Shown: in pieces, positions 1-64,000 of the stretch
How the letters are laid out: each line of letters opens with the position of its first letter
Numbering within the stretch: the first letter of the stretch is position 1
Source: an uncultured Maribacter sp.
GTDB lineage: Bacteria > Bacteroidota > Bacteroidia > Flavobacteriales > Flavobacteriaceae
Assembly: GCA_947498505.1 (NCBI GenBank)
Contig: CANMKG010000003.1
Coordinates: 372,001 to 436,000 of the forward strand
Length of the DNA stretch: 64,000 nt
Reading direction: 5' to 3'
Made by a program: the position numbers and the translations under genes
Notes under the pieces: generated by a model
Database searches by the model: none
What the model saw: only the letters and a program-made list of their open reading frames with translations
Told to the model about the DNA's origin: nothing

Positions 1-170
1 GGATTTTTGTAGTTGATGTTAATGGCGAAACAGCTATTAAACGGAATATCCGAATTGGAAAACAAAACTCAAGATATTATGAAATTTTGGAAGGCCTAGA
101 TAATGGAGAACAGGTAATAACATCTAATTACGATAGTTTCGGAGATGCAGACCGAATAGTGTTGAAGTAA
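1..170 (+). CDS. Efflux RND/ABC periplasmic adaptor (HlyD family), C-terminal end
   Basis: This is the 3' end of a gene that starts before the window. Reading from base 3 gives 55 residues beginning IFVVDVNGETAIKR and ending DADRIVLK, with the stop at 168-170. The pattern of a value followed by 'R.I.IG......EIL.GL..GEQVI' is typical of the membrane-proximal end of HlyD/MacA-type membrane fusion proteins, which bridge an inner-membrane ABC or RND pump to an outer-membrane channel. It lies 54 nt ahead of an ATPase and the permease array, which fits the adaptor of a MacAB-like tripartite exporter. Only the tail is visible, so a pump of another class cannot be excluded. Confidence 0.75.
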   Translation, partial: IFVVDVNGETAIKRNIRIGKQNSRYYEILEGLDNGEQVITSNYDSFGDADRIVLK

Positions 171-186
171 CTGTCACAAGTAAACA

Positions 187-202
187 TAAAAGATATCTTT
201 TA
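187..202. promoter_or_regulatory. 16-bp perfect palindrome between adaptor and ATPase genes
   Basis: TAAAAGATATCTTTTA reads the same on both strands and lies 16 nt after the adaptor stop and 22 nt before the ATPase start. It could be an operator for a dimeric regulator, or simply an AT-rich hairpin. No T-run follows it, so it does not look like a terminator. Confidence 0.3.
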
Positions 203-224
203 ATATATAAAATCAATCTAAAAA

Positions 225-920
225 ATGATACAGATACAAAATCTTAAAAAAAGTTTTAGAACCGAGGAGGTGGAAACTTTGGCTTTAAATGGAGTAAATC
301 TGAAGGTCGAAAAAGGTGAGTTTGTTGCCATTATGGGACCATCTGGTTGTGGAAAATCTACCCTTTTAAATATTGTTGGAATGTTAGACAATCCAACTGA
401 TGGGTCATACAATTTTGCAGGCCATGAGGTTGGTCATCTTAAAGAAAATCAAAGAACCCAATTGCGAAAAGGGAATTTAGGTTTTGTTTTTCAAAGTTTT
501 AATTTGATTGATGAGCTTACGGTTTATGAAAATGTGGAGCTACCACTTATTTATTTAAAAATGAATAAAAGCGAGCGTAAACAAAAAGTAATGGCGGTTT
601 TAGAGCGTATGAAAATTGCGCATAGAGAAAAACATTTTCCACAACAACTTTCTGGGGGACAACAACAGCGTGTAGCAATTGCTAGAGCTGTAGTAACTAA
701 TCCAAAACTCATATTAGCAGATGAGCCTACAGGTAACTTAGATTCTAAAAACGGAATTGAGGTAATGAACCTTTTAACAGAGCTAAATCAAGAAGGAGCA
801 ACTATTGTTATGGTTACCCATTCCGATAGAGATTCACATTACGCGCATAGAGTAATTAATTTGTTTGATGGGCAAATTGTAACAGAAAGCAAAAATAGAG
901 CAATTGGAGCAATGGTATAG
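225..920 (+). CDS. LolD/MacB-type ABC transporter ATP-binding protein
   Basis: This 231-residue nucleotide-binding subunit hydrolyses ATP on the cytoplasmic face to drive FtsX/MacB-type permeases. Visible motifs are Walker A GPSGCGKST (residues 38-46), Q-loop Q90, signature LSGGQQQRVAIARA (142-155), Walker B LILADEPTGNLDS (162-174) and the H-loop His199. The length is standard for the LolD/MacB/FtsE class. It starts at ATG 225 and is followed 49 nt later by permease P1, so it is very probably the motor for several of the downstream permeases. The exact substrate (lipoprotein, peptide or other export) cannot be read from the sequence. Confidence 0.93.
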   Translation: MIQIQNLKKSFRTEEVETLALNGVNLKVEKGEFVAIMGPSGCGKSTLLNIVGMLDNPTDGSYNFAGHEVGHLKENQRTQLRKGNLGFVFQSFNLIDELTVYENVELPLIYLKMNKSERKQKVMAVLERMKIAHREKHFPQQLSGGQQQRVAIARAVVTNPKLILADEPTGNLDSKNGIEVMNLLTELNQEGATIVMVTHSDRDSHYAHRVINLFDGQIVTESKNRAIGAMV

Positions 921-969
921 GGCGCAGTTTATTTATCAATCTTAATCATTAATCAGGAAACGGACAATC

Positions 970-3357
970 ATGATTAAAAATTATTTAAAAATCGCTTGGC
1001 GAAACATTATAAAAAGAAAATTGTTTGCTACCATAAATGTACTAGGGTTGGCACTAGGTTTTGGAAGTAGCATTTTAATTTACATGTTTTTAAACTACAA
1101 TTTGTCTTTTGATAATTTTCATAATAATGAAGACCGTATTTATAGGATAAACACGGAAGAGCATAGAGGGGGAGATGTGCAGTATATGCCAAGTGTACCT
1201 CCAGGGTTGGCTAAAGTTTTTAGAGAAGATTATAACTATGCCGAAAAAGTTGCAAAAATTTGTGATAGGGAGGAAATGATTATTGATTTTGAGCAGAAAG
1301 GAGTTGTTAAGAAGTTTAAAGAAGATGTTTATTTTGTAGAAGAAGATTTTTTCCAAATTTTTACTTTTCCACTTCTTCATGGTGGAGACAAAGTTTCGTT
1401 GTCAGCTCCAAATACGGCAGTTGTTACTGAGGACCAAGCTATAAAAATGTTTGGCAAAACAGATGTTGTGGGCAAGACCTTTGTTCTTGAAAACGATAAA
1501 ATTATTAAGATTACGGGAGTATTGCAAAACATACCTAAAGCTTCGTTCTTAGAACATGAGCTTTTTATATCGTTTGTTAATTTAGAAGATTTCTTTGAAT
1601 TTGCAGCTCGTGAAACTTGGAACGGAATGACAAGTAATTTAAAGACTTATGGTCTTTTGCACCCAAACCAAGATATATCCGCTATAGAAACAGCAATAGG
1701 GAAACTACCTAAAAAGCACAGGCCAACTAGTAAAAACAAACATGAATATAAGCTACAGCCATTATCTGACATTCATTTTAACTCAGATTATGGCGGACTT
1801 AATCCTGTTTTACCAGTAATCTTTGGTATAGTGGGACTTTTTTTAATTGTAATAGCAAGTATTAATTTTATTAATATTTCTACAGCTCAAGCCTTTTACC
1901 GTTCTAAAGAAATTGGAATTAGAAAAGTGTTAGGTAGCTTTAAACAGCACCTTTTTTGGCAGTTTATGTCCGAAACTTTTATTATTAGTCTCTTTGCCTT
2001 AGGAATAGGGTTTTTATTTGCGTTTTTGTTTTTGCCATCATTTAACAACCTTTTTGAAATTGAGTTATCTTTTAAAGATTTATTGAGTCTCCAATTTTTT
2101 GGTTTTTTAACTGTAATTCTCTTGTTGGTTTCTTTTTTGTCAGGGAGTTATCCTGGAATTTTAATGAGTAGAATTATTCCGGTGCTGGCCCTTAAAGGAA
2201 AACTAAATCATAATGATACTGGCGGGGCTAGTACCCGTAAAATATTAGTTGTTGCCCAATTTACAATATCAATTATTCTTATCGCGAGTACAATTATAAT
2301 TTCAAGACAAATAGATTATGCAGTAAATACAGATTTAGGCTTTGACAAAAATTTTATTACAATGCTTCCCATTCCAAGAGACATAGGGGAAGATAAACTG
2401 TATAGTCTTAAAAACCGTTTACAACAAATTCCAGGAGTAGAGAATATAACAGGTTGTTTGAGTAGCCCAGGAGGTTCTCAAAGTATATGGAGTGCAAATA
2501 TTAGATATAATAACCGACCAGAAGATGAGGAATTTAGCATTTTATCAAAGCTTGGTGATGAAGATTACATTAAAACGTTTGATTTAGAGCTGGTTGAAGG
2601 AAGGAATTTTTTTAAAAGAGATTCTATTGATGAGGTTATTGTAAATGAAAAATTAGGAGAAAAGTTAGGGTTGAGTTCGTCTCATGAACTAATTGGTAAA
2701 CAAGTTAAATTAAATGGGAATTCTATAAATGCCACTATTGTTGGCGTGGTTAAAAACTTTCACGATAATAATTTTACTGAAGGGATAAGTCCAATGTATA
2801 TAGCTCCACAAACCAAATTTTATAGCGAGTTTGCTTTGAAAATTAATAGTCAAAACTCAAATGAAATCATCGCAAAAGTAAAAGAAAAATGGTCCGAAAC
2901 TTTTGAAGAATATATTTTTGAACATAGATTTTTAGATGAACGAATTGCAGAACAATATGAGACTGAGCAGCGGTATTTGTCACTTTCAAAAATCTTTTCA
3001 GGATTAGCTATTCTAATAGGCTGTTTGGGTCTTTATGGATTAATTCTATTCTTCGTAGGGCAGCGAACTAAAGAGATAGGCGTTAGAAAAGTTTTAGGCA
3101 GTAATATTGGTAATATTCTGGTTTTATTCTCTAAAGATTTTATAAAACTAATTGCAATTTCAGGACTTATTGCCACCCCGATTACATGGTATTTTATGGA
3201 GCAATGGTTAAAAGGTTATGCCTTTAGAACCCAAATACTGTGGTGGTATTTTATAGTAGCAATAGTTGCGGTAATAGTAATAACCTTAATTACAATTAGC
3301 TATCAAACTCTGAAGGTAGCAACTACGAGTCCTGTAAAAAGTTTACGGTCGGAATGA
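970..3357 (+). CDS. FtsX/MacB-type ABC permease P1 (duplicated architecture)
   Basis: This 795-residue inner-membrane permease begins MIKNYLKIAWRNIIKRK. It has eight likely membrane segments near residues 20-42, 278-302, 333-355, 372-392, 426-446, 674-697, 722-742 and 757-778. They enclose two periplasmic MacB-core domains (about 43-277 and 447-673), so it is two MacB-like halves joined. Coupling-helix motifs occur in both halves (SKEIGIRKVLGS and TKEIGVRKVLGS). The second periplasmic domain carries GVVKNFH. It ends PVKSLRSE like its neighbours. It is the closest relative of P2 in the array (shared SVPPGLA, FVEEDFF, SGSYPGILMSR, EQRYLSLSKIFSGLAILIGCLG-like stretches). The role is inferred from family only. 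Confidence 0.93.
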   Translation: MIKNYLKIAWRNIIKRKLFATINVLGLALGFGSSILIYMFLNYNLSFDNFHNNEDRIYRINTEEHRGGDVQYMPSVPPGLAKVFREDYNYAEKVAKICDREEMIIDFEQKGVVKKFKEDVYFVEEDFFQIFTFPLLHGGDKVSLSAPNTAVVTEDQAIKMFGKTDVVGKTFVLENDKIIKITGVLQNIPKASFLEHELFISFVNLEDFFEFAARETWNGMTSNLKTYGLLHPNQDISAIETAIGKLPKKHRPTSKNKHEYKLQPLSDIHFNSDYGGLNPVLPVIFGIVGLFLIVIASINFINISTAQAFYRSKEIGIRKVLGSFKQHLFWQFMSETFIISLFALGIGFLFAFLFLPSFNNLFEIELSFKDLLSLQFFGFLTVILLLVSFLSGSYPGILMSRIIPVLALKGKLNHNDTGGASTRKILVVAQFTISIILIASTIIISRQIDYAVNTDLGFDKNFITMLPIPRDIGEDKLYSLKNRLQQIPGVENITGCLSSPGGSQSIWSANIRYNNRPEDEEFSILSKLGDEDYIKTFDLELVEGRNFFKRDSIDEVIVNEKLGEKLGLSSSHELIGKQVKLNGNSINATIVGVVKNFHDNNFTEGISPMYIAPQTKFYSEFALKINSQNSNEIIAKVKEKWSETFEEYIFEHRFLDERIAEQYETEQRYLSLSKIFSGLAILIGCLGLYGLILFFVGQRTKEIGVRKVLGSNIGNILVLFSKDFIKLIAISGLIATPITWYFMEQWLKGYAFRTQILWWYFIVAIVAVIVITLITISYQTLKVATTSPVKSLRSE

Positions 3358-3384
3358 AACATCATCAATTAAAAATAGATAGTC

Positions 3385-5766
3385 ATGGTTAAAAATCACT
3401 TTAAGATTGCTTGGCGGAATTTAACAAAAAGAAAAATATTTACAATCATAAATGTTTTAGGACTAGCTATTGGTTTTGGAGGCAGTGTTATTATTTATCT
3501 TTTTATAAATCACCATCTTTCTTTTGAGAAGTTTCATGCAAATTCTGATAGAATATATAGAATAGACACCGAAGAAACAAGAGGAACAGTTAATCACATT
3601 GCAAGTGTACCTCCTGGTTTGGCAAATAGTTTAAAAGAGGATTACGATTATACAGAAAAGGTAGCCAAAATCGTTTGGAAAGAAAATTTAATACTAGATG
3701 TAACTGAAGATGGAAATAAGAGAAAATACAAAGAAAACGTTGCTTTTGTAGAAGAAGACTTCTTTCATATTTTTAGCTTTCCTCTGGTAAATGGTGATGC
3801 TAAACCAACGCTCTCTAATCCAAATACGGCTTTAATTACGGAAAAAAAGGCACTTACCATGTTTGGAAAGAAAGATGTTGTAGGTCATGTTTTTACCCTA
3901 GAGAATGATAAACTCATAGAAATAGTTGGTGTTCTAAAAGATTTACCTAAAACAACATTTTTAACTTCTGATGTTTTTATTGCCTTTGAAAATTTGTCTC
4001 ATATTAGTGAGTTTGAAGCAGGTGAAAGCTGGTATGGTGTAACAGGAAGCCTCAAATGCTTTGCACTTTTAAAACCTAATCAGCAAAAAGAAACTCTGGA
4101 AACAGCTCTTTTAGAATTACCTAAAAAGTACAGATCAAAAGATCCAACAACGAAACATGTTTATAAATTACATGCCATAAAAGATATTCACTTTATTGTA
4201 GATTATGGAGGGATGGATTCTACGTTTTTGATTCTATTTGGAATAATTGGGTTGTTTTTAATTGCAATCGCTGTCATTAATTTTATTAACATCTCAACAG
4301 CATTATCTACTTACCGTTCTAAAGAAATTGGTATACGTAAAGTGCTAGGGAGTGTTAAGCAACATTTGTTTTGGCAATTTATTGTCGAAACCTTTTTAAT
4401 CAGTTTAATGGCGACACTATTAGGGTTATTAATGGCAGCCATTTTTCTTCCATCTTTTAATGCCTTGTTTGACATTGAATTGTCTTTAAAAGATCTTTTA
4501 AATGTTCAGTTTTTTGGAATATTTGTCCTGCTTTTGGGGGCGATAACTTTTTTGTCGGGATCTTATCCTGGTATTTTAATGTCCCGTATTTTACCTGTAT
4601 TAGCTTTAAAAGGAACATTTTTTCAAAAGCGAACAAGAGGAATGTCAACACGAAAAGTTTTGATAGTAGTGCAGTTTTCAATTTCCATAATACTTATAGT
4701 TGCTACAATAGTAATATCTAAACAAATAGATTATGCTGTTAACAGCGATTTAGGGTTTGATAAAGAATCAGTTGTTATGCTTAGTCTTCCCGAAAAGATG
4801 GGCAATGTAAACCAAAAAAGTTTAAAAGAACGATTTAAAAATATTTTAGGAGTTAAAGATGCATCCATGTCTTTAAGCAGTCCTAGTGCTGCAACAAGTA
4901 ATTGGTATTCCATGGCTCGTTACGATGATGCGCCAGAGGAAGAAGGTTTTCAGATTTCACTAAAACCTGGTGATGAGGATTATTTAAAACTATATAATAT
5001 TTCTCTTGTTGCTGGGAGAAACTTTTTGACAAAAGAACATCCGGATGAAATGATTGTAAACGAGGAATTAGTAAAAAAAATTGGGGTTACCCCAGAGGCT
5101 ATTTTAGGAAAAAAATTAAGTATTTACGGGGTGTCTTCCGATATAGTAGTAGGGGTAGTTAAGAATTTTCATAGTCAAAAATTCACCGAAAAAATAACTC
5201 CGATTGTAATTACTCCACATAGGGAATTGTATAATGAAATATCGCTAAAAATAAATCATGGAGATACTAGAAAAACCTTAGAACTTATTGATAAGGAATG
5301 GTCTCAAACGTTCCCAAACCGTATTTTTGAATACCGTTTTTTAGACGATAGTATTGCTCGACAATATAGAACAGAACAACGTTATCTTTTTCTTTCAAAA
5401 GTGTTTTCTGGTTTAGCCATTTTAATAGGTTGTTTAGGCATTTATGGACTTATACTCTTTTTTGTGAATCAGCGCATCAAAGAAATTGGAATTAGAAAAG
5501 TCCTCGGTAGTAAGGTAAGTGATATCCTTGGCTTGTTTTCTATTGATTTTATTAAACTCATTTTAATTGCAGGTGCTATTGCTACACCTCTAGCATGGTA
5601 TATAGTAGAACAATGGTTACAGGGCTATGCCTTTAGAACTCAAATACAGTGGTGGTATTTTGTGATTGCAATAGGCACTGTTATGTTGATTACACTCATA
5701 ACTATTAGTTATCAAACAGTCATGGCTGCGGTTGCTAATCCTATGAAAAGTTTACGTTCAGAATAA
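3385..5766 (+). CDS. FtsX/MacB-type ABC permease P2
   Basis: This 793-residue permease has the same eight-segment, two-half layout as P1, 27 nt downstream of it. It starts MVKNHFKIAWRNLTKRK and ends PMKSLRSE. Coupling motifs are SKEIGIRKVLGS and IKEIGIRKVLGS, and the second periplasmic domain has GVVKNFH. Long stretches match P1 nearly residue for residue (SVPPGLA near residue 73, the SYPGILMSR loop, LSKVFSGLAILIGCLG, and YAFRTQ.QWWYF near the C-terminus). P1 and P2 therefore look like the product of the youngest duplication in the array. Substrate is unknown. Confidence 0.93.
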   Translation: MVKNHFKIAWRNLTKRKIFTIINVLGLAIGFGGSVIIYLFINHHLSFEKFHANSDRIYRIDTEETRGTVNHIASVPPGLANSLKEDYDYTEKVAKIVWKENLILDVTEDGNKRKYKENVAFVEEDFFHIFSFPLVNGDAKPTLSNPNTALITEKKALTMFGKKDVVGHVFTLENDKLIEIVGVLKDLPKTTFLTSDVFIAFENLSHISEFEAGESWYGVTGSLKCFALLKPNQQKETLETALLELPKKYRSKDPTTKHVYKLHAIKDIHFIVDYGGMDSTFLILFGIIGLFLIAIAVINFINISTALSTYRSKEIGIRKVLGSVKQHLFWQFIVETFLISLMATLLGLLMAAIFLPSFNALFDIELSLKDLLNVQFFGIFVLLLGAITFLSGSYPGILMSRILPVLALKGTFFQKRTRGMSTRKVLIVVQFSISIILIVATIVISKQIDYAVNSDLGFDKESVVMLSLPEKMGNVNQKSLKERFKNILGVKDASMSLSSPSAATSNWYSMARYDDAPEEEGFQISLKPGDEDYLKLYNISLVAGRNFLTKEHPDEMIVNEELVKKIGVTPEAILGKKLSIYGVSSDIVVGVVKNFHSQKFTEKITPIVITPHRELYNEISLKINHGDTRKTLELIDKEWSQTFPNRIFEYRFLDDSIARQYRTEQRYLFLSKVFSGLAILIGCLGIYGLILFFVNQRIKEIGIRKVLGSKVSDILGLFSIDFIKLILIAGAIATPLAWYIVEQWLQGYAFRTQIQWWYFVIAIGTVMLITLITISYQTVMAAVANPMKSLRSE

Positions 5767-5794
5767 AACATTATCGATTAAAAAACAAACAATC

Positions 5795-8161
5795 ATGATA
5801 CGCAACTATTTTAAAATTGCATGGCGAAATTTAATTAGAAATAAGAGTTTTTCTTTTATTAATATCGTTGGTCTTTCTTTAGGTTTAGCCAGTAGTATCT
5901 TTATTTTTATATGGGTAAAAGATGAACGAGCGATAGATACCTTTCATGAAAATGGAGAACAATTATATGTCGTCACAAGTAGAGAGTATACAGGTAATGA
6001 AATTTTTGATTCCTATGACACGCCTGGTTTATTAGCAGAAGAACTAAAAGATAAAATCCCTGAAATAGAATATGGATGTAATATAGGTTGGAATAGTTAT
6101 CATACATTTTCTGCAAACGAGAAAACATTAAAATTAAAAGGAAATTATGCTGGTGCAGATTTTTTTAGCATGTTTTCTTATCCGTTATTAATTGGTTCAA
6201 AAGAAACAATTTTAAAATCTCCAGAAAGTATTGCTATATCTAAAAAAATGGCTGTTTCTCTGTTTGGAAGTATAGAAAATGCTATAGATAAAACTATAAA
6301 ATTTGAAAACTATATAGACTTACAAATAACTGGCGTATTTGATGATTTAAAGAATAACGTTTCAGAAAAATTTGAATATATCATTAATTGGAATCTTTTT
6401 ATTAAAAGAAATTCATGGATTAATGATTGGGGAAATAGTGGTCCTACTTCTTACATTCAGTTAAAAGCAGGTGTTACTTCAGAAATTGTATCACCCAAAA
6501 TTAAAAGTTTTATTTCTAATTATGATAAAGATTATTCTGAGGACGATAAATTAGAATTAGGTTTACAACGCTTTAATGAGGCATACCTATATTCAAAATT
6601 TGAAAATGGAATCCCTAGTAAAGGAAGAATAGAATATGTTAACTTATTCAGTATCATCGCTGTTTTTATACTTCTTATAGCATGTATAAATTTTGTAAAT
6701 CTTAGCACAGCATTATCAATAAAAAAAGCTAAAGAAATAGGAGTACGTAAAGTTATTGGCGCCAAACAACCAGAGCTAATTAAACAATTTTTAGCAGAAA
6801 CATTAATATTTACAACTATTGCTATTTTTATCTCGTTACTATTAGTAGCTCTTTTATTACCTGCGTTTAATGATTTAACTAGCAAACAAATTAGTTCTCC
6901 GTTTATAAACGAAACTTTTTGGCTAAATATTCTTGGGCTTACTATTATTACCGCACTAATTGCCGGAAGCTATCCAGCTTTTTTACTCTCTTCTTTTAAA
7001 CCCATTTCTGTTTTAAAAACAAATATTGTTTTAAACCCAAAATCTGGTTTTTTAAGAAAAGGACTTGTTGTTTTTCAATTTGTATTATCAATACTGTTTA
7101 TAATTGGAGTAATTGTTATCTCTAAACAGATAAACTTTATACAAACTAAAAATATAGGTTACGATAAAGAGAATCTCGTTTATATTCCAACAACAGGTAA
7201 TATTGAGGCTAAATTTGATGTATTTAAGAATAAAGGTCTAGAAATATCAGGAGTAAATAATATTAGCATAATGTCTTATAGACCTGTGGGACTTGATAAT
7301 ACTACTTCTAGTGTCGATTGGTTGAAAAAAGCTCCTAATACTAAAATTAGTTTTACACCGCTTGCTGTTGGTTATGATTTTATAAAAACAATACAAGCAG
7401 ATTTGCTACATGGCAGGGACTTTTCGCTAAATTTTTCAGATACAGATAATTATATTATTAATGAAACTGCACTAAAAAAAATAGGGTATAAAAACCCTAT
7501 TGGAATGCCATTAACATTTTGGGGCAAAAAAGGTACTATTGTTGGTGTTGTAAAAGATTTTCATTTTAACTCTTTACATGTTCCCATTGCTCCTTTGGTA
7601 ATTCGAATGTCTCATAATAATGAAGGCTATGCCATAGTACGTATTCAGTCAGATAATATACAAATAGCTTTAGAAGGTTTAAAGAAGCTATATGAACAGC
7701 TAAATCCTAATTTCCCATTTGCACATCAATTTGCTAATGAAGAATATGATCTTTTATATAAAAGTGAACAAGTTGTTCATACCCTTTCTAATTACTTTGC
7801 TTTTCTAGCCATATTCATCTCTTGTTTAGGTTTATTAGGTGCTGTGTTATTTACTGCAGAGCAACGAAAACGAGAAATAGGTATTAGAAAAGTATTAGGA
7901 GCTAACATTGCTATACTAATAAAGCTAATAACTAAAGATTTTTTAATTATGGTAAGCATTGCCTTTGTAATTACAATACCAATTGCCTGGTTTATAATGC
8001 AAAACTGGTTAGAAAATTTTGAATATAAGGTTACTGTTAATTGGCCTATTGTTTTTGCTATTGCCGGTGCATGTGTTTTTATAACAGCGTTGTTAACTAT
8101 GAGTTTTCAAGCCATAAAAACAGCTGTAGCTAACCCGGTAAAAAGTTTAAGAACAGAATAA
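5795..8161 (+). CDS. FtsX/MacB-type ABC permease P3
   Basis: This 788-residue two-domain permease lies 28 nt after P2. It begins MIRNYFKIAWRNLIRNK, has an N-terminal membrane segment (about 22-42), a first periplasmic domain, three membrane segments with coupling motif AKEIGVRKVIGA, a second half with GVVKDFHFNSL and coupling motif KREIGIRKVLGA, and ends PVKSLRTE. It is clearly more distant from P1/P2 than they are from each other, so the array holds several ages of duplicate. It presumably pairs with one of the two ATPases in the cluster. Whether it forms homo- or heterodimers cannot be told. Confidence 0.92.
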   Translation: MIRNYFKIAWRNLIRNKSFSFINIVGLSLGLASSIFIFIWVKDERAIDTFHENGEQLYVVTSREYTGNEIFDSYDTPGLLAEELKDKIPEIEYGCNIGWNSYHTFSANEKTLKLKGNYAGADFFSMFSYPLLIGSKETILKSPESIAISKKMAVSLFGSIENAIDKTIKFENYIDLQITGVFDDLKNNVSEKFEYIINWNLFIKRNSWINDWGNSGPTSYIQLKAGVTSEIVSPKIKSFISNYDKDYSEDDKLELGLQRFNEAYLYSKFENGIPSKGRIEYVNLFSIIAVFILLIACINFVNLSTALSIKKAKEIGVRKVIGAKQPELIKQFLAETLIFTTIAIFISLLLVALLLPAFNDLTSKQISSPFINETFWLNILGLTIITALIAGSYPAFLLSSFKPISVLKTNIVLNPKSGFLRKGLVVFQFVLSILFIIGVIVISKQINFIQTKNIGYDKENLVYIPTTGNIEAKFDVFKNKGLEISGVNNISIMSYRPVGLDNTTSSVDWLKKAPNTKISFTPLAVGYDFIKTIQADLLHGRDFSLNFSDTDNYIINETALKKIGYKNPIGMPLTFWGKKGTIVGVVKDFHFNSLHVPIAPLVIRMSHNNEGYAIVRIQSDNIQIALEGLKKLYEQLNPNFPFAHQFANEEYDLLYKSEQVVHTLSNYFAFLAIFISCLGLLGAVLFTAEQRKREIGIRKVLGANIAILIKLITKDFLIMVSIAFVITIPIAWFIMQNWLENFEYKVTVNWPIVFAIAGACVFITALLTMSFQAIKTAVANPVKSLRTE

Positions 8162-8189
8162 AACATCATCGATTAAAAAAAGGACAACC

Positions 8190-10559
8190 ATGTTTAAAAA
8201 CTATTTAAAAATCGCTTGGCGAAACCTTCGAAAAAACAAGGTCTATTTTTTTATAAATATTCTAGGTTTGTCTATCGCCCTTACAGTATCATTTCTATTG
8301 CTCTTGTGGGTATATGATGAATATAAGATGGACAAGTTTCATGTGAACAATGATCAACTTTATCAGGTTAAACGTACGGTACCATTAGAAAAAGGAATTT
8401 TAGATGTATACGAGACCGTACCATATCAATTGTTAAGAACTGCCAAAGAACAGTTGCCAGAAATAGAAAGTTATATTGTGTTAGGTCGTAGTTTTGATGA
8501 TAACCTAAGGGTTAACAATGTTGATTTTAGAGCGGCAGGAACGTTTACGAATGCGGATTTTTTTAAAAGTTTTTCCTTCCCGATTGTTCATGGTGATATT
8601 TCACAGTTAGATAGTAAGCCTGAGGCTATTGCAATATCGGAAAGTCTTGCTCTTAAGATTTGGGGTGTAAATTGGAAAAAAGAGGCAATAAATAGTCCTT
8701 TGCAAATACTTGAAATTGGAAATTTCACTGTGGAAGCTGTTTATAAAGACTTTCCAAAAAATTCCTCTATTCAAAATGATTTTTACTATAGTTTTAATGG
8801 GTATTTAAAGAAGAATGATTGGATGCTTGAATGGGGAAATAGAGGTATGCAAGGTGCCTTTCTTCTTCAAAAGGGTACAGATGCTAATAAAGTTGCAGAT
8901 AAAGTTCAAGCTCTATTTCAAGCTAATGTTGAGGGGGATAATAAAGAGGGTAGTTTTTTACAAAAATTTTCCAATAACTATTTGTATGGTAAGTATAATG
9001 AAAAGGCAGAAGTTGCTGGTGGACGTATTGAATATGTGAGGATTTTTATGATTGCAGCAATCTTTTTGCTATTAATTTCATGCATTAATTTTGTTAATCT
9101 TTCCACGGCATATGCAACCAAAAGAGCTGGTGAGATTGGTGTTCGAAAAGTAAATGGTGCTGGAAAGAAAACGTTGATTAGACAGTTTCTTACTGAAACA
9201 GCCCTTGTAACATTTATATCTTTTGTATTAGCATATGGTTTGGCTTGGTTGTTACTACCCAGCGTTAATGAATTTGTTGGAAAAAAATTAGATATCGGAA
9301 TTACGCAACCTATCGTTTGGTTATGTATTGCCATTATTTTTGTTTTAATCACTATACTTTCTGGAGTTTATCCTGCAGTCGTCATCTCTTCGTTTAAAAC
9401 TATTGATGCCTTGAAAGGGAAAACGCAGGAAAAAAGAAACACAATTTCCTTTAGAAAAGGATTGGTTGTATTACAATTTGGATTAGCTATTTTACTTATG
9501 GTTGCGGCGATTATAGTAAAGTTACAGGTTAAGTATATCAACGAAAAAGATTTGGGTATTGCTAAAAACCACATTGTCTCAACCCATCAAGATGAGGAGC
9601 TTACCGAAAAATATGAAGTCCTCAGAAACCAACTAATTGCTTCAGATGCTATAGAGGATGTCACTTTGGCTGGTCCATTTCCACTGGATATAGGAGCCTC
9701 CACAAGTGGTGTTAGTTGGTCTGGAAAGGCAAAAGAACAACAAAACATAGAATTTTCTTTGCTATGGACTGCGTCTAATTTCCCCAAGGTTTTTGAAATT
9801 GCGTTGGACAAGGGTAGATATTATCCAGAAGGAAGTAAAGACACCGTGAATATTGTAATTAATCAGAAAGCGGTTGATATAATGGGACTTTCAAATCCAG
9901 TTGGTAAAACTATTGAAGTTTGGGGTACGCAACGACAAATTATTGGAGTGTTGAAAGACTTTCATAATAGATCACTTTATGAAGCTATACAACCTTCGAT
10001 TTTCTTTTTAGACCCAACAGATGCGGGAACAATGTTTATCAAACTAAAAGCAGATGGCACTAAAAGAGGATTGGCACATATTCATTCAACTTTTGAAAAA
10101 ATTTTACCAGACACTCCGCTTCACCTTGATTTTGTAGACGAGGAGTATGCTAAGAAGTATAAAAGTGAAACTTTAACTAGCGTACTTACATATTATTTTG
10201 CCTTTGTTTCTATCCTTGTTTCCTGTCTAGGTCTTTTTGGTTTAGCGACGTTTATAGCTAAACAACGTACTAAGGAAATCGGAATTCGAAAAGTATTAGG
10301 TGCTAGCGTAAGTGGTATCACAACCTTAATATCTGTAGATTTTTTAAAGTTAGTAGGGCTGGCCATTTTGATAGCCTTACCTCTGGCATATTATTTAATG
10401 AGTGGATGGCTTGAGGGTTTCGCCTATAGAATAGAAATATCATGGTGGGTTTTTCTTAGTACAGCCTTTTTAACCATACTTATAGCTTTTTTAACTATTG
10501 GTTTTCAGGCCATCAAGGCGGCTATGACAGAACCAGTAAAAAGTTTACGTTCAGAATAA
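8190..10559 (+). CDS. FtsX/MacB-type ABC permease P4
   Basis: This 789-residue permease has two MacB-core/FtsX halves. It starts MFKNYLKIAWRNLRKNK and ends PVKSLRSE. Coupling motifs are AGEIGVRKVNGA and TKEIGIRKVLGA; the second periplasmic domain has GVLKDFHNRSL. Its first 46 bases are nearly identical to those of P5 (three differences), after which the two genes diverge sharply. That suggests a shared duplication or gene-conversion tract at the 5' end. It is spaced 28 nt after P3 with a spacer almost the same as the one before P3. Confidence 0.92.
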   Translation: MFKNYLKIAWRNLRKNKVYFFINILGLSIALTVSFLLLLWVYDEYKMDKFHVNNDQLYQVKRTVPLEKGILDVYETVPYQLLRTAKEQLPEIESYIVLGRSFDDNLRVNNVDFRAAGTFTNADFFKSFSFPIVHGDISQLDSKPEAIAISESLALKIWGVNWKKEAINSPLQILEIGNFTVEAVYKDFPKNSSIQNDFYYSFNGYLKKNDWMLEWGNRGMQGAFLLQKGTDANKVADKVQALFQANVEGDNKEGSFLQKFSNNYLYGKYNEKAEVAGGRIEYVRIFMIAAIFLLLISCINFVNLSTAYATKRAGEIGVRKVNGAGKKTLIRQFLTETALVTFISFVLAYGLAWLLLPSVNEFVGKKLDIGITQPIVWLCIAIIFVLITILSGVYPAVVISSFKTIDALKGKTQEKRNTISFRKGLVVLQFGLAILLMVAAIIVKLQVKYINEKDLGIAKNHIVSTHQDEELTEKYEVLRNQLIASDAIEDVTLAGPFPLDIGASTSGVSWSGKAKEQQNIEFSLLWTASNFPKVFEIALDKGRYYPEGSKDTVNIVINQKAVDIMGLSNPVGKTIEVWGTQRQIIGVLKDFHNRSLYEAIQPSIFFLDPTDAGTMFIKLKADGTKRGLAHIHSTFEKILPDTPLHLDFVDEEYAKKYKSETLTSVLTYYFAFVSILVSCLGLFGLATFIAKQRTKEIGIRKVLGASVSGITTLISVDFLKLVGLAILIALPLAYYLMSGWLEGFAYRIEISWWVFLSTAFLTILIAFLTIGFQAIKAAMTEPVKSLRSE

Positions 10560-10584
10560 TCATCAATCATAAATAACATCAATC

Positions 10585-12984
10585 ATGTTTAAAAACTATT
10601 TAAAAATCGCCTGGAGAAACCTTCGAAAAAATAAAGGATATTCCATTATCAATATTGGAGGATTAGCACTGGGAATGGCAGTGGCTCTTATTATTGGACT
10701 TTGGATGTATGATGAGTTAACTAGAGATAGTTATTTTCATAGTAAGGATAAAATAGCACAGGTCTATCAATCACAGACATTTAATGGCAGAACCGGTACT
10801 GGACCTGCCATACCGTTACCTCTTGAGCCTGCCTTGCGAGATGGGTATGCGGACAATTTTAAACACTTAATGATGGCATCTTGGACTCAAGATAGTTATA
10901 TCAAGTATAAAGAAAATAGTATTTCGCGACCAGGGAATTATATGCAACCTGTAGCGCCCGAATTGTTAAACTTAGAGATTCTTAAAGGTGAAAAAGATGG
11001 GCTTAGAGAAATCAATTCTATTATGATTTCAAAATCTACCGCAGATGCATTATTCGGTAAAGAAGATCCTATAGGAAAGATACTCAAAATTAGTAATGAG
11101 TATGATTTAAACGTAACAGCAGTTTATCAGGATATTCCTTTTAACAACACTTTTAATGACACGGATTATATAATTCCATGGGATAATTATGTTGCGAACA
11201 GGGAATGGGTGAAAAGTTCTTTAGATACTTGGGGGAATAACTCTTTTCAGATGTTTGTTCAGTTAACCGAAAACGCAGACATGGAAACGGTTTCTGAAAT
11301 AATTCGAAATGTAAAAAAAGACCTTAATGAAGATACGGTAGAATTTAATCCTCAATTGTTTCTTTTACCTATGGAAGATTGGTATTTGCGTAATAATTTT
11401 GAGGAAGGTAAACAAGTTGGAGGGCGTATAAAGTATGTTTGGCTTTTTGGTATTATTGGTGTTTTTGTACTCTTATTGGCGTGTATTAATTTTATGAATC
11501 TAAGTACAGCGCGTTCTGAAAAACGGGCTAAAGAAGTAGGCGTTAGAAAGTCTATTGGTTCACGAAAAGGACAACTTATAAATCAATTTTTGAGTGAATC
11601 CTTTTTGGTAGTGTTGTTTGCTTATGTTGTTGCTGTTGGTATTGTACTTCTGTCCTTGGACGGATTTAACGAGTTGGCAAGTAAACAAATTGCTTTTCCA
11701 TGGGGAATTGGTGCGTTTTGGTTGATTTCGATTGTTTTTATACTATTCACGGCTCTATTAGCTGGTAGTTATCCTGCTTTATACCTTTCTTCATTTAAAC
11801 CTGTCGATGTATTGAAAGGTACGTTCAAGGCTGGAAAATATGCGGGTTTGCCAAGAAAAATACTAGTGGTTTTACAATTTACGGTTTCGGTAGCTTTTAT
11901 TATTGGAACAGTAATAGTGATGCAGCAAATAAATCATGCTAAAAATAGACCAATTGGTTATGATAGAAGCGGATTGGTGCAAATACCAACATGGTCAGCT
12001 GATTTTCAAGGAAAGACAGATGTAATGCGCGAACAGTTCATAAAATCTGGAGCCGTTATAGCAATGGCTACATCTAGTAGTCCAACAACACAGGTTTGGT
12101 CTAATAGAAGTGGTTTTACATGGGAAGGAAAGCCTGATGGATTTCAAGAAGATTTCGCATGGACTGAGGTATCAGCTGAATATGCTTCTACTTTAGATTT
12201 GAAAATTGTTCAAGGAAGAGATTTTTCTAGAGATATGGCGTCCGATTCCCTAGGGATTTTGATTAACGAAACTGCAGTTAAATACATGGGGATTGAGAAT
12301 CCGGTAGGGACTATTATTCGTGATTCAAACGAAGAGAATCCTGGTCCGCCTATGAAAATTCTCGGGGTGGTCGAAGATATTATAGCACAGTCACCTTATG
12401 AACCAGTTAAACAAGCCTGGTATGTATATGATCGTGATAATAATTTTAGCTATTACAATTTACGTTTGAACCCTGCGCAAAGTGCTAAACAAAATCTTGC
12501 AATTGTTGAACGAGTGTTCAAAGAAAACTTTCCTGCAATCCCTTTTCAATATGATTTTGTAGATGATAAATATGCCGAAAAATTTGCTGCTGAACAGCGT
12601 ATTGGTACTCTCTCAGGAATTTTTACCGCTTTGGCTATTTTAATAAGCTGTCTAGGGTTGTTTGGTTTAACCTCTTTTGTTGCCGAACAACGAACCAAAG
12701 AAATCGGCGTGCGAAAAGTATTGGGCGCAACGGTTTTTAATGTCTGGAATATGCTTTCAAAAGACTTTTTAAAATTAGTCACTATTTCATGTTTTATCGC
12801 CATACCCATTGCCTATTATGTAATGAATGGTTGGCTTCAAGAATATCCGTATCGCGTAATTCTTAAATGGTGGATTTTTGCTTTAGCTGTTTTTGGAGCA
12901 ATGGGAGTAACAGTTTTAACGGTAAGTTTTCAAGCCATTAAGGCGGCAAAGGCGAATCCTGTTAAAAGTTTACGAACGGAATAA
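10585..12984 (+). CDS. FtsX/MacB-type ABC permease P5
   Basis: This 799-residue member of the array starts MFKNYLKIAWRNLRKNKGY and ends PVKSLRTE. Coupling motifs AKEVGVRKSIGS and TKEIGVRKVLGA are intact. One difference from most siblings: the usual GVVKDFHF motif at the end of the second periplasmic domain reads GVVEDIIAQSPYEPV here, so the DFH element is lost. That may mark a different interface or substrate surface in the second periplasmic domain. Membrane layout otherwise matches the eight-segment pattern. Confidence 0.92.
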   Translation: MFKNYLKIAWRNLRKNKGYSIINIGGLALGMAVALIIGLWMYDELTRDSYFHSKDKIAQVYQSQTFNGRTGTGPAIPLPLEPALRDGYADNFKHLMMASWTQDSYIKYKENSISRPGNYMQPVAPELLNLEILKGEKDGLREINSIMISKSTADALFGKEDPIGKILKISNEYDLNVTAVYQDIPFNNTFNDTDYIIPWDNYVANREWVKSSLDTWGNNSFQMFVQLTENADMETVSEIIRNVKKDLNEDTVEFNPQLFLLPMEDWYLRNNFEEGKQVGGRIKYVWLFGIIGVFVLLLACINFMNLSTARSEKRAKEVGVRKSIGSRKGQLINQFLSESFLVVLFAYVVAVGIVLLSLDGFNELASKQIAFPWGIGAFWLISIVFILFTALLAGSYPALYLSSFKPVDVLKGTFKAGKYAGLPRKILVVLQFTVSVAFIIGTVIVMQQINHAKNRPIGYDRSGLVQIPTWSADFQGKTDVMREQFIKSGAVIAMATSSSPTTQVWSNRSGFTWEGKPDGFQEDFAWTEVSAEYASTLDLKIVQGRDFSRDMASDSLGILINETAVKYMGIENPVGTIIRDSNEENPGPPMKILGVVEDIIAQSPYEPVKQAWYVYDRDNNFSYYNLRLNPAQSAKQNLAIVERVFKENFPAIPFQYDFVDDKYAEKFAAEQRIGTLSGIFTALAILISCLGLFGLTSFVAEQRTKEIGVRKVLGATVFNVWNMLSKDFLKLVTISCFIAIPIAYYVMNGWLQEYPYRVILKWWIFALAVFGAMGVTVLTVSFQAIKAAKANPVKSLRTE

Positions 12985-13012
12985 ATCATCATTAACCAAT
13001 ACATAGACAAAC

Positions 13013-15430
13013 ATGATTAAAAATTATATAAAACTCGCATGGCGAAGTATTAAAAAGGACAAACTATTTACTATTGTCAAAATTGGTGGTTTCTCTATTG
13101 GTATTGCCGCTTGTTTATTAATAGCTCTGTTTATTGGTAATGAATTAAAATATGACCAGCATTACCAAAATAAAAAACACATATACAGAGTGGTTATGCA
13201 AGGGCAAATGAATGGTGAAACTTTAAAAAGCACACATTTTCAATTACCCTTTGCAGGCGCTTTACAGTCGGATTTTCCAGAAATTATAAGGGCTGGTAAG
13301 ATAAACACTATAAAAATATTTGGTGCAGGAAAAAGAGGAATGCGCTTAAATGGAGAAACACAAAACGTTTTTGAAGAGGGTTTTGTTCTTGCCGATCAAG
13401 AGGCGTTTGATATTTTAGAATTTGAATTAGAGAAAGGTAATCCTAAAGAAGCTTTAAAAAACCCTAGAAGTATTATTATTTCTAAATCAAAAGCAGAAAA
13501 ACACTTTGCCAACGAAAAAGCTTTAGGGCAAACAATTTTTTTAGATAATAATACTACAAAACCCTATACTATTACCGGGGTTATGAAAGACGTTCCTAAA
13601 AACTCACATTTAGAGGTTAATTTTCTTCTTTCCATAGATGATATCAATATGAGTTGGACCAACCAAAACTACTTTACTTACGTCTTGGTAGATCCAAACA
13701 CAAACATTCAATTGTTGGAAGAAAAGATGGTTTCAATTATGGAAAAATATATTATTCCAGCACAACTAAATAGAGGTCGTGCTCCTGACTTTATTGATAT
13801 TTTAAAAACTGTAGAATATAAGCTTCAGCCTATAACAGATATCCATTTAAAGTCGGATTTAAAAATGCAAGATGGTTTAAAGCATGGGGATATTAGATTT
13901 GTTTGGTTATTTGCTGCTATTGCATGCTTTGTTTTGATACTAGCAATTATAAATTTCATTAATCTTTCAACAGCAAAGTCTGCTAATAAAGCTAAAGAAG
14001 TAGGACTCAGAAAAACCGTTGGAGCTTTTAAAAATAACCTTGTAACTCAATTTTTAACGGAATCTATACTATTCAGTGTAATTTCACATACTCTAGGTGT
14101 TCTTATCGCTTGGGTATTACTTCCTAGTTTTAATAACATTGCCACCAAAACTATTGAAATGCCATGGAATACAATGTGGTTTCTCCCCTCGCTTTTGATT
14201 TCTTCATTGTTTGTGGGTAGTATGGCTGGGTTGTATCCTGCATTCTATTTGTCATCGTTTAAACCTGTAAATGTTTTAAAAGGCAGTTTAAGCGTTGGAA
14301 GCAAAAGTGGAAAGTTAAGAAGTGGGTTAGTTATTTTTCAATTTACCACTTCTATAATCCTAATAATCGGAACGTTGATTATTTATAAACAAATGGATTT
14401 CATTCTTAAAAAAGAATTAGGGTATAATAAGGAACAAATTGTTGTTTTAGAAGGGACCAATGTTCTTGGAGAAAAAACGGAATCTTTTAAAGAACAGCTC
14501 TTAAAAATCTCACAGGTAAAAAATGTAACCGTAACAAACTATTTACCTATTGATGGAGGTAGCAGAAATGGAAATACCTTTAGAAAGGTTGAGGAAGGAA
14601 ATGAAGGTAGGGGAATTCCTGGACAAATATGGAAAGTAGATTACGATTACATCAAAACACTAGGAATTCGGCTCAAAGAGGGTCGTGACTTTTCAAAGGA
14701 ATACACTTCAGATGCTCTAAATTCTATTATTATTAATTCTCAAATGTCGAAGGAACTAGGTTTTACTAATCCTATAGGAAAAAAACTAGATAATAATGGT
14801 CAGCTTTTTACGATTACTGGGGTAGTTGAAGATTTTCATTTTAAATCTTTAAAAGAAAACATCTCTGCTTTATCACTTGTTATTGGTAAGGATATTGGAG
14901 CGATATCAGTAAAACTTGAAAAAGGTAATATAAATGAAGCCTTGGCATCTATAGAAACTACTTGGAATAAAAATGTACCGAATCAAACTATTAATTATAA
15001 ATTTTTAGATCAAGAATTTACCCAAATGCATGCAGATGTTCAGCGGATGGGAAAAATATTTAACAGTTTCTCTTTATTTGCTGTTTTTGTTGCTTGTTTA
15101 GGTCTTTTTGCACTCTCCGCCTTTATGGTGGAACAACGTAAAAAAGAAATAAGCATACGTTTAGTTTTAGGAGCTCCTTTTAGGAGTATTTACGAGTTGC
15201 TTACTCTTGATTTTATCAAGTTGATTCTTGTTTCCATTTGTATTGCTATACCTATTGGTTGGTATGTTATGAGCCGCTGGCTACAGGACTTTGCTTATCG
15301 TATTGTAATTGGATGGGAAGTATTTTTAATGGCTGGATTTATTGCTTTTGGTGTTGCTATTTTAACAATAAGCTACCAGTCTATAAGTGCAACTTTAATA
15401 CAACCATTAAAAAGCCTACGAACAGAATAA
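13013..15430 (+). CDS. FtsX/MacB-type ABC permease P6
   Basis: This 805-residue two-domain permease starts MIKNYIKLAWRSIKKDK. Coupling motifs are AKEVGLRKTVGA and KKEISIRLVLGA (the second is less canonical, with RLV for RKV). The second periplasmic domain carries GVVEDFHFKSL. It ends PLKSLRTE. It is the last permease before the esterase gene, which begins 20 nt after its stop, so permease and hydrolase are probably on one transcript. Assignment to the family is firm; substrate is unknown. Confidence 0.92.
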   Translation: MIKNYIKLAWRSIKKDKLFTIVKIGGFSIGIAACLLIALFIGNELKYDQHYQNKKHIYRVVMQGQMNGETLKSTHFQLPFAGALQSDFPEIIRAGKINTIKIFGAGKRGMRLNGETQNVFEEGFVLADQEAFDILEFELEKGNPKEALKNPRSIIISKSKAEKHFANEKALGQTIFLDNNTTKPYTITGVMKDVPKNSHLEVNFLLSIDDINMSWTNQNYFTYVLVDPNTNIQLLEEKMVSIMEKYIIPAQLNRGRAPDFIDILKTVEYKLQPITDIHLKSDLKMQDGLKHGDIRFVWLFAAIACFVLILAIINFINLSTAKSANKAKEVGLRKTVGAFKNNLVTQFLTESILFSVISHTLGVLIAWVLLPSFNNIATKTIEMPWNTMWFLPSLLISSLFVGSMAGLYPAFYLSSFKPVNVLKGSLSVGSKSGKLRSGLVIFQFTTSIILIIGTLIIYKQMDFILKKELGYNKEQIVVLEGTNVLGEKTESFKEQLLKISQVKNVTVTNYLPIDGGSRNGNTFRKVEEGNEGRGIPGQIWKVDYDYIKTLGIRLKEGRDFSKEYTSDALNSIIINSQMSKELGFTNPIGKKLDNNGQLFTITGVVEDFHFKSLKENISALSLVIGKDIGAISVKLEKGNINEALASIETTWNKNVPNQTINYKFLDQEFTQMHADVQRMGKIFNSFSLFAVFVACLGLFALSAFMVEQRKKEISIRLVLGAPFRSIYELLTLDFIKLILVSICIAIPIGWYVMSRWLQDFAYRIVIGWEVFLMAGFIAFGVAILTISYQSISATLIQPLKSLRTE

Positions 15431-15450
15431 AAATTAAAATCAATTTAAAA

Positions 15451-16278
15451 ATGGATGTAAAAACACTTGTTTCTCGAAAATGCCAACAACTTATTTATGT
15501 TATTTCATTTTGTTTATTGTGTGTATCCAATATTGTAATAGCGCAACAAAATAGCACCCCACTCGTAGATTCTTTATTTTCTAAAGTGTTGAATGAACAC
15601 AGAAATTACAGGGTTGTTCTACCTGTAGATTACGATGCGAACTCAGGTAAAAAACATGATGTTATTTATGTATTAGACGGTGAAACGGTTGTAAATGTTG
15701 TTTCTCCAATACATAGAATTGCATCGGACTGGGGAGAAGTCCCTAGGTGTATTATAGTTGGTATAGATAATAAGTTCGTAGATGGAGTAGTAATGAGAAA
15801 TAGAGATTTACTGCCAACGCATGTTAATTCTTCATCTTTATCTGGAGGTGCAAACAACTATTTAAAGTTTATAAAAGAAGAGTTAATGCCATATATTGAT
15901 AAAAAGTATGCTACATCAAAACGCAACACGCTTTTTGGACATTCTCATGGAGGTACATTTACGATATATAGTATGCTAGCCGAACCTAATTTATTTAATG
16001 CATATATAGCTACAGATCCATCATTGTGGTGGGATGGAGGCTATGTTACCAACAAACTAAAGGAGTCATTACCTAATAAACCAAATTTAAATGTAAAACT
16101 GTTTGTCTCTGGACGAAAGGGGTATCCCTATAAAAACATGGGAATTGAAACTATGGATGCTGTATTAAAGACAAATGCTCCCAAAAATCTTAAATGGGAA
16201 AGTGTTGCCTATGAAAATGAAACACACATAAGTGTTTTATTAAAAACGGTTTATGATGGTTTAAAGTTTGTTTATTAA
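15451..16278 (+). CDS. Secreted alpha/beta hydrolase, esterase D/Fes-like family
   Basis: This 275-residue protein starts at ATG 15451. A longer in-frame opening upstream lies inside P6 and is rejected. The N-terminus has a signal peptide (basic start, hydrophobic run YVISFCLLCVSNIVIA, then QQ). The mature part has the esterase fold landmarks: VIYVLDGE, a nucleophile elbow GHSHGG, PSLWWDGG, and a terminal His in NETHISV as the likely catalytic base. These features match the PF00756 group that includes enterochelin/bacillibactin esterases and S-formylglutathione hydrolases. It is embedded between two permeases of the array, so it may act in the periplasm on the transported material. The substrate is an inference only. 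Confidence 0.85.
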   Translation: MDVKTLVSRKCQQLIYVISFCLLCVSNIVIAQQNSTPLVDSLFSKVLNEHRNYRVVLPVDYDANSGKKHDVIYVLDGETVVNVVSPIHRIASDWGEVPRCIIVGIDNKFVDGVVMRNRDLLPTHVNSSSLSGGANNYLKFIKEELMPYIDKKYATSKRNTLFGHSHGGTFTIYSMLAEPNLFNAYIATDPSLWWDGGYVTNKLKESLPNKPNLNVKLFVSGRKGYPYKNMGIETMDAVLKTNAPKNLKWESVAYENETHISVLLKTVYDGLKFVY

Positions 16279-16416
16279 GATGTTAAAAAATAGAACAATA
16301 TACTTGAAAGTAGTTTAAAACCTGCGTTGCGATTTTTTTGGAAACAAAAAGTTTCCTGCACCTATTGTACGAGAAGGGTAATACTAAGATAAATTCATAA
16401 CAAAAATTGAACAATC

Positions 16417-18852
16417 ATGATTAAAACTTATATTAAAATCGCCTGGAGAAACCTAAGAAAGCAGCCCTTTTTTACGTTTATAAATACCTTTGGATTAGCT
16501 GTTGGTATGGCAGGAGGGCTGCTTATTTCATTATATATTTATGATGAATTGAGTTATGATAAAATGTTCGCAGATTCAGAACGCATTCACCGAATTAATA
16601 ATGACATTAAGTTCGGAGGAGAAGAAAGAGTCTTTGCAGTTACTCCAGCACCAATGGCTGATGCTGTTGCAAATGATTTTTCGGAGATAGAAACAGTTAC
16701 TAGATTTAGAACTAACGGAAGTTTACTTGTTAGAAAACTTGATACTGAGGCAAATATCAAAGAGCAAGGGACTACCTATGTCGATGCTAGCTTTTTTGAA
16801 ATGTTTGGAATTAATTTAATAACAGGAGATTCTAATACCGCACTTAAAGAACCAAATACTTTAATTTTAACCAAATCATCAGCTGAAAAACATTTTGGGT
16901 CTACAAATGTTCTTGGGCAAAGTGTTTTAGTAGATAATACTAATACTTACACTGTTGTAGGGGTTATTGATGATTTACCTTTGAATTCGTTTTTACGCGA
17001 ATACACCGTTTTCATGTCGATGGAAGGTTATGCGGATGCTAAAATTGTGAACTGGGGGAGTAACAACTATCAAACATTCATAAAACTTATTCCTACAGCT
17101 AATGTCGCTGATATTCAAGAACAGCTTCGTGGATTTTTAGGAAAATATGTTGTTCCAGGAATACAGCAATTTATGCCAGGTATAACCGAGGAAGAATTTA
17201 AAGCCGGGGGGAATCATTTAATTTATAGTACTATGCCACTTGAAGATATTCATCTTCATTCTAATATGGTAGCCGAAATAACACCAAATAATAATATTCA
17301 GAGTGTTTATATATTATCATTTATAGCCTTATTTCTTATTGTTTTGGCTGCGGTAAATTTTATGAATCTTTCTACAGCACATTCGTTAAAAAGAGCTAAA
17401 GAAGTTGGAGTTAGAAAAACACTAGGTTCTAATAAGGCAGAGCTTGTAAAACAATTTTTAATAGAATCTGGATTAATATCATTTTTGTCATTAGCACTAG
17501 CAATAACTTTGGTCGTAATTGCATTACCGTTTTTTAATTCGTTGGCCGATAAAAATATTACGTTGCCTTTTACTAACCCTTTGTTTTGGATAATTTTATT
17601 AACAACAACAATTGTTTTAGCTCTGCTTTCTGGGAGTTATCCTTCATTTTTTATGTCAAGATTTATTCCTGTAAAAGTACTTAAAGGAGGAGGGCAAAAT
17701 AGTGTTGAAGGTGGTAAGGTTAGAAATTCATTGGTTATTTTTCAGTTTTCAATTTCGGTTTTACTAATTGTAAGCACATTAGTTGTCTATCAACAATTAA
17801 AATACATTCAGAATAAAGATTTAGGCTTTTCTAAAGATCAAGTTTTAGTAATTAACGATGTGTATGGAGTAGGCACAAAAATGGAATCGTTTAAAGAACA
17901 AGTTAAGCAGCTAAGTTTTGTAAAAAATGCAAGCTTAAGTAGTTATTTTCCAACACCATCAAGCAGAAGTGATAGTACCTTTTCTCCTAAAGATGGGGGT
18001 TCACAACAAGAGAACGCTATTAGTATGCAATTTTGGGGAGTAGATTTTGATTATGTATCAACTATAGGGCTAGATCTTATTGCTGGGCGCGATTTTGATA
18101 GGTTACACGGTAATGATTCTACCAGTATAATCGTGAATGAATCCGCAGTAGCAAATATGGGAGTATCGCCAAACGAAGCTTTAGGTAAAAGATATACTCC
18201 AGATATGGGTTCAGAAGATGCTATTTATTATACAATAATTGGAGTGGTGAAGGACTTTCATTTTAATTCTTTAAGAGAAGGGATTGAAGCATTAAGTCTT
18301 TATATAGATAATAACGCTTATGCAATGGCTGTAAAATTAGAAGCTGGAGATTTTTCACAGGCTATTTCTGGAATTGAAAAAATATGGAATGAGCTAGCGC
18401 CAGGGCAGCCTTTTGACTACTATTTTATGGAAGACTCTTTTAATACAACTTACAAGGCGGAGAGACGTTTGGGGAATATTTTTATAATTTTTACAATACT
18501 CTCCATATTAATTGCATGCTTAGGGTTATTTGGTTTAGCTGCTTTTAACGCTGAAAAACGAACTAAAGAAATTGGAGTTAGAAAAGTGTTAGGAGCAAGT
18601 GTGGGTCAAATAACGTTTGCGCTTATTACTGATTTTTTAAAATTGGTAGGTATTGCTATAGTAGTTTCATTACCAATTGGTTGGTACGCAATGCATAAAT
18701 GGCTTGAAGATTTTTCGTATCGAATAGAAATAGGTTGGTGGGTGTTTGTATTGGCGGCATTGTTAGCCGTATGTATTTCAATACTTACGGTTAGTTATCA
18801 AAGTATACGAGCAGCTATTGTTAATCCTGTAAAAAGTTTACGAACAGAGTAA
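16417..18852 (+). CDS. FtsX/MacB-type ABC permease P7
   Basis: This 811-residue permease starts MIKTYIKIAWRNLRKQP. It has the duplicated eight-segment layout, coupling motifs AKEVGVRKTLGS and TKEIGVRKVLGA, GVVKDFHFNSL in the second periplasmic domain, and ends PVKSLRTE. It follows the esterase after a 138-nt gap, the largest in the array. The gap has no convincing terminator, but it ends in the same ACAATC-ATG context as other members. P7 may therefore begin a second transcription unit or be expressed by read-through. Confidence 0.92.
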   Translation: MIKTYIKIAWRNLRKQPFFTFINTFGLAVGMAGGLLISLYIYDELSYDKMFADSERIHRINNDIKFGGEERVFAVTPAPMADAVANDFSEIETVTRFRTNGSLLVRKLDTEANIKEQGTTYVDASFFEMFGINLITGDSNTALKEPNTLILTKSSAEKHFGSTNVLGQSVLVDNTNTYTVVGVIDDLPLNSFLREYTVFMSMEGYADAKIVNWGSNNYQTFIKLIPTANVADIQEQLRGFLGKYVVPGIQQFMPGITEEEFKAGGNHLIYSTMPLEDIHLHSNMVAEITPNNNIQSVYILSFIALFLIVLAAVNFMNLSTAHSLKRAKEVGVRKTLGSNKAELVKQFLIESGLISFLSLALAITLVVIALPFFNSLADKNITLPFTNPLFWIILLTTTIVLALLSGSYPSFFMSRFIPVKVLKGGGQNSVEGGKVRNSLVIFQFSISVLLIVSTLVVYQQLKYIQNKDLGFSKDQVLVINDVYGVGTKMESFKEQVKQLSFVKNASLSSYFPTPSSRSDSTFSPKDGGSQQENAISMQFWGVDFDYVSTIGLDLIAGRDFDRLHGNDSTSIIVNESAVANMGVSPNEALGKRYTPDMGSEDAIYYTIIGVVKDFHFNSLREGIEALSLYIDNNAYAMAVKLEAGDFSQAISGIEKIWNELAPGQPFDYYFMEDSFNTTYKAERRLGNIFIIFTILSILIACLGLFGLAAFNAEKRTKEIGVRKVLGASVGQITFALITDFLKLVGIAIVVSLPIGWYAMHKWLEDFSYRIEIGWWVFVLAALLAVCISILTVSYQSIRAAIVNPVKSLRTE

Positions 18853-18865
18853 TATATGGAAAAAC

Positions 18866-21334
18866 ATGAATAATCAAGTGCTAAAAACAGTTTTAAGAAG
18901 TCTTAGAAGGAAAAAATTTTTATCGCTAACAAAAGTTTTAGGGTTAATTGTAGGGTACGCAGTTTTTCTTTTTCTAACAGAAAAAATTCAATTTGAAGAG
19001 AGTTATGATACTTTTTGGGGGAATGCTGAGAATATTTATAGGGTTGCTTTAGACGTTACCAATAAAGAGGGAGAAGAATTAAAGTCTGCAAAAAATTTCT
19101 CAGGGTCTTCGGCTCTTTTAGACGCGGAGATAGATGGTGTAGTTTCTCACGTTAATTTTGGAAAAGATATAGTGACTGTTTTTAATGGGCCAGATCAAAA
19201 AATACAGGATGTAGATTTTGCTTGGAGTGACCCTTCGTTTTTTGAAGTTTTTGATAGAAAAATTTTGAAATCGGAGTCCAAAGAATTGTTAGAAAACATT
19301 CATGGTGTTACCATTTCGCAATCTTTTGCAAAAAAGCTTTTTGGAGATGAAAATCCTTTAGGTAAAGAAATATCAGTTAATGAGGGGTGGACGTATGTTG
19401 TGGATGCGGTTTTTGAAGATATACCCGCCAATAGTCATATAAAAATTGATATGATAGGGTCCTACAAAACACTCTTTTATTATATGCAAAATTTTGATAA
19501 TAGAGCTCAAGTACTGATTGATAATCCAGATTATGAATTTAATCAGCCAACGCCATATGAAACTAGAAGATGGGGCGCGCCTGTAGAGTATCGCCCATAT
19601 TGTTATGTTAAATTAAAAAAAGGAACTTCCATTGCTGGTATTGAAGCAATGGTAACACCATTACTAAAAAAAGTAGCGTTACCTCAAAATTTGAAAGATT
19701 CTAACATAAATTTTTTGTTTCAACCCGTAGCAGATATTCATCTAAAATCTAAATTAGAACATGAAATTTCGGCTAATGGCAATGAAAAACAACTACTTTT
19801 CTTATATATAATTATTGCTGTTGTACTTATAGTATGTATTATTAATTTTATCAATTTAAATACAATTTCTGCTATTGAAAGCTTAAAAGGCTTCACTATA
19901 AGAGTGCTTAATGGCTCTAAGCATGTTCAGATATTTCAAATAATGCTTGCAGAGAGTTTTGTATTTAATTTTTTCGCTTTGGCTATTGCAATACCATTGG
20001 CGCACGGACTTGTAGTTTCGCAGTTAGGATTATCTCAAATAGGTAATTTATCACTTTTCATAGTATTAGCAATAGCTGGTGGTATAACAGTATTGGCGGC
20101 AGCAATACCATTTGTTTCGATTGTAAAAAATAGAATTTTTGGAGCGTTAAAAGGAGGGAGTAACAGCATACGTCAAAAATGGACGGGTCAAAAAGTAACG
20201 GTAACATTACAATTTGTAATAACAATTGTTTTAATAGTATCAACTCTTGGTATTTATAAACAAATGAATTTCATGATGGATAAGGAGTTAGGATTTAATG
20301 GTAATAAAACCATTTATAGCTTTACTCCTATGACAATGAATCAACACCCCGATATACCAAATAAGTTGCGGACATTTAAAAATGAGGTTTTAGCACTTAG
20401 CGGCGTAAATTCTTTTTCCGTAAGTTCAAGTATTCCCGGAAAAATGCCGCACCGCGAAAGCAATCAGGTAAAAGAAATAAATTCGGCAGAACCTTATGCA
20501 ACAAGTTTTAATCAAATAAGCGTAGACGAAGGGTATATAAATACCTATGATATAAAATTACTTGCTGGAACAAATTTAAAAAACCAAAGCAAATGGAATT
20601 CAGATGAGGTGCTAATTAATAAAATTGCTATGGAAAAAATGGGATATAAAGACCCAAACAAAGCAATTGGAAAAGTAATTGTAATAGGCAATAAAAATTA
20701 TGCAATTCAAGGGGTGATGGAAAACTACCATCATGTTTCTTTACATAATACGGTGCAACCTACAATATACATTCAAAACTTGCAGTGGGATCACGGTGTA
20801 GGGTATTATTCAATGCAACTTACATCAAATAATATAACCGAGATTACTTCGCAGATAGCGGCAATTTGGGAGAGTTTATATCCTAAAGAAGAATTTATAT
20901 TTAACTTTTCTGATAGCACTTTTGAAAAACAATATGGCAGAGATCAGAAGTTTAATAAAATATTGAGTGTTTCAACTTTTTTAGCATTATTGATTTCTTG
21001 TTTAGGGCTATTGGGAGTAGCTTTATTTAACACTAAAAAGAGAATTAAAGAAATAGGTATCAGGAAAGTTAATGGAGCAAAAATCAATGAGATTATTGTA
21101 ATGTTAAATCGCGATTTTATAAAATGGGTTATAATAGCTTACATCGTTGCTTGTCCTATTTCTTGGTATGCAATAGATAAGTGGTTGGAAAATTTTGCAT
21201 ACAAAACTTCAATTTCATGGTGGATTTATGCTTTAGCTGGTGTTGTTGCAATTACAATTGCTTTGTTAACTGTTAGTTGGCAAAGTTTTAAAGCTGCTAA
21301 AAATAATCCAGTTAATGCATTACGAAACGAATAA
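18866..21334 (+). CDS. Divergent FtsX/MacB-type ABC permease P8
   Basis: At 822 residues this is the longest and most divergent array member. It starts MNNQVLKTVLRSLRRKK instead of the M(I/F)KNY.KIAWRN start shared by the others. The first coupling motif is degenerate (LKGFTIRVLNGS in place of AKEIGVRKVLGS) while the second is intact (IKEIGIRKVNGA). GVVKDFHF is replaced by GVMENYHHVSL, and the tail is NPVNALRNE. It begins only 13 nt after P7 and is followed 10 nt later by the second ATPase gene, so it may be the dedicated partner of that ATPase. Confidence 0.9.
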   Translation: MNNQVLKTVLRSLRRKKFLSLTKVLGLIVGYAVFLFLTEKIQFEESYDTFWGNAENIYRVALDVTNKEGEELKSAKNFSGSSALLDAEIDGVVSHVNFGKDIVTVFNGPDQKIQDVDFAWSDPSFFEVFDRKILKSESKELLENIHGVTISQSFAKKLFGDENPLGKEISVNEGWTYVVDAVFEDIPANSHIKIDMIGSYKTLFYYMQNFDNRAQVLIDNPDYEFNQPTPYETRRWGAPVEYRPYCYVKLKKGTSIAGIEAMVTPLLKKVALPQNLKDSNINFLFQPVADIHLKSKLEHEISANGNEKQLLFLYIIIAVVLIVCIINFINLNTISAIESLKGFTIRVLNGSKHVQIFQIMLAESFVFNFFALAIAIPLAHGLVVSQLGLSQIGNLSLFIVLAIAGGITVLAAAIPFVSIVKNRIFGALKGGSNSIRQKWTGQKVTVTLQFVITIVLIVSTLGIYKQMNFMMDKELGFNGNKTIYSFTPMTMNQHPDIPNKLRTFKNEVLALSGVNSFSVSSSIPGKMPHRESNQVKEINSAEPYATSFNQISVDEGYINTYDIKLLAGTNLKNQSKWNSDEVLINKIAMEKMGYKDPNKAIGKVIVIGNKNYAIQGVMENYHHVSLHNTVQPTIYIQNLQWDHGVGYYSMQLTSNNITEITSQIAAIWESLYPKEEFIFNFSDSTFEKQYGRDQKFNKILSVSTFLALLISCLGLLGVALFNTKKRIKEIGIRKVNGAKINEIIVMLNRDFIKWVIIAYIVACPISWYAIDKWLENFAYKTSISWWIYALAGVVAITIALLTVSWQSFKAAKNNPVNALRNE

Positions 21335-21344
21335 AAAAATACAT

Positions 21345-22007
21345 ATGTTACTACAGTTAAATAATATTTTCAAGTGGGTACAATCAGGAGGACAACGTGT
21401 TTTTCTTTTAAAAGACATTAACCTTTCAGTTGAAGAGGGAGAATTTATATCAATAATGGGACCATCAGGTTCCGGAAAATCTACGCTACTTAATGTAATA
21501 GGGATGTTGGATGGTTTTAATGAAGGTGAATATAATTTCATGGATGAATCTGTTCACACATTAAAAGAAAAGCATAGGGCAAACCTATATAAACAATACA
21601 TAGGTTTTGTTTTTCAGGCGTACCATTTAATAGATGAACTTACGGTTAAGGAAAATCTTGAAATGCCATTACTTTATAATAAAACATCAAGCTCTGAACG
21701 TAAGGCATTAGTAGCGGATAGTTTAGATCGGTTTAATATTGTTGGCAAAAAGGATTTGTTTCCGTCTCAGCTTAGCGGAGGACAACAGCAATTAGTTGGT
21801 ATTGCAAGAGCTTTAATTGCCAGCCCTAAATTAATTTTAGCTGACGAACCCACAGGAAATTTAAATTCTAAACAAGGGGAAGAAATTATGGAGTTATTTA
21901 AACAATTAAATGCTGAGGGAGTTACTATAATACAAGTAACACATTCTGAAAAAAATGCAGCTTATGGCTCTAGAATTATTAATCTTTTAGATGGTCGTAG
22001 TGTTTAG
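21345..22007 (+). CDS. Second LolD/MacB-type ABC ATP-binding protein
   Basis: This 220-residue ATPase uses ATG 21345. An in-frame ATG at 21315 would overlap P8 and add ten non-homologous residues. Walker A GPSGSGKST (39-47), signature LSGGQQQLVGIARA (143-156), Walker B LILADEPTGNLNS (163-175) and His200 are all present. Position 150 is Leu where the first ATPase of the cluster, and most of the family, has Arg, and Ala is replaced by Gly two residues on. The core nucleotide-binding residues are kept, so it is probably active. It closes the cluster and likely serves P8 and/or P7. Confidence 0.92.
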   Translation: MLLQLNNIFKWVQSGGQRVFLLKDINLSVEEGEFISIMGPSGSGKSTLLNVIGMLDGFNEGEYNFMDESVHTLKEKHRANLYKQYIGFVFQAYHLIDELTVKENLEMPLLYNKTSSSERKALVADSLDRFNIVGKKDLFPSQLSGGQQQLVGIARALIASPKLILADEPTGNLNSKQGEEIMELFKQLNAEGVTIIQVTHSEKNAAYGSRIINLLDGRSV

Positions 22008-22020
22008 TCTAGGGTATTAT

Positions 22021-22050
22021 TGTTTTATTTAAAACATTTAATACATTTTT
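22021..22050 (+). terminator. Weak hairpin with T8 after the ABC cluster
   Basis: TGTTTTA and TAAAACA (22021-22027, 22030-22036) can pair, and a run of eight T follows at 22043-22050. The stem is short, AT-only apart from one G-C pair, and separated from the T-run by several bases. It is a doubtful terminator between the ATPase gene and the TPP riboswitch. Confidence 0.25.
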
Positions 22051-22077
22051 TTTAAGCTTTAATATTATACATTTACA

Positions 22078-22164
22078 CTGTAAACTTTAGGAGTAACTAG
22101 TAATAGTTTGAGAAATATCCTTTGAACCTGATTTGGTTGATACCAGCGTAGGCAAAAGTTACAG
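22078..22164 (+). promoter_or_regulatory. TPP riboswitch (THI element)
   Basis: The highly conserved core is present: TTTGAGAAATATCC, CTTTGAACCTGATTTGG, then TACCAGCGTAGGCAA. The P1 helix closes it: CTGTAAACTTT (22078-22088) pairs with AAAGTTACAG (22155-22164) with one bulged A. It binds thiamine pyrophosphate in the 5' leader and turns off the following genes, here thiS onwards. The gap to the thiS start is about 90 nt and holds a palindrome (22162-22173) and a pyrimidine-rich stretch that may form the expression platform. Confidence 0.95.
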
Positions 22165-22255
22165 TATATACTGCATCTCTTTATTTCTCTTTTTTATTCT
22201 ATAGTTTATTTACATAAACTGGATTAATAATCTTCATAAAAGAGAAATTTAATAA

Positions 22256-22459
22256 ATGATTACTGTAAATATTAATAATCAGGAGTATCAATTTCCAAAT
22301 ACTTCGTCTTTACAAAACATTTTAGAAGATCTTAAGATTTCTCAAAACGGAATAGCTGTAGCTATAAACGAAAGCGTAATATCAAATCTTGAATGGTCAA
22401 AAACGTTTTTAAGCAATAATGATAATGTGTTGATTATAAAGGCAGTTCAAGGAGGGTAA
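22256..22459 (+). CDS. thiS: Sulfur carrier protein ThiS
   Basis: This 67-residue ubiquitin-like carrier begins MITVNINNQEYQFPN and ends AVQGG. The C-terminal Gly-Gly is the end that is adenylated and converted to a thiocarboxylate, which donates sulfur to thiazole synthase ThiG. Length and fold pattern (VAINESVISNLEW..T.L..ND.VLIIKAVQGG) are standard. It is the first gene after the TPP riboswitch. The gene usually needed to activate it (thiF/moeB type) is not seen in this operon. Confidence 0.95.
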   Translation: MITVNINNQEYQFPNTSSLQNILEDLKISQNGIAVAINESVISNLEWSKTFLSNNDNVLIIKAVQGG

Positions 22460-22464
22460 TGGAG

Positions 22465-22558
22465 AATTAGCTTATGGAAATTAGCCATTTGCTATTGAAA
22501 TAAAATATTGAATAATTCAAACGCCAAAGGTTAATAACCAAAGGTAAAAAGCTCATAA
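22465..22558 (+). repeat. Degenerate 7-nt-period repeat tract between thiS and thiC
   Basis: Two separate direct repeats recur at exactly 14-nt offsets: AATTAGC at 22465-22471 and 22479-22485, and CCAAAGG(T) at 22524-22530 and 22538-22544. The intervening 7-mers TTATGGA and TTAATAA keep the register. The tract ends 3 nt before the thiC start. The same period appears at other junctions of this operon. Confidence 0.6.
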
Positions 22559-24424
<1,866 letters not shown>

Positions 24425-24427
24425 ACA

Positions 24428-24448
24428 ATTGCCAATTGTACATTGAAA
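24428..24448 (+). repeat. Three heptamers ending at the start codon of the TenI-like gene
   Basis: Three consecutive 7-mers of the form ATTGNNN occur: ATTGCCA, ATTGTAC and ATTGAAA. The last one ends exactly where ATG 24449 begins. The tract fills nearly the entire thiC to tenI-like gap. Confidence 0.7.
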
Positions 24449-25057
24449 ATGATAGTTTTAATAGCTCCTGAAAATGATATTCCTAATGAAATTGAAATAC
24501 TACATCAGTTATTTCAAGAGGGCTTACAGTATTATCATTTAAGAAAACCAAATAAAAATTATCAAGAGCATTGTGATTATTTAAATCAAATAGATAAACA
24601 GTACCACAAGCGAATTGTGGTTCATCATTTTCATGAATTAGTAAATAAATTCAACTTAAAAGGCATTCACTTTCAAGAACAAAAAAGAATAGACCACATA
24701 GATAACCCTGGTCAATATTTTTTGAATCTAAATATGTATGGAAAAACAATAAGTTCTTCCTTTCATGAGCTTGAAACATTAGAAAACTGCGGTTTTGAAT
24801 TTGATTATCATTTACTAAGTCCAGTATTCTCATCTATATCAAAAAAAGGATATGAGGGTAGGAGGTTTAATGTAAATCATATTAACAAACGAATTATTGG
24901 TATGGGAGGTGTAACTATGGATAATTTAGAAGAATTTGATGAACTAGGTTTTAAAGGTGTTGGTATACTTGGAGGTATTTGGAATAGTAACGAACCAATT
25001 GAAGTTTTTAAAGCAATAAAACATCATTTTATCAATTCATCTAAAACCAATATCTAA
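24449..25057 (+). CDS. TenI/ThiE-family protein (probable thiazole tautomerase)
   Basis: This 202-residue TIM-barrel protein is paralogous to the ThiE encoded downstream. The preferred start is ATG 24449; an in-frame TTG at 24443 lies inside the heptamer repeat. It keeps the ThiE/TenI scaffold (YYHLRKPN, GIHFQ, SPVFSS.SKKGYEGRRF, IIGMGGV, GVGILGG). It lacks ThiE substrate signatures such as ND near residue 60 and the GP(F).T.TK loop. The SKKGYEGRRF segment is close to the KKG.EGRG region of TenI. It most likely tautomerises thiazole phosphate carboxylate rather than joining the two halves of thiamine, but annotation pipelines would probably call it thiamine phosphate synthase. Confidence 0.75.
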   Translation: MIVLIAPENDIPNEIEILHQLFQEGLQYYHLRKPNKNYQEHCDYLNQIDKQYHKRIVVHHFHELVNKFNLKGIHFQEQKRIDHIDNPGQYFLNLNMYGKTISSSFHELETLENCGFEFDYHLLSPVFSSISKKGYEGRRFNVNHINKRIIGMGGVTMDNLEEFDELGFKGVGILGGIWNSNEPIEVFKAIKHHFINSSKTNI

Positions 25058-25058
25058 C

Positions 25059-25850
25059 ATGCAGGAAGAGGATTGTTCATTACTAATTGATAATTGTATA
25101 TTGACAATAGCAGGTCACGACCCATCGGCTGGAGCCGGAATAACTTCGGATATTAAAACATTTGAGGCACATGGTTTGTATGGTTTATCGGTTTGCACAG
25201 CAATTACAGTACAGAACGATATTGATTTTAAAAAGTGTGTTTGGGTTGAACCTGATGTTATTATTTCTCAAATCGAAACATTGTTTGAGCGTTTCACTCT
25301 TCCTGTTGTAAAAATTGGTATTGTAGAAAGTTGGTCTGTATTATTACGTATTGTAAATAAATTGAAGGCTCTTAATTCAGAAATCAAAATAGTTCTAGAC
25401 CCAATTATTAAAGCAAGTTCTGGGTATGATTTTCATACAGAAGAGAATCAAGATTTGTTAGATAAAATATGGGAAGCTTGTTATATTATTACCCCTAATT
25501 ATGATGAGATTAAAAGCTTGTACCCAAAATTAAGTATCGAAGAAACTATAGAACATATTTCTGATTTAACTAATATATATCTTAAAGGTGGGCACCGAGA
25601 AGAAAAAAAAGGTTGGGATGTATTGTATCATTGTGGAATTGTTCAAACAAATATAGAACCTAATGCAACTACTGTTTTTCAGAAACACGGAAGTGGTTGT
25701 GTATTATCTTCTTCTTTGGCAAGTAATATTGCATTAGATATAGCACTAGAAGATGCTTCAAAAAACTCTAAATATTATACTGAAGTGTTTTTAAATAGTA
25801 ATAAATCTTTGTTAGGAGTTCATAATTACAAAAACAGTTTTAACTACTAA
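25059..25850 (+). CDS. thiD: Hydroxymethylpyrimidine/phosphomethylpyrimidine kinase ThiD
   Basis: This 263-residue ribokinase-fold enzyme phosphorylates HMP-P to HMP-PP. Family landmarks are ILTIAGHDPSAGAGITSDIKTF, the TAITVQN block, KIGIVES, VLDPII.ASSG, and the C-terminal anion-hole/catalytic segment HGSGCVLSS. The first 14 or so residues (MQEEDCSLLIDNC) precede the usual family start and are encoded by a heptamer repeat. The open frame starts 1 nt after the TenI-like stop, so the two are probably translationally coupled. Confidence 0.93.
   Translation: MQEEDCSLLIDNCILTIAGHDPSAGAGITSDIKTFEAHGLYGLSVCTAITVQNDIDFKKCVWVEPDVIISQIETLFERFTLPVVKIGIVESWSVLLRIVNKLKALNSEIKIVLDPIIKASSGYDFHTEENQDLLDKIWEACYIITPNYDEIKSLYPKLSIEETIEHISDLTNIYLKGGHREEKKGWDVLYHCGIVQTNIEPNATTVFQKHGSGCVLSSSLASNIALDIALEDASKNSKYYTEVFLNSNKSLLGVHNYKNSFNY
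25072..25106 (+). repeat. Five tandem heptamers inside the 5' end of thiD
   Basis: Five consecutive 7-mers of ATTGNNN type occur: ATTGTTC, ATTACTA, ATTGATA, ATTGTAT and ATTGACA. They encode residues 5-16 of the predicted ThiD, a stretch not expected in the family, and run straight into the conserved LTIAGHDPS block. A 7-nt unit is not a multiple of three, so changes in copy number would shift the frame. Confidence 0.75.
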
Positions 25851-25877
25851 AATTCTTAACTCCTAAAAAAACAAAAC

Positions 25878-26531
25878 ATGATTATACCAAAACTACATTA
25901 TATAACCCAAGGAACAAATGTAAAAGAGCATTTAGAAAACATACAAAAAGCATGTACATCGGGGGCAGAATTAGTGCAGTTGCGTTTAAAAGACGTATCA
26001 GAAAAGAAAATTTTAAAAACAGCATTAAAAGCAAGAGAAATAACATCGCATTTTCAAACTCGTCTTATTATAAACGACCATTATAAAATCGCAAAGAAAG
26101 TAAAAGCTGATGGCGTTCATTTAGGTAAAGAAGATATTTGCCCTAAAGAAGCAAGAAAACATTTGTATTCTTGGCAAATTATTGGAGGTACCGCGAATAC
26201 GTTAGGTGATTGTGAGGGTTTGGTGAAAAAAGAGGTGGATTACATAGGTTTAGGCCCTTTTAGGTATACAACAACCAAGAAAAATTTAAGTCCAATTTTA
26301 GGGTTAAATGGGTATTTAACAATAATAGATGAGTTAAAAACAACAACACCAATTATTGCTGTTGGAGGGATAAAACTAGAAGACGTAAAAGAGATATTGA
26401 AAACTGGGGTTTCTGGAATAGCCGTTTCAAGTAAGATTACTCAAGATTTTAATGTAATAGGTGAATTCCATAGACTATTAAATACAGGAAGCTCCCTAGA
26501 ACAGCAATACAGTTTTAAAAATAATAATTAG
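25878..26531 (+). CDS. thiE: Thiamine-phosphate synthase ThiE
   Basis: This 217-residue TIM barrel joins HMP-PP and thiazole phosphate to give thiamine phosphate. It carries the motifs absent in the upstream paralogue: VQLRLKD, LIINDHYKIA, GVHLGKED, IIGGTANT, YIGLGPFRYTTTKKN, IIAVGGI and GIAVSS. This is therefore the functional synthase of the pair. It lies 27 nt after thiD and 12 nt before thiG in the riboswitch operon. Confidence 0.93.
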   Translation: MIIPKLHYITQGTNVKEHLENIQKACTSGAELVQLRLKDVSEKKILKTALKAREITSHFQTRLIINDHYKIAKKVKADGVHLGKEDICPKEARKHLYSWQIIGGTANTLGDCEGLVKKEVDYIGLGPFRYTTTKKNLSPILGLNGYLTIIDELKTTTPIIAVGGIKLEDVKEILKTGVSGIAVSSKITQDFNVIGEFHRLLNTGSSLEQQYSFKNNN

Positions 26532-26543
26532 AAGTCACGGCGT

Positions 26544-27314
26544 ATGAAGGATATATTAAAAATAGCAGATAAAGAATTTACTTCTAGGTTGTTTACTGGA
26601 ACAGGAAAATTTAGTTCCTCTAAGTTAATGGAAGAGGCCTTGTTAGAGTCAGAAAGCGAGTTAGTTACGGTAGCTTTAAAAAGGGTTGAAGTAGCCAATG
26701 AAGATGACGATATTTTGTCGAAACTAAATCATTCTAGAATAAATTTATTACCAAATACATCAGGAGTAAGAACAGCAAAAGAAGCTGTTTTTGCTGCTCA
26801 ATTATCAAGAGAGGCTTTGGAAACCAATTGGGTAAAATTGGAAATTCATCCAGATCCTAAATATTTATTACCTGATCCAATAGAAACTTTAAAAGCGGCA
26901 GAAGAATTGGTAAAGCTTGGTTTTGTGGTAATGCCATATATACATGCGGATCCAGTTTTATGTAAACGATTAGAAGAAGTTGGTGTGCAATGCGTTATGC
27001 CGTTAGGAGCACCTATAGGCAGTAATAAGGGTTTAAAAACAAAAGAATTTTTAGAAATCATTATAGATCAGACCAATGTGCCTGTAATTGTAGACGCTGG
27101 TATTGGGAGTCCGTCACACGCTGCATATGCAATGGAATTAGGTGCAGATGCCGTTTTGGTAAATACTGCAATAGCAGTATCACAGGAACCAGTACAAATG
27201 GCAAAAGCATTTAAAATGGCCGTAGAATCTGGAAGAATGGCATTTAATGCAAAACTGGCACCGGTAAAACAACATGCTGAAGCTAGTAGTCCGTTAACAT
27301 CGTTTCTTAATTAA
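26544..27314 (+). CDS. thiG: Thiazole synthase ThiG
   Basis: This 256-residue TIM-barrel enzyme builds the thiazole phosphate ring from deoxyxylulose phosphate, dehydroglycine (from ThiH) and sulfur from ThiS thiocarboxylate. The Schiff-base lysine is K98 in [10 protein letters not shown]. Other blocks are [26 protein letters not shown] and [21 protein letters not shown]. Length matches the family. The next gene, unusually, is not thiH but a small four-helix-bundle gene. Confidence 0.96.
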
Positions 27315-27375
27315 AATAGGTAAAAGGATTATAGGTGTGAGGTAAAAGTAAAAACGATAATTAATTAAGATTATT

Positions 27376-27729
27376 TTGAGAAATTATGAAGATTTAAAGG
27401 TTTGGGAAAGGGCGCATAAATTGTGCTTAGAAATTTATGAACTCACTAGTAATTTTCCTTCTGAAGAAAAATTTGGTTTAATTTCTCAATTACGTAGATC
27501 GTCGTCATCGGTTCCCACAAATATCGCAGAAGGTTGTGGTTACGACACCCCTAATGAATTTGCTAGATTTATTAAAATAGCCTCAGGGTCTATAACTGAA
27601 GTTGCTTATTTACTTAGATTATCAAAAGACTTAAGTTTTATTTCAGAGGGGAATTTTGAAGCGATAAATGAAGAGGTAATAATTATACGAAGAATGCTAT
27701 ACAACTTGAGAATGTCTCAATTAAAATAA
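27376..27729 (+). CDS. Four-helix-bundle protein (23S rRNA intervening-sequence/S23 family)
   Basis: This 117-residue protein starts RNYEDLKVWERAHKLCLEIYELT. Further blocks are LISQLRRSSSSVPTNIAEG and FARFIKIASGSITEVAYLLRLS. These are hallmark patterns of the TIGR02436-type four-helix bundle, a family first named from rRNA intervening sequences and related to Avd of diversity-generating retroelements. The only sensible start is TTG 27376, since the frame is closed by TAA at 27358 and has no upstream ATG. It sits between thiG and thiH, 4 nt before thiH, and has no known thiamine role. No reverse transcriptase or rRNA gene is nearby. Function is unknown. Confidence 0.85.
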   Translation: MRNYEDLKVWERAHKLCLEIYELTSNFPSEEKFGLISQLRRSSSSVPTNIAEGCGYDTPNEFARFIKIASGSITEVAYLLRLSKDLSFISEGNFEAINEEVIIIRRMLYNLRMSQLK

Positions 27730-27733
27730 ACTT

Positions 27734-28942
27734 ATGAAACATTCAAAAAAACAGACATCAATATTGTCTAAAAGTAACACTAAAGGTATTGTTGCATCAA
27801 CCCATAACCCTCAACCATCAACCAAAAATAGCTTTCAAACTATTTTTGATACCTACAATTGGGAAGATACCCTAGCGAGCATTAATGCAAAAACAGCTAA
27901 AGATGTTGAGCACGCGTTATCTAACACCAAGAGAAGTTTAGAAGACTTTAAAGCCTTAATTTCTTCTGCTGCGATACCGTATTTAGAGCAAATGGCACAA
28001 TTAAGTAGTGTTATTACCAAGAAACGTTTTGGGAATACTATACAAATGTATTCCCCGATGTATTTAAGTAATGAATGTCAAAATATTTGTACATACTGTG
28101 GGTTTAGTATGACCAATAAAATCCCTAGAAGGACACTTACCAACGAAGAAATATTGAAAGAGGTTGCTTATATAAAATCAAAAGGGTATGACCATATTCT
28201 TTTGGTAACAGGTGAAGCAAATAAAACAGTAGGAGTAGATTATATAAAAAATGCAATAGAATTAATTCGTTCACAGTTTTCTAATATAACCATAGAAGTG
28301 CAACCTTTAGAGCAGGAGGAGTATGAGTTATTAATAGAAAACGGATTATACGCAGTATTGGTTTACCAAGAAACCTATCATAGAGAAGAATATAAAAAGC
28401 ATCATCCAAAGGGTAAAAAATCTAACTTTAATTATCGATTGAATACTCCAGACAGACTGGGAAAAGCAGGAATTCATAAAATTGGTTTAGGGGCATTATT
28501 TGGTCTTGAAGATTGGAGGGCCGATAGTTTTTTTACCGCGCTACATTTAAAATATTTGCAAAAAAACTACTGGAAAACAAAATACTCTATTTCTTTTCCA
28601 AGATTGCGACCGCATTCTGGAGGGTTGGAGCCTAAAGTTGAAATGACCGATGCGGATTTGGTACAGTTAATATGCGCATATCGTTTACTAGATGAAGATG
28701 TGGAGTTATCTATATCCACTAGAGAAAGTCAGTTGTTCCGTAATAATATTGTAAACTTAGGAGTAACCTCTATAAGTGCAGAATCTAAAACCAATCCTGG
28801 AGGCTATGTTGTAGAAAAACAATCGTTAGAACAGTTTGAAATTTCTGATGAAAGACCAACAGAAGAAATCTCTCAGATGTTAAAATCTAATGGGTTAGAG
28901 GTAGTTTGGAAGGATTGGGAAAACAATTGGGAATCTAGTTAA
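27734..28942 (+). CDS. thiH: 2-iminoacetate synthase ThiH (radical SAM)
   Basis: This 402-residue radical SAM enzyme cleaves tyrosine to dehydroglycine for ThiG. The cluster motif CQNICTYC gives C115, C119 and C122. SFQTIFDTYNW near residue 33 is the normal family N-terminus, and FPRLRPHSGG and ISAESKTNPGGY are typical C-terminal blocks. Residues 1-31 are an extension, part of it encoded by a heptamer tandem repeat (27795-27823). There is no other ATG between 27734 and the conserved core, so the extension is either translated or bypassed by a non-ATG start such as TTG (residue 11). Confidence 0.95.
   Translation: MKHSKKQTSILSKSNTKGIVASTHNPQPSTKNSFQTIFDTYNWEDTLASINAKTAKDVEHALSNTKRSLEDFKALISSAAIPYLEQMAQLSSVITKKRFGNTIQMYSPMYLSNECQNICTYCGFSMTNKIPRRTLTNEEILKEVAYIKSKGYDHILLVTGEANKTVGVDYIKNAIELIRSQFSNITIEVQPLEQEEYELLIENGLYAVLVYQETYHREEYKKHHPKGKKSNFNYRLNTPDRLGKAGIHKIGLGALFGLEDWRADSFFTALHLKYLQKNYWKTKYSISFPRLRPHSGGLEPKVEMTDADLVQLICAYRLLDEDVELSISTRESQLFRNNIVNLGVTSISAESKTNPGGYVVEKQSLEQFEISDERPTEEISQMLKSNGLEVVWKDWENNWESS
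27795..27823 (+). repeat. Four tandem heptamers in the thiH N-terminal extension
   Basis: Four 7-mers sit in register: CATCAAC, CCATAAC, CCTCAAC and CATCAAC, followed by one more C. They encode roughly ASTHNPQPST, a low-complexity stretch ahead of the conserved ThiH core. The unit differs from the ATTGNNN unit in thiD but has the same period. Confidence 0.75.
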
Positions 28943-29049
28943 CAGCTTTTGGTTTTGATAATTCAGAAATTCAAAAATTAGAATAAATTAATGCTATTAC
29001 ATTATTCTTCTTTTCAATAACATAGCTTTATCTTCTCAGCCCTATAACG

Positions 29050-29057
29050 TATCTTTG
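29050..29057 (+). promoter_or_regulatory. Possible Bacteroidetes -7 box upstream of the Mrp gene
   Basis: TATCTTTG matches the TAnnTTTG -7 consensus of the primary sigma factor in Bacteroidetes and lies 23 nt before the start of the Mrp-type gene. No clear TTG is seen at the expected -33 position, so the call rests on the -7 box only. Confidence 0.45.
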
Positions 29058-29080
29058 TTTAGATTAAATATGTACCCTTT

Positions 29081-30217
29081 ATGAAGTTAAATAAACAAGA
29101 TATATTAAAGTCTTTAGAGCTAATAACCGTACCAGGTGAAGGGCAAAATATGGTTGCCGCTGGTGCAGTAAAAAATATCCAGATTTTTGGGGATGAGGTT
29201 GAGGTTGATTTGATAATAAATAACCCTAGTTTACAAGCTCGAAAAAAGACCGAAGTTGAGATTTTAAAAATAATTCATCAGGAGGTATATGCAAAAGCTA
29301 AAATAAAGGTAAATATAAAGGTTGAAGCCCCAGCAAAACCTAAAACAAATGAAATTAAAGGTAAACCATTGCCTGGTATTCAAAACATTATTGCAGTAGC
29401 TTCAGGAAAAGGTGGTGTGGGTAAATCTACCGTTACTGCCAATTTAGCGGTTACTTTAGCAAAAATGGGGTTTAAAGTAGGACTTTTAGATGCAGATATT
29501 TACGGACCTTCAATGCCAATAATGTTTGATGTTGCTAATGAAAAACCACTTGCGGTTAATGTAGATGGTAAATCTAAAATGAAGCCTCTTGAAAGTTATG
29601 GTGTAAAACTACTTTCTATGGGATTTTTTACACAGCCTAATCAAGCTGTAATTTGGAGAGGGCCAATGGCAGCAAAAGCATTAAATCAAATGATTTTTGA
29701 TGCTGCTTGGGGAGAAATAGATTTTATGTTAATTGATTTACCACCGGGCACGGGAGATATTCATTTAAGTATAATGCAGGCTATGCCAGTAACTGGAGCT
29801 GTTGTAGTAAGTACACCTCAAGAAATTGCTTTAGCAGATGCTCGTAAGGGAGTTGCAATGTTTCAACAAGATTCAATAAATGTCCCAGTTTTGGGAATTG
29901 TTGAAAATATGGCTTATTTTACACCTGCTGAATTACCTGACAATAAATATTATATATTTGGTAAGGAAGGTGCAAAAAACTTGTCTGAAGATATAAAAGT
30001 GCCTTTTTTAGGAGAAATACCTTTGGTACAGAGTATTCGAGAAGCTGGTGATGTAGGTAGACCAGCAGCCCTACAAACGGCAACACCAATTGAAGCCGCT
30101 TTTGAGGAATTGACTAAAAATGTAGTACAAGAAGTTGTTAAACGTAATGATAAGTTACCTCCGACAGAGGCAATTAAAATTACCACTATGGCTGGTTGTT
30201 CTAGCGTTAAAAAATAA
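29081..30217 (+). CDS. Mrp/ApbC-family P-loop iron-sulfur carrier
   Basis: This 378-residue protein has an N-terminal MIP18/DUF59-like domain (about 1-90) and a C-terminal Mrp NTPase domain with the deviant Walker A GKGGVGKST (about 109-117), DADIYGPSMP, and LIDLPPGTGD. The family transfers [4Fe-4S] clusters to apoproteins. The usual CPxC cluster motif after GIVENM is missing (it reads ENMAYFTPAELPDNK), and the whole protein has a single cysteine near the C-terminus (AGCSSVKK). It is followed 3 nt later by a NifU-domain protein, which does have CxxC. Confidence 0.9.
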   Translation: MKLNKQDILKSLELITVPGEGQNMVAAGAVKNIQIFGDEVEVDLIINNPSLQARKKTEVEILKIIHQEVYAKAKIKVNIKVEAPAKPKTNEIKGKPLPGIQNIIAVASGKGGVGKSTVTANLAVTLAKMGFKVGLLDADIYGPSMPIMFDVANEKPLAVNVDGKSKMKPLESYGVKLLSMGFFTQPNQAVIWRGPMAAKALNQMIFDAAWGEIDFMLIDLPPGTGDIHLSIMQAMPVTGAVVVSTPQEIALADARKGVAMFQQDSINVPVLGIVENMAYFTPAELPDNKYYIFGKEGAKNLSEDIKVPFLGEIPLVQSIREAGDVGRPAALQTATPIEAAFEELTKNVVQEVVKRNDKLPPTEAIKITTMAGCSSVKK

Positions 30218-30220
30218 AAG

Positions 30221-30460
30221 ATGACATCAGAAGAAGTAAAAATAAACGTAGAAAAAGCTCTTGAGGAAATTCGTCCTTTTTTACAAAGTGATGGAGGAGA
30301 TATTTCATTAATATCCATTGATGATGATAAGTCTGTAAAAGTAAAATTAGAAGGTGCTTGTGTAGGCTGTAGTGTTAATCAAATGACATTAAAAAGTGGT
30401 GTTGAAATGACCATTAAAAAATATGTACCTCAAATTGAAGAGGTAATAAATATTGAATAA
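30221..30460 (+). CDS. NifU C-terminal domain iron-sulfur scaffold (Nfu-type)
   Basis: This 79-residue protein consists only of the NifU C-terminal domain: IRPFLQSDGGDISL, then CVGCSVNQMTLKSGVE. The CxxC pair binds a bridging [4Fe-4S] cluster for delivery to targets. It is co-transcribed with the Mrp-type carrier immediately upstream. Together they form a small iron-sulfur maturation unit, placed after the thi operon whose ThiC and ThiH both need [4Fe-4S] clusters. Confidence 0.93.
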   Translation: MTSEEVKINVEKALEEIRPFLQSDGGDISLISIDDDKSVKVKLEGACVGCSVNQMTLKSGVEMTIKKYVPQIEEVINIE

Positions 30461-30482
30461 ACTTTCAGATTATTTTAAAATT

Positions 30483-30513
30483 AAAAGGGGGAGCTATTAG
30501 CTCCCCCTTTTTT
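30483..30513. terminator. Bidirectional intrinsic terminator
   Basis: GGGGGAGCT (30487-30495) and AGCTCCCCC (30499-30507) form a 9-bp GC-rich stem with a 3-nt loop, flanked by A4 on the left and T6 on the right. It therefore works as a terminator on both strands. It sits between the convergent NifU-domain gene and the MsbA-like exporter gene, and touches the stop codon of the latter. Confidence 0.92.
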
Positions 30514-32248
30514 ATATCCTGGCTTGATAAGTAAACAAATTATAATAACGACCTTCTTTTGCTATAAGCTCATCATGAGTTCCCTGTTCAGCAATATGTC
30601 CGTTTTCAATTACTAAAATTTGATTTGCTTTTCGAATGGTACTTAATCTGTGTGCAATTACAAAAGTAGTACGTCCTTCGGTCAGCGTAGCTAAACTTTT
30701 CTGTATTAAAGCTTCACTTTCTGTATCTAAATTCGAAGTTGCTTCATCTAAAATTAAAATTTTAGGATTTGCCAGTATCGCTCTAGCGATAGCAATTCGC
30801 TGACGTTGTCCTCCTGAAAGTTTTACACCTCGTTCACCAATTAAAGTTTCTAAACCATCTTCAAATCTATCAGTAAATTCGTTTACATATGCCGCCTTTA
30901 CTGCATTTTGCAATTCCTCTTCAGTTGCATTGGGTCTAGGAAAAAGAATGTTATTTCGAATGCTTCCTTCAAATAAAAATTCATCTTGTAATACCACACC
31001 AAGGTATTGTCTAAAACTATTTAAATTAACTTTGGACATATCCTTACCATCAATAGTAATTGTACCCGATTCAGGATTTAAAAAGGTTGCTGCTAAACCA
31101 GCAATTGTAGACTTTCCGGATCCAGAACTACCAACCAAAGCAACAACATCACCTTGTTTCACTTCAAAATTAATGTTGTGTAAAACCTCTTTCCCTTCCT
31201 CATACGAAAAGGAAACATCGTTAAAAACAATGTCACCATTAATAGAATCTAGTATGGTGGTTCTATTTTCTTCATCAGATTCTGGGTTCATATTCATTAA
31301 TTCCTCTGTACGATCTAAACCAGCTAAAGCTTCGGTTAATTGACTTCCAATATTACTCATCTGTACAATTGGCGCAATCATAAGACCAAGAAGAAATGTG
31401 AACGTTAAAAAGTCTCCTAAACTCAGTTCTTCTATCATAATTTTATAACCACCAATACCCATTATACCCGTAGTTGCAATTCCAAGTAAAAAGGTAGAAG
31501 CACTGGTCATAAATGCCGTTGCTGTTAGACTTTTTTTAACGTTTTGGAATAATTTTTCTACACCATTTTCGAAAATTTTGTGCTCTTGCTTTTCCGCATT
31601 AAACCCTTTAATTACCCGAACACCGCTAAGGGTTTCAGTAAGTCTTCCTTTTACTTCAGCATTAATTTTTCCTCGATCTCTAAAAACAGGTCTAATAATT
31701 TTAAAAGCTTTTAACGCTACTATAGCAAAAATGGCTAACGGAATTATAGTAAATAATGTCATGCTAACACTAATTCTAAGCAGAAGAATGAGAGATACTA
31801 TTGCTGTGATAGTTCCACCAACAAGTTGTACTAGCCCCGTCCCAATAAGATTTCGAACACCTTCAACATCGCTCATAATTCTGGAAACCAAAGCTCCAGA
31901 TTTGGCGTTGTCGAAAAAACGAATGGGTAATGAAAGTACTTTTTTCTGCACCTGAGCTCTAAGCTCTGATATTAAAAACTGTGCTTGTACACTAAGAATT
32001 TTGGTTAATAAAAACGAGGTAATAGCTTGTACAGTAATAGCTAAAATAACAATGCCTACTAATAGCTTTAAAAACTCAATGTCTTTATTTGGGATAATAT
32101 CATCCATTAAATATTTAAGAGACATTGGAGCAACAAAGCTCGCTGCCTTGCTTATCACGATAAGCAAAAGCCCAATAAAAACGAGTTTTCTTCTTGGCCA
32201 AATAATGGTTTTAAATGCGGAGTAGATACTTACTTTTTTAGTAGCCAT
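30512..32248 (-). CDS. MsbA-like ABC exporter (fused permease/ATPase)
   Basis: This is a 578-residue half-transporter working as a homodimer. The N-terminal membrane domain (about residues 10-300) has six predicted segments with LSLPIRFFDNAKSGALVSRIMSD. The C-terminal ATPase carries Walker A VGSSGSGKST, signature LSGGQRQRIAIARA, Walker B ILILDEATSNLD and H-loop VIAHRLSTI. I chose ATG 32248 (MATKKVSIYSAFK); a longer TTG-initiated reading to 32275 adds nine residues. Family members export lipid A precursors, other lipids or drugs. The exact substrate is unresolved. Confidence 0.92.
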   Translation of the reverse strand: MATKKVSIYSAFKTIIWPRRKLVFIGLLLIVISKAASFVAPMSLKYLMDDIIPNKDIEFLKLLVGIVILAITVQAITSFLLTKILSVQAQFLISELRAQVQKKVLSLPIRFFDNAKSGALVSRIMSDVEGVRNLIGTGLVQLVGGTITAIVSLILLLRISVSMTLFTIIPLAIFAIVALKAFKIIRPVFRDRGKINAEVKGRLTETLSGVRVIKGFNAEKQEHKIFENGVEKLFQNVKKSLTATAFMTSASTFLLGIATTGIMGIGGYKIMIEELSLGDFLTFTFLLGLMIAPIVQMSNIGSQLTEALAGLDRTEELMNMNPESDEENRTTILDSINGDIVFNDVSFSYEEGKEVLHNINFEVKQGDVVALVGSSGSGKSTIAGLAATFLNPESGTITIDGKDMSKVNLNSFRQYLGVVLQDEFLFEGSIRNNILFPRPNATEEELQNAVKAAYVNEFTDRFEDGLETLIGERGVKLSGGQRQRIAIARAILANPKILILDEATSNLDTESEALIQKSLATLTEGRTTFVIAHRLSTIRKANQILVIENGHIAEQGTHDELIAKEGRYYNLFTYQARI

Positions 32249-32390
32249 ATCAATGTATTTTTGAAAAGCCTGCAAGTTAGTTTAAAATTATAAAGGAATT
32301 GTTTTTGAACTTGACTAAGGAGTTTTTTTAAATAAAAATTAGCATTTGTATCACACTTACTTTATTTTCACTTTGACTAATTATTTTAAA

Positions 32391-34574
32391 ATGAAATACC
32401 TGCCATTAATTGTATTGCTAGGAGTTTTGTCTTGCAATACTGTGAAGAAAACAAATGATGATTTAGAGCGTTGGAAAACTCAAGCCGAAAATGTTACTAT
32501 TATCCGAGATGATTTTGGGGTGCCTCATATTTATGGAAAAACTGATGCCGATGCTGTATTTGGTTTGCTCTATGCGCAATGTGAGGATGACTTTAACCGC
32601 GTAGAACAAAATTATATTTGGGCGACCGGGCGTTTGGCAGAAGTAGAAGGTGAATCAGCACTTTATAGTGATTTACGAGCTAAGCTTTTTATGACAGAAG
32701 AAGAAGCCAAGGCAAATTATGAAAAGAGCCCTGATTGGTTAAAAAAACTTTGTAACGCATTTGCAGATGGTATAAATTATTATCTACATACACATCCTGA
32801 AGTAAAACCCAAACTGTTGACCAAATTTAAGCCATGGATGCCATTCTATTTCAGTGAAGGTTCTATTGGAGGAGATATTGAACGGATTTCTACCCGTAAA
32901 ATAAAAGCTTTTTACGAGGGGGATATGGAAATTCCAAAAGCTGAAAATTTAAAGATTAAGAATACGGAAGAAATTAAAGAACCACAAGGTTCCAATGGAA
33001 TTGCAATTTCTGGAAAGTTAACAGATTCGGGAAATCCAATTCTGCTAATAAATCCACATACATCATTTTACTTTAGAGGAGAGGTTCATGTGGTAAGTGA
33101 AGAAGGACTCAATGCATATGGAGCTGTAACTTGGGGTCAGTTTTTTGTTTACCAAGGGTTTAATGAGAAAACAGGTTGGATGCATACCTCAACATACACC
33201 GATGTTATGGATGAATTTAAAGAAACCATTGTTAAAATGAACGACAATTTATACTACACCTATGGGGAGGAATTAAGAGAGGTAAAGCAAACAACAATCG
33301 AATTAAAGTATAAGAAAGGAGATACCGTTATCAAGAAAACTTTTCCTGCTTATCGTACGCATCATGGTCCCATTACGCATAAAGTGGATAATAAATGGAC
33401 AGCTTCGGCAATGATGTGGGAGCCAATTAGGGCATTGGAGCAGTCATACATTCGTACCAAGCAATCTGGTTACAATGGTTTTCGTAAAATGATGGATATA
33501 CGAACTAACTCTAGTAATAATACGGTATATGCTGATTCTGAAGGAAACATAGCATACTTTCATGGAAATTTTATACCAAAAAGAGATACTATTTTTGATT
33601 ATACCAAACCTGTAGATGGCAGCAACCCAAAAACGGATTGGAAAGGATTACATACTGTAGATGAAAATATATTAGTACTGAATCCAGAAAATGGTTGGTT
33701 GCAAAATTGTAATTCTACGCCCTATACTGCCGCATTAGAATTCAGCCCTGAAAAGAAAAATTACCCAAACTATATGTCTATAGATAGGGAAAATTTTAGA
33801 GGAGTACATGCAATTCAATTATTAATGGATAAATCTGGGTTTACTTTGGATAATGTTATTGAATTAGCCCATGACCCTTATTTACCAGCATTTGAAGCTT
33901 TAATCCCTAATTTGGTAAAATCATCCAAGCAAATAAAAAATCATAAATTACAAGAAGCAATTCAAGTTTTAGAGCATTGGGATATTAAAACGTCAAAAGA
34001 ATCTGTAGCCATGACATTGGCCCATTATTACGGCACAAAATGTTTACAATTAGGGTTTTCTGGGAAAACAAAGAAAAGACCAACTCAAATAGAGTTGTTT
34101 AGTAATATTAATAATTTTTTGTCTGCTAAAGAACAAACTGATGTTTTAGCAACGGTTTTGAAAGAGCTTACCAATAATTTTGGAACATGGAAAATACCTT
34201 GGGGAGAAGTGAATCGTTATCAACGTTTAAATCGTGATATTCGTCAGCCTTTTAATGATGATAAACCAAGTATTTCAGTAGGTTTTGCTTCAGGAAGATG
34301 GGGTGCGTTGGCAGCCTATGGTGCACGTTACCACAATAATACTAAAAAAATATACGGGACGAGAGGCAATAGTTTTGTGGCAGTTGTAGAGTTTGGAGAC
34401 AGGGTAAAGGCTAAAACAATTTTAGCTGGAGGTCAAAGCGGAAATCCAAATTCGGTACATTTTAATGATCAAGCAAAAGCCTATGTTGACATGAGGTTTA
34501 AAGATGTTGCGTACTATAAAGAAGATGTTTTAAAAAGAGCCAAAAAAACCTATAAACCTGGAGAAATAGAATAA
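32391..34574 (+). CDS. Penicillin acylase-family lipoprotein (Ntn hydrolase)
   Basis: This 727-residue protein has a lipoprotein signal ending LLGVLSC (Cys15), chosen from ATG 32391 rather than an upstream in-frame TTG. It is an Ntn-hydrolase of the S45 peptidase type: an alpha-chain region (DDFGVPHIYGKTDADAVFGL), a linker, then the self-cleavage site before SNGIAISGKLTDSGNPILL, whose Ser becomes the nucleophile. NPHTSFYF and later blocks match the beta chain. Relatives hydrolyse amides such as acyl-homoserine lactones and beta-lactams. Substrate here is unknown. It is divergent from the MsbA-like gene. Confidence 0.92.
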   Translation: MKYLPLIVLLGVLSCNTVKKTNDDLERWKTQAENVTIIRDDFGVPHIYGKTDADAVFGLLYAQCEDDFNRVEQNYIWATGRLAEVEGESALYSDLRAKLFMTEEEAKANYEKSPDWLKKLCNAFADGINYYLHTHPEVKPKLLTKFKPWMPFYFSEGSIGGDIERISTRKIKAFYEGDMEIPKAENLKIKNTEEIKEPQGSNGIAISGKLTDSGNPILLINPHTSFYFRGEVHVVSEEGLNAYGAVTWGQFFVYQGFNEKTGWMHTSTYTDVMDEFKETIVKMNDNLYYTYGEELREVKQTTIELKYKKGDTVIKKTFPAYRTHHGPITHKVDNKWTASAMMWEPIRALEQSYIRTKQSGYNGFRKMMDIRTNSSNNTVYADSEGNIAYFHGNFIPKRDTIFDYTKPVDGSNPKTDWKGLHTVDENILVLNPENGWLQNCNSTPYTAALEFSPEKKNYPNYMSIDRENFRGVHAIQLLMDKSGFTLDNVIELAHDPYLPAFEALIPNLVKSSKQIKNHKLQEAIQVLEHWDIKTSKESVAMTLAHYYGTKCLQLGFSGKTKKRPTQIELFSNINNFLSAKEQTDVLATVLKELTNNFGTWKIPWGEVNRYQRLNRDIRQPFNDDKPSISVGFASGRWGALAAYGARYHNNTKKIYGTRGNSFVAVVEFGDRVKAKTILAGGQSGNPNSVHFNDQAKAYVDMRFKDVAYYKEDVLKRAKKTYKPGEIE

Positions 34575-34577
34575 ATG

Positions 34578-35231
34578 TTACTCTTTCGTAATTATTAAAG
34601 TAGCTTTGGATCCTTGAGAAAGTAACCACTTATTGTTATAAATAAGTTCTCCTTTTTCATCATATACTTGAATTTGAGCAGTATTAGGTGCAGATGTTCC
34701 ATGGTTTAAAGCTTCAAAATCTAAACGGTTAAAGCCTTTTTTTAAATCAACGTTTAATCCTTTAAAACTACCTGTAAGTAGGGTGTTTGGGTCAATTACA
34801 ACATCATTTAAATATACTTTAACGCGATCGCCATCAACATATTCATGATCGCGATAAACAACGCCAACAAATTTTCCGTTGTATTTTACATCCCCTAGAT
34901 AATGGTCAGGAAAAAATTCCTTAGAACCTTCTTTTTCTTTTTTTCCAATTCTGGGGTCAATTTTAAGATCATGCCCAGCTTGTACAAGTTCTCGCTCAGG
35001 AAGCATTTGCACCGGATTTTTGGTAAGGGAGTCTTTAAAATTAATATCCGGTTTCTCATCAATTACTGAAGGAATATTTAATGAGGGCTTTTTACTGGTG
35101 TTACCTTCTGTATCGGGTAAAGGAACAACATCAATCTCCAAAGGTTGTTGTGTTGGAAGATCGGTTTGTGCGTTTGTCTTGGTTAAAAGAAAGACAGAAA
35201 ACAGTATAAGTAAAACAATATTTTTAATCAT
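34578..35231 (-). CDS. Secreted protein of unknown function
   Basis: This 217-residue protein has a signal peptide (MIKNIVLLILFSVFLLTKTNA, then QT). The region to residue 70 is rich in Pro, Lys and Asp and is probably disordered. The C-terminal ~100 residues look like a compact beta domain (HYLGDVKYNGKFVGVVYRDHEYVDGD, then alternating strands to the end). I do not recognise the family. It converges with the acylase gene (3-nt gap). A -7-like box lies just upstream. Confidence 0.7.
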   Translation of the reverse strand: MIKNIVLLILFSVFLLTKTNAQTDLPTQQPLEIDVVPLPDTEGNTSKKPSLNIPSVIDEKPDINFKDSLTKNPVQMLPERELVQAGHDLKIDPRIGKKEKEGSKEFFPDHYLGDVKYNGKFVGVVYRDHEYVDGDRVKVYLNDVVIDPNTLLTGSFKGLNVDLKKGFNRLDFEALNHGTSAPNTAQIQVYDEKGELIYNNKWLLSQGSKATLIITKE

Positions 35232-35254
35232 GATTTAAGAGCTACTTACCTTAT

Positions 35255-35262
35255 CAAATATA
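35255..35262 (-). promoter_or_regulatory. Possible -7 box for the secreted protein gene
   Basis: On the minus strand this reads TATATTTG, matching TAnnTTTG, about 23 nt before the start codon at 35231. No TTG is found at the expected -33 distance. Confidence 0.35.
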
Positions 35263-35315
35263 ACAAATACCTTGCCAATAGGTGTTAAATATCATTTAAT
35301 ATGATGCTATTTGAG

Positions 35316-37562
35316 TTAGTTAGTTGCGCCCACTTGTTGTAATAAGTTAATATATTGCTGGTTATTGGGTTCAATACGTAATAACTCTTTAGCATAAAAT
35401 ACTGCCTTTTGGTTGTCGCCATTTTTAGAAAATAAGTAGGCAGCAGTATACAATAAATCAACATTGTTAGGAGCAATAGTGATTCCTTTTAAAACAGTTG
35501 TTTTTGCAGAAGCAAAATCATTTTGTTTGTCATGCAATAAACATAAGTTATAGTATGCTCTGACATTTTGCGGCATATAAAGTATGGTTTTTTCAAACTG
35601 AATAATTGCTTTTTCTGGTTGATTTAGTTCGGCATATAGTAATCCTAAGGAATAGTAGGTTGGACCGTATTCTGGTTCTTGTTTGATAATAGTTTTAAAA
35701 GATTCTTCAGCCTTTAAGTGTTCACCATTACTATAATATAAATTCGCTAAGTTGGTACGTATTAGGTTGTTTATATTATCTATTTCAAGCGCTTTTTCGT
35801 AGTATTTTATACTTTCTTGAATATTACCTTGTCTTAATAAATAGCTTGCTCTTTTTGCGTTTCCTCCCGCAAAATCAGATATAACATCCAAAGAGGTATT
35901 AAATTCTTTTTTTACTTTTTGGTATACCTTTTTGTAGTTATCAGGAATTTGCTCTTCCTTAAGACGACTGATCCCGTAAAAAGCATTTATACGTACACTT
36001 CTTTTTTCGTCTTTTAAAAGAGGAAGCAAGTAACTCGCGTACTCTGTATTGTTGATTTCGCCAAGTAAATCTATGGTTGTTGCTCTAACTAATGGAGATA
36101 AATCATTCAAATACTGAAGCAGGTTATTTACATCGTTAATATTCATATAATCACGCATGGCTCTCATTGCTGAAGCACGGGCAATTTCTGGTTGAAGTGT
36201 GTCTTTTATTAACGTTAAAAGGGATTCTTTTCCATTTTCCTGTCCTGTTAAACCAGGAGCTAAAAGTTCTGAGAAATGTTGATAGTCCGGCACACCATAT
36301 TGTTTTTTGAAATTTTCCCAAGCCCATTCGTTGTCTTTGTCTTCGTGACATTGAATACATGCGTTTGGTGTATTGTATTTAATACTTAGGTCTGGTCGGG
36401 GAATTCTAAAACTGTGGTCTCTACGATAATCATTACCCATATAAAACCTACCAGTCATATGGCAATTTATGCATTGAGCTCCATCCGTATTCTTTTTGTG
36501 AAAGTGATGTTTAGAGGTATCGTATTTTTCCGGAACATGGCATTGAAGACATAGTTGATTGTCATTAAATTTTAACTTTAGAGAATGTGCATCATGGCAA
36601 TCAGTGCAAGTAACATCATTGTGGTACATTTTACTCTGTACAAAGGAGCCATAAACGTATACTTCGTCTAAAATTTGCCCATCGGGATGGTAAGTTTCAT
36701 TTGCAATTAGGTTTGGGAAATAATGATCTAATAAAGTCCCTTCAAAGTTATATCTTTCAGATATTTGCTCTCTTCGCATATGACATCTTGCACATTGGTC
36801 AACAAGTGTTTTGGAATCTGTTGCGGCAGTCATTTTTAGCTCCCCATGAGATTGGTATGCATCGCCAAGTGTTTTTGCGTTTTTAATATGGTTTTTACCT
36901 GGCCCGTGACAAGCTTCGCAGTTTACATTTATAAGCGCAAATTTGGTGTTATAACTATGGTTATTAGCGTCGTAATTTTTCCTAACATTGGTTGAGTGGC
37001 AGTCAGCGCACATATTATTCCAATTTAAAGCGCCACGAGACCAGTGCAACCATTCAGAATGTACTACTTTAAAATCTGGATACAGGTCAAACCATTCATT
37101 TTTTTTGGTATCCCAAGCAGTTCGTAAACATTGAAAGTGGCCATTTGGGAACTGCACAATATATTGCTGCAAAGGGGTTACTCCAAAGGTATATATAACC
37201 TTATAGTCATGGTATTTTCCATCAGGACCTTCTGTGTTTACATAAAAAGTATTGTTTTTAATGTAAAATTTGGATACAATACCTTGGTTAGTAAATTCCT
37301 CGCCCTTAAAAGGAGCTAAAACGGTATTTTCATCTGCAATTTGCATGGCTTTGTCATGATGCGAACCTTGCCAATCTTTAAACTCATTTTTATGACATTC
37401 TTTACACGCTTTATCGCCAACAAAGAGACTGTCGTGAATAGGTTTTGTAGAGGCGAATAATGAATCTTCCTTTGGAATGTTCTGATACTCTTTTTTTTCT
37501 GAACAGGAAAATTGAAAAAACACTAACAAGGATAAAAAAAAGGCAATAATTACAGATTTCAT
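35316..37562 (-). CDS. Octaheme cytochrome c / HEAT / TPR lipoprotein
   Basis: This 748-residue lipoprotein (signal to FQFSC, Cys20) has eight CxxCH haem sites: C53-H57, C185-H189, C215-H219, C257-H261, C319-H323, C338-H342, C364-H368 and C402-H406. Residues about 440-550 look like HEAT-type helical repeats (LLSPLVRATTIDLLGEI, RSVRINAFYGISRL). Residues about 590-745 are TPR units (YYEKALEIDNINNLIRTNLA, YNLCLLHDK, LLRIEPNNQQY). It probably moves electrons at the outer face of the inner membrane or in the outer membrane and docks partners through its repeats. The role in respiration is inferred. Confidence 0.9.
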   Translation of the reverse strand: MKSVIIAFFLSLLVFFQFSCSEKKEYQNIPKEDSLFASTKPIHDSLFVGDKACKECHKNEFKDWQGSHHDKAMQIADENTVLAPFKGEEFTNQGIVSKFYIKNNTFYVNTEGPDGKYHDYKVIYTFGVTPLQQYIVQFPNGHFQCLRTAWDTKKNEWFDLYPDFKVVHSEWLHWSRGALNWNNMCADCHSTNVRKNYDANNHSYNTKFALINVNCEACHGPGKNHIKNAKTLGDAYQSHGELKMTAATDSKTLVDQCARCHMRREQISERYNFEGTLLDHYFPNLIANETYHPDGQILDEVYVYGSFVQSKMYHNDVTCTDCHDAHSLKLKFNDNQLCLQCHVPEKYDTSKHHFHKKNTDGAQCINCHMTGRFYMGNDYRRDHSFRIPRPDLSIKYNTPNACIQCHEDKDNEWAWENFKKQYGVPDYQHFSELLAPGLTGQENGKESLLTLIKDTLQPEIARASAMRAMRDYMNINDVNNLLQYLNDLSPLVRATTIDLLGEINNTEYASYLLPLLKDEKRSVRINAFYGISRLKEEQIPDNYKKVYQKVKKEFNTSLDVISDFAGGNAKRASYLLRQGNIQESIKYYEKALEIDNINNLIRTNLANLYYSNGEHLKAEESFKTIIKQEPEYGPTYYSLGLLYAELNQPEKAIIQFEKTILYMPQNVRAYYNLCLLHDKQNDFASAKTTVLKGITIAPNNVDLLYTAAYLFSKNGDNQKAVFYAKELLRIEPNNQQYINLLQQVGATN

Positions 37563-37604
37563 CCGTAGTGGTGTTTAATGAGGAATATAAAAAATGGATT
37601 TCCT

Positions 37605-37612
37605 CAAATTTA
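37605..37612 (-). promoter_or_regulatory. Possible -7 box for the octaheme cytochrome gene
   Basis: On the minus strand this reads TAAATTTG, matching TAnnTTTG, 43 nt before the start codon. The -33 element is not convincing. Confidence 0.3.
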
Positions 37613-37647
37613 ATGGTTTTGAATTATTTATACGGTTTTAGGGTATA

Positions 37648-37676
37648 AAAAAAGCGGCAAGTATTCTTGCCGCTTT
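37648..37676 (-). terminator. Intrinsic terminator after korB
   Basis: AAAGCGGCAAG (37651-37661) pairs with CTTGCCGCTTT (37666-37676) across a 4-nt loop. On the minus strand the hairpin is followed by a T7 run. It lies just past the korB stop, and serves korA-korB. Confidence 0.9.
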
Positions 37677-37695
37677 TATATCTTTTAGGAGATTT

Positions 37696-38709
37696 TTATT
37701 CTACTTCATAAGTGTCTCCAGAGAAAAACAAATCATTAGTTTTAGTGAAATTAGATTTTGCTTTTACTTGTTCTGTTAAGGCATCTTCTCTTTCTTCTAA
37801 TGTAACATCTTCAAAAGCACGTACAACACCAACTACCATTGGGTATTCAGAACGTACTAACATTTGGTGCAATGTTGGGTCCTCCTCCTTGGCATTATGT
37901 ACTAATAAATCTTCTTCGGTAATACCATTTTCACCAATGGTAACAACTTCTAATTTTAGTCCGTTTAAGATAAGCCCTTTATCTTTTTCTTTTCCAAAAA
38001 TCATAGGTTTACCATGTTCAACAAAAAGTTGTCTGTCTTCACGAACAGCCTTGTCCGTATACTTTACAAAACAACCATTATTAAAAATTGGGCAGTTTTG
38101 TAATATTTCAACAAGTGAAGTTCCTTTGAACTTTTCCGCTTCGATGAACATTTGCGTTATCTCTTTTGGGGTATTACCTCCAATTCTTGCATAAAAACGG
38201 GCTTGAGCTCCAAGCGCCAACTCTCCAGCAGAAAATGGGGGTTGCGTATTACCATAAGGAGACGATTTTGTTTTTTGTCCAACTAACGAAGTTGGTGAAA
38301 ATTGTCCCTTTGTTAACCCATATATTTCATTGTTAAACAAAATAATATTAAGGTCTAAATTTCTTCGTAACAAATGGATAAAGTGATTTCCACCAATAGC
38401 CATAGAGTCTCCATCACCAGTGATAATCCAAACACTTAAGTCTGGGTTAGATAATTTTACTCCAGAAGCAATTGCAGGAGCTCTACCATGAATACTATGC
38501 ATTCCGTAAGTATTCATATAATAAGGAAAACGAGAAGAGCATCCTATTCCAGAAATGAAAACAACGTCTTCTTTATCTACACTCATTTCAGGAAGCGCCT
38601 TTTGCATTGCACGCAAAATAACATAGTCATCACATCCTGGACACCATCTTACCTCTTGATCACTTGTGTAATCCTTACTGGTATATTTTTTTACAGTTGT
38701 TGTTTCCAT
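37696..38709 (-). CDS. korB: 2-oxoacid:ferredoxin oxidoreductase beta subunit
   Basis: This 337-residue TPP-binding subunit pairs with the alpha subunit to oxidise 2-oxoglutarate (or another 2-oxoacid) to the acyl-CoA, reducing ferredoxin. Cysteines for the [4Fe-4S] cluster lie in RWCPGCDDYV and GIGCSSRFPYYM, with a further one near GCFVKYTDK. The TPP/Mg block is GDGDSMAIGGNHFIHLLRRN with LFNNEIYGLTKGQ. The gene ends 16 nt before a terminator and lies 2 nt after korA. The 2-oxoglutarate specificity is inferred from the family; subunit type is firm. Confidence 0.93.
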   Translation of the reverse strand: METTTVKKYTSKDYTSDQEVRWCPGCDDYVILRAMQKALPEMSVDKEDVVFISGIGCSSRFPYYMNTYGMHSIHGRAPAIASGVKLSNPDLSVWIITGDGDSMAIGGNHFIHLLRRNLDLNIILFNNEIYGLTKGQFSPTSLVGQKTKSSPYGNTQPPFSAGELALGAQARFYARIGGNTPKEITQMFIEAEKFKGTSLVEILQNCPIFNNGCFVKYTDKAVREDRQLFVEHGKPMIFGKEKDKGLILNGLKLEVVTIGENGITEEDLLVHNAKEEDPTLHQMLVRSEYPMVVGVVRAFEDVTLEEREDALTEQVKAKSNFTKTNDLFFSGDTYEVE

Positions 38710-38711
38710 AA

Positions 38712-40568
38712 CTATTTTACTAACTGTTTGAATTTTTCTATTAGTTCTAAATTAGCAAAAGGTAAACCTTGTATTTTATTAAATGCAGAATAGGTAAACT
38801 CGCCAAGATTACTTCTTAAAACTTGTATGAATTGACCATTGTTTAATTCGCACACTACAATTTTTTTATACCTTTTAAATATTTCATCGGTGTTTTTAGG
38901 TAGCGGGTTGATATAATTAAAATGTGCATGACCTATGTTAGTATAACCTTCTTCATTCAACTGTTTTACTGCAGAATGTAAACTTCCATAAGTACCACCC
39001 CAACCAACTACAAGTAAATCACCTTCCTGAGCAAATTCAGCTTTTAAATCGGGTATATAGTTTTGTACCCTTTTAATTTTTTCTGCTCTTATTTTGGTCA
39101 TATATTCGTGGTTTTCAGGAACATATGAAACATTTCCAGTGGTTTTGTCTTTTTCCAGTCCTCCAATCCTATGCTCTAATCCAGGAGTTCCAGGAATAGC
39201 CCATTTTCTTGCAAGCGTATCATTATCACGATCGTAAGGATTCCAATTTTCTGGAGCCTCGGTTATTTTGTTCGTTTTAATTTCTGGCATATCATCCACG
39301 GTCTTAATTTTCCATGGTGCAGAACCGTTAGCAATATATCCGTCCGTTAACAATACTACTGGGGTCATGTGCTCTAAAGTAAGTTTTGCAGCTTCGTAAG
39401 CAAAATTAAAACAATTGGCCGGTGTACTTGATGCAATTACGATAACTGGGCTCTCACCGTTTCTACCGTACATAGCTTGTAATAAATCTGATTGTTCTGT
39501 TTTAGTTGGTAAACCCGTAGACGGACCTCCACGCTGTACGTCAACTACAACTAAAGGAAGTTCAATCATCATTGCCAAACCTAAAGCTTCACCTTTTAAT
39601 GCTAACCCTGGTCCTGATGTGGTAGTGATACCTAAATTACCTGCAAATGAAGCTCCAATTGCCGCTGTTATTCCAGCAATTTCGTCTTCGGCCTGTAACG
39701 CTTTTACACCAAAATGTTTATGTTTTACAAGCTCATGTAGTATATCAGAGGCAGGCGTAATAGGATAAGTTCCTAAAAACAACTCCATTCCAGATTTTTC
39801 TGCGGCAGCTAAAAATCCCCAAGCTGTGGCCTTGTTCCCCATAATAATTCTATAGGTGCCAGGTTCCATTTTAGCAGGAGATATGCTGTATGAATTTGGA
39901 ATTAACTCTAAAGTTTCAGCAAAAAAGTATCCTGCTTTAAGCACTTTAGTGTTAGCCTGAATTATTTCTGGTTTTGATTTAAATTTTTTGTTGAAAAAAT
40001 CAATCGTATAATCCAAAGAACGGCTATACATCCAATACACCATTCCAAGAGCAAACATGTTTTTACTTCTTGTTATACTCTTATTATCTAAACCTTCAAC
40101 ATCCTTTAACGCTTCTTTAGAAAGACTTGTCATGGATACTTCAATAACTCTATAGTTACTAAGGCTGCCATCTTCCAAGGGGTTAGATTCGTATAAGGCC
40201 TTTGTTAAATTCTTTTTTGTGAACGCATCGGTATCTACTATAATTGTATGACCTGGCTTAACTGAAGATAAGTTAGTTTTTAAACCTGCGGGATTCATTG
40301 CAACCAATAAATCTACCTCATCACCAGGAGTGTTTATTTGAACACTACCTATATGTACCTGAAAACCAGATACACCATACAAACTTCCTTGAGGAGCTCT
40401 AATTTCAGCTGGGAAATTTGGAAATGTAGCAACGTCATTTCCAAACATAGCCGAAGTATCAGAGAATTGGGTTCCCGTTAATTGCATACCGTCACCAGAA
40501 TCTCCAACAAAGCGGATAATAACCGCTTCTAGTTTTTCTTGCTTCTCACTAATCGTAACTGATTCCAT
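38712..40568 (-). CDS. korA: 2-oxoacid:ferredoxin oxidoreductase alpha (gamma-alpha fused) subunit
   Basis: This 618-residue subunit has an N-terminal gamma-type domain (residues about 12-190: IRFVGDSGDGMQLTGTQF) fused to the alpha TPP-dependent pyrimidine domain (from about 225: GNKATAWGFLAAAEKSG, TYPITPASDILHEL, TTSGPGLALKGEALGLA, RGGPSTGLPTKTEQSDLLQAMYGRNGE). It forms a two-gene operon with korB. In aerobic Bacteroidetes such an enzyme can serve in place of, or beside, the 2-oxoglutarate dehydrogenase complex. It begins at the edge of a 619-bp noncoding gap. Confidence 0.93.
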   Translation of the reverse strand: MESVTISEKQEKLEAVIIRFVGDSGDGMQLTGTQFSDTSAMFGNDVATFPNFPAEIRAPQGSLYGVSGFQVHIGSVQINTPGDEVDLLVAMNPAGLKTNLSSVKPGHTIIVDTDAFTKKNLTKALYESNPLEDGSLSNYRVIEVSMTSLSKEALKDVEGLDNKSITRSKNMFALGMVYWMYSRSLDYTIDFFNKKFKSKPEIIQANTKVLKAGYFFAETLELIPNSYSISPAKMEPGTYRIIMGNKATAWGFLAAAEKSGMELFLGTYPITPASDILHELVKHKHFGVKALQAEDEIAGITAAIGASFAGNLGITTTSGPGLALKGEALGLAMMIELPLVVVDVQRGGPSTGLPTKTEQSDLLQAMYGRNGESPVIVIASSTPANCFNFAYEAAKLTLEHMTPVVLLTDGYIANGSAPWKIKTVDDMPEIKTNKITEAPENWNPYDRDNDTLARKWAIPGTPGLEHRIGGLEKDKTTGNVSYVPENHEYMTKIRAEKIKRVQNYIPDLKAEFAQEGDLLVVGWGGTYGSLHSAVKQLNEEGYTNIGHAHFNYINPLPKNTDEIFKRYKKIVVCELNNGQFIQVLRSNLGEFTYSAFNKIQGLPFANLELIEKFKQLVK

Positions 40569-41187
40569 GTAATCTTTTTTCTAAAAACGCTGTATTTATT
40601 ATTTAATTGGTAGTACTTAAAACTACTTTGAACGTATGAGAAGTCGTGTATTTACACTAAACATAACGTACTTTTTTTTGCAATTTTAAAACTCTATCAA
40701 TTTTATAGGGTATAAAAATAGATAAAATGAACATCATAGTCATATAAAAATCTATTAATTGTGATATAAGGCGTTTTTTATGGGTTGTAAACCCAACGTA
40801 ATTCACATTACAAAAATAGGATATAACCATTTAAATGCTTCTTAATTAGCATTTTTAATGAAAAAAGATCCGTTTTGTTGCTAAAAATGTGCTGTTTTAG
40901 TGCTTTGAAATATTTTGTAACATTTAAAATTTATTTGTGACATGATTATTCTGTCATTTTTATGATGATTCGCTAAATATTCAAAAGCAAAGTTATTTGT
41001 TAAAACAGGGGACAGATTTGTTATGTAATGCTTTAAACATTGAATTAAATTTAATAAATAGAGTAATACTTGCCATATTGATAATTTAATAGCTTATAAA
41101 TTTAGATATCCTCACAAAACCTGATAAATATCATGGTAAAACTTGTATACCTAAGCTACTTTTAATGTAACAAACAACTAGTAGATT
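40569..41187. other. 619-bp noncoding divergent gap between korA and the TonB gene
   Basis: No plausible gene is visible here. The sequence is very AT-rich. It holds two small inverted repeats with T-rich right flanks: AAATGCT/AGCATTT (40833-40839, 40848-40854) and TGACA/TGTCA (about 40938-40956). Neither lies at a gene end, so they may be operators, hairpins of a leader or ends of an unannotated small RNA. Promoters for both flanking genes must be in this gap, but I could not fix them. Confidence 0.6.
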
Positions 41188-41913
41188 ATGCAAGTCAAAA
41201 AAAACCCAAACGTAGATTTAAATAGGAATAGTAGCCTATACTTTGTTATAGGTTTAACCCTTGTATTGTTTTTAACGTGGAGAGCGTTGGAGTACAAAAC
41301 GTATCCGTCTGATAACCAAATTGTGGAATTGTTAGATGTTGATGAACAATTAGATGAGGAAGTGCCAATAACTGAGCGGGTGAAAACACCGCCACCGCCA
41401 CCGCCACCAGCTGCACCAGAAATTATTGAGGTTGTTGAAGATAACGAGGAAATTGAGGAGACAATTATTGAGAGTACTGAAACCAATCAAGATGTAGCGG
41501 TTGAGGAAGTTATGGATGTTGATGATGTAGAGGTTGGAGAAGAGGAGGAAGAGATATCTATACCATTTTCTGTTATCGAAAATGTACCTGTTTTTCCAGG
41601 TTGTGAAAAATTGCAATCCAATACGGAACGTAAAAAGTGTTTTCAAGAAAAAATGCAGGCTCACATTCGAAAAGAATTTCGTTACCCGCAGTCTGCTGCA
41701 GAAATGGGAGTAAAGGGCAGAGTATTTGTACTTTTTACCATAGATAGAAGAGGGCTTATAGCTAACTTAACAACAAGAGGCCCAGATCCTCGCTTGGAGA
41801 GAGAGGCAGCCCGAATTGTAGGTTCATTACCAAAAATGACACCAGGTAGTCAAAGAGGTAAATCAGTGAGTGTACCTTATAGTGTTCCAATTAATTTTGT
41901 GTTGCAGCAATAG
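41188..41913 (+). CDS. Energy transducer TonB
   Basis: This 241-residue protein has a single N-terminal membrane segment (YFVIGLTLVLFLTWRAL, about 18-34), a short proline-rich linker (VKTPPPPPPPAAPE, about 66-79) followed by a very acidic stretch (about 80-125), and a TonB C-terminal domain (IRKEFRYPQSAAEMGVKGRVFVLFTIDRRG to PINFVLQQ). It transmits proton-motive force from ExbB/ExbD to outer-membrane SusC/TonB-dependent receptors. The linker is short and acidic compared with the long Pro/Lys linkers of proteobacterial TonB. No exbBD is adjacent. Confidence 0.92.
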   Translation: MQVKKNPNVDLNRNSSLYFVIGLTLVLFLTWRALEYKTYPSDNQIVELLDVDEQLDEEVPITERVKTPPPPPPPAAPEIIEVVEDNEEIEETIIESTETNQDVAVEEVMDVDDVEVGEEEEEISIPFSVIENVPVFPGCEKLQSNTERKKCFQEKMQAHIRKEFRYPQSAAEMGVKGRVFVLFTIDRRGLIANLTTRGPDPRLEREAARIVGSLPKMTPGSQRGKSVSVPYSVPINFVLQQ

Positions 41914-41918
41914 CACAC

Positions 41919-42815
41919 TTATTTAAATTGATAATCTTTTATGTTTTCCGGACCTTCTAATAAAATTCTAACAATTTGCAGGGTGCCATCATCTTTGGTG
42001 GCAACCTGCCATTTTACGAGAGATATTTTTCCTTCTTCAATTTCAATTCCAGTAATACTTCTGGGGTGTACACAGCTGCCATCATTGAAGAAGGGAATAT
42101 CTCCAGGTTCTGGAAAACGAGGTCTGTGTGTATGACCAATAACGGTAATTTTATTATCGTTTTGAAGAATCCATTTTTTTACACGTCTTTCAACTTTTAT
42201 CAACTCCTTATGATTTTTAGCAGGACTCGTGGGGTCGGCTATTCCCCATACCTGAAGTGGTTTCCATAAAACCCTAACTAAAAACCTGTTAAAACGCCAG
42301 CCATGATAATTCATAAAATCAGCTTGATGACCATGCGTTAAAAATATTTCTTGATTAGTTTGTGTATGTTTTAAAATTATAGCTTCATTATAAACAATGT
42401 CTTTTAAGAGGTCTTTTTCTTTTTCTTCTTTGAAATCAAAATAATACGAAAGATGTTTTTTTACATAAGATTGATTTCTGTAAACCATATCATGATTTCC
42501 ATAAATCATATGTAACCTCCCTTTTTCATGATAAAGCTTTAATAGCTTATAAATATTCTTATGCGCTCTATAAATTGGTTCAAAAGATAAATTTTCCCAA
42601 AGCTCGTCTCCATCACCAAGCTCACAATATTGAAAATCATTTACAAAATAATGTTTTAAGGCATGATGGTAAATGTTTCGGTTATTAGCAAAATCGTCGG
42701 CAAAGCTATTATCCCCTCTATGGCAATCGCTAAATAGTATAAATTTAGAGGAATCATCAAAGGGTACTTCTTTAGCTGATTTATATGCTTTTGTTAGTCT
42801 GGTAAGGCTAGACAT
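41919..42815 (-). CDS. Cytoplasmic metallophosphoesterase
   Basis: This 298-residue calcineurin-like phosphoesterase starts at ATG 42815 (MSSLTRLTKAYKSAKE); an in-frame TTG farther up lies in A-rich sequence. Metal-binding motifs are DCHRGD, GDGDELW, YGNHDMVY, LTHGHQADF and IGHTHRPRF. It has no signal peptide. The GNHD and GHTH order resembles LpxH-like enzymes, but residues outside the core do not clearly match. Substrate is unknown. It converges with the TonB gene at a 5-nt gap. Confidence 0.85.
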   Translation of the reverse strand: MSSLTRLTKAYKSAKEVPFDDSSKFILFSDCHRGDNSFADDFANNRNIYHHALKHYFVNDFQYCELGDGDELWENLSFEPIYRAHKNIYKLLKLYHEKGRLHMIYGNHDMVYRNQSYVKKHLSYYFDFKEEKEKDLLKDIVYNEAIILKHTQTNQEIFLTHGHQADFMNYHGWRFNRFLVRVLWKPLQVWGIADPTSPAKNHKELIKVERRVKKWILQNDNKITVIGHTHRPRFPEPGDIPFFNDGSCVHPRSITGIEIEEGKISLVKWQVATKDDGTLQIVRILLEGPENIKDYQFK

Positions 42816-42940
42816 TTTCTTTTTTTTATAAATATGCAAAAAAAGCAACAAAGCATTATTGCTCTTCGTTGTTAAAATAAGCGATTTCTTTTGTAATTTT
42901 ATTTGTTCAGCGTAGACAAATAGGTTTTATACGAATAATT

Positions 42941-45301
42941 ATGAGTAAAGATTCACCTTTAGTTCATCACATTAGTTTTGAAAAGCTGTTGCAGCGATAC
43001 GATGTAATGGCTAAAAGTGATAATGAATTTTTAGCAGCGAATGCGAAGCGTATACTTGCTGTTCAAAAGGACTACCCTTTTTTAAGAGAAGGATTTACGG
43101 ATATAGCACTTTTAGAAGAACACAAAGACGTTATTCAATATCTTTTGCAAGATACTTTTACCGAAGTGTTAAGTGAGAACGAAATCAAGGTAGCTTCGTT
43201 ACCATACTACGATGTTATTTTTAATTCTTCAAAGCGTTTTCAAAAAATTGTAAAAAATGCTGGTCCAGATTTTACACCATTTATTAGAAATAAAGAGGAA
43301 GGCCTAGATTATATAATGAGTTGTGTGGTTATTTTAAAATTTTATTTTGGATTTCCGCTTGATTTTAGTCGACCAATGTTTTACGATATCCCTGATGCAA
43401 ATGGAGTAATGCATCATTACAGAGTTTTGTATAATGCAGATTTTTTGGAAGTATTACCAACGCAAAAAACTATTAAAATTACGCAAGACGATGTTAATGA
43501 GTTAATGGATGAACCTAATAACTTAGAATTATGGAAATCTAAAATTCCACCTAACAGTTTTATTTCTAAGGGGTTTGTGATTTCAAATATGTTTGATGTA
43601 ACTGCGGAACATTCCATTTCTGAAATAAAATCGGAGCTTATTGAAAGTGATAAACGCGGGAGCGATGATTTTATGATTCACTTAAAAGAAACATTCAAAT
43701 CGTTTTTTAAGCTTCCAAATATTCAGATAGGATTTTCTGTATATAATTCAAAAGAGCATCAACTGGAATCGGTTTATGGTAAGGGTATGATAAGCTTTAT
43801 TTTAAACGGGCGAGAAAAACTTTGTTGTAAAACCTCTTTACATGATGATTCTTGTAAAAAATTATTTACTGAGGGAGAATATATTGCAATACCCGATGTA
43901 GATAAGTATTATGAAATGTCTGATGGGGAAGAGCCCTTTGGTGGATTAAAAGCTCAAGGAATAAAGAGTATTATTTTGGCTCCAATATCTTCTGAAGGAG
44001 AATTGTTGGGTATGTTAGAAATTGCATCTGAAGATAAACATGTGCTTAATGGTGTTAATGCCAAAAAGCTTGATGATGTAATGCCATATATTGTCTCGGC
44101 TGTTCTAAGAACCAAATTGGAGGAAGAAAACCGTATTGATGCAATAATTCAAAACGAGTGTACATCAGTTCATCATTCAGTGCATTGGAAATTTCAAGAA
44201 GAAGCGATTCAGTTTTTAAAGGATGAGTTGCAGGAAAAACAGCCCTCTTTTAAAGAAATTGTTTTCAAAGATATTTACCCTCTTTATGGTCAAATTGATA
44301 TAAAGGATTCTTCAAAAGCTCGTAATAAAGCTATTCAGAACGATTTAATTATTGAGCTTTCGCTAATTAAAGATGTTTTGTTTGAGGTTTGGCAAAAAAG
44401 TAAACTTCCAATCTATGAGGAGTTAATGTTTAGGGTTAACAATCATTTAGATAGTATTAAAGAAACACTTTTTACCAATAGCGAACAGATAATATTTGAT
44501 TTTGTTAGAGATGAAATATCACCTGTATTTAAACATTTGAAAGATACTGATGAAGGTTTTAAAAATTTAATTACGGAGTTTAATTCGCAAATAAATTCAG
44601 ATTTAGAATCTTATTATGATCATCGTAAAAATTATGATGAAAGTGTAAAACTGATTAATAAAAAGTTGGCTTCGGTAATAGATGAAAAGCAGCTTGAAGC
44701 GCAAGAAATGTTTCCACATTATTTTGAGCGTTTTAAAACAGATGGCATTGAGCATAATATGTACATTGGAGACTCTATTGCTGAAGGAAAAGAATTTAAT
44801 TCAATATATCTAAACAACTTAAGATTGTGGCAATTACAGGTAATGTGTGATATGGAAAATACACATTATAGTTTAAAACCAGAATTAGGAGTAAAGTTAG
44901 ATGTAGCCTCGTTAATATTGGTATATAACGCTTCGTTGTCTATTCGTTTTAGAATGGATGAAAAACGTTTTGATGTGGATGGTACTTATAATGCCAGGTA
45001 CGAGGTTATAAAAAAACGAATTGATAAGTCTTACATAAAAGGTACTAAAGAGCGTTTGACTCAAGTTGGTAAAATGGTTATTGTATATTCTCAAAAGAAA
45101 GATGAGTTGGAATATCTTAGGTATATAAAATTCCTAAAATCTAAAGGGTACTTTACAGGAAAAATAGAAATCGTAGAGCTTGAAGGATTACAAGGTGTTT
45201 CTGGATTAAAAGCAATCCGTGCTGAAATTTTATATTCTTCAAAAGTGTCTTCAGAAAAAACTTTTACGTATCAAGATTTAATGAACGAGTTAAGGGATTA
45301 A
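42941..45301 (+). CDS. Large GAF-domain protein of unknown function
   Basis: This 786-residue cytoplasmic protein has no signal peptide or membrane segment. A GAF-like sensor domain spans about residues 245-390 (FFKLPNIQIGFSVYNSKEHQLE to IILAPISSEGELLGMLEIAS). It is followed by a segment with KDIYPLYGQIDIKDSSKARN and long alpha-helical, probably coiled-coil, sequence to about 650. The C-terminal ~130 residues (LRLWQLQVMCDMENTHYS onwards) I do not recognise. No kinase, cyclase or phosphodiesterase catalytic motif is evident. Its 3' end overlaps that of the HD-PycTM gene by 12 bp. A signalling role is likely but unproven. Confidence 0.75.
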   Translation: MSKDSPLVHHISFEKLLQRYDVMAKSDNEFLAANAKRILAVQKDYPFLREGFTDIALLEEHKDVIQYLLQDTFTEVLSENEIKVASLPYYDVIFNSSKRFQKIVKNAGPDFTPFIRNKEEGLDYIMSCVVILKFYFGFPLDFSRPMFYDIPDANGVMHHYRVLYNADFLEVLPTQKTIKITQDDVNELMDEPNNLELWKSKIPPNSFISKGFVISNMFDVTAEHSISEIKSELIESDKRGSDDFMIHLKETFKSFFKLPNIQIGFSVYNSKEHQLESVYGKGMISFILNGREKLCCKTSLHDDSCKKLFTEGEYIAIPDVDKYYEMSDGEEPFGGLKAQGIKSIILAPISSEGELLGMLEIASEDKHVLNGVNAKKLDDVMPYIVSAVLRTKLEEENRIDAIIQNECTSVHHSVHWKFQEEAIQFLKDELQEKQPSFKEIVFKDIYPLYGQIDIKDSSKARNKAIQNDLIIELSLIKDVLFEVWQKSKLPIYEELMFRVNNHLDSIKETLFTNSEQIIFDFVRDEISPVFKHLKDTDEGFKNLITEFNSQINSDLESYYDHRKNYDESVKLINKKLASVIDEKQLEAQEMFPHYFERFKTDGIEHNMYIGDSIAEGKEFNSIYLNNLRLWQLQVMCDMENTHYSLKPELGVKLDVASLILVYNASLSIRFRMDEKRFDVDGTYNARYEVIKKRIDKSYIKGTKERLTQVGKMVIVYSQKKDELEYLRYIKFLKSKGYFTGKIEIVELEGLQGVSGLKAIRAEILYSSKVSSEKTFTYQDLMNELRD

Positions 45302-46501
45302 AGCCTCAACTGCAATTGTTCTTTCTGGACCAAAAAATTTAAACGCTATTGCAAAAGCAATTACAGAAACTACCATTCCTATCATAAAAACCGTGTATGT
45401 CCAGCGTAAAATTTTGTATTTCCTATGTAAAACAAGTCCTAAAAAGTACAAATCTTTGGTTAGTGAGGAGTAAATGTATTTTTTATCTTTTACCAATTCG
45501 TTAATTGCCCATTCATATTCCGATAATTTCATTTTATGAAAATTACCAAAAAATAAAAGGTTTACCTTTTTTTGATTTACATCTTCCTTTGAAAACTCTC
45601 CACTGGTAACATTTGGTCGTGTAGCAAGCACTGCAAACACCATTGAAACTACACTAAATATTAAAAAAATAAGGGTTGGGTAAATTAAATAATCGTTCGA
45701 AGGGTTGTCTAGTTTAGGAATAAGGTTAGATAACGCTAAAGAAATAATAATAGCATTTACAGAGAGTAGAATGTTAGCTTTGGTATCAGCAATATTACTT
45801 AGCGTTATATGGTTTCTGAGGGTAACTCTAAAAAGGGTTTGTATTCCTCTATCTGGACTTTCGTTTTTATATTTAGCTTTTAAAGCTTCTTTTTTTGCAA
45901 TTTGTTTTTCGGCTTTTTTTTCTTTCACAAGTATTTTTAAATTTTTGTTTTTGCCTTCCTGCCAATTATTTTGAGCATAGTCTGTGTAAAACTGATGTTT
46001 CTCCCTAAACATTTGAATATTCATCTCAACCCACTCATTGTGTGAATAAGTAGCAATATCTAGAAGGCTTAATTCTTGTCGTAAGGTTTCTGTGGTTTCT
46101 AGATAACTTTTTTTGGCAAAGTGCGATGAATCTGCATCACGAAGTATTTTTTCGGGAAGGCTTTTGGGTTTAGCTTGCATCTGAGTAGCCATAATGCACT
46201 CCTCAATTGACTTAACCCTATCTTTATTGTATTCTTGCTCTTGAAGAAATTTAGAAGCAATTTTGCAACTGTTTTTTTCGTGGTTTTTGGTACCCTTAGT
46301 GTAACCAACATCATGAAGCCATGCTGCAAGAATAATAGCCTCGCTTTCATTTTCTTCAAGCTTATAAAAGTCTAATAATTCTTTAGTACTTTTAACTACA
46401 CGTTGGGTATGTTTTAGGTTATGGTATAGATACTTGCTATCTAGGTTGTTGGAAAGTAAATCCACAACAAATTTTTCAGTTTTTACAATAATTTCCGACA
46501 T
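45290..46501 (-). CDS. HD-domain / PycTM (DUF5706) membrane protein
   Basis: This 403-residue protein has an N-terminal HD phosphohydrolase domain (YHNLKHTQ, then AAWLHDVGYTKG, HEKNS, and LRDADSSHF; about 1-150). A Lys/Glu-rich linker follows, then a PycTM/DUF5706-like module from about residue 220 (GIQTLFRVTLRNHITLSNIADTKANILLSVNAI). Three membrane segments lie near 248-265, 276-297 and 375-397. PycTM domains are the membrane-disrupting effectors of Pycsar cyclic-nucleotide anti-phage systems. HD fusions of this domain also occur as chromosomal genes in Bacteroidetes. No pyrimidine cyclase gene is in the window, so a full Pycsar pair is not shown. Confidence 0.85.
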   Translation of the reverse strand: MSEIIVKTEKFVVDLLSNNLDSKYLYHNLKHTQRVVKSTKELLDFYKLEENESEAIILAAWLHDVGYTKGTKNHEKNSCKIASKFLQEQEYNKDRVKSIEECIMATQMQAKPKSLPEKILRDADSSHFAKKSYLETTETLRQELSLLDIATYSHNEWVEMNIQMFREKHQFYTDYAQNNWQEGKNKNLKILVKEKKAEKQIAKKEALKAKYKNESPDRGIQTLFRVTLRNHITLSNIADTKANILLSVNAIIISLALSNLIPKLDNPSNDYLIYPTLIFLIFSVVSMVFAVLATRPNVTSGEFSKEDVNQKKVNLLFFGNFHKMKLSEYEWAINELVKDKKYIYSSLTKDLYFLGLVLHRKYKILRWTYTVFMIGMVVSVIAFAIAFKFFGPERTIAVEALIP

Positions 46502-46554
46502 ACCATCTATGCTAATGTGTCCAAATTACAAATTTTATGGTGAAGAACGCCGAT

Positions 46555-49500
46555 ATGATTAAATATTACGTTTCCTTTTTATGCTTTTTTCTTGTTATCA
46601 GCTGTGCAACGGTAAAGGAAAAATATAAAAATTCTGAGAGCAAAGAAAACGTAGTTACTCAAAAAAAAGTTGCGCATACCTTTTACCTAATTGGAGATGC
46701 TGGATTATCGCCTAAAAATGGCATGAACAATACGCTAAAACAATTCAAAACAGTATTGTCTGAAGCAAACAAAAATAGCACAGCAATTTTTTTAGGAGAT
46801 AACATTTATCCTAGTGGACTTCCAGATAAAAAAAAGAACAAAAAAGAATATAGTAATGCGGTATCTCAATTAGATGCACAAATAGAAACTTTGAAAGATT
46901 TTAGTGGAAAGCCAATTTTTATTCCAGGTAATCATGATTGGTATGCTAATGGTTTAAAGGGACTTAAGAGACAACAAAACTATATTCAGGAGAAGTTAAA
47001 AAGTAAAAAGGTGTTTTATCCAAAAGATGGATGCCCCATTCAAAAAGTTGATGTTTCGGAAGATATTGTCATAATAGCTGTTGATACAGAATGGTTTTTA
47101 ACCGATTGGGATAAACATCCAACAATGAATGATGAATGTGAAATAAAGGATAGAGAAACATTTTTTCAAGAATTAGAAGGGTTAATTAAAAAAAATGAAA
47201 ACAAAACCACAATAATTGCAGCACACCATCCCATGTTTACTTATGGTACGCACGGAGGACAATTTTCATTTAAGAAAAGTATTTTTCCTGGTAAAAGTAA
47301 AATACCATTACCAATATTAGGTACTCTTGCGAATGTGTTAAGAAGAACTTCTGGAGCTTCAATAGAAGACTTGCAGAATAAAAAATACTTAGAATTACGA
47401 AGTCGTTTAGTTACGTTAGCACAATATTCTCAAAAAGTAATTCTTGTTTCTGGTCACGAACACAGTTTGCAATATATTGTTGAAAATAATACGCCGCAAA
47501 TAGTAAGTGGTTCGGGAGCTAAAAAGGGAGCCACACGTTTGTTAAATGGGAGTGAATTTTCTTCAGGGAAAAATGGTTACGCGGTATTAAAAGTATATGC
47601 AGATGGTTCCTCAAGAGTTGAGTTTTATGGTGTGTCAGATGAAAATAAAAATGAGTTTTTGTTTACTTCTGAAGTGCTTCCTGAGAGCATAAAAGAAAAT
47701 TCTAAGTGGGTTAAAAATACTTTTCCGGATAAAGTAAAAGCTTCAATATATACTAAAGAAGAAGTAGAAAAAGGAAAACTGTTTAAATGGCTTTGGGGAA
47801 ATAGATATAGAGAATTATATGCTAAGGAAATTACTGCTCCTACGGTGAATTTAGATACTCTTTTTGGAGGCGTAAAAGTAATTAGAAAAGGAGGAGGGCA
47901 TCAATCAAAATCCCTTCGTTTAGTAAATACAGAAGGCAAAGAATATGTGATGCGCGATTTACGAAAAAGTGCTCAGGTATATTTACAAGCAATGGCGTTT
48001 AAAAATCAATATGTTGTAGACCAAATAAAAGACACCTATACAGAACGATTACTAGAAGATTTTTATACAGGGGCTCACCCATATGCACCTTTTGTAGTTG
48101 GGAAACTCTCTGACGCTGTGGATGTTTTTCATACCAATCCTAGGTTATTTTATGTGCCAAAACAAAAGGTTATTAAAGATTATTTTCCAGAGTTTGGAGA
48201 CGGTTTGTATATGATTGAAGAGCGCACAGATGATGGTCATGGAGATCAAAAAAGTTTTGGATATGCCAATAAAATGATAAGCACTGATGATTTGCTAAAA
48301 AAACTCCGAATGGATGAAAAGTATAGTATTGATACTACTGCTTATGTTAGGGCTCGGTTATTTGATATGACGATAGGTGATTGGGATAGGCATGTTGACC
48401 AATGGCGTTGGGCAGAGTTTAAAGATAAAAATTCAGATAAAGTAATGTATAAACCTGTCCCTAGAGATAGGGACCAGGTATTTTCTATTATGGGAGACGG
48501 TGCTTTAATGAGTGTTATTACTAGAATTACGCCTTCATTATCCTTAATGGAGGGCTTCAATGAAGAAATAAGGAGTGTAAAAGGGTTTAATGGTTCTCCA
48601 ATGACTTTTGCATTAGATGTTGCTCTTCTGTCTGAAACTAAACTAAAAACATGGCTTTCTCAAGCAGAATATATTCAGCAACATTTAAAAGGCAATGTTG
48701 TTGATGAAGCGTTAAAAGAGTTTCCCGAGGAAATTAGGGGACTTCATGATGCTAAATTGAAAAAAACACTACTCTCTAGATTGCGAGCGTTAAAAGAAAC
48801 CGCAAGAGAATATTACCGTTTAGTAAATAAGTTTTCTATCATAAAAGGAACAGATAAAGATGATTATTTTACGATTACTGGAATAGCAAAAGGGAAAACC
48901 AAAGTTGAAGGACATCGCATAAAAAATGGGAAGAAGGCTGAAATGTTTTTTAGTAAAGTATATGATAAAAAAATTACTAAAGAAATATGGGTATATGGTT
49001 TGGATGATGATGATTTTTTTGAAGTAAACAATGTAAAAAACGGAGTTAAAAAAATACGTATTATAGGAGGTCAGAATAACGATAATTACAATGTTAAAAA
49101 TAGTAGAGGAGTTTATGTTTATGACCAGGCTGCTAAAAAAAATACATTTGACAATGCAAAAACAAAAACAGCTCATGTAAATCGTTCTAATAATTACGAA
49201 ACCAATACGTATCAACCTATAAAACTCAAAAGAAGTACAAATCAGGTACTGCCAGCAATTGGGGGAAATCCTGATGATGGTTTGTTAATAGGGGTTTCTA
49301 ATATTTATACATTGTACGGATTTCTACAAAACCCGTTTACGCAAAGGCATAGTATTAATGGAGCATTTTATTTCGCAACAAGAGGTTTTGATGTTGGTTA
49401 TAAAGGAGAGTTTGCCAGCGTTATTGGAAATGCAAATTTGGAAGTGGGGGCTAAATTCACTAGCCCTAACTTTAGTATTAACTTTTTTGATTATGGAAAT

Positions 49501-50274
49501 AATACCCAAAATTTTGATGATGATTTGGGGTTGGACTATAACCGCGTGAAATTGCAAATAAATTCGTTTTCTTCTGCATTGGTTTGGAGAGGTGATATGG
49601 GGTCTGTAATACGAACAGGTTTTGACTATACTTCAATTGAAATAGAGGAAACTGAAGATAGATTTATTAACGAATATATTGATGCTTCAGAAATCGATAA
49701 TGACAAAGATTTTCTTAGTATTGAAGGGCAATATGCTTATAAAAATTCAGATAATAATGCTTTTCCAACAATAGGAATGGCTGTGGGCCTAACTGCGGGA
49801 TATACAATTAGCGTAGATGGGAATGGTAAAAATGTTGGGTATATAAAACCAAGTTTTTCTATTGATTATAAATTAGTTCCAAGTGGAAAATTAGTGCTAG
49901 CTTCAAAGTGGAAAGCGCACCTGAATTTTAGTGATACTTTTGAAATATATCAGGCAGCTAGCATTGGTGGTACTGACGGTCTGCGAGGGTTCCGAAATCA
50001 GCGTTTTACAGGAAGAAAAGCATATTATCAAAATACGGATTTACGATATAATCTCAAACGTATTAAAACAGGAGTGTTACCAATGTCTTTTGGCTTTTTT
50101 GCCGGATTTGATTATGGTCGTGTTTGGTTAACTGGAGAAAGTTCTAATAGGTGGCATACCTCAAAAGGAGGTGGTTTTTTCTTGAACGGTGCAGACATTG
50201 TTTCCGCTCGTGTAGCACTTTTTAATAGTGATGACGGTTTACGCTTTTCTTTTGGACTAGGTTTTGGCTTTTAG
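46555..50274 (+). CDS. Outer-membrane phosphoesterase / kinase-like / Omp85-barrel lipoprotein
   Basis: This 1239-residue lipoprotein (MIKYYVSFLCFFLVISC; ATG 46555 preferred to 46537) has four regions. (1) About 30-330 is a calcineurin-type phosphoesterase: YLIGDAG, FLGDNIYPSG, PGNHDWYANG, AAHHPMF, SGHEHS. (2) About 430-720 is an uncharacterised segment with D609-W-D611-R-H613 and, 25 residues on, R637-D-R-D640-QVF, reminiscent of the catalytic and metal loops of CotH/HipA/Fam20-type kinases. (3) About 745-870 has Asp-rich turns (GLDDDDFF, GGQNNDNY), perhaps a beta-roll. (4) About 880-1239 is an Omp85-type barrel with GGTDGLRGFRNQRFTG and terminal Phe. Assignments 1 and 4 are firm; 2 and 3 are inference. 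Confidence 0.85.
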   Translation: MIKYYVSFLCFFLVISCATVKEKYKNSESKENVVTQKKVAHTFYLIGDAGLSPKNGMNNTLKQFKTVLSEANKNSTAIFLGDNIYPSGLPDKKKNKKEYSNAVSQLDAQIETLKDFSGKPIFIPGNHDWYANGLKGLKRQQNYIQEKLKSKKVFYPKDGCPIQKVDVSEDIVIIAVDTEWFLTDWDKHPTMNDECEIKDRETFFQELEGLIKKNENKTTIIAAHHPMFTYGTHGGQFSFKKSIFPGKSKIPLPILGTLANVLRRTSGASIEDLQNKKYLELRSRLVTLAQYSQKVILVSGHEHSLQYIVENNTPQIVSGSGAKKGATRLLNGSEFSSGKNGYAVLKVYADGSSRVEFYGVSDENKNEFLFTSEVLPESIKENSKWVKNTFPDKVKASIYTKEEVEKGKLFKWLWGNRYRELYAKEITAPTVNLDTLFGGVKVIRKGGGHQSKSLRLVNTEGKEYVMRDLRKSAQVYLQAMAFKNQYVVDQIKDTYTERLLEDFYTGAHPYAPFVVGKLSDAVDVFHTNPRLFYVPKQKVIKDYFPEFGDGLYMIEERTDDGHGDQKSFGYANKMISTDDLLKKLRMDEKYSIDTTAYVRARLFDMTIGDWDRHVDQWRWAEFKDKNSDKVMYKPVPRDRDQVFSIMGDGALMSVITRITPSLSLMEGFNEEIRSVKGFNGSPMTFALDVALLSETKLKTWLSQAEYIQQHLKGNVVDEALKEFPEEIRGLHDAKLKKTLLSRLRALKETAREYYRLVNKFSIIKGTDKDDYFTITGIAKGKTKVEGHRIKNGKKAEMFFSKVYDKKITKEIWVYGLDDDDFFEVNNVKNGVKKIRIIGGQNNDNYNVKNSRGVYVYDQAAKKNTFDNAKTKTAHVNRSNNYETNTYQPIKLKRSTNQVLPAIGGNPDDGLLIGVSNIYTLYGFLQNPFTQRHSINGAFYFATRGFDVGYKGEFASVIGNANLEVGAKFTSPNFSINFFDYGNNTQNFDDDLGLDYNRVKLQINSFSSALVWRGDMGSVIRTGFDYTSIEIEETEDRFINEYIDASEIDNDKDFLSIEGQYAYKNSDNNAFPTIGMAVGLTAGYTISVDGNGKNVGYIKPSFSIDYKLVPSGKLVLASKWKAHLNFSDTFEIYQAASIGGTDGLRGFRNQRFTGRKAYYQNTDLRYNLKRIKTGVLPMSFGFFAGFDYGRVWLTGESSNRWHTSKGGGFFLNGADIVSARVALFNSDDGLRFSFGLGFGF

Positions 50275-50275
50275 T

Positions 50276-51127
50276 CTACTTTAAGGTATACGAATACAAA
50301 TTTCTTCCTGTTGGACCTTTTTTCTCGTCGGATAGAAGTAATTTATTGTTGTCAATAAAGCAAACAGATTCTAATTGATTGGTGGTTTGTAAATCTATGG
50401 TTTCCATTTTTCCTTTAGAAAATTTTTCTCCAGTAAAGTTGGTAATCACAAATAATCTTCCGTAGCTCAATAACACTAATTTTTTTCCATCTGGAGAAAT
50501 ATCTGCTGAGGTTATCTGGCAATAATTCCAATCTGAACACATGTTAAATGTGTCTATTAATTGAGCAGCATGCTTGCCCTTTTTTGCAGGTATTTTGTAT
50601 ACTAGAGCCTCACCATTGAAAGGGTTTGCTCTATTTTTTGTAATAATGTAAAGGTTCTCGTTTTGGTAAAAAAGAGCTTCTGCATCATAATAAAGATTCT
50701 TTTTTTTGGGAGGAAACTTAGTTTGTTCAGGATAATAGAATGAGATAGCTTCTGACTTAATTTTATTTCCTTTCTCCACTTGGGGGTTAGGTATTTTATA
50801 TATAACTAAGTTTTTACGTTTGTTTTCGTTGTTACCAATGTCACCTATATATACGTTATCAAAATTGTCTTTGGTTAAATCTTCCCAATCTATATTTTCG
50901 CCTTTTTTAACAGATAACTTTTTTACAATTTCTCCTTTAAAATTGACTTCGTAGATTTCATTTTTATTACCACCATCCTCCACTAGCCATGCGCTTGAAT
51001 TATTAAAAGATACAATGCCTGAATTTTCGGTTAATCGTTTAGGCAAATCGGTAATTAAATTTAATTTACCATGATTAGTACAACTGTAAATTAATATTAC
51101 TGAAAGTAAAGTGGAAAACTTAAGCAT
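50276..51127 (-). CDS. Beta-propeller-like lipoprotein of unknown function
   Basis: This 283-residue lipoprotein has a signal to ILIYSC (Cys16). The rest is short beta-strand blocks with repeated patterns such as SGIVSFNNSSAWLVEDGGN, WEDLTKDNFDNVYIGDIGN, YDAEALFYQNENLYIITKN, ADISPDGKKLVLLSY and LESVCFIDNNKLLLSDE. These resemble blades of an NHL- or esterase-type propeller. It lies 1 nt after the haloperoxidase-type gene and converges 1 nt from the Omp85 gene. The partner is unknown. Confidence 0.75.
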   Translation of the reverse strand: MLKFSTLLSVILIYSCTNHGKLNLITDLPKRLTENSGIVSFNNSSAWLVEDGGNKNEIYEVNFKGEIVKKLSVKKGENIDWEDLTKDNFDNVYIGDIGNNENKRKNLVIYKIPNPQVEKGNKIKSEAISFYYPEQTKFPPKKKNLYYDAEALFYQNENLYIITKNRANPFNGEALVYKIPAKKGKHAAQLIDTFNMCSDWNYCQITSADISPDGKKLVLLSYGRLFVITNFTGEKFSKGKMETIDLQTTNQLESVCFIDNNKLLLSDEKKGPTGRNLYSYTLK

Positions 51128-51128
51128 A

Positions 51129-52463
51129 TTATTTGGCTGTCATTTTTAAGGAATTAATAACATGTTTGCCTAAATCTCTTCCTTGTTTTACACCTACCTC
51201 AACTGCGGCTCTGTAATGGATACCTCCATACATTCTGCTAATTGCAGCTTCGTCAGCTGCTTCACTGAAAGAATTAAAGCTACGTACGGGTAGACCGTAA
51301 GGAATTTCAGTGTCATCATCAAAGTAAAAATTGTCACCAAAAATGTTAGTTAATGCAATACTTGCTGCTCCTGAAACCACACTATGTCCACTGGTGTATT
51401 CTGGAAAAGGAGGTGTTTGTAATATTGGCTCCCAATTTTCATCAATATGCTGATTAATTAAAGTTTCAGGGCGAATAAGATTACTTCGGTATTTTTCGTC
51501 CCAGCAGCTAATAAAGGCATCCGCTATTGCAATAGATGTTTTCGTATAAGCGTAAATAGTTTTGTCAAAATCGCTATTTGTTTTTAATGCGGCAATTTTA
51601 ACAATGCCAATCCAATGTGCTCCCGGACTTATTTTTTTGGATGCAAACATAAGGTGACCTCTTGTGATAGATACGTAAGGGTTACAATCCCAGAACTGTG
51701 CTATGGCAATTTCTTCAGAATTATCTCCATCTTCGGTAATTTTCATACTAATGTCATAAACTTCTTTTAGTTCTTTATAAAAGAGAGACTTTTTATCTAA
51801 TGAAAACTCTGGAGGTGGAACAGGCTTAAATTGTTGAGCAGAATCAATTGCAAATGGGCGAATTTTATTCCAATGAGGCTCAATTCCATCCATATAAGCA
51901 GGAGGTGTTGGCTGCCAGCGACTCGGGTTATTCATGTCAACAGCAAATTTTGGCATGGTACGAGTTTCATTATAATTATCATTTTCCATCCATTCTGCAA
52001 TATGCTTTGCTACCTGTAATCCATAGGTTTTTGAGGCTTCAAATTGTTGAAGGTTTTTATTTTGCCAAATACTGTATAAACTATCTCTATAAGCATGTAA
52101 TTTTTCTCTGGTATGTATTAAACGTTGACTAACATCTATATGTGCAATTAAGGCTGACATTTGATAGTTAATAGGAGTAGAGGTATCTGCTTTTGGAATT
52201 GCAGTTAGTTCTTTTACTTGATTTTCTAATGAGGTATAATTGCTATTGTTAGAAGCGATTATTTCGTACGCAGCTATATTCGGATAAACAAAAACTCTAC
52301 TAGCCACGGGAGGAGAAAAAATATCGTGAATCATAATATCCACTACATTGTCAATAGCCGAATGAAGTTCATTTGGGGTAATTGTTATGGTGTTTTTTTC
52401 TTTTTCAGTTTTACAAGAAGTAAGTAATAGAATTACTAAAAGAGTGTAAAATATCTTTTTCAT
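51129..52463 (-). CDS. Vanadium-dependent haloperoxidase/PAP2-type lipoprotein
   Basis: This 444-residue lipoprotein has a signal to VILLLTSC (Cys17). It belongs to the PAP2/vanadium haloperoxidase superfamily: a block EYTSGHSVVSGAAS with the acid-base His, and ISRMYGGIHYRAAVEVG with the metal-ligand His. A helical bundle precedes these. Members in marine Bacteroidetes act as haloperoxidases or acid phosphatases. Halide preference cannot be read here. It forms an operon with the propeller lipoprotein downstream. Confidence 0.9.
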   Translation of the reverse strand: MKKIFYTLLVILLLTSCKTEKEKNTITITPNELHSAIDNVVDIMIHDIFSPPVASRVFVYPNIAAYEIIASNNSNYTSLENQVKELTAIPKADTSTPINYQMSALIAHIDVSQRLIHTREKLHAYRDSLYSIWQNKNLQQFEASKTYGLQVAKHIAEWMENDNYNETRTMPKFAVDMNNPSRWQPTPPAYMDGIEPHWNKIRPFAIDSAQQFKPVPPPEFSLDKKSLFYKELKEVYDISMKITEDGDNSEEIAIAQFWDCNPYVSITRGHLMFASKKISPGAHWIGIVKIAALKTNSDFDKTIYAYTKTSIAIADAFISCWDEKYRSNLIRPETLINQHIDENWEPILQTPPFPEYTSGHSVVSGAASIALTNIFGDNFYFDDDTEIPYGLPVRSFNSFSEAADEAAISRMYGGIHYRAAVEVGVKQGRDLGKHVINSLKMTAK

Positions 52464-52571
52464 TATTAGAATTCAGTTTAATTTAAGGTAGTGGTAGCAT
52501 TGTCTGCATAAATATACTATTTGTTCTTTTAATTTAAGCTTTTATAGACCTGATATACAGGGTTAAAAAAG

Positions 52572-52599
52572 AAAAACCTTCGGGAATCCGAAGGTTTTT
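52572..52599 (-). terminator. Intrinsic terminator after the SSS symporter gene
   Basis: AAAAACCTTCGG (52572-52583) pairs with CCGAAGGTTTTT (52588-52599) around a 4-nt loop. On the minus strand it ends in a T-rich run. It lies 39 nt after the symporter stop, between it and the haloperoxidase gene. Confidence 0.9.
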
Positions 52600-52637
52600 G
52601 CATAATCTTAAAATATGATTCTTATCTGGCTATGTTA

Positions 52638-54290
52638 TTATTTCCAAAATAAAGAATACAGTACAACTAAAACAATCATTACTGCAAATGAACCAATGTT
52701 AAATGCAGGAGTTGTTTTAAATAATCCTTTTGTAAAAGGAATCCCTTTTTCGTCATCAGCACCTTTGTTTTGCATTAAACTAAGAATTACTATTACTATC
52801 ATAGTTAATACTGCGGTTAAACCCATTTGATCCATCCAGGGTAGGTCAACGAAAAATGCACTTGTAGACCAACCTTTAGGTGCTACTTTAAAGTACATAG
52901 CAATTGGAATAGACACTAATGCACCAGCGATTGCGGCTTTGTTTGTTGTTTTTTTCCAAAACAGTCCTAACATAAATACTGCTAAGATACCTGGACTTAC
53001 AATACCAGTATACTCTTGAATAAATTGGAAAGCTTGGTCTATACCACCTAATAGAGGAGCCATTATACATGCAATTAATAATGCAACACCAGCAGAAATT
53101 CTACCCATGTTAACGGTACTTTTATCACTTGCATTTTTGTTAATATATTGCTTATAAATGTCCATTGTAAAAATGGTAGATGTAGAGTTAAGCATAGATG
53201 CTAAAGAAGATACTATTGCAGCAGCAAGAGCAGCAAAAGCAACACCTTTTAATCCAGTAGGTAAAAATTGCAACAACCAAGGATAAGCTTTATCTGCTTG
53301 GTCAGCAGAAGGAAGGTTCTTTAAACCAGCTTCACCTAAACTTGCTAAAATTTCAGGATCATTAACCATAACGTAAGCTGCAATTCCAGGAACCACAACA
53401 ATAATTGGAATTATTAATTTTAAACCTGCAGCTAGTAAAATACCTTTTTGTGATTCTTTTAAAGACTTAGCGGCTAGCGTTCTTTGTATAATATATTGGT
53501 TGAATCCCCAATAGTAGAAGTTTGCAACCCATAAGCCTCCAACTAAAACTCCAATACCAGGTAAGTTTTTAAATTCAGGGTTAGATTTATCTAAAATCAT
53601 TGCGAATCTGTCTGGTGCGGCTTCATATATCGTAGACAAACCTGCCATAAAGCCTTCACCTCCTGAAACTGTATTTAATGCTAAGTAAGTTGTGACCAAA
53701 CCACCTAATACAAGAAAAACAACCTGTATAACGTCCGTCCAAGCAACTGCAGACAGACCACCATACAATGAGTATGCAGCAGCAAATAAAGCTAAACCAA
53801 TAACACCATACATCATAGGTATACCCATAATGGTTTCAAGAGCTAGCGAACCTAGATAAAGTACGGAAGCAAGATTAACAAAAACATATAAACCAATCCA
53901 AAAAACAGCTAATATTGTTTTTAAACTTGTTGAGAATCTTTTTTCAACAAATTCAGGTATGGTATATAATCCTTTTTCAATAAAAATTGGTAAAAAGTAC
54001 TTTCCTACTATGATTAAAGTTATTGCGGCCATCCACTCATAGGATGCTATTGCAAGGCCTAAAGCAAAACCAGAACCAGACATACCTATGAATTGTTCTG
54101 CTGATATATTTGCTGCAATTAGTGAGGCACCAATTGCCCACCACGGTAAAGATTTACTAGCTAAAAAGTAATCTTCGGCATTTTTTTGATGTCCTTTTTT
54201 ATCTCTGGAAACCCAAAGACCTACGCCCAGTATTAGAATCGCGTAAGCGACAAAAATAAAATAATCCCAAAATTCAAATGCTGATGTCAT
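52638..54290 (-). CDS. Sodium/solute symporter (SSS/SGLT family)
   Basis: This 550-residue inner-membrane transporter has about 13-14 membrane segments. Landmarks are DYFLASKSLPWWAIGASLIAANISAEQ, the GLYTIPEFVEKRFS block, and the middle SSS signature AAYSLYGGLSAVAWTDVIQ. The FAALAAAIVSSLASMLNSTSTIFTMDIY region is typical of sugar/solute SGLT-like members. It co-transports Na+ with an organic solute, probably a sugar, uptake being inferred. A good promoter match lies upstream. Confidence 0.93.
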   Translation of the reverse strand: MTSAFEFWDYFIFVAYAILILGVGLWVSRDKKGHQKNAEDYFLASKSLPWWAIGASLIAANISAEQFIGMSGSGFALGLAIASYEWMAAITLIIVGKYFLPIFIEKGLYTIPEFVEKRFSTSLKTILAVFWIGLYVFVNLASVLYLGSLALETIMGIPMMYGVIGLALFAAAYSLYGGLSAVAWTDVIQVVFLVLGGLVTTYLALNTVSGGEGFMAGLSTIYEAAPDRFAMILDKSNPEFKNLPGIGVLVGGLWVANFYYWGFNQYIIQRTLAAKSLKESQKGILLAAGLKLIIPIIVVVPGIAAYVMVNDPEILASLGEAGLKNLPSADQADKAYPWLLQFLPTGLKGVAFAALAAAIVSSLASMLNSTSTIFTMDIYKQYINKNASDKSTVNMGRISAGVALLIACIMAPLLGGIDQAFQFIQEYTGIVSPGILAVFMLGLFWKKTTNKAAIAGALVSIPIAMYFKVAPKGWSTSAFFVDLPWMDQMGLTAVLTMIVIVILSLMQNKGADDEKGIPFTKGLFKTTPAFNIGSFAVMIVLVVLYSLFWK

Positions 54291-54615
54291 AATTAAATGG
54301 TTGTTGGTTGATACGTTAAAATCATCATGAAATTAAACGTACAAAGTACAGGTTTTATGTGAAATACAAAATGATTTTAAGAATTCTTTTTGTGAGAAAT
54401 AATACATAAAAGCCTGCATTTGTCTCAAAAGTAAAAGAGAATTTAGGCATTTAATTTACCATTGAAATTGGGCGATAAAAATTATTGGAATATCGATTGT
54501 TTTTATACTCTGTTACTAAGATGATTAAAAATTAGACAGATTTAATTTTCAAAATAACTACTAGGAAACAATTATAATACTATATATTTAGTTGTAACAA
54601 ACACTACACAAATTA
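54291..54615. other. 325-bp divergent gap between SSS symporter and BaiN-type gene
   Basis: No gene is visible. It contains the symporter promoter candidate near its left end. Near its right end is TATATTTA (54583-54590), a weak -7-like box for the flavoprotein gene. The rest is AT-rich and featureless to the eye. Confidence 0.6.
54342..54369 (-). promoter_or_regulatory. Promoter candidate for the SSS symporter gene
   Basis: On the minus strand, TTG (54369-54367), an 18-nt spacer and TACTTTG (54348-54342) resemble the Bacteroidetes TTG/TAnnTTTG arrangement with one base fewer in the -7 box. The box sits 52 nt before the start at 54290. The -7 box lies within the inverted repeat GTAC-AAA-GTAC. 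Confidence 0.5.
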
Positions 54616-55893
54616 ATGTTCGATGTTATAATAATTGGAGGTGGTGCAGCTGGTTTTTTTGCTGCTATCCGTATTGCTGAAAATTCACCTAATTTAAAGG
54701 TGGCAATTCTGGAAAAAGGAAAGGGCGTTTTGGCTAAAGTTAAAGTGTCTGGAGGTGGACGATGTAATGTTACTCATGCAGAGTTTGATCCCAGAGAACT
54801 ATCTAAAAATTACCCAAGAGGTGAGAAAGAAATTCTTGGACCTTTTCATAAATTTTGTAGTGGAGATACGGTTGCTTTTTTTGAAGAAAGAGGGGTGCAG
54901 CTTAAAATTGAGGAAGATGGTAGAATGTTTCCTACTTCAAATTCGTCACAAACTATTATAGATTGTTTTTTAAATGAAGCCAGTAAACTTGGTATTCAGA
55001 TATTAAAACATAGTACCGTAACAAAACTTGCTCCTTCAAAAGAGGACAAAAATTTATGGAACGTAACCACAATAAAAGGTTCTTACAGCGCAAAAAAAGT
55101 GTTGGTTTGTTCTGGGAGCAGTCCAAAAGTTTGGGATATGCTCAAAAATCTAGGCCACTCCATTGTTAATCCTGTTCCCTCGTTATTTACGTTTAACATA
55201 AAGGATGACCGAATTTCTAAAATTCCAGGGGTAAGTACAAACGCCCGAGTAAAGGTTTATAAACAATCATTAAGTCAGTTAAAACTAAAAATCAAATTAA
55301 AAAGTCAAAGAGAAAGTGAAGCTCTTTTAGACTCAGAAGGTCCCGTTTTAATAACGCATTGGGGTTTAAGTGGTCCTGCAATTTTAAAGCTTTCGGCCTG
55401 GGGGGCAAATATATTACACGACTTAAAGTATAACTTTGTTATAAAAGTGAATTGGTTACCAGAATATCATAGTGAAGCGGTGTTACCACTACTTATGGAA
55501 ATTAAGGAAGTTGAAGTTAAAAAAACAGTGCTTAAAACTAAAGCTCTTGATATTCCAAGACGGTTATGGACAAATTTAGTTAGAGCAGCAGATATTCCAG
55601 AGCAGCTAAAATGGGCAGATGTATCTAAAGTTCAATTACAAGAATTGGCAAACCAACTTACCGACTGTAGATTTTTGGTAAATGGAAAAAGTACGTTTAA
55701 AGAAGAATTTGTTACTGCAGGAGGGGTGGATTTAAAGGAGATTAATTTTAAAACGTTTGAAAGTAAGATTCATAAAAATTTGTTTTTTGCAGGGGAGGTT
55801 ATTAATGTTGACGCCATCACTGGCGGATTTAACTTTCAAAATGCGTGGACAACAGGTTATTTAGCCGCCGAAGGTATTACCAAAGAAGTATAA
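54616..55893 (+). CDS. BaiN/HI0933-type NAD(P)/FAD-dependent oxidoreductase
   Basis: This 425-residue flavoprotein has the FAD-binding Rossmann motif DVIIIGGGAAGFFAA near the N-terminus, then KVSGGGRCNVTHA, and the C-terminal FAD block FFAGEVINVDAITGGFNFQNAWTTGY. These define the HI0933/BaiN family. Members' natural substrates are mostly unknown; some reduce bile-acid double bonds. Length is normal. The DUF1697 gene starts 3 nt after its stop. Confidence 0.93.
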   Translation: MFDVIIIGGGAAGFFAAIRIAENSPNLKVAILEKGKGVLAKVKVSGGGRCNVTHAEFDPRELSKNYPRGEKEILGPFHKFCSGDTVAFFEERGVQLKIEEDGRMFPTSNSSQTIIDCFLNEASKLGIQILKHSTVTKLAPSKEDKNLWNVTTIKGSYSAKKVLVCSGSSPKVWDMLKNLGHSIVNPVPSLFTFNIKDDRISKIPGVSTNARVKVYKQSLSQLKLKIKLKSQRESEALLDSEGPVLITHWGLSGPAILKLSAWGANILHDLKYNFVIKVNWLPEYHSEAVLPLLMEIKEVEVKKTVLKTKALDIPRRLWTNLVRAADIPEQLKWADVSKVQLQELANQLTDCRFLVNGKSTFKEEFVTAGGVDLKEINFKTFESKIHKNLFFAGEVINVDAITGGFNFQNAWTTGYLAAEGITKEV

Positions 55894-55896
55894 ACA

Positions 55897-56436
55897 ATGA
55901 ACACATATATAGGATTATTGCGTGGAATTAATGTAGGAGGTCATAAAAAAATTAAAATGGCTGATTTACGAGAAATGTTGAATAAGCTCAACTTTTCAGA
56001 GGTTCAAACCTATATACAAAGTGGAAATATTGTATTTAAAACCTCGGAAGTAAATAAGGCAGAATTGGAATCAACCATTAAAAAAGAAATAGCAAAGACC
56101 TTTGGTTTTGAAGTTCCAGTTTTGGTTAAGTCTCGAGAAGAAATCGTTAGTATCGTTGAAGAAAATTTATATATAAAAGATGAAAATTTAGAGCCTTCAA
56201 TGTTATATTTTACATTATTGCATAAAATGCCCAGTGATGATGCTCTTCAACAGTTTAGGGAAATACATTTTGATAATGAAGTTTTTTCTATGGGAAACCA
56301 TGTAGTCTACCTTGCATATAAATTAGGAGCTAGTAAAGCTAAGCGAGATAACAATTTTATTGAGAAAAAATTAAAGGTTTCAGCAACTACTAGAAATCTT
56401 AGAACAATGCAAAAACTCGTGGAGTTATCTAGTTAA
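55897..56436 (+). CDS. DUF1697 family protein
   Basis: This 179-residue protein has the DUF1697 start YIGLLRGINVGGHKKIKMADLR and QTYIQSGNIVFKTSE, and the terminal ATTRNLRTMQKL block. The family has an alpha/beta fold of unknown function. It probably shares a transcript with the flavoprotein. Its 3' end overlaps the convergent TspO gene by 8 bp. Confidence 0.9.
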   Translation: MNTYIGLLRGINVGGHKKIKMADLREMLNKLNFSEVQTYIQSGNIVFKTSEVNKAELESTIKKEIAKTFGFEVPVLVKSREEIVSIVEENLYIKDENLEPSMLYFTLLHKMPSDDALQQFREIHFDNEVFSMGNHVVYLAYKLGASKAKRDNNFIEKKLKVSATTRNLRTMQKLVELSS

Positions 56437-56902
56437 GCATCCAAATTTTATAATTTAACACAGTAGCAAAACAAAGCCACATTAAATACGGAACAAGCAA
56501 GTAGGCGGCAATTTTATTCACAATTTTAAACCACTTAATGGTGAAAAGTAGCATAACTATTAGCCCAATAATAACTAGTAACGCCAAAAAAGGTTTTTTT
56601 AATCCAAAGAAAACAATACTCCAAGCAGCATTTAGCAATAGTTGAAAAACAAAATGGTAAAGTGCTGTTTTTACCCATTTGTGGTGTAAACCACGTAACC
56701 ACACTAGTCCTGCAGAAATGCCCATTAATACATAAAGTACTGTCCAAACTGGAGCAAAAATAGTGTTTGGAGGATTAAAACTAGGCTTATTCAACGTAAC
56801 GTACCAAGTGTTTACAGCACTTTGAGTAACAGAGCTTGATACAAACCCTATAACTAAACAAACTACTATTGAAAACGTTATGTAAAGAATCTTTTTTTTC
56901 AA
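56429..56902 (-). CDS. TspO/MBR family membrane protein
   Basis: This 157-residue protein has five membrane segments and the TspO pattern WYVTLNKPSFNPPNTIFAPVWTVLYVLMGISAGLVW with a later NAAWSIVFFGLKKP. Family members bind porphyrins and steroids and take part in stress responses. The start is TTG 56902 (MKKKILYITF); no ATG lies upstream in frame. The 3' end overlaps the DUF1697 gene. Confidence 0.92.
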   Translation of the reverse strand: MKKKILYITFSIVVCLVIGFVSSSVTQSAVNTWYVTLNKPSFNPPNTIFAPVWTVLYVLMGISAGLVWLRGLHHKWVKTALYHFVFQLLLNAAWSIVFFGLKKPFLALLVIIGLIVMLLFTIKWFKIVNKIAAYLLVPYLMWLCFATVLNYKIWMLN

Positions 56903-56972
56903 AATGGTTTAGGTGAAAGCTCTAAAATAATGAATTATTTTAATTAGAACCATGCTAAAAGTTATCTTTGCA

Positions 56973-56980
56973 AAAACTAA
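56973..56980 (+). promoter_or_regulatory. -7 box immediately upstream of mvaD
   Basis: TATCTTTG is a full match to TAnnTTTG and sits 7 nt before the mvaD ATG at 56988. If it works as usual, transcription would begin at or within a few bases of the start codon. It argues against the alternative upstream ATG at 56952, which would lie before the promoter. Confidence 0.5.
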
Positions 56981-56987
56981 AATCTTC

Positions 56988-58070
56988 ATGACCGAAATAG
57001 ACTTTGTTCCTTCGGCGTATACGCAAACTATAGCAACAGGAAAAGTAACTTGTAAAGCCCCAAGTAATATTGCATTGATAAAATATTGGGGGAAAAAGAA
57101 AAATCAAATTCCGGCTAACCCTTCAATTAGTTTTACGTTAGATGCATGTGCAACTACAACAAGTTTAAGCTATAATAAGTTAGAACAACCAATCAACGGT
57201 TTTTCGTTTGACTTAATGTTTGAAGGAAAATCTAAAGAAGATTTTAAACCCAAAATTGAAACTTTTTTTCAGCGAATAATTCAATATGTACCTTTTTTAA
57301 AAGAGTATCATTTTAGTATTGAAACTTCAAATTCTTTTCCGCATAGCAGTGGTATTGCATCTTCGGCAAGTGGAATGGCAGCTTTGGCTTTTTGTTTGGT
57401 TGAGATTGAAAAACTGCTAAATCCGGATATGGGAAATGACTTTATGATACAAAAAGCTTCTTTTTTAGCACGCTTAGGTTCTGGTAGTGCTGCAAGAAGT
57501 ATTGAAGGTAGTTTGGTTCAATGGGGAATTCATAATAAAATAGAGAACTCGTCAGATTTATATGCTATTAAGTATCCATATAAAGTACATAGTGTATTTA
57601 CAAATTATCATGATACTATACTATTGGTTGATAAAGGGCAAAAGACAGTTAGCAGTTCAGTTGGTCACAACCTAATGCACAATCATCCTTTTGCTGAAAA
57701 CCGTTTTAAACAAGCCAATGATAATTTAGAAAAAATTAAAAAAATATTTGCAGAGGGCGATTTAAAAAAGTTTATAGAAATAGTAGAAAGCGAGGCACTT
57801 ACATTGCACGCAATGATGATGACAAGTCTACCATATTATATTTTAATGAAGCCAAATACACTGCAAATAATTAATGAAATATGGAGTTTTAGAGCAGCTA
57901 CTGGAAGCAATGTTTGCTTTACCCTAGATGCTGGCGCAAATGTACATGTGCTGTATCCAGAGTCTGAAAAAGAAATTGTGTATCAGTTTATTAAAGACCA
58001 GCTAGTTGTATTTTGTGAAAACGGGCAGTATATTTGCGATCGAATTGGATTTGGAGCAAAAAATAAATAA
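56988..58070 (+). CDS. mvaD: Diphosphomevalonate decarboxylase
   Basis: This 360-residue GHMP-fold enzyme converts mevalonate diphosphate to isopentenyl diphosphate. Family blocks are APSNIALIKYWGKK, IPANPSISFTLD, and the ATP loop FPHSSGIASSASGMAALA, with SGSAARSIEG and TLDAGANVHVLYP. I chose ATG 56988 (MTEIDFVPSAYTQ); the 12-residue longer reading from 56952 overlaps a promoter box. With the mevalonate kinase that follows, it supports a mevalonate route rather than MEP. Confidence 0.93.
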   Translation: MTEIDFVPSAYTQTIATGKVTCKAPSNIALIKYWGKKKNQIPANPSISFTLDACATTTSLSYNKLEQPINGFSFDLMFEGKSKEDFKPKIETFFQRIIQYVPFLKEYHFSIETSNSFPHSSGIASSASGMAALAFCLVEIEKLLNPDMGNDFMIQKASFLARLGSGSAARSIEGSLVQWGIHNKIENSSDLYAIKYPYKVHSVFTNYHDTILLVDKGQKTVSSSVGHNLMHNHPFAENRFKQANDNLEKIKKIFAEGDLKKFIEIVESEALTLHAMMMTSLPYYILMKPNTLQIINEIWSFRAATGSNVCFTLDAGANVHVLYPESEKEIVYQFIKDQLVVFCENGQYICDRIGFGAKNK

Positions 58071-58161
58071 CGAGAATTATAATTTATCAACAAAAAGAGC
58101 GTTTTTTCCTACAAACGGGATTTGTGAATATAATGTTCAATTAGATTTTGTTGTTTGTAAT

Positions 58162-58198
58162 GCCTATCTTTAATATAATAGGCGTTTTTGAAAGATAG
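58162..58198 (+). other. Overlapping alternative hairpins between mvaD and mevalonate kinase gene
   Basis: GCCTAT (58162-58167) can pair with ATAGGC (58178-58183), which is followed by GTTTTT and looks like a weak terminator. CTATCTTT (58164-58171) can instead pair with AAAGATAG (58191-58198). The two structures share bases and exclude each other. A TATCTTTA -7-like box (58165-58172) is within the same stretch. Confidence 0.4.
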
Positions 58199-58229
58199 AT
58201 TATAGTTAAATATTAAAATAGCTAGCAAA

Positions 58230-59168
58230 GTGAAGGGGCCATTATTTTATTCTAAAATATTACTTTTTGGAGAATACGGAATCATTAAAGATTCTAAGGG
58301 ACTTTCTATACCCTATAATTTTTTCAAAGGAGCATTAAAGATGGATAATAACTCATCGGAAAATGCTAAAGAGTCCAATAAATATTTAAGTGAGTTTGCT
58401 ACATATTTAGAGGAACTCCAAAGTAAAGAACCAAATTTGGTAAGTTTTGATTTTGCAACACTAAAAAAAGATGTTACCAACGGAATGTATTTTGACAGTT
58501 CTATTCCTCAAGGTTATGGTGTTGGTAGTAGCGGAGCGTTAGTAGCTGCAATATATGATAAGTACGCAAAAGATAAAATTACTGTTCTTGAAAATTTAAC
58601 GAGAGAAAAGTTGCTTAAGCTTAAAGCGGTTTTTGGTAAAATGGAATCTTTTTTTCACGGAAAGTCATCCGGTTTGGATCCGTTAAATAGTTATTTAAGT
58701 TTACCTATTCTTATTAATTCCAAAGATAATATTGAGTCTACAAGTATCCCTTCTCAGAATAAAGAAGGTAAGGGTGCAGTATTTTTATTAGATAGTGGTA
58801 TTGTTGGAGAAACCGCTCCTATGGTACAGCTATTTATGGAAAAAATGAAGAACGATGGTTTTAGAAGCATGCTTAAGGATCAGTTTATAAAACATACTGA
58901 TGCTTGCGTTGAAGATTTTATAAACGGAAATGTAAAATCGCTTTTCGGAAATTTAAAACAACTTTCTCATGTAGTTTTAAATAATTTTAAGCCGATGATT
59001 CCTTCAAAATTTCATCAGTTATGGCAACAAGGTATTGAGTCTAATGACTATTACCTTAAACTTTGTGGCTCTGGAGGTGGAGGTTATATTTTAGGATTTA
59101 CACAGGATCTTGAAAAAGCTAAAAAGGCTTTAAAAGAATATCAATTAGAAGTGGTTTACAACTTCTAA
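58230..59168 (+). CDS. Mevalonate kinase (GHMP family)
   Basis: This 312-residue kinase phosphorylates mevalonate. The N-terminal block KGPLFYSKILLFGEYGIIKDSKGL and the phosphate-binding loop SSIPQGYGVGSSGALVAA are visible, as are the HGKSSGLDPLNSYLS and C-terminal CGSGGGGYILGF blocks. The start is GTG 58230, which gives the expected N-terminus. It is followed 10 nt later by the prenyltransferase gene. Specificity for mevalonate over phosphomevalonate is inferred from context. Confidence 0.85.
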   Translation: MKGPLFYSKILLFGEYGIIKDSKGLSIPYNFFKGALKMDNNSSENAKESNKYLSEFATYLEELQSKEPNLVSFDFATLKKDVTNGMYFDSSIPQGYGVGSSGALVAAIYDKYAKDKITVLENLTREKLLKLKAVFGKMESFFHGKSSGLDPLNSYLSLPILINSKDNIESTSIPSQNKEGKGAVFLLDSGIVGETAPMVQLFMEKMKNDGFRSMLKDQFIKHTDACVEDFINGNVKSLFGNLKQLSHVVLNNFKPMIPSKFHQLWQQGIESNDYYLKLCGSGGGGYILGFTQDLEKAKKALKEYQLEVVYNF

Positions 59169-59178
59169 ACATACGCAA

Positions 59179-60084
59179 ATGCTTTCCAGAAAAAACAAAC
59201 TCTTACTTCTTAAGTTGTTGAGTTTGTTCTCTATAGTTAGAGGGTATAATGTGCTCATGATTTGTTTAGCACAATATATAGCTTCTATTTATATTTTAGC
59301 TCCGCATATACCTGTACGAGATGTAATTTTTGACCTAGAACTTTTTGTAATTGTTTTAGCGTCCGCATTGGTAATAGCTGCGGGATATATAATTAATAAT
59401 TTTTACGATTCCGAAAAGGATCTTATTAATAAACCAACCAAAAGTATGTTAGATAGGTTGGTAAGTCAACGAAAGAAATTATCGGCGTATTTTGTTTTAA
59501 ACTTTTTTGCGGCCTTTTTTGCTAGTTATGTTTCGTTTAAAGCGGTACTCTTTTTTTCTGCATATATTTTTGGTATTTGGTTTTATTCTCATAAGCTTAA
59601 AAAGGTGCCCTTTATAGGTAATTTTGTCTCTGCTACATTAGCAATTACTCCTTTTTTTGCTGTTTTTGTGTATTACAGAAACTTTGATACCGTAATTTTT
59701 GTGCACGCTACATTTCTTTTTCTTTTGATTTTAGTGCGTGAAATGATTAAAGATCTAGAGAATATTGCTGGCGATATGGCGCAGAACTATAAAACTATTC
59801 CCATACTATACGGCATTAAAGTATCCAAAATAGGAATAACTATTCTGGTACTTTTAACGCTGATGCCTTCTTTTTTATTAATAACCTATTTTGATGTAGG
59901 GTATATGTACCTATATTTTATTGGATGTATGTTTTTACTCATATTGTTTTTAATAATGCTTTGGAAAGCTAAAACTAAGATGCACTATGTGGGGCTTCAT
60001 AACATTTTAAAATTGATAATTATTGTTGGGGTTTTCAGTATATTGCTAGTAGATATACACCTAGTTTTAAACAGATTTTTATAG
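59179..60084 (+). CDS. UbiA-family prenyltransferase
   Basis: This 301-residue membrane protein has about eight segments and the two Asp-rich sites of UbiA enzymes: NNFYDSEKDLINKP and REMIKDLENIAGDMAQNYKTIP. It transfers a prenyl chain to an acceptor. Related flavobacterial proteins are often named geranylgeranylglycerol-phosphate geranylgeranyltransferase, but acceptor specificity is not readable. Its position after mevalonate-pathway genes fits use of their product. Its stop abuts the nitrilase start. Confidence 0.88.
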   Translation: MLSRKNKLLLLKLLSLFSIVRGYNVLMICLAQYIASIYILAPHIPVRDVIFDLELFVIVLASALVIAAGYIINNFYDSEKDLINKPTKSMLDRLVSQRKKLSAYFVLNFFAAFFASYVSFKAVLFFSAYIFGIWFYSHKLKKVPFIGNFVSATLAITPFFAVFVYYRNFDTVIFVHATFLFLLILVREMIKDLENIAGDMAQNYKTIPILYGIKVSKIGITILVLLTLMPSFLLITYFDVGYMYLYFIGCMFLLILFLIMLWKAKTKMHYVGLHNILKLIIIVGVFSILLVDIHLVLNRFL

Positions 60085-61035
60085 ATGGAGAACCTTTTAA
60101 AAGTGGCTATGGCGCAAATAGCCCCTGTTTGGCTTGATAAAAAAGCCACTCTTGAAAAAATTAAACAAACAGTAATTGAAGCTTCAAATGAAAACGTTGA
60201 GCTAGTTGTGTTTGGAGAAGCATTATTACCCGGATATCCTTTTTGGTTAGCACTTACTGATGGTGCCAAATGGGACTTAAAAGTAAACAAAGAAATTCAT
60301 GCGCATTATACACGTAATGCTATTCAAATTGAAGCGGGTGAGTTAGACTCACTTTGTGCATTATCCAAAGAAAAAAACATTGCTATTTATTTAGGAATAA
60401 TGGAACGGGCAAAAAATCGTGGTGGCCATAGTTTGTATTGTTCTTTGGTATATATAAATCAAAATGGAGAAATAAAATCGGTACACAGAAAATTACAACC
60501 AACTTATGATGAAAGACTTACCTGGGCACCAGGAGATGGAAATGGTTTACAAGTGCACAACTTAAAACGATTTACAGTTGGAGGTTTAAACTGTTGGGAA
60601 AATTGGATGCCACTACCAAGAACAGCTTTGTATGGTCTTGGCGAGAATTTACATATTGCAGTATGGCCGGGGAGCGATTATAATACAAAAGATATTACAA
60701 GGTTTATTGCTAGAGAATCTCGTAGTTATGTAATATCAGTTTCTTCATTAATGAAAAAAGAAGATTTTCCAGCGCACACACCGCATATTGATAAGATTGT
60801 TAAAGAATCTCCCGAGGTTTTAGCAAACGGGGGCTCATGTATTGCTGGTCCAGATGGGGAATGGTTAGTTGAACCTGTTTTGCATAAAGAAGGATTAATA
60901 TATCAGTCGTTAGATTTTAATAGAGTGTATGAGGAGCGTCAAAATTTTGATGTAGTTGGTCATTATTCAAGGCCTGATGTTACTAAACTTACCGTAAATC
61001 GAGAAAGGCAGTCGACGGTGCATTTTACAGATTGA
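60085..61035 (+). CDS. Nitrilase-family carbon-nitrogen hydrolase
   Basis: This 316-residue protein has the Glu-Lys-Cys catalytic triad of the nitrilase superfamily: E in VVFGEALLPGYPFW, K in HRKLQPTYDERLTWAPGDG, and C in GGLNCWENWMPLPRTALY. The CWEN.MPL pattern is that of true nitrilases (nitrile to acid plus ammonia) rather than amidases. It begins the base after the prenyltransferase stop, so the two are probably translationally coupled. Its link to isoprenoid synthesis is unclear. Confidence 0.92.
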   Translation: MENLLKVAMAQIAPVWLDKKATLEKIKQTVIEASNENVELVVFGEALLPGYPFWLALTDGAKWDLKVNKEIHAHYTRNAIQIEAGELDSLCALSKEKNIAIYLGIMERAKNRGGHSLYCSLVYINQNGEIKSVHRKLQPTYDERLTWAPGDGNGLQVHNLKRFTVGGLNCWENWMPLPRTALYGLGENLHIAVWPGSDYNTKDITRFIARESRSYVISVSSLMKKEDFPAHTPHIDKIVKESPEVLANGGSCIAGPDGEWLVEPVLHKEGLIYQSLDFNRVYEERQNFDVVGHYSRPDVTKLTVNRERQSTVHFTD

Positions 61036-61073
61036 TTTTATAAGGGATTAAAGCAAAGACAAATGCAAATCGC

Positions 61074-61081
61074 TACCTTTG
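61074..61081 (+). promoter_or_regulatory. Possible -7 box for the pseudouridine synthase gene
   Basis: TACCTTTG matches TAnnTTTG, 15 nt before ATG 61097. A -33 TTG is not found at the right distance. It lies after the nitrilase stop, consistent with a separate unit. Confidence 0.4.
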
Positions 61082-61096
61082 CCGAAAATTAGAAAC

Positions 61097-61939
61097 ATGG
61101 GTAAGCCAGATTCAAAAGGAGGGAAAAGACCAGCAGGAAAAAAACCATCAACTTTTAAAAAGAAAAGTTATGGTACAGGCAAGCCAAAAACTCAAAAACA
61201 AACAGCGCCAAAGCAGCCGTCAGACCCTAATAGTATTAGGTTAAATAAGTATGTTGCAAACTCGGGAGTATGTTCTCGTAGAGATGCTGATATCTATATT
61301 GCAGCCGGTAACGTTACCGTAAACGGAAAGCCAATTACCGAAATGGGTTACCGTGTTAGATTAACCGATGAGGTAAAATTTGATGGCCGTTTACTAAACC
61401 CTATTAAAAAAGAGTATGTGCTGCTAAATAAACCAAAAGATTTTTCTACCACCGTTCGTGATGAAAAAGGTAGGCGAAATGTTTCAGGTCTTATTTCCAG
61501 TGCATCAAAAGCAAAGCTGCTTCCTGTAGATAAAATGGATAAAAATGCTACTGGACTTTTGTTGTTTACCAATGATGGCGATTTAACTAAAAGGTTAAAA
61601 AGTCCTATAAACGGTCTGCGTAAAATATATCATTTAGTATTAGATAGAGATTTGCGTAGCGTGGATTTAAAGAGAATAAAAGAAGGCTTACAGGTAGACG
61701 ATAAAGTTGTTAGAATACAAGATATTAGTTTTATTGATGGAGCTCCAAAAAGAGAAGTAGGGATTGAGGTATATAGCTCAAGAAACCGAATTGTAGAACG
61801 TATTTTTGAAGAATTAGAATACAAAATTGAACGTATTGATAGGGTTGCGTATGCTGGACTCACTAAAAAAGATTTACCAAGAGGACACTGGCGTTATTTA
61901 ACGGAGCAAGAGATAATTAATCTGGCAATGATTAAATAA
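61097..61939 (+). CDS. RsuA/RluB-type pseudouridine synthase
   Basis: This 280-residue enzyme isomerises a uridine in rRNA. A basic, Lys/Gly-rich tail (about 1-45) precedes an S4 RNA-binding domain (IRLNKYVANSGVCSRRDADIYIAAGNVTVNG) and a RsuA-type catalytic domain. The active-site block reads VDKMDKNATGLLLFTNDGDL: the catalytic Asp is kept, but the usual GRLD is DKMD, with Lys for the normally conserved Arg. ATG 61097 is chosen over an in-frame TTG. 16S or 23S specificity is not assigned. Confidence 0.9.
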   Translation: MGKPDSKGGKRPAGKKPSTFKKKSYGTGKPKTQKQTAPKQPSDPNSIRLNKYVANSGVCSRRDADIYIAAGNVTVNGKPITEMGYRVRLTDEVKFDGRLLNPIKKEYVLLNKPKDFSTTVRDEKGRRNVSGLISSASKAKLLPVDKMDKNATGLLLFTNDGDLTKRLKSPINGLRKIYHLVLDRDLRSVDLKRIKEGLQVDDKVVRIQDISFIDGAPKREVGIEVYSSRNRIVERIFEELEYKIERIDRVAYAGLTKKDLPRGHWRYLTEQEIINLAMIK

Positions 61940-62033
61940 TAGAAAGGTAAACTTGTAGTAACTCATATATGTCATAAATAGGAGACTTTTGCAGTGTAAA
62001 TGTTTTGTTTACGTAATTAAAAAAGTAAGCCGT

Positions 62034-62065
62034 AAGACCGATATTCGTATCGGTTTTGTCTTTTT
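62034..62065 (+). terminator. Intrinsic terminator with UUCG loop after the pseudouridine synthase
   Basis: ACCGATA (62037-62043) and TATCGGT (62048-62054) pair around a TTCG loop. The stem extends by A-T and G-T pairs to 62034/62057, and TTTTGTCTTTTT follows. It lies between the convergent pseudouridine synthase and PhzF genes. Confidence 0.85.
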
Positions 62066-62067
62066 GG

Positions 62068-62874
62068 CTATATTCTCAACACACCTTCTAAAACAATTTG
62101 AGCAGAACTTTTGATGCTTATTTTATTCTTTTGTAAAAGTTCAACCTCCATAAAACCAGTTCTGGGTGAGCATTGAAAAGAATTCATTTTATCTTTTTTA
62201 AGAATAGCTCCCCAATATGGCGCTAAAAAAGTATGTGTAGCTCCAGTTACAGGGTCTTCATTGGTACCACTCCAAGGCCAAAAATATCTAGATTCAAAGT
62301 CAAAATTACTTTTATTGGATAATGCGGTAACCAGAACTCCATTTATGGAATCTTGAGATTGGTATAAAGCTTCAAAATTTGGAGTTAAGTTTTGTAAAAC
62401 AATACAATCTTTTATATGAAGCAACATAATTTTGGTTTCTTCATTATAAACACAATTAATTACTTCTTCTATTCCTAAAGCACTTAATAAATTGTTAGAA
62501 ACCTTAATTGGAATTGTAGCATACTTGGGAAATTCCATTTGGATAGTATTGTCGTCTTTTTTTTCAATTTTTAGCTTTAAATTTTGAATATTGGTAAACT
62601 GAATGATATTAAGACTTTGGTTTTGTTCAAAAATAACTTTTGATGCTGCTAAACTGGCATGACCACATAAAGGAATTTCCATTTTTGGAGAAAAAAAACG
62701 AATTAAAAATTCGTTTTCGTTTTGCTGAAATACAAAAGTGGTTTCTGAATGTCCTAACTCTTTAGCTATAGATAACATTATATCAGCTTCTAGTTCTTCG
62801 GTTGTAATACATACTCCAGCTGGGTTGCCCTTAAAGGGTTCATTTGTAAATGAATTAACAATATAGGTTTTCAT
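62068..62874 (-). CDS. PhzF-family isomerase/epimerase
   Basis: This 268-residue protein has the PhzF fold landmarks: FKGNPAGVC, LGHSETTFVF with the catalytic Glu, MEIPLCGHASLAASKVI, and the second-half block NEDPVTGATHTFLAPYW with the paired Asp. Family members isomerise or epimerise small acids or amino acids by proton shuttling. The substrate is unknown. It begins 2 nt after the PLP decarboxylase stop and is probably co-transcribed with it. Confidence 0.9.
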   Translation of the reverse strand: MKTYIVNSFTNEPFKGNPAGVCITTEELEADIMLSIAKELGHSETTFVFQQNENEFLIRFFSPKMEIPLCGHASLAASKVIFEQNQSLNIIQFTNIQNLKLKIEKKDDNTIQMEFPKYATIPIKVSNNLLSALGIEEVINCVYNEETKIMLLHIKDCIVLQNLTPNFEALYQSQDSINGVLVTALSNKSNFDFESRYFWPWSGTNEDPVTGATHTFLAPYWGAILKKDKMNSFQCSPRTGFMEVELLQKNKISIKSSAQIVLEGVLRI

Positions 62875-62876
62875 GT

Positions 62877-64000
62877 TTATTTGGCTATAAGTGTGTTTTT
62901 TTGAACTTCTCGTAATGCCTGCTTAAAAGAATTTACAGATCTAGTTACATCTTCTTTTGTTGTTGCCCAAGAACAAACACTAATACGAATTACCTGTTTT
63001 CCTTTCCATTGCGATCCACCAACCCAACACGTTCTTAATTTTTGAATACGATTTAAGGTTTTTAAGGTTAACTCATCGGTATTACAGCGTACCAGTATTT
63101 GGTTAAAAACAACATCATTTAGTATGGTAAAATCGTTTTCGTTTTTTAATTCGTTTGCGAATTGCTGAGCTCTTTTATGCATTCCTAAAATCATTTCATC
63201 TACACCACTTTTTCCTAAATATTTTAGAATGGCCCAAAGCTCCACAATTCTGGCTCGTCTAGACATTTCTGGCGTGTAAAAAGTACCATCTCTCTCTTTA
63301 CTTGTTATAATATAACTTCCAGACATATGTAAAGCACTCATTAGAGCTTCTTTGTCTTCACATAATACAACACCGCTATCATAAGGCGTGTTTAAAGTTT
63401 TATGTCCGTCTACTGCCCAAGAATTTGCTTTTTCTGCTCCTTTGGTTAAATGTTTTAATTGGTTAACCGCCCCAACCCAAAAACCAAAGGCGCCATCAAT
63501 ATGCACCCAAGCGCCTGCTTTATTTGCTTTTTCGCAAATGCTTTCAAAATCATCAAACGAGCCACTATTTACGTTACCCGCTTGTAGTATTAATAAAGTG
63601 GTGTTATCTAGTTCTGGTATTAATTCAGGTACTATTTTTCCTTGATTATCAACATCTACCCACTCAATGGTATTTTTTCCAAAACCTAAAAGACTAATGG
63701 CTTTTAAAACCGTAGAGTGCGCTTGTTTTCCAGTGACTACTCTTATTTTTGGAGCATTAAAAAAGCCATTCTCGTTGATATTCCAATTTTGATTTGCCAG
63801 TAGTCGATATCTTGCAGCGGCAAGTCCACAAAATGTTGCCATTGATGTTCCACTAACAAAACCTGCCGCCGTGCGTTTTGGAAGATTAAATATATTTTTC
63901 AGCCAATTTTCAACTACGGTTTCTAGTTTTGAACCAATAGGAGATAGCACATTCATTGTTGGCGATTGATCCCAATAAGTAGCTAAGTTTTTGGCAGCTA
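62877..64000 (-). CDS. PLP-dependent (aromatic-L-amino-acid-type) decarboxylase, partial
   Basis: The frame is open to the window edge: upstream of Met at 63956 it continues with AAKNLATYWDQSPT, so the gene starts beyond base 64000. About 373 residues are seen. Group II decarboxylase blocks are FVSGTSMATFCGLAAARY, VHIDGAFGFW, and the PLP lysine in WAVDGHKTLNTPYDSGV. Decarboxylation of an aromatic amino acid or glutamate is typical of the family. Its pairing with PhzF suggests amino-acid catabolism or small-molecule synthesis, by inference. Confidence 0.9.
   Translation of the reverse strand, partial: AAKNLATYWDQSPTMNVLSPIGSKLETVVENWLKNIFNLPKRTAAGFVSGTSMATFCGLAAARYRLLANQNWNINENGFFNAPKIRVVTGKQAHSTVLKAISLLGFGKNTIEWVDVDNQGKIVPELIPELDNTTLLILQAGNVNSGSFDDFESICEKANKAGAWVHIDGAFGFWVGAVNQLKHLTKGAEKANSWAVDGHKTLNTPYDSGVVLCEDKEALMSALHMSGSYIITSKERDGTFYTPEMSRRARIVELWAILKYLGKSGVDEMILGMHKRAQQFANELKNENDFTILNDVVFNQILVRCNTDELTLKTLNRIQKLRTCWVGGSQWKGKQVIRISVCSWATTKEDVTRSVNSFKQALREVQKNTLIAK

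Follow-up and report, generated by a model that had tools for sequence, protein, structure and literature searches.

A predicted kinase-type fold between a phosphoesterase and an Omp85 barrel in an envelope protein family of Bacteroidota

What is the middle of a protein for when one of its ends is a phosphoesterase and the other an outer-membrane barrel? The question is raised by an open reading frame in the stretch of DNA that we analysed here (the window; 64,000 nucleotides of contig CANMKG010000003.1 from an uncultured Maribacter sp.). A preliminary description had read this frame as a lipoprotein joining a phosphoesterase, a kinase-like segment and an Omp85 barrel, and had suggested that, if so, it would form a surface phosphorylation system. 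The observation itself is confirmed, in that the frame is real and the Pfam matches, the predicted fold and a 16-strand model place a phosphoesterase, a kinase-type fold and an Omp85 barrel on one polypeptide. The interpretation is supported in part.

Domain layout of the fusion protein

The full frame (46537 to 50274, plus strand, as are all features within it) encodes 1,245 amino acids, arranged as a lipoprotein signal, a phosphoesterase, a kinase-fold domain, a beta-rich linker and a barrel. Residues are numbered here from its first codon, so that D611, H613 and D640 of the preliminary description are D617, H619 and D646. The start given there, 46555, is the internal Met7, which is the likelier start because it leaves a more usual short n-region ahead of the lipobox VISC with Cys23, as read from the sequence (signal sequence, 46537 to 46605). 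Among the N-termini of 71 ORFs longer than 1,050 amino acids, a crude expression recognized 30 with a lipobox and 36 that were hydrophobic, with 5 ambiguous. A structure model of residues 46-1245 reached a pLDDT of 82.5 and a pTM of 0.78. Scanning genome contigs with this single protein recovered 35 related loci, all placed in Bacteroidota by title, and in an alignment of 27 proteins the relatives are 37-94% identical over the kinase-fold domain and 31-92% over residues 46-1245. A Pfam search of the frame returned only PF00149 and a ShlB-type barrel, with no match in the middle region and no calcium-binding family for the Asp-rich linker, which had been suggested to bind calcium.

The N-terminal enzyme is a calcineurin-like metallophosphoesterase (residues 44-385, 46666 to 47691), assigned from a PF00149 match above cut-off at residues 48-244 (E 2e-9, 38.5 bits against a cut-off of 21.5) and from the motifs GDAG (53), GDNIY (87), GNHDW (131), HHP (230) and GHEH (306), whose Asp, Asn and His residues are retained in 70-73 of 73 rows. 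The set GDxG/GDNxY/GNHD/H/GHxH is one that we take to be characteristic of the purple-acid-phosphatase-like fold, as in GAP50 (3tgh). GAP50 ranked 15th in a fold search with the full model, a match that we take to belong to this domain. In contrast to GAP50-type phosphatases, the phosphoesterase of the window shares its chain with a kinase fold and a barrel.

At the other end, a beta-rich and Asp-rich linker (residues 776-900, 48862 to 49236), forming strands in the full model and carrying GLDDDDFF and GGQNNDNY, takes the place of the POTRA domains seen in other Omp85 proteins; its D823, D826, D849 and D863 are invariant in 27 proteins. It leads into a 16-strand Omp85-type barrel (49237 to 50271), for which BamA (4k3c, E 1.3e-11) and the TamA barrel (4n74, TM-score by target 0.79) were the top fold matches. 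By sequence, Pfam matched a ShlB-type barrel at residues 1106-1203 (23.6 bits against a cut-off of 22.7), and the NCBIfam model Omp85_fam (NF047779) aligned at 1101-1240 with E 2.4e-11, its 43.8 bits lying below the cut-off of 200. Between strands 11 and 12 (1074-1086 and 1116-1132) lies GLRGF, corresponding to the (V)RGF that we take to be the Omp85/TpsB motif of that loop, and its R1105 and G1106 (A3 numbering) are invariant in 27 proteins. In known Omp85 proteins the soluble N-terminal region is mostly periplasmic, and the CATVKEKY that follows the lipobox seems unlike a surface-export signal; for these two reasons we consider the periplasmic face likelier than the surface for the enzyme domains.

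A fusion of this kind was described in 2014 as the "Metallo" subfamily of Omp85 proteins, with PF00149 read as a metalloprotease (Heinz and Lithgow, PMC4104836). By the definition published there, rather than the authors' member list, the protein of the window belongs with it, having PF00149 N-terminal of the barrel and no POTRA domains. The same paper, in the sections that concern these proteins, reports an expanded Omp85 diversity in Bacteroidetes/Chlorobi, calls Metallo conserved at genus level only, and describes "noNterm" barrels, similar to Metallo barrels. In our view this last group might include forms lacking the phosphoesterase. The word kinase does not occur in PMC4104836, and our literature search found no report of the kinase-fold domain. 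We also considered whether a homologue has already been studied, namely a metallophosphoesterase of Riemerella anatipestifer (AEM 2021), which appears in a review among the T9SS effectors.

The middle domain and its candidate active site

An AlphaFold (AF2) model of residues 420-900 gave a kinase-type fold (pLDDT 85, pTM 0.87), with the domain itself, which also occurs apart from the other domains, spanning residues 420-775 (47794 to 48861). In a Foldseek search with this model, the best 50 of 697 matches included 19 PDB chains with E ≤ 0.001, every one of them a kinase or kinase-like protein (CtkA, Rio2, COQ8A, HipA/HipT and PI4KIIa among them), although the TM-scores are modest, those by target for CtkA being 0.50-0.57 at an identity of 10%. 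At the level of prediction, then, the domain matches solved kinases, and the suggestion of a kinase-like segment withstands a comparison that could have returned an unrelated fold. No PDB sequence matched it at E up to 1, and none of the 27 aligned members gave a Pfam kinase-family match worth the name at E up to 10. We describe the domain as a predicted kinase-type fold that has no family model in the databases searched.

The preliminary description had pointed to DWDRHVDQ and PRDRDQVF as counterparts of the catalytic and metal-binding loops of kinases. Both are present, at 615-622 and 642-649 (27 residues start to start), and both are conserved in relatives. The candidate catalytic loop, GDWDRHVDQW (614-623, 48376 to 48405), in which D617 is the presumed base, follows a helix at residues 181-194 of the model, and the candidate metal-binding RDRD occupies 643-646 (48463 to 48474); the GDWDRH, DQWRW and RDRD columns are invariant across the 27 aligned proteins. 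Among 72 rows from ORFs longer than 1,050 amino acids, D617, R618, H619, Q622, W623, D644 and D646 are kept in all, R643 in 70 and R645 in 69, so that the Asp and His residues of the proposed DRH and DRD do not fail the test of conservation. A glycine-rich loop, GGGHQSKS (452-459, 47890 to 47913), lies between the first two strands of the model, with G453 and Q456 in 72/72 rows, and just past the third strand is Lys477 (47965 to 47967), a candidate nucleotide-binding lysine that is equally conserved, as is the alternative candidate R473. The 72 rows contain near-duplicates; the window's own gene, for instance, appears in two copies. The 35 contig-scan loci were retrieved with six peptides. As one of these, FDMTIGDW, overlaps the motif, their rows are not neutral for its conservation; the remaining rows of the broad set were retrieved by a profile covering the entire domain. 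As candidate parts of a kinase active site, the glycine-rich loop, the basic residue and the aspartates are of the right kinds, conserved and plausibly placed. Kinase activity would be consistent with this fold and these residues, and it should be borne in mind that chemistries other than phosphorylation also run on kinase-type folds.

As for kinship, HipA, CtkA and type II PI4K rank high among the fold matches (3akk, 4pu3, 7ab4, 4yc4). HipA PF07804 gave no match at E up to 10, the HipA_C match of the window's genome is a separate gene on contig 8, and hhalign gave a probability of 0.2% against an alignment containing only 5 of 24 HipA loci after a motif filter. Membership of the CotH family, which the preliminary description had entertained, is rejected, as Pfam PF08757 found no match in the window's own genome and, at E up to 10, none among the 27 aligned members. 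GDWDRH...PRDRDQ does resemble the GNWDNY...IPYDYDNT of CotH proteins, and hhalign lines up the two motifs (P 1.3e-4, probability 54% with 98 diverse rows; P 5.6e-4, probability 30% with a narrow alignment; 12 of 16 fetched CotH loci used, L102 being left out). We regard this likeness as suggestive, not significant, and a remote kinship with CotH as possible. Neither CotH nor Fam20C appears among the best 50 of the 697 Foldseek matches, and the domain has no Pfam match to Fam20C. What it has in common with Fam20C is the idea of a secreted kinase and perhaps the pairing of active and pseudo-kinases known for Fam20 (compare L067-L069).

Distribution and gene neighbourhood

A whole-domain profile found the kinase-fold domain in 142 of 395 Bacteroidota genomes. 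Of 72,556 plasmid records, 5 match, from Hymenobacter, Persicobacter and Parabacteroides. It occurs in four architectures (full-length, barrel without phosphoesterase, linker only, and stand-alone), the last two having no barrel, and its proteins mostly carry export signals. A tree of 82 such domains implies at least six changes of architecture, some joins on long branches being unsure. The domain is thus a separable module, widespread in one phylum. At least one of K477, D617, D644 and D646 is lost in 6 of 13 barrel proteins lacking the phosphoesterase, compared with 0 of 72 full-length rows.

Three neighbours of the fusion gene are conserved. An HD-domain protein with a PycTM membrane region (45290 to 46501, minus strand; PF18967 E 1.6e-37, PF01966 E 5e-8) has family members at 39 of 56 loci, a 786-residue protein whose weak match to GAF falls below cut-off (42941 to 45301, plus) at 30, and an SdiA-regulated-type lipoprotein, presumably propeller-like (50276 to 51127, minus; PF06977 E 1.4e-5), at 27. 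The last Pfam type also adjoins a distant homologue, in L129, and in L129, L130 and L132 the genes for PycTM, PPK1, SdiA-regulated-type, fusion and GAF proteins form same-strand runs. SixA-like genes are linked to kinase-fold genes as well.

To put numbers on these links we used 80 genomes picked from the 142 with matches, before PPK1 was searched for, although a nearby PPK1 had by then been noticed in two of them, G353 and G140, which supplied L076 and L077; 8 of the 37 genomes of the window's own family were included, and several weak-match genomes left out. Among the matches listed, some weak ones missing, there were 111 kinase-fold genes. PycTM lay within 10 kb in 58 of the 80 chosen genomes (61 of 111 genes), counting short proteins that have no HD domain, such as that of L133, and PPK1 did so in 25 genomes from 10 families (30 of 111 genes), against about 0.75 genes expected from a uniform estimate for a 4.2-Mb genome, an estimate that ignores shared ancestry, with contig breaks acting in the opposite direction. 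Counts over the 26 neighbourhood loci are not neutral, since 20 loci had been chosen for a nearby PPK1. None of nine linker-only genes had PPK1 or PycTM within 10 kb. In the eight genomes of the window's own family, PPK1 did not lie beside full-length genes; one had PPK1 within 10 kb of a stand-alone kinase-fold gene, and in the window's own genome it is on another contig. The PPK1 and PycTM links had gone unremarked in the preliminary description, and no literature report was found of a link between PPK1 and phosphoesterase/kinase-fold/Omp85 genes.

Possible functions

On balance we favour, with some reserve, a phospho-transfer enzyme anchored at the outer membrane of Bacteroidota. The lipid anchor (in many members) and the 16-strand barrel would keep the two enzyme domains at the membrane, most probably on the periplasmic side; the kinase-fold domain would bind a metal-bound phosphate donor through the glycine-rich loop, Arg473/Lys477 and RDRD; with Asp617 as base, it would phosphorylate an envelope substrate (a protein, or an outer-membrane sugar or lipid); and the phosphoesterase may remove or process the phosphate so added, in one pathway with the PycTM protein, which PPK1 would join in part of the phylum. 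Arguing for it are the predicted fold, the conserved candidate residues, the separable module, the intact phosphoesterase motifs, the barrel, and the gene linkage to PPK1, PycTM, SixA-like and SdiA-regulated-type genes. Against it stand the lack of a sequence-level kinase match, the modest TM-scores, the members that lack the residues or most of the domain, the absence of PPK1 next to full-length genes of the window's own family, and the unlinked linker-only genes. The phosphate donor is a further problem, as the periplasm is generally thought to be without ATP.

That problem would be solved if the donor were polyphosphate, made inside the cell by PPK1, used or exchanged by the kinase-fold domain, trimmed by the phosphoesterase and perhaps passed or anchored by the barrel. 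The excess of PPK1 neighbours and the one-strand runs speak for such a machine, but we know of no kinase-fold enzyme that uses polyphosphate, PPK1 is cytoplasmic and no exporter was identified, and 81 of the 111 genes, nearly all those of the window's own family among them, have no PPK1 within 10 kb, which contig breaks explain in part; we consider it unlikely. Slightly less credible to us is an outer-membrane assembly or export factor in which the barrel is the working part, while the phosphoesterase and kinase fold, catalytically weak or dead, serve for binding or regulation in place of POTRA domains. Insertion or export of proteins is what Omp85 barrels typically do, and the degenerate kinase residues of the barrel-fused members L085 and L089-L093 and the partial domain of L094-L096 fit this view, yet both motif sets are intact in full-length members and the linker-only and stand-alone forms have no barrel.

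The kinase fold might instead serve AMPylation, glutamylation or another nucleotide-dependent reaction, following SelO, which AMPylates on a kinase-like fold, and SidJ, described as a glutamylase on such a fold; the candidate residues look conventional, unlike those of the two cases, and we hold this improbable. It seems to us very improbable that the PycTM partner directs an anti-phage or stress module of which the fusion protein is the envelope component. Pfam and PADLOC both list PycTM among Pycsar effectors, and in L133 the neighbours of the kinase-fold gene include genes for a cyclase-TPR protein and a short PycTM protein, with the same two families at L084; however, PADLOC has no family matching the fusion, GAF or SdiA-regulated-type protein, and a position alongside PPK1 shared by distant families looks like a housekeeping locus.

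The phospho-transfer reading could be taken further. To our knowledge, few kinases are found outside the cytoplasm of bacteria, and where these get their phosphate is an open problem. It is a long shot that this phylum holds extracytoplasmic kinases that work without ATP, with polyphosphate from PPK1, a neighbour in part of the phylum, as donor, and that the fused phosphatase and barrel make them a single outer-membrane machine for phosphorylation and dephosphorylation. The middle region of phosphoesterase-Omp85 fusions such as Metallo gains a meaning, and envelope phosphorylation in Bacteroidota becomes directly testable. The adjacency of PPK1 in some Bacteroidota is a hint of phosphate chemistry in a part of the cell from which hardly any kinases are known.

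Domain anatomy of the Omp85-barrel lipoprotein

The subject ORF (46537-50274, + strand) encodes a 1245-aa protein that occurs once in its own genome and has its nearest locus in an uncultured Maribacter (best segment, 92% identical). A preliminary description had read it from sequence as a lipoprotein joining a phosphoesterase, a kinase-like segment, and an Omp85 barrel; this anatomy was correct and extends beyond what could be seen that way. The start given there, 46555, is Met7 of the ORF. Pfam placed a calcineurin-like phosphoesterase at residues 48 to 244 and a barrel match at residues 1106 to 1203, with no match in the middle region. The sole NCBIfam match was an Omp85 barrel, under its cut-off, and no PDB sequence matched the protein or the kinase-fold domain profile at E values up to 1. 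The phosphoesterase motifs GDAG, GDNxY, GNHD, HHP, and GHxH, a set that we take to be purple-acid-phosphatase-like, retain their residues in 70 to 73 of 73 rows, and the presence of GAP50 among the structure matches of the full model agrees with that assignment.

For residues 420 to 900, which span the kinase-fold domain and the linker behind it, an alignment of 27 proteins was the input of an AlphaFold model. This model was confident (pLDDT 84.9, pTM 0.87) and predicted, in order, three N-terminal strands, helices, more strands, and a helix (model residues 181 to 194); behind this helix come the GDWDRH loop and, after two strands, the RDRD loop. A Foldseek search of the PDB returned 19 chains at an E value of ≤0.001, all 19 of them kinases or kinase-like enzymes, among which were CtkA, Rio2, COQ8A, STK33, HipT, HipA, PI4KIIa, and a MAP kinase. 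The scores were modest (best E value, 2.9e-5; CtkA TM score by target, 0.50 to 0.57 at 10% identity), as expected for so remote a family. As modeled, the middle domain is kinase-shaped. In a profile comparison, both motifs aligned with CotH, below significance (P 1.3e-4, probability 54%; with a narrow alignment of the domain, P 5.6e-4, probability 30%). The proposal of a surface kinase is plausible and unproven, "surface" being its weakest part.

In a model of residues 46 to 1245 (pLDDT 82.5, pTM 0.78), whose top structure matches include BamA and TamA, the predicted barrel part has 16 strands, and GLRGF lies between the 11th and the 12th. The linker, rich in beta strands, occupies the position of POTRA domains. 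Its conserved Asp turns might bind metal; no calcium-binding family in Pfam matched the protein.

Architectures and retention of kinase residues

The kinase-fold domain is present in 142 of 395 Bacteroidota genomes, in four architectures: phosphoesterase-kinase-linker-barrel (type I, about 1200 to 1395 aa, divided between two ORFs at locus L081), kinase-linker-barrel (type II, about 840 to 960 aa), kinase-linker (type III, about 500 to 590 aa), and the kinase by itself behind a hydrophobic N-terminal segment (type IV, about 430 aa). A tree of 82 domains implies a minimum of six architecture changes. By a crude N-terminus test of 101 ORFs, 93 start with a lipobox-type or other hydrophobic N-terminus, and eight (five type I, two type II, one type III) are unclear. 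One Hanstruepera locus (L018:5949-14289) has two full-length copies close together.

Type I residues were counted over 72 rows (ORFs of >1050 aa, near-duplicates retained, some rows found by a peptide search that included one motif peptide), and G453, Q456, R473, K477, D508, D615, D617, R618, H619, Q622, W623, D644, and D646 are present in all 72. Linker-only rows have K477, D644, and D646 in 10 of 10 and D617 in 7 of 10, and stand-alone rows have all four residues in 4 of 4, a fifth row being a fragment. Among 13 rows with a barrel and no phosphoesterase, K477 is found in 10, D617 in 9, D644 in 9, and D646 in 8; six of these proteins (L085 and L089 to L093) look degenerate, and three further ones (L094 to L096) have the kinase-fold domain in part only. 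In this sample, therefore, the kinase residues are retained with the phosphoesterase and sometimes lost without it.

In family f9, linker-only genes at three loci (L067, L068, and L069) are arranged divergently, some copies reading GDWDRHEGQW and the facing copies GDWSRREDQW, without the presumed catalytic Asp. By these motifs, the facing genes resemble a kinase and pseudokinase pair.

Gene neighborhood and linkage to PPK1

The flanking genes encode a GAF-like protein (42941-45301, +; family in 30/56 loci), an HD-PycTM protein (45290-46501, -; family in 39/56 loci), and an SdiA-regulated-type lipoprotein (50276-51127, -; family in 27/56 loci). A PAP2-type phosphatase lipoprotein (51129-52463; family in 16/56 loci) adjoins the locus and may be part of the neighborhood as a second phosphatase of the envelope. 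A further calcineurin-like phosphoesterase, with no export signal evident, lies two genes off (41919-42851; family in 14/56 loci). Elsewhere in the window, eight consecutive + strand ORFs of 788 to 822 aa, with one 346-aa ORF among them (970-21334), are possible tandem paralogues by their lengths alone, and one ORF (35316-37562) has multihaem-cytochrome and TPR family matches under the cut-offs.

Linkage within 10 kb was assessed for 111 kinase-fold genes in 80 genomes picked from the 142 with the domain. PycTM lay near 61 of the 111, in 58 genomes and 20 of 24 families. For PPK1 the count was 30, in 25 genomes and 10 families, against about 0.75 expected by chance under a uniform estimate. 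By type (I to IV), PPK1 was near 14/61, 15/37, 0/9, and 1/4 genes, and PycTM near 42/61, 19/37, 0/9, and 0/4. Both were near one same kinase-fold gene in 21 genomes, and in 23 if different kinase-fold genes are allowed. Three loci (L129, L130, and L132) have a one-strand run of HD-PycTM, PPK1, SdiA-regulated-type, subject protein, and GAF genes (Pfam for L129). A SixA-like phosphatase family occurs in 12 of 26 loci, 20 of which were picked for nearby PPK1; its example at L120 scores under the SixA cut-off. In the subject's own genome, a SixA-like gene and PPK1 lie on a different contig, and the next gene after PPK1 (about 303 aa) resembles an exopolyphosphatase by eye.

At another locus (L133:152-2730), a short PycTM gene without HD adjoins a nucleotide-cyclase-domain and TPR gene (Pfam) and a phosphoesterase-kinase-barrel gene; the first two look like a Pycsar-like pair, and genes of both their families also occur at L084.

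Earlier descriptions and proposed role

Heinz and Lithgow (2014) set apart a "Metallo" subfamily of Omp85 proteins that carry PF00149, calling it a metalloprotease conserved at genus level only; their paper does not contain the word kinase (PMC4104836). A 2025 study of the BAM complex of Flavobacterium has none of the words phosphoesterase, phosphatase, and kinase in its main text (PMC12611786). Among titles and abstract openings of the openly licensed literature, we found none that describes the kinase-fold domain, the fusion that contains it, or a connection with PPK1.

We propose that lipid and barrel would anchor the two enzyme domains at the outer membrane, probably in the periplasm, where they would phosphorylate and dephosphorylate an envelope component. 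The periplasm is generally regarded as lacking ATP. The PPK1 neighborhood is missing from linker-only forms and, in the family to which the window belongs, from full-length genes, which limits what can be drawn from it; within that limit, the linkage to PPK1 makes polyphosphate a testable candidate for the phosphate donor.
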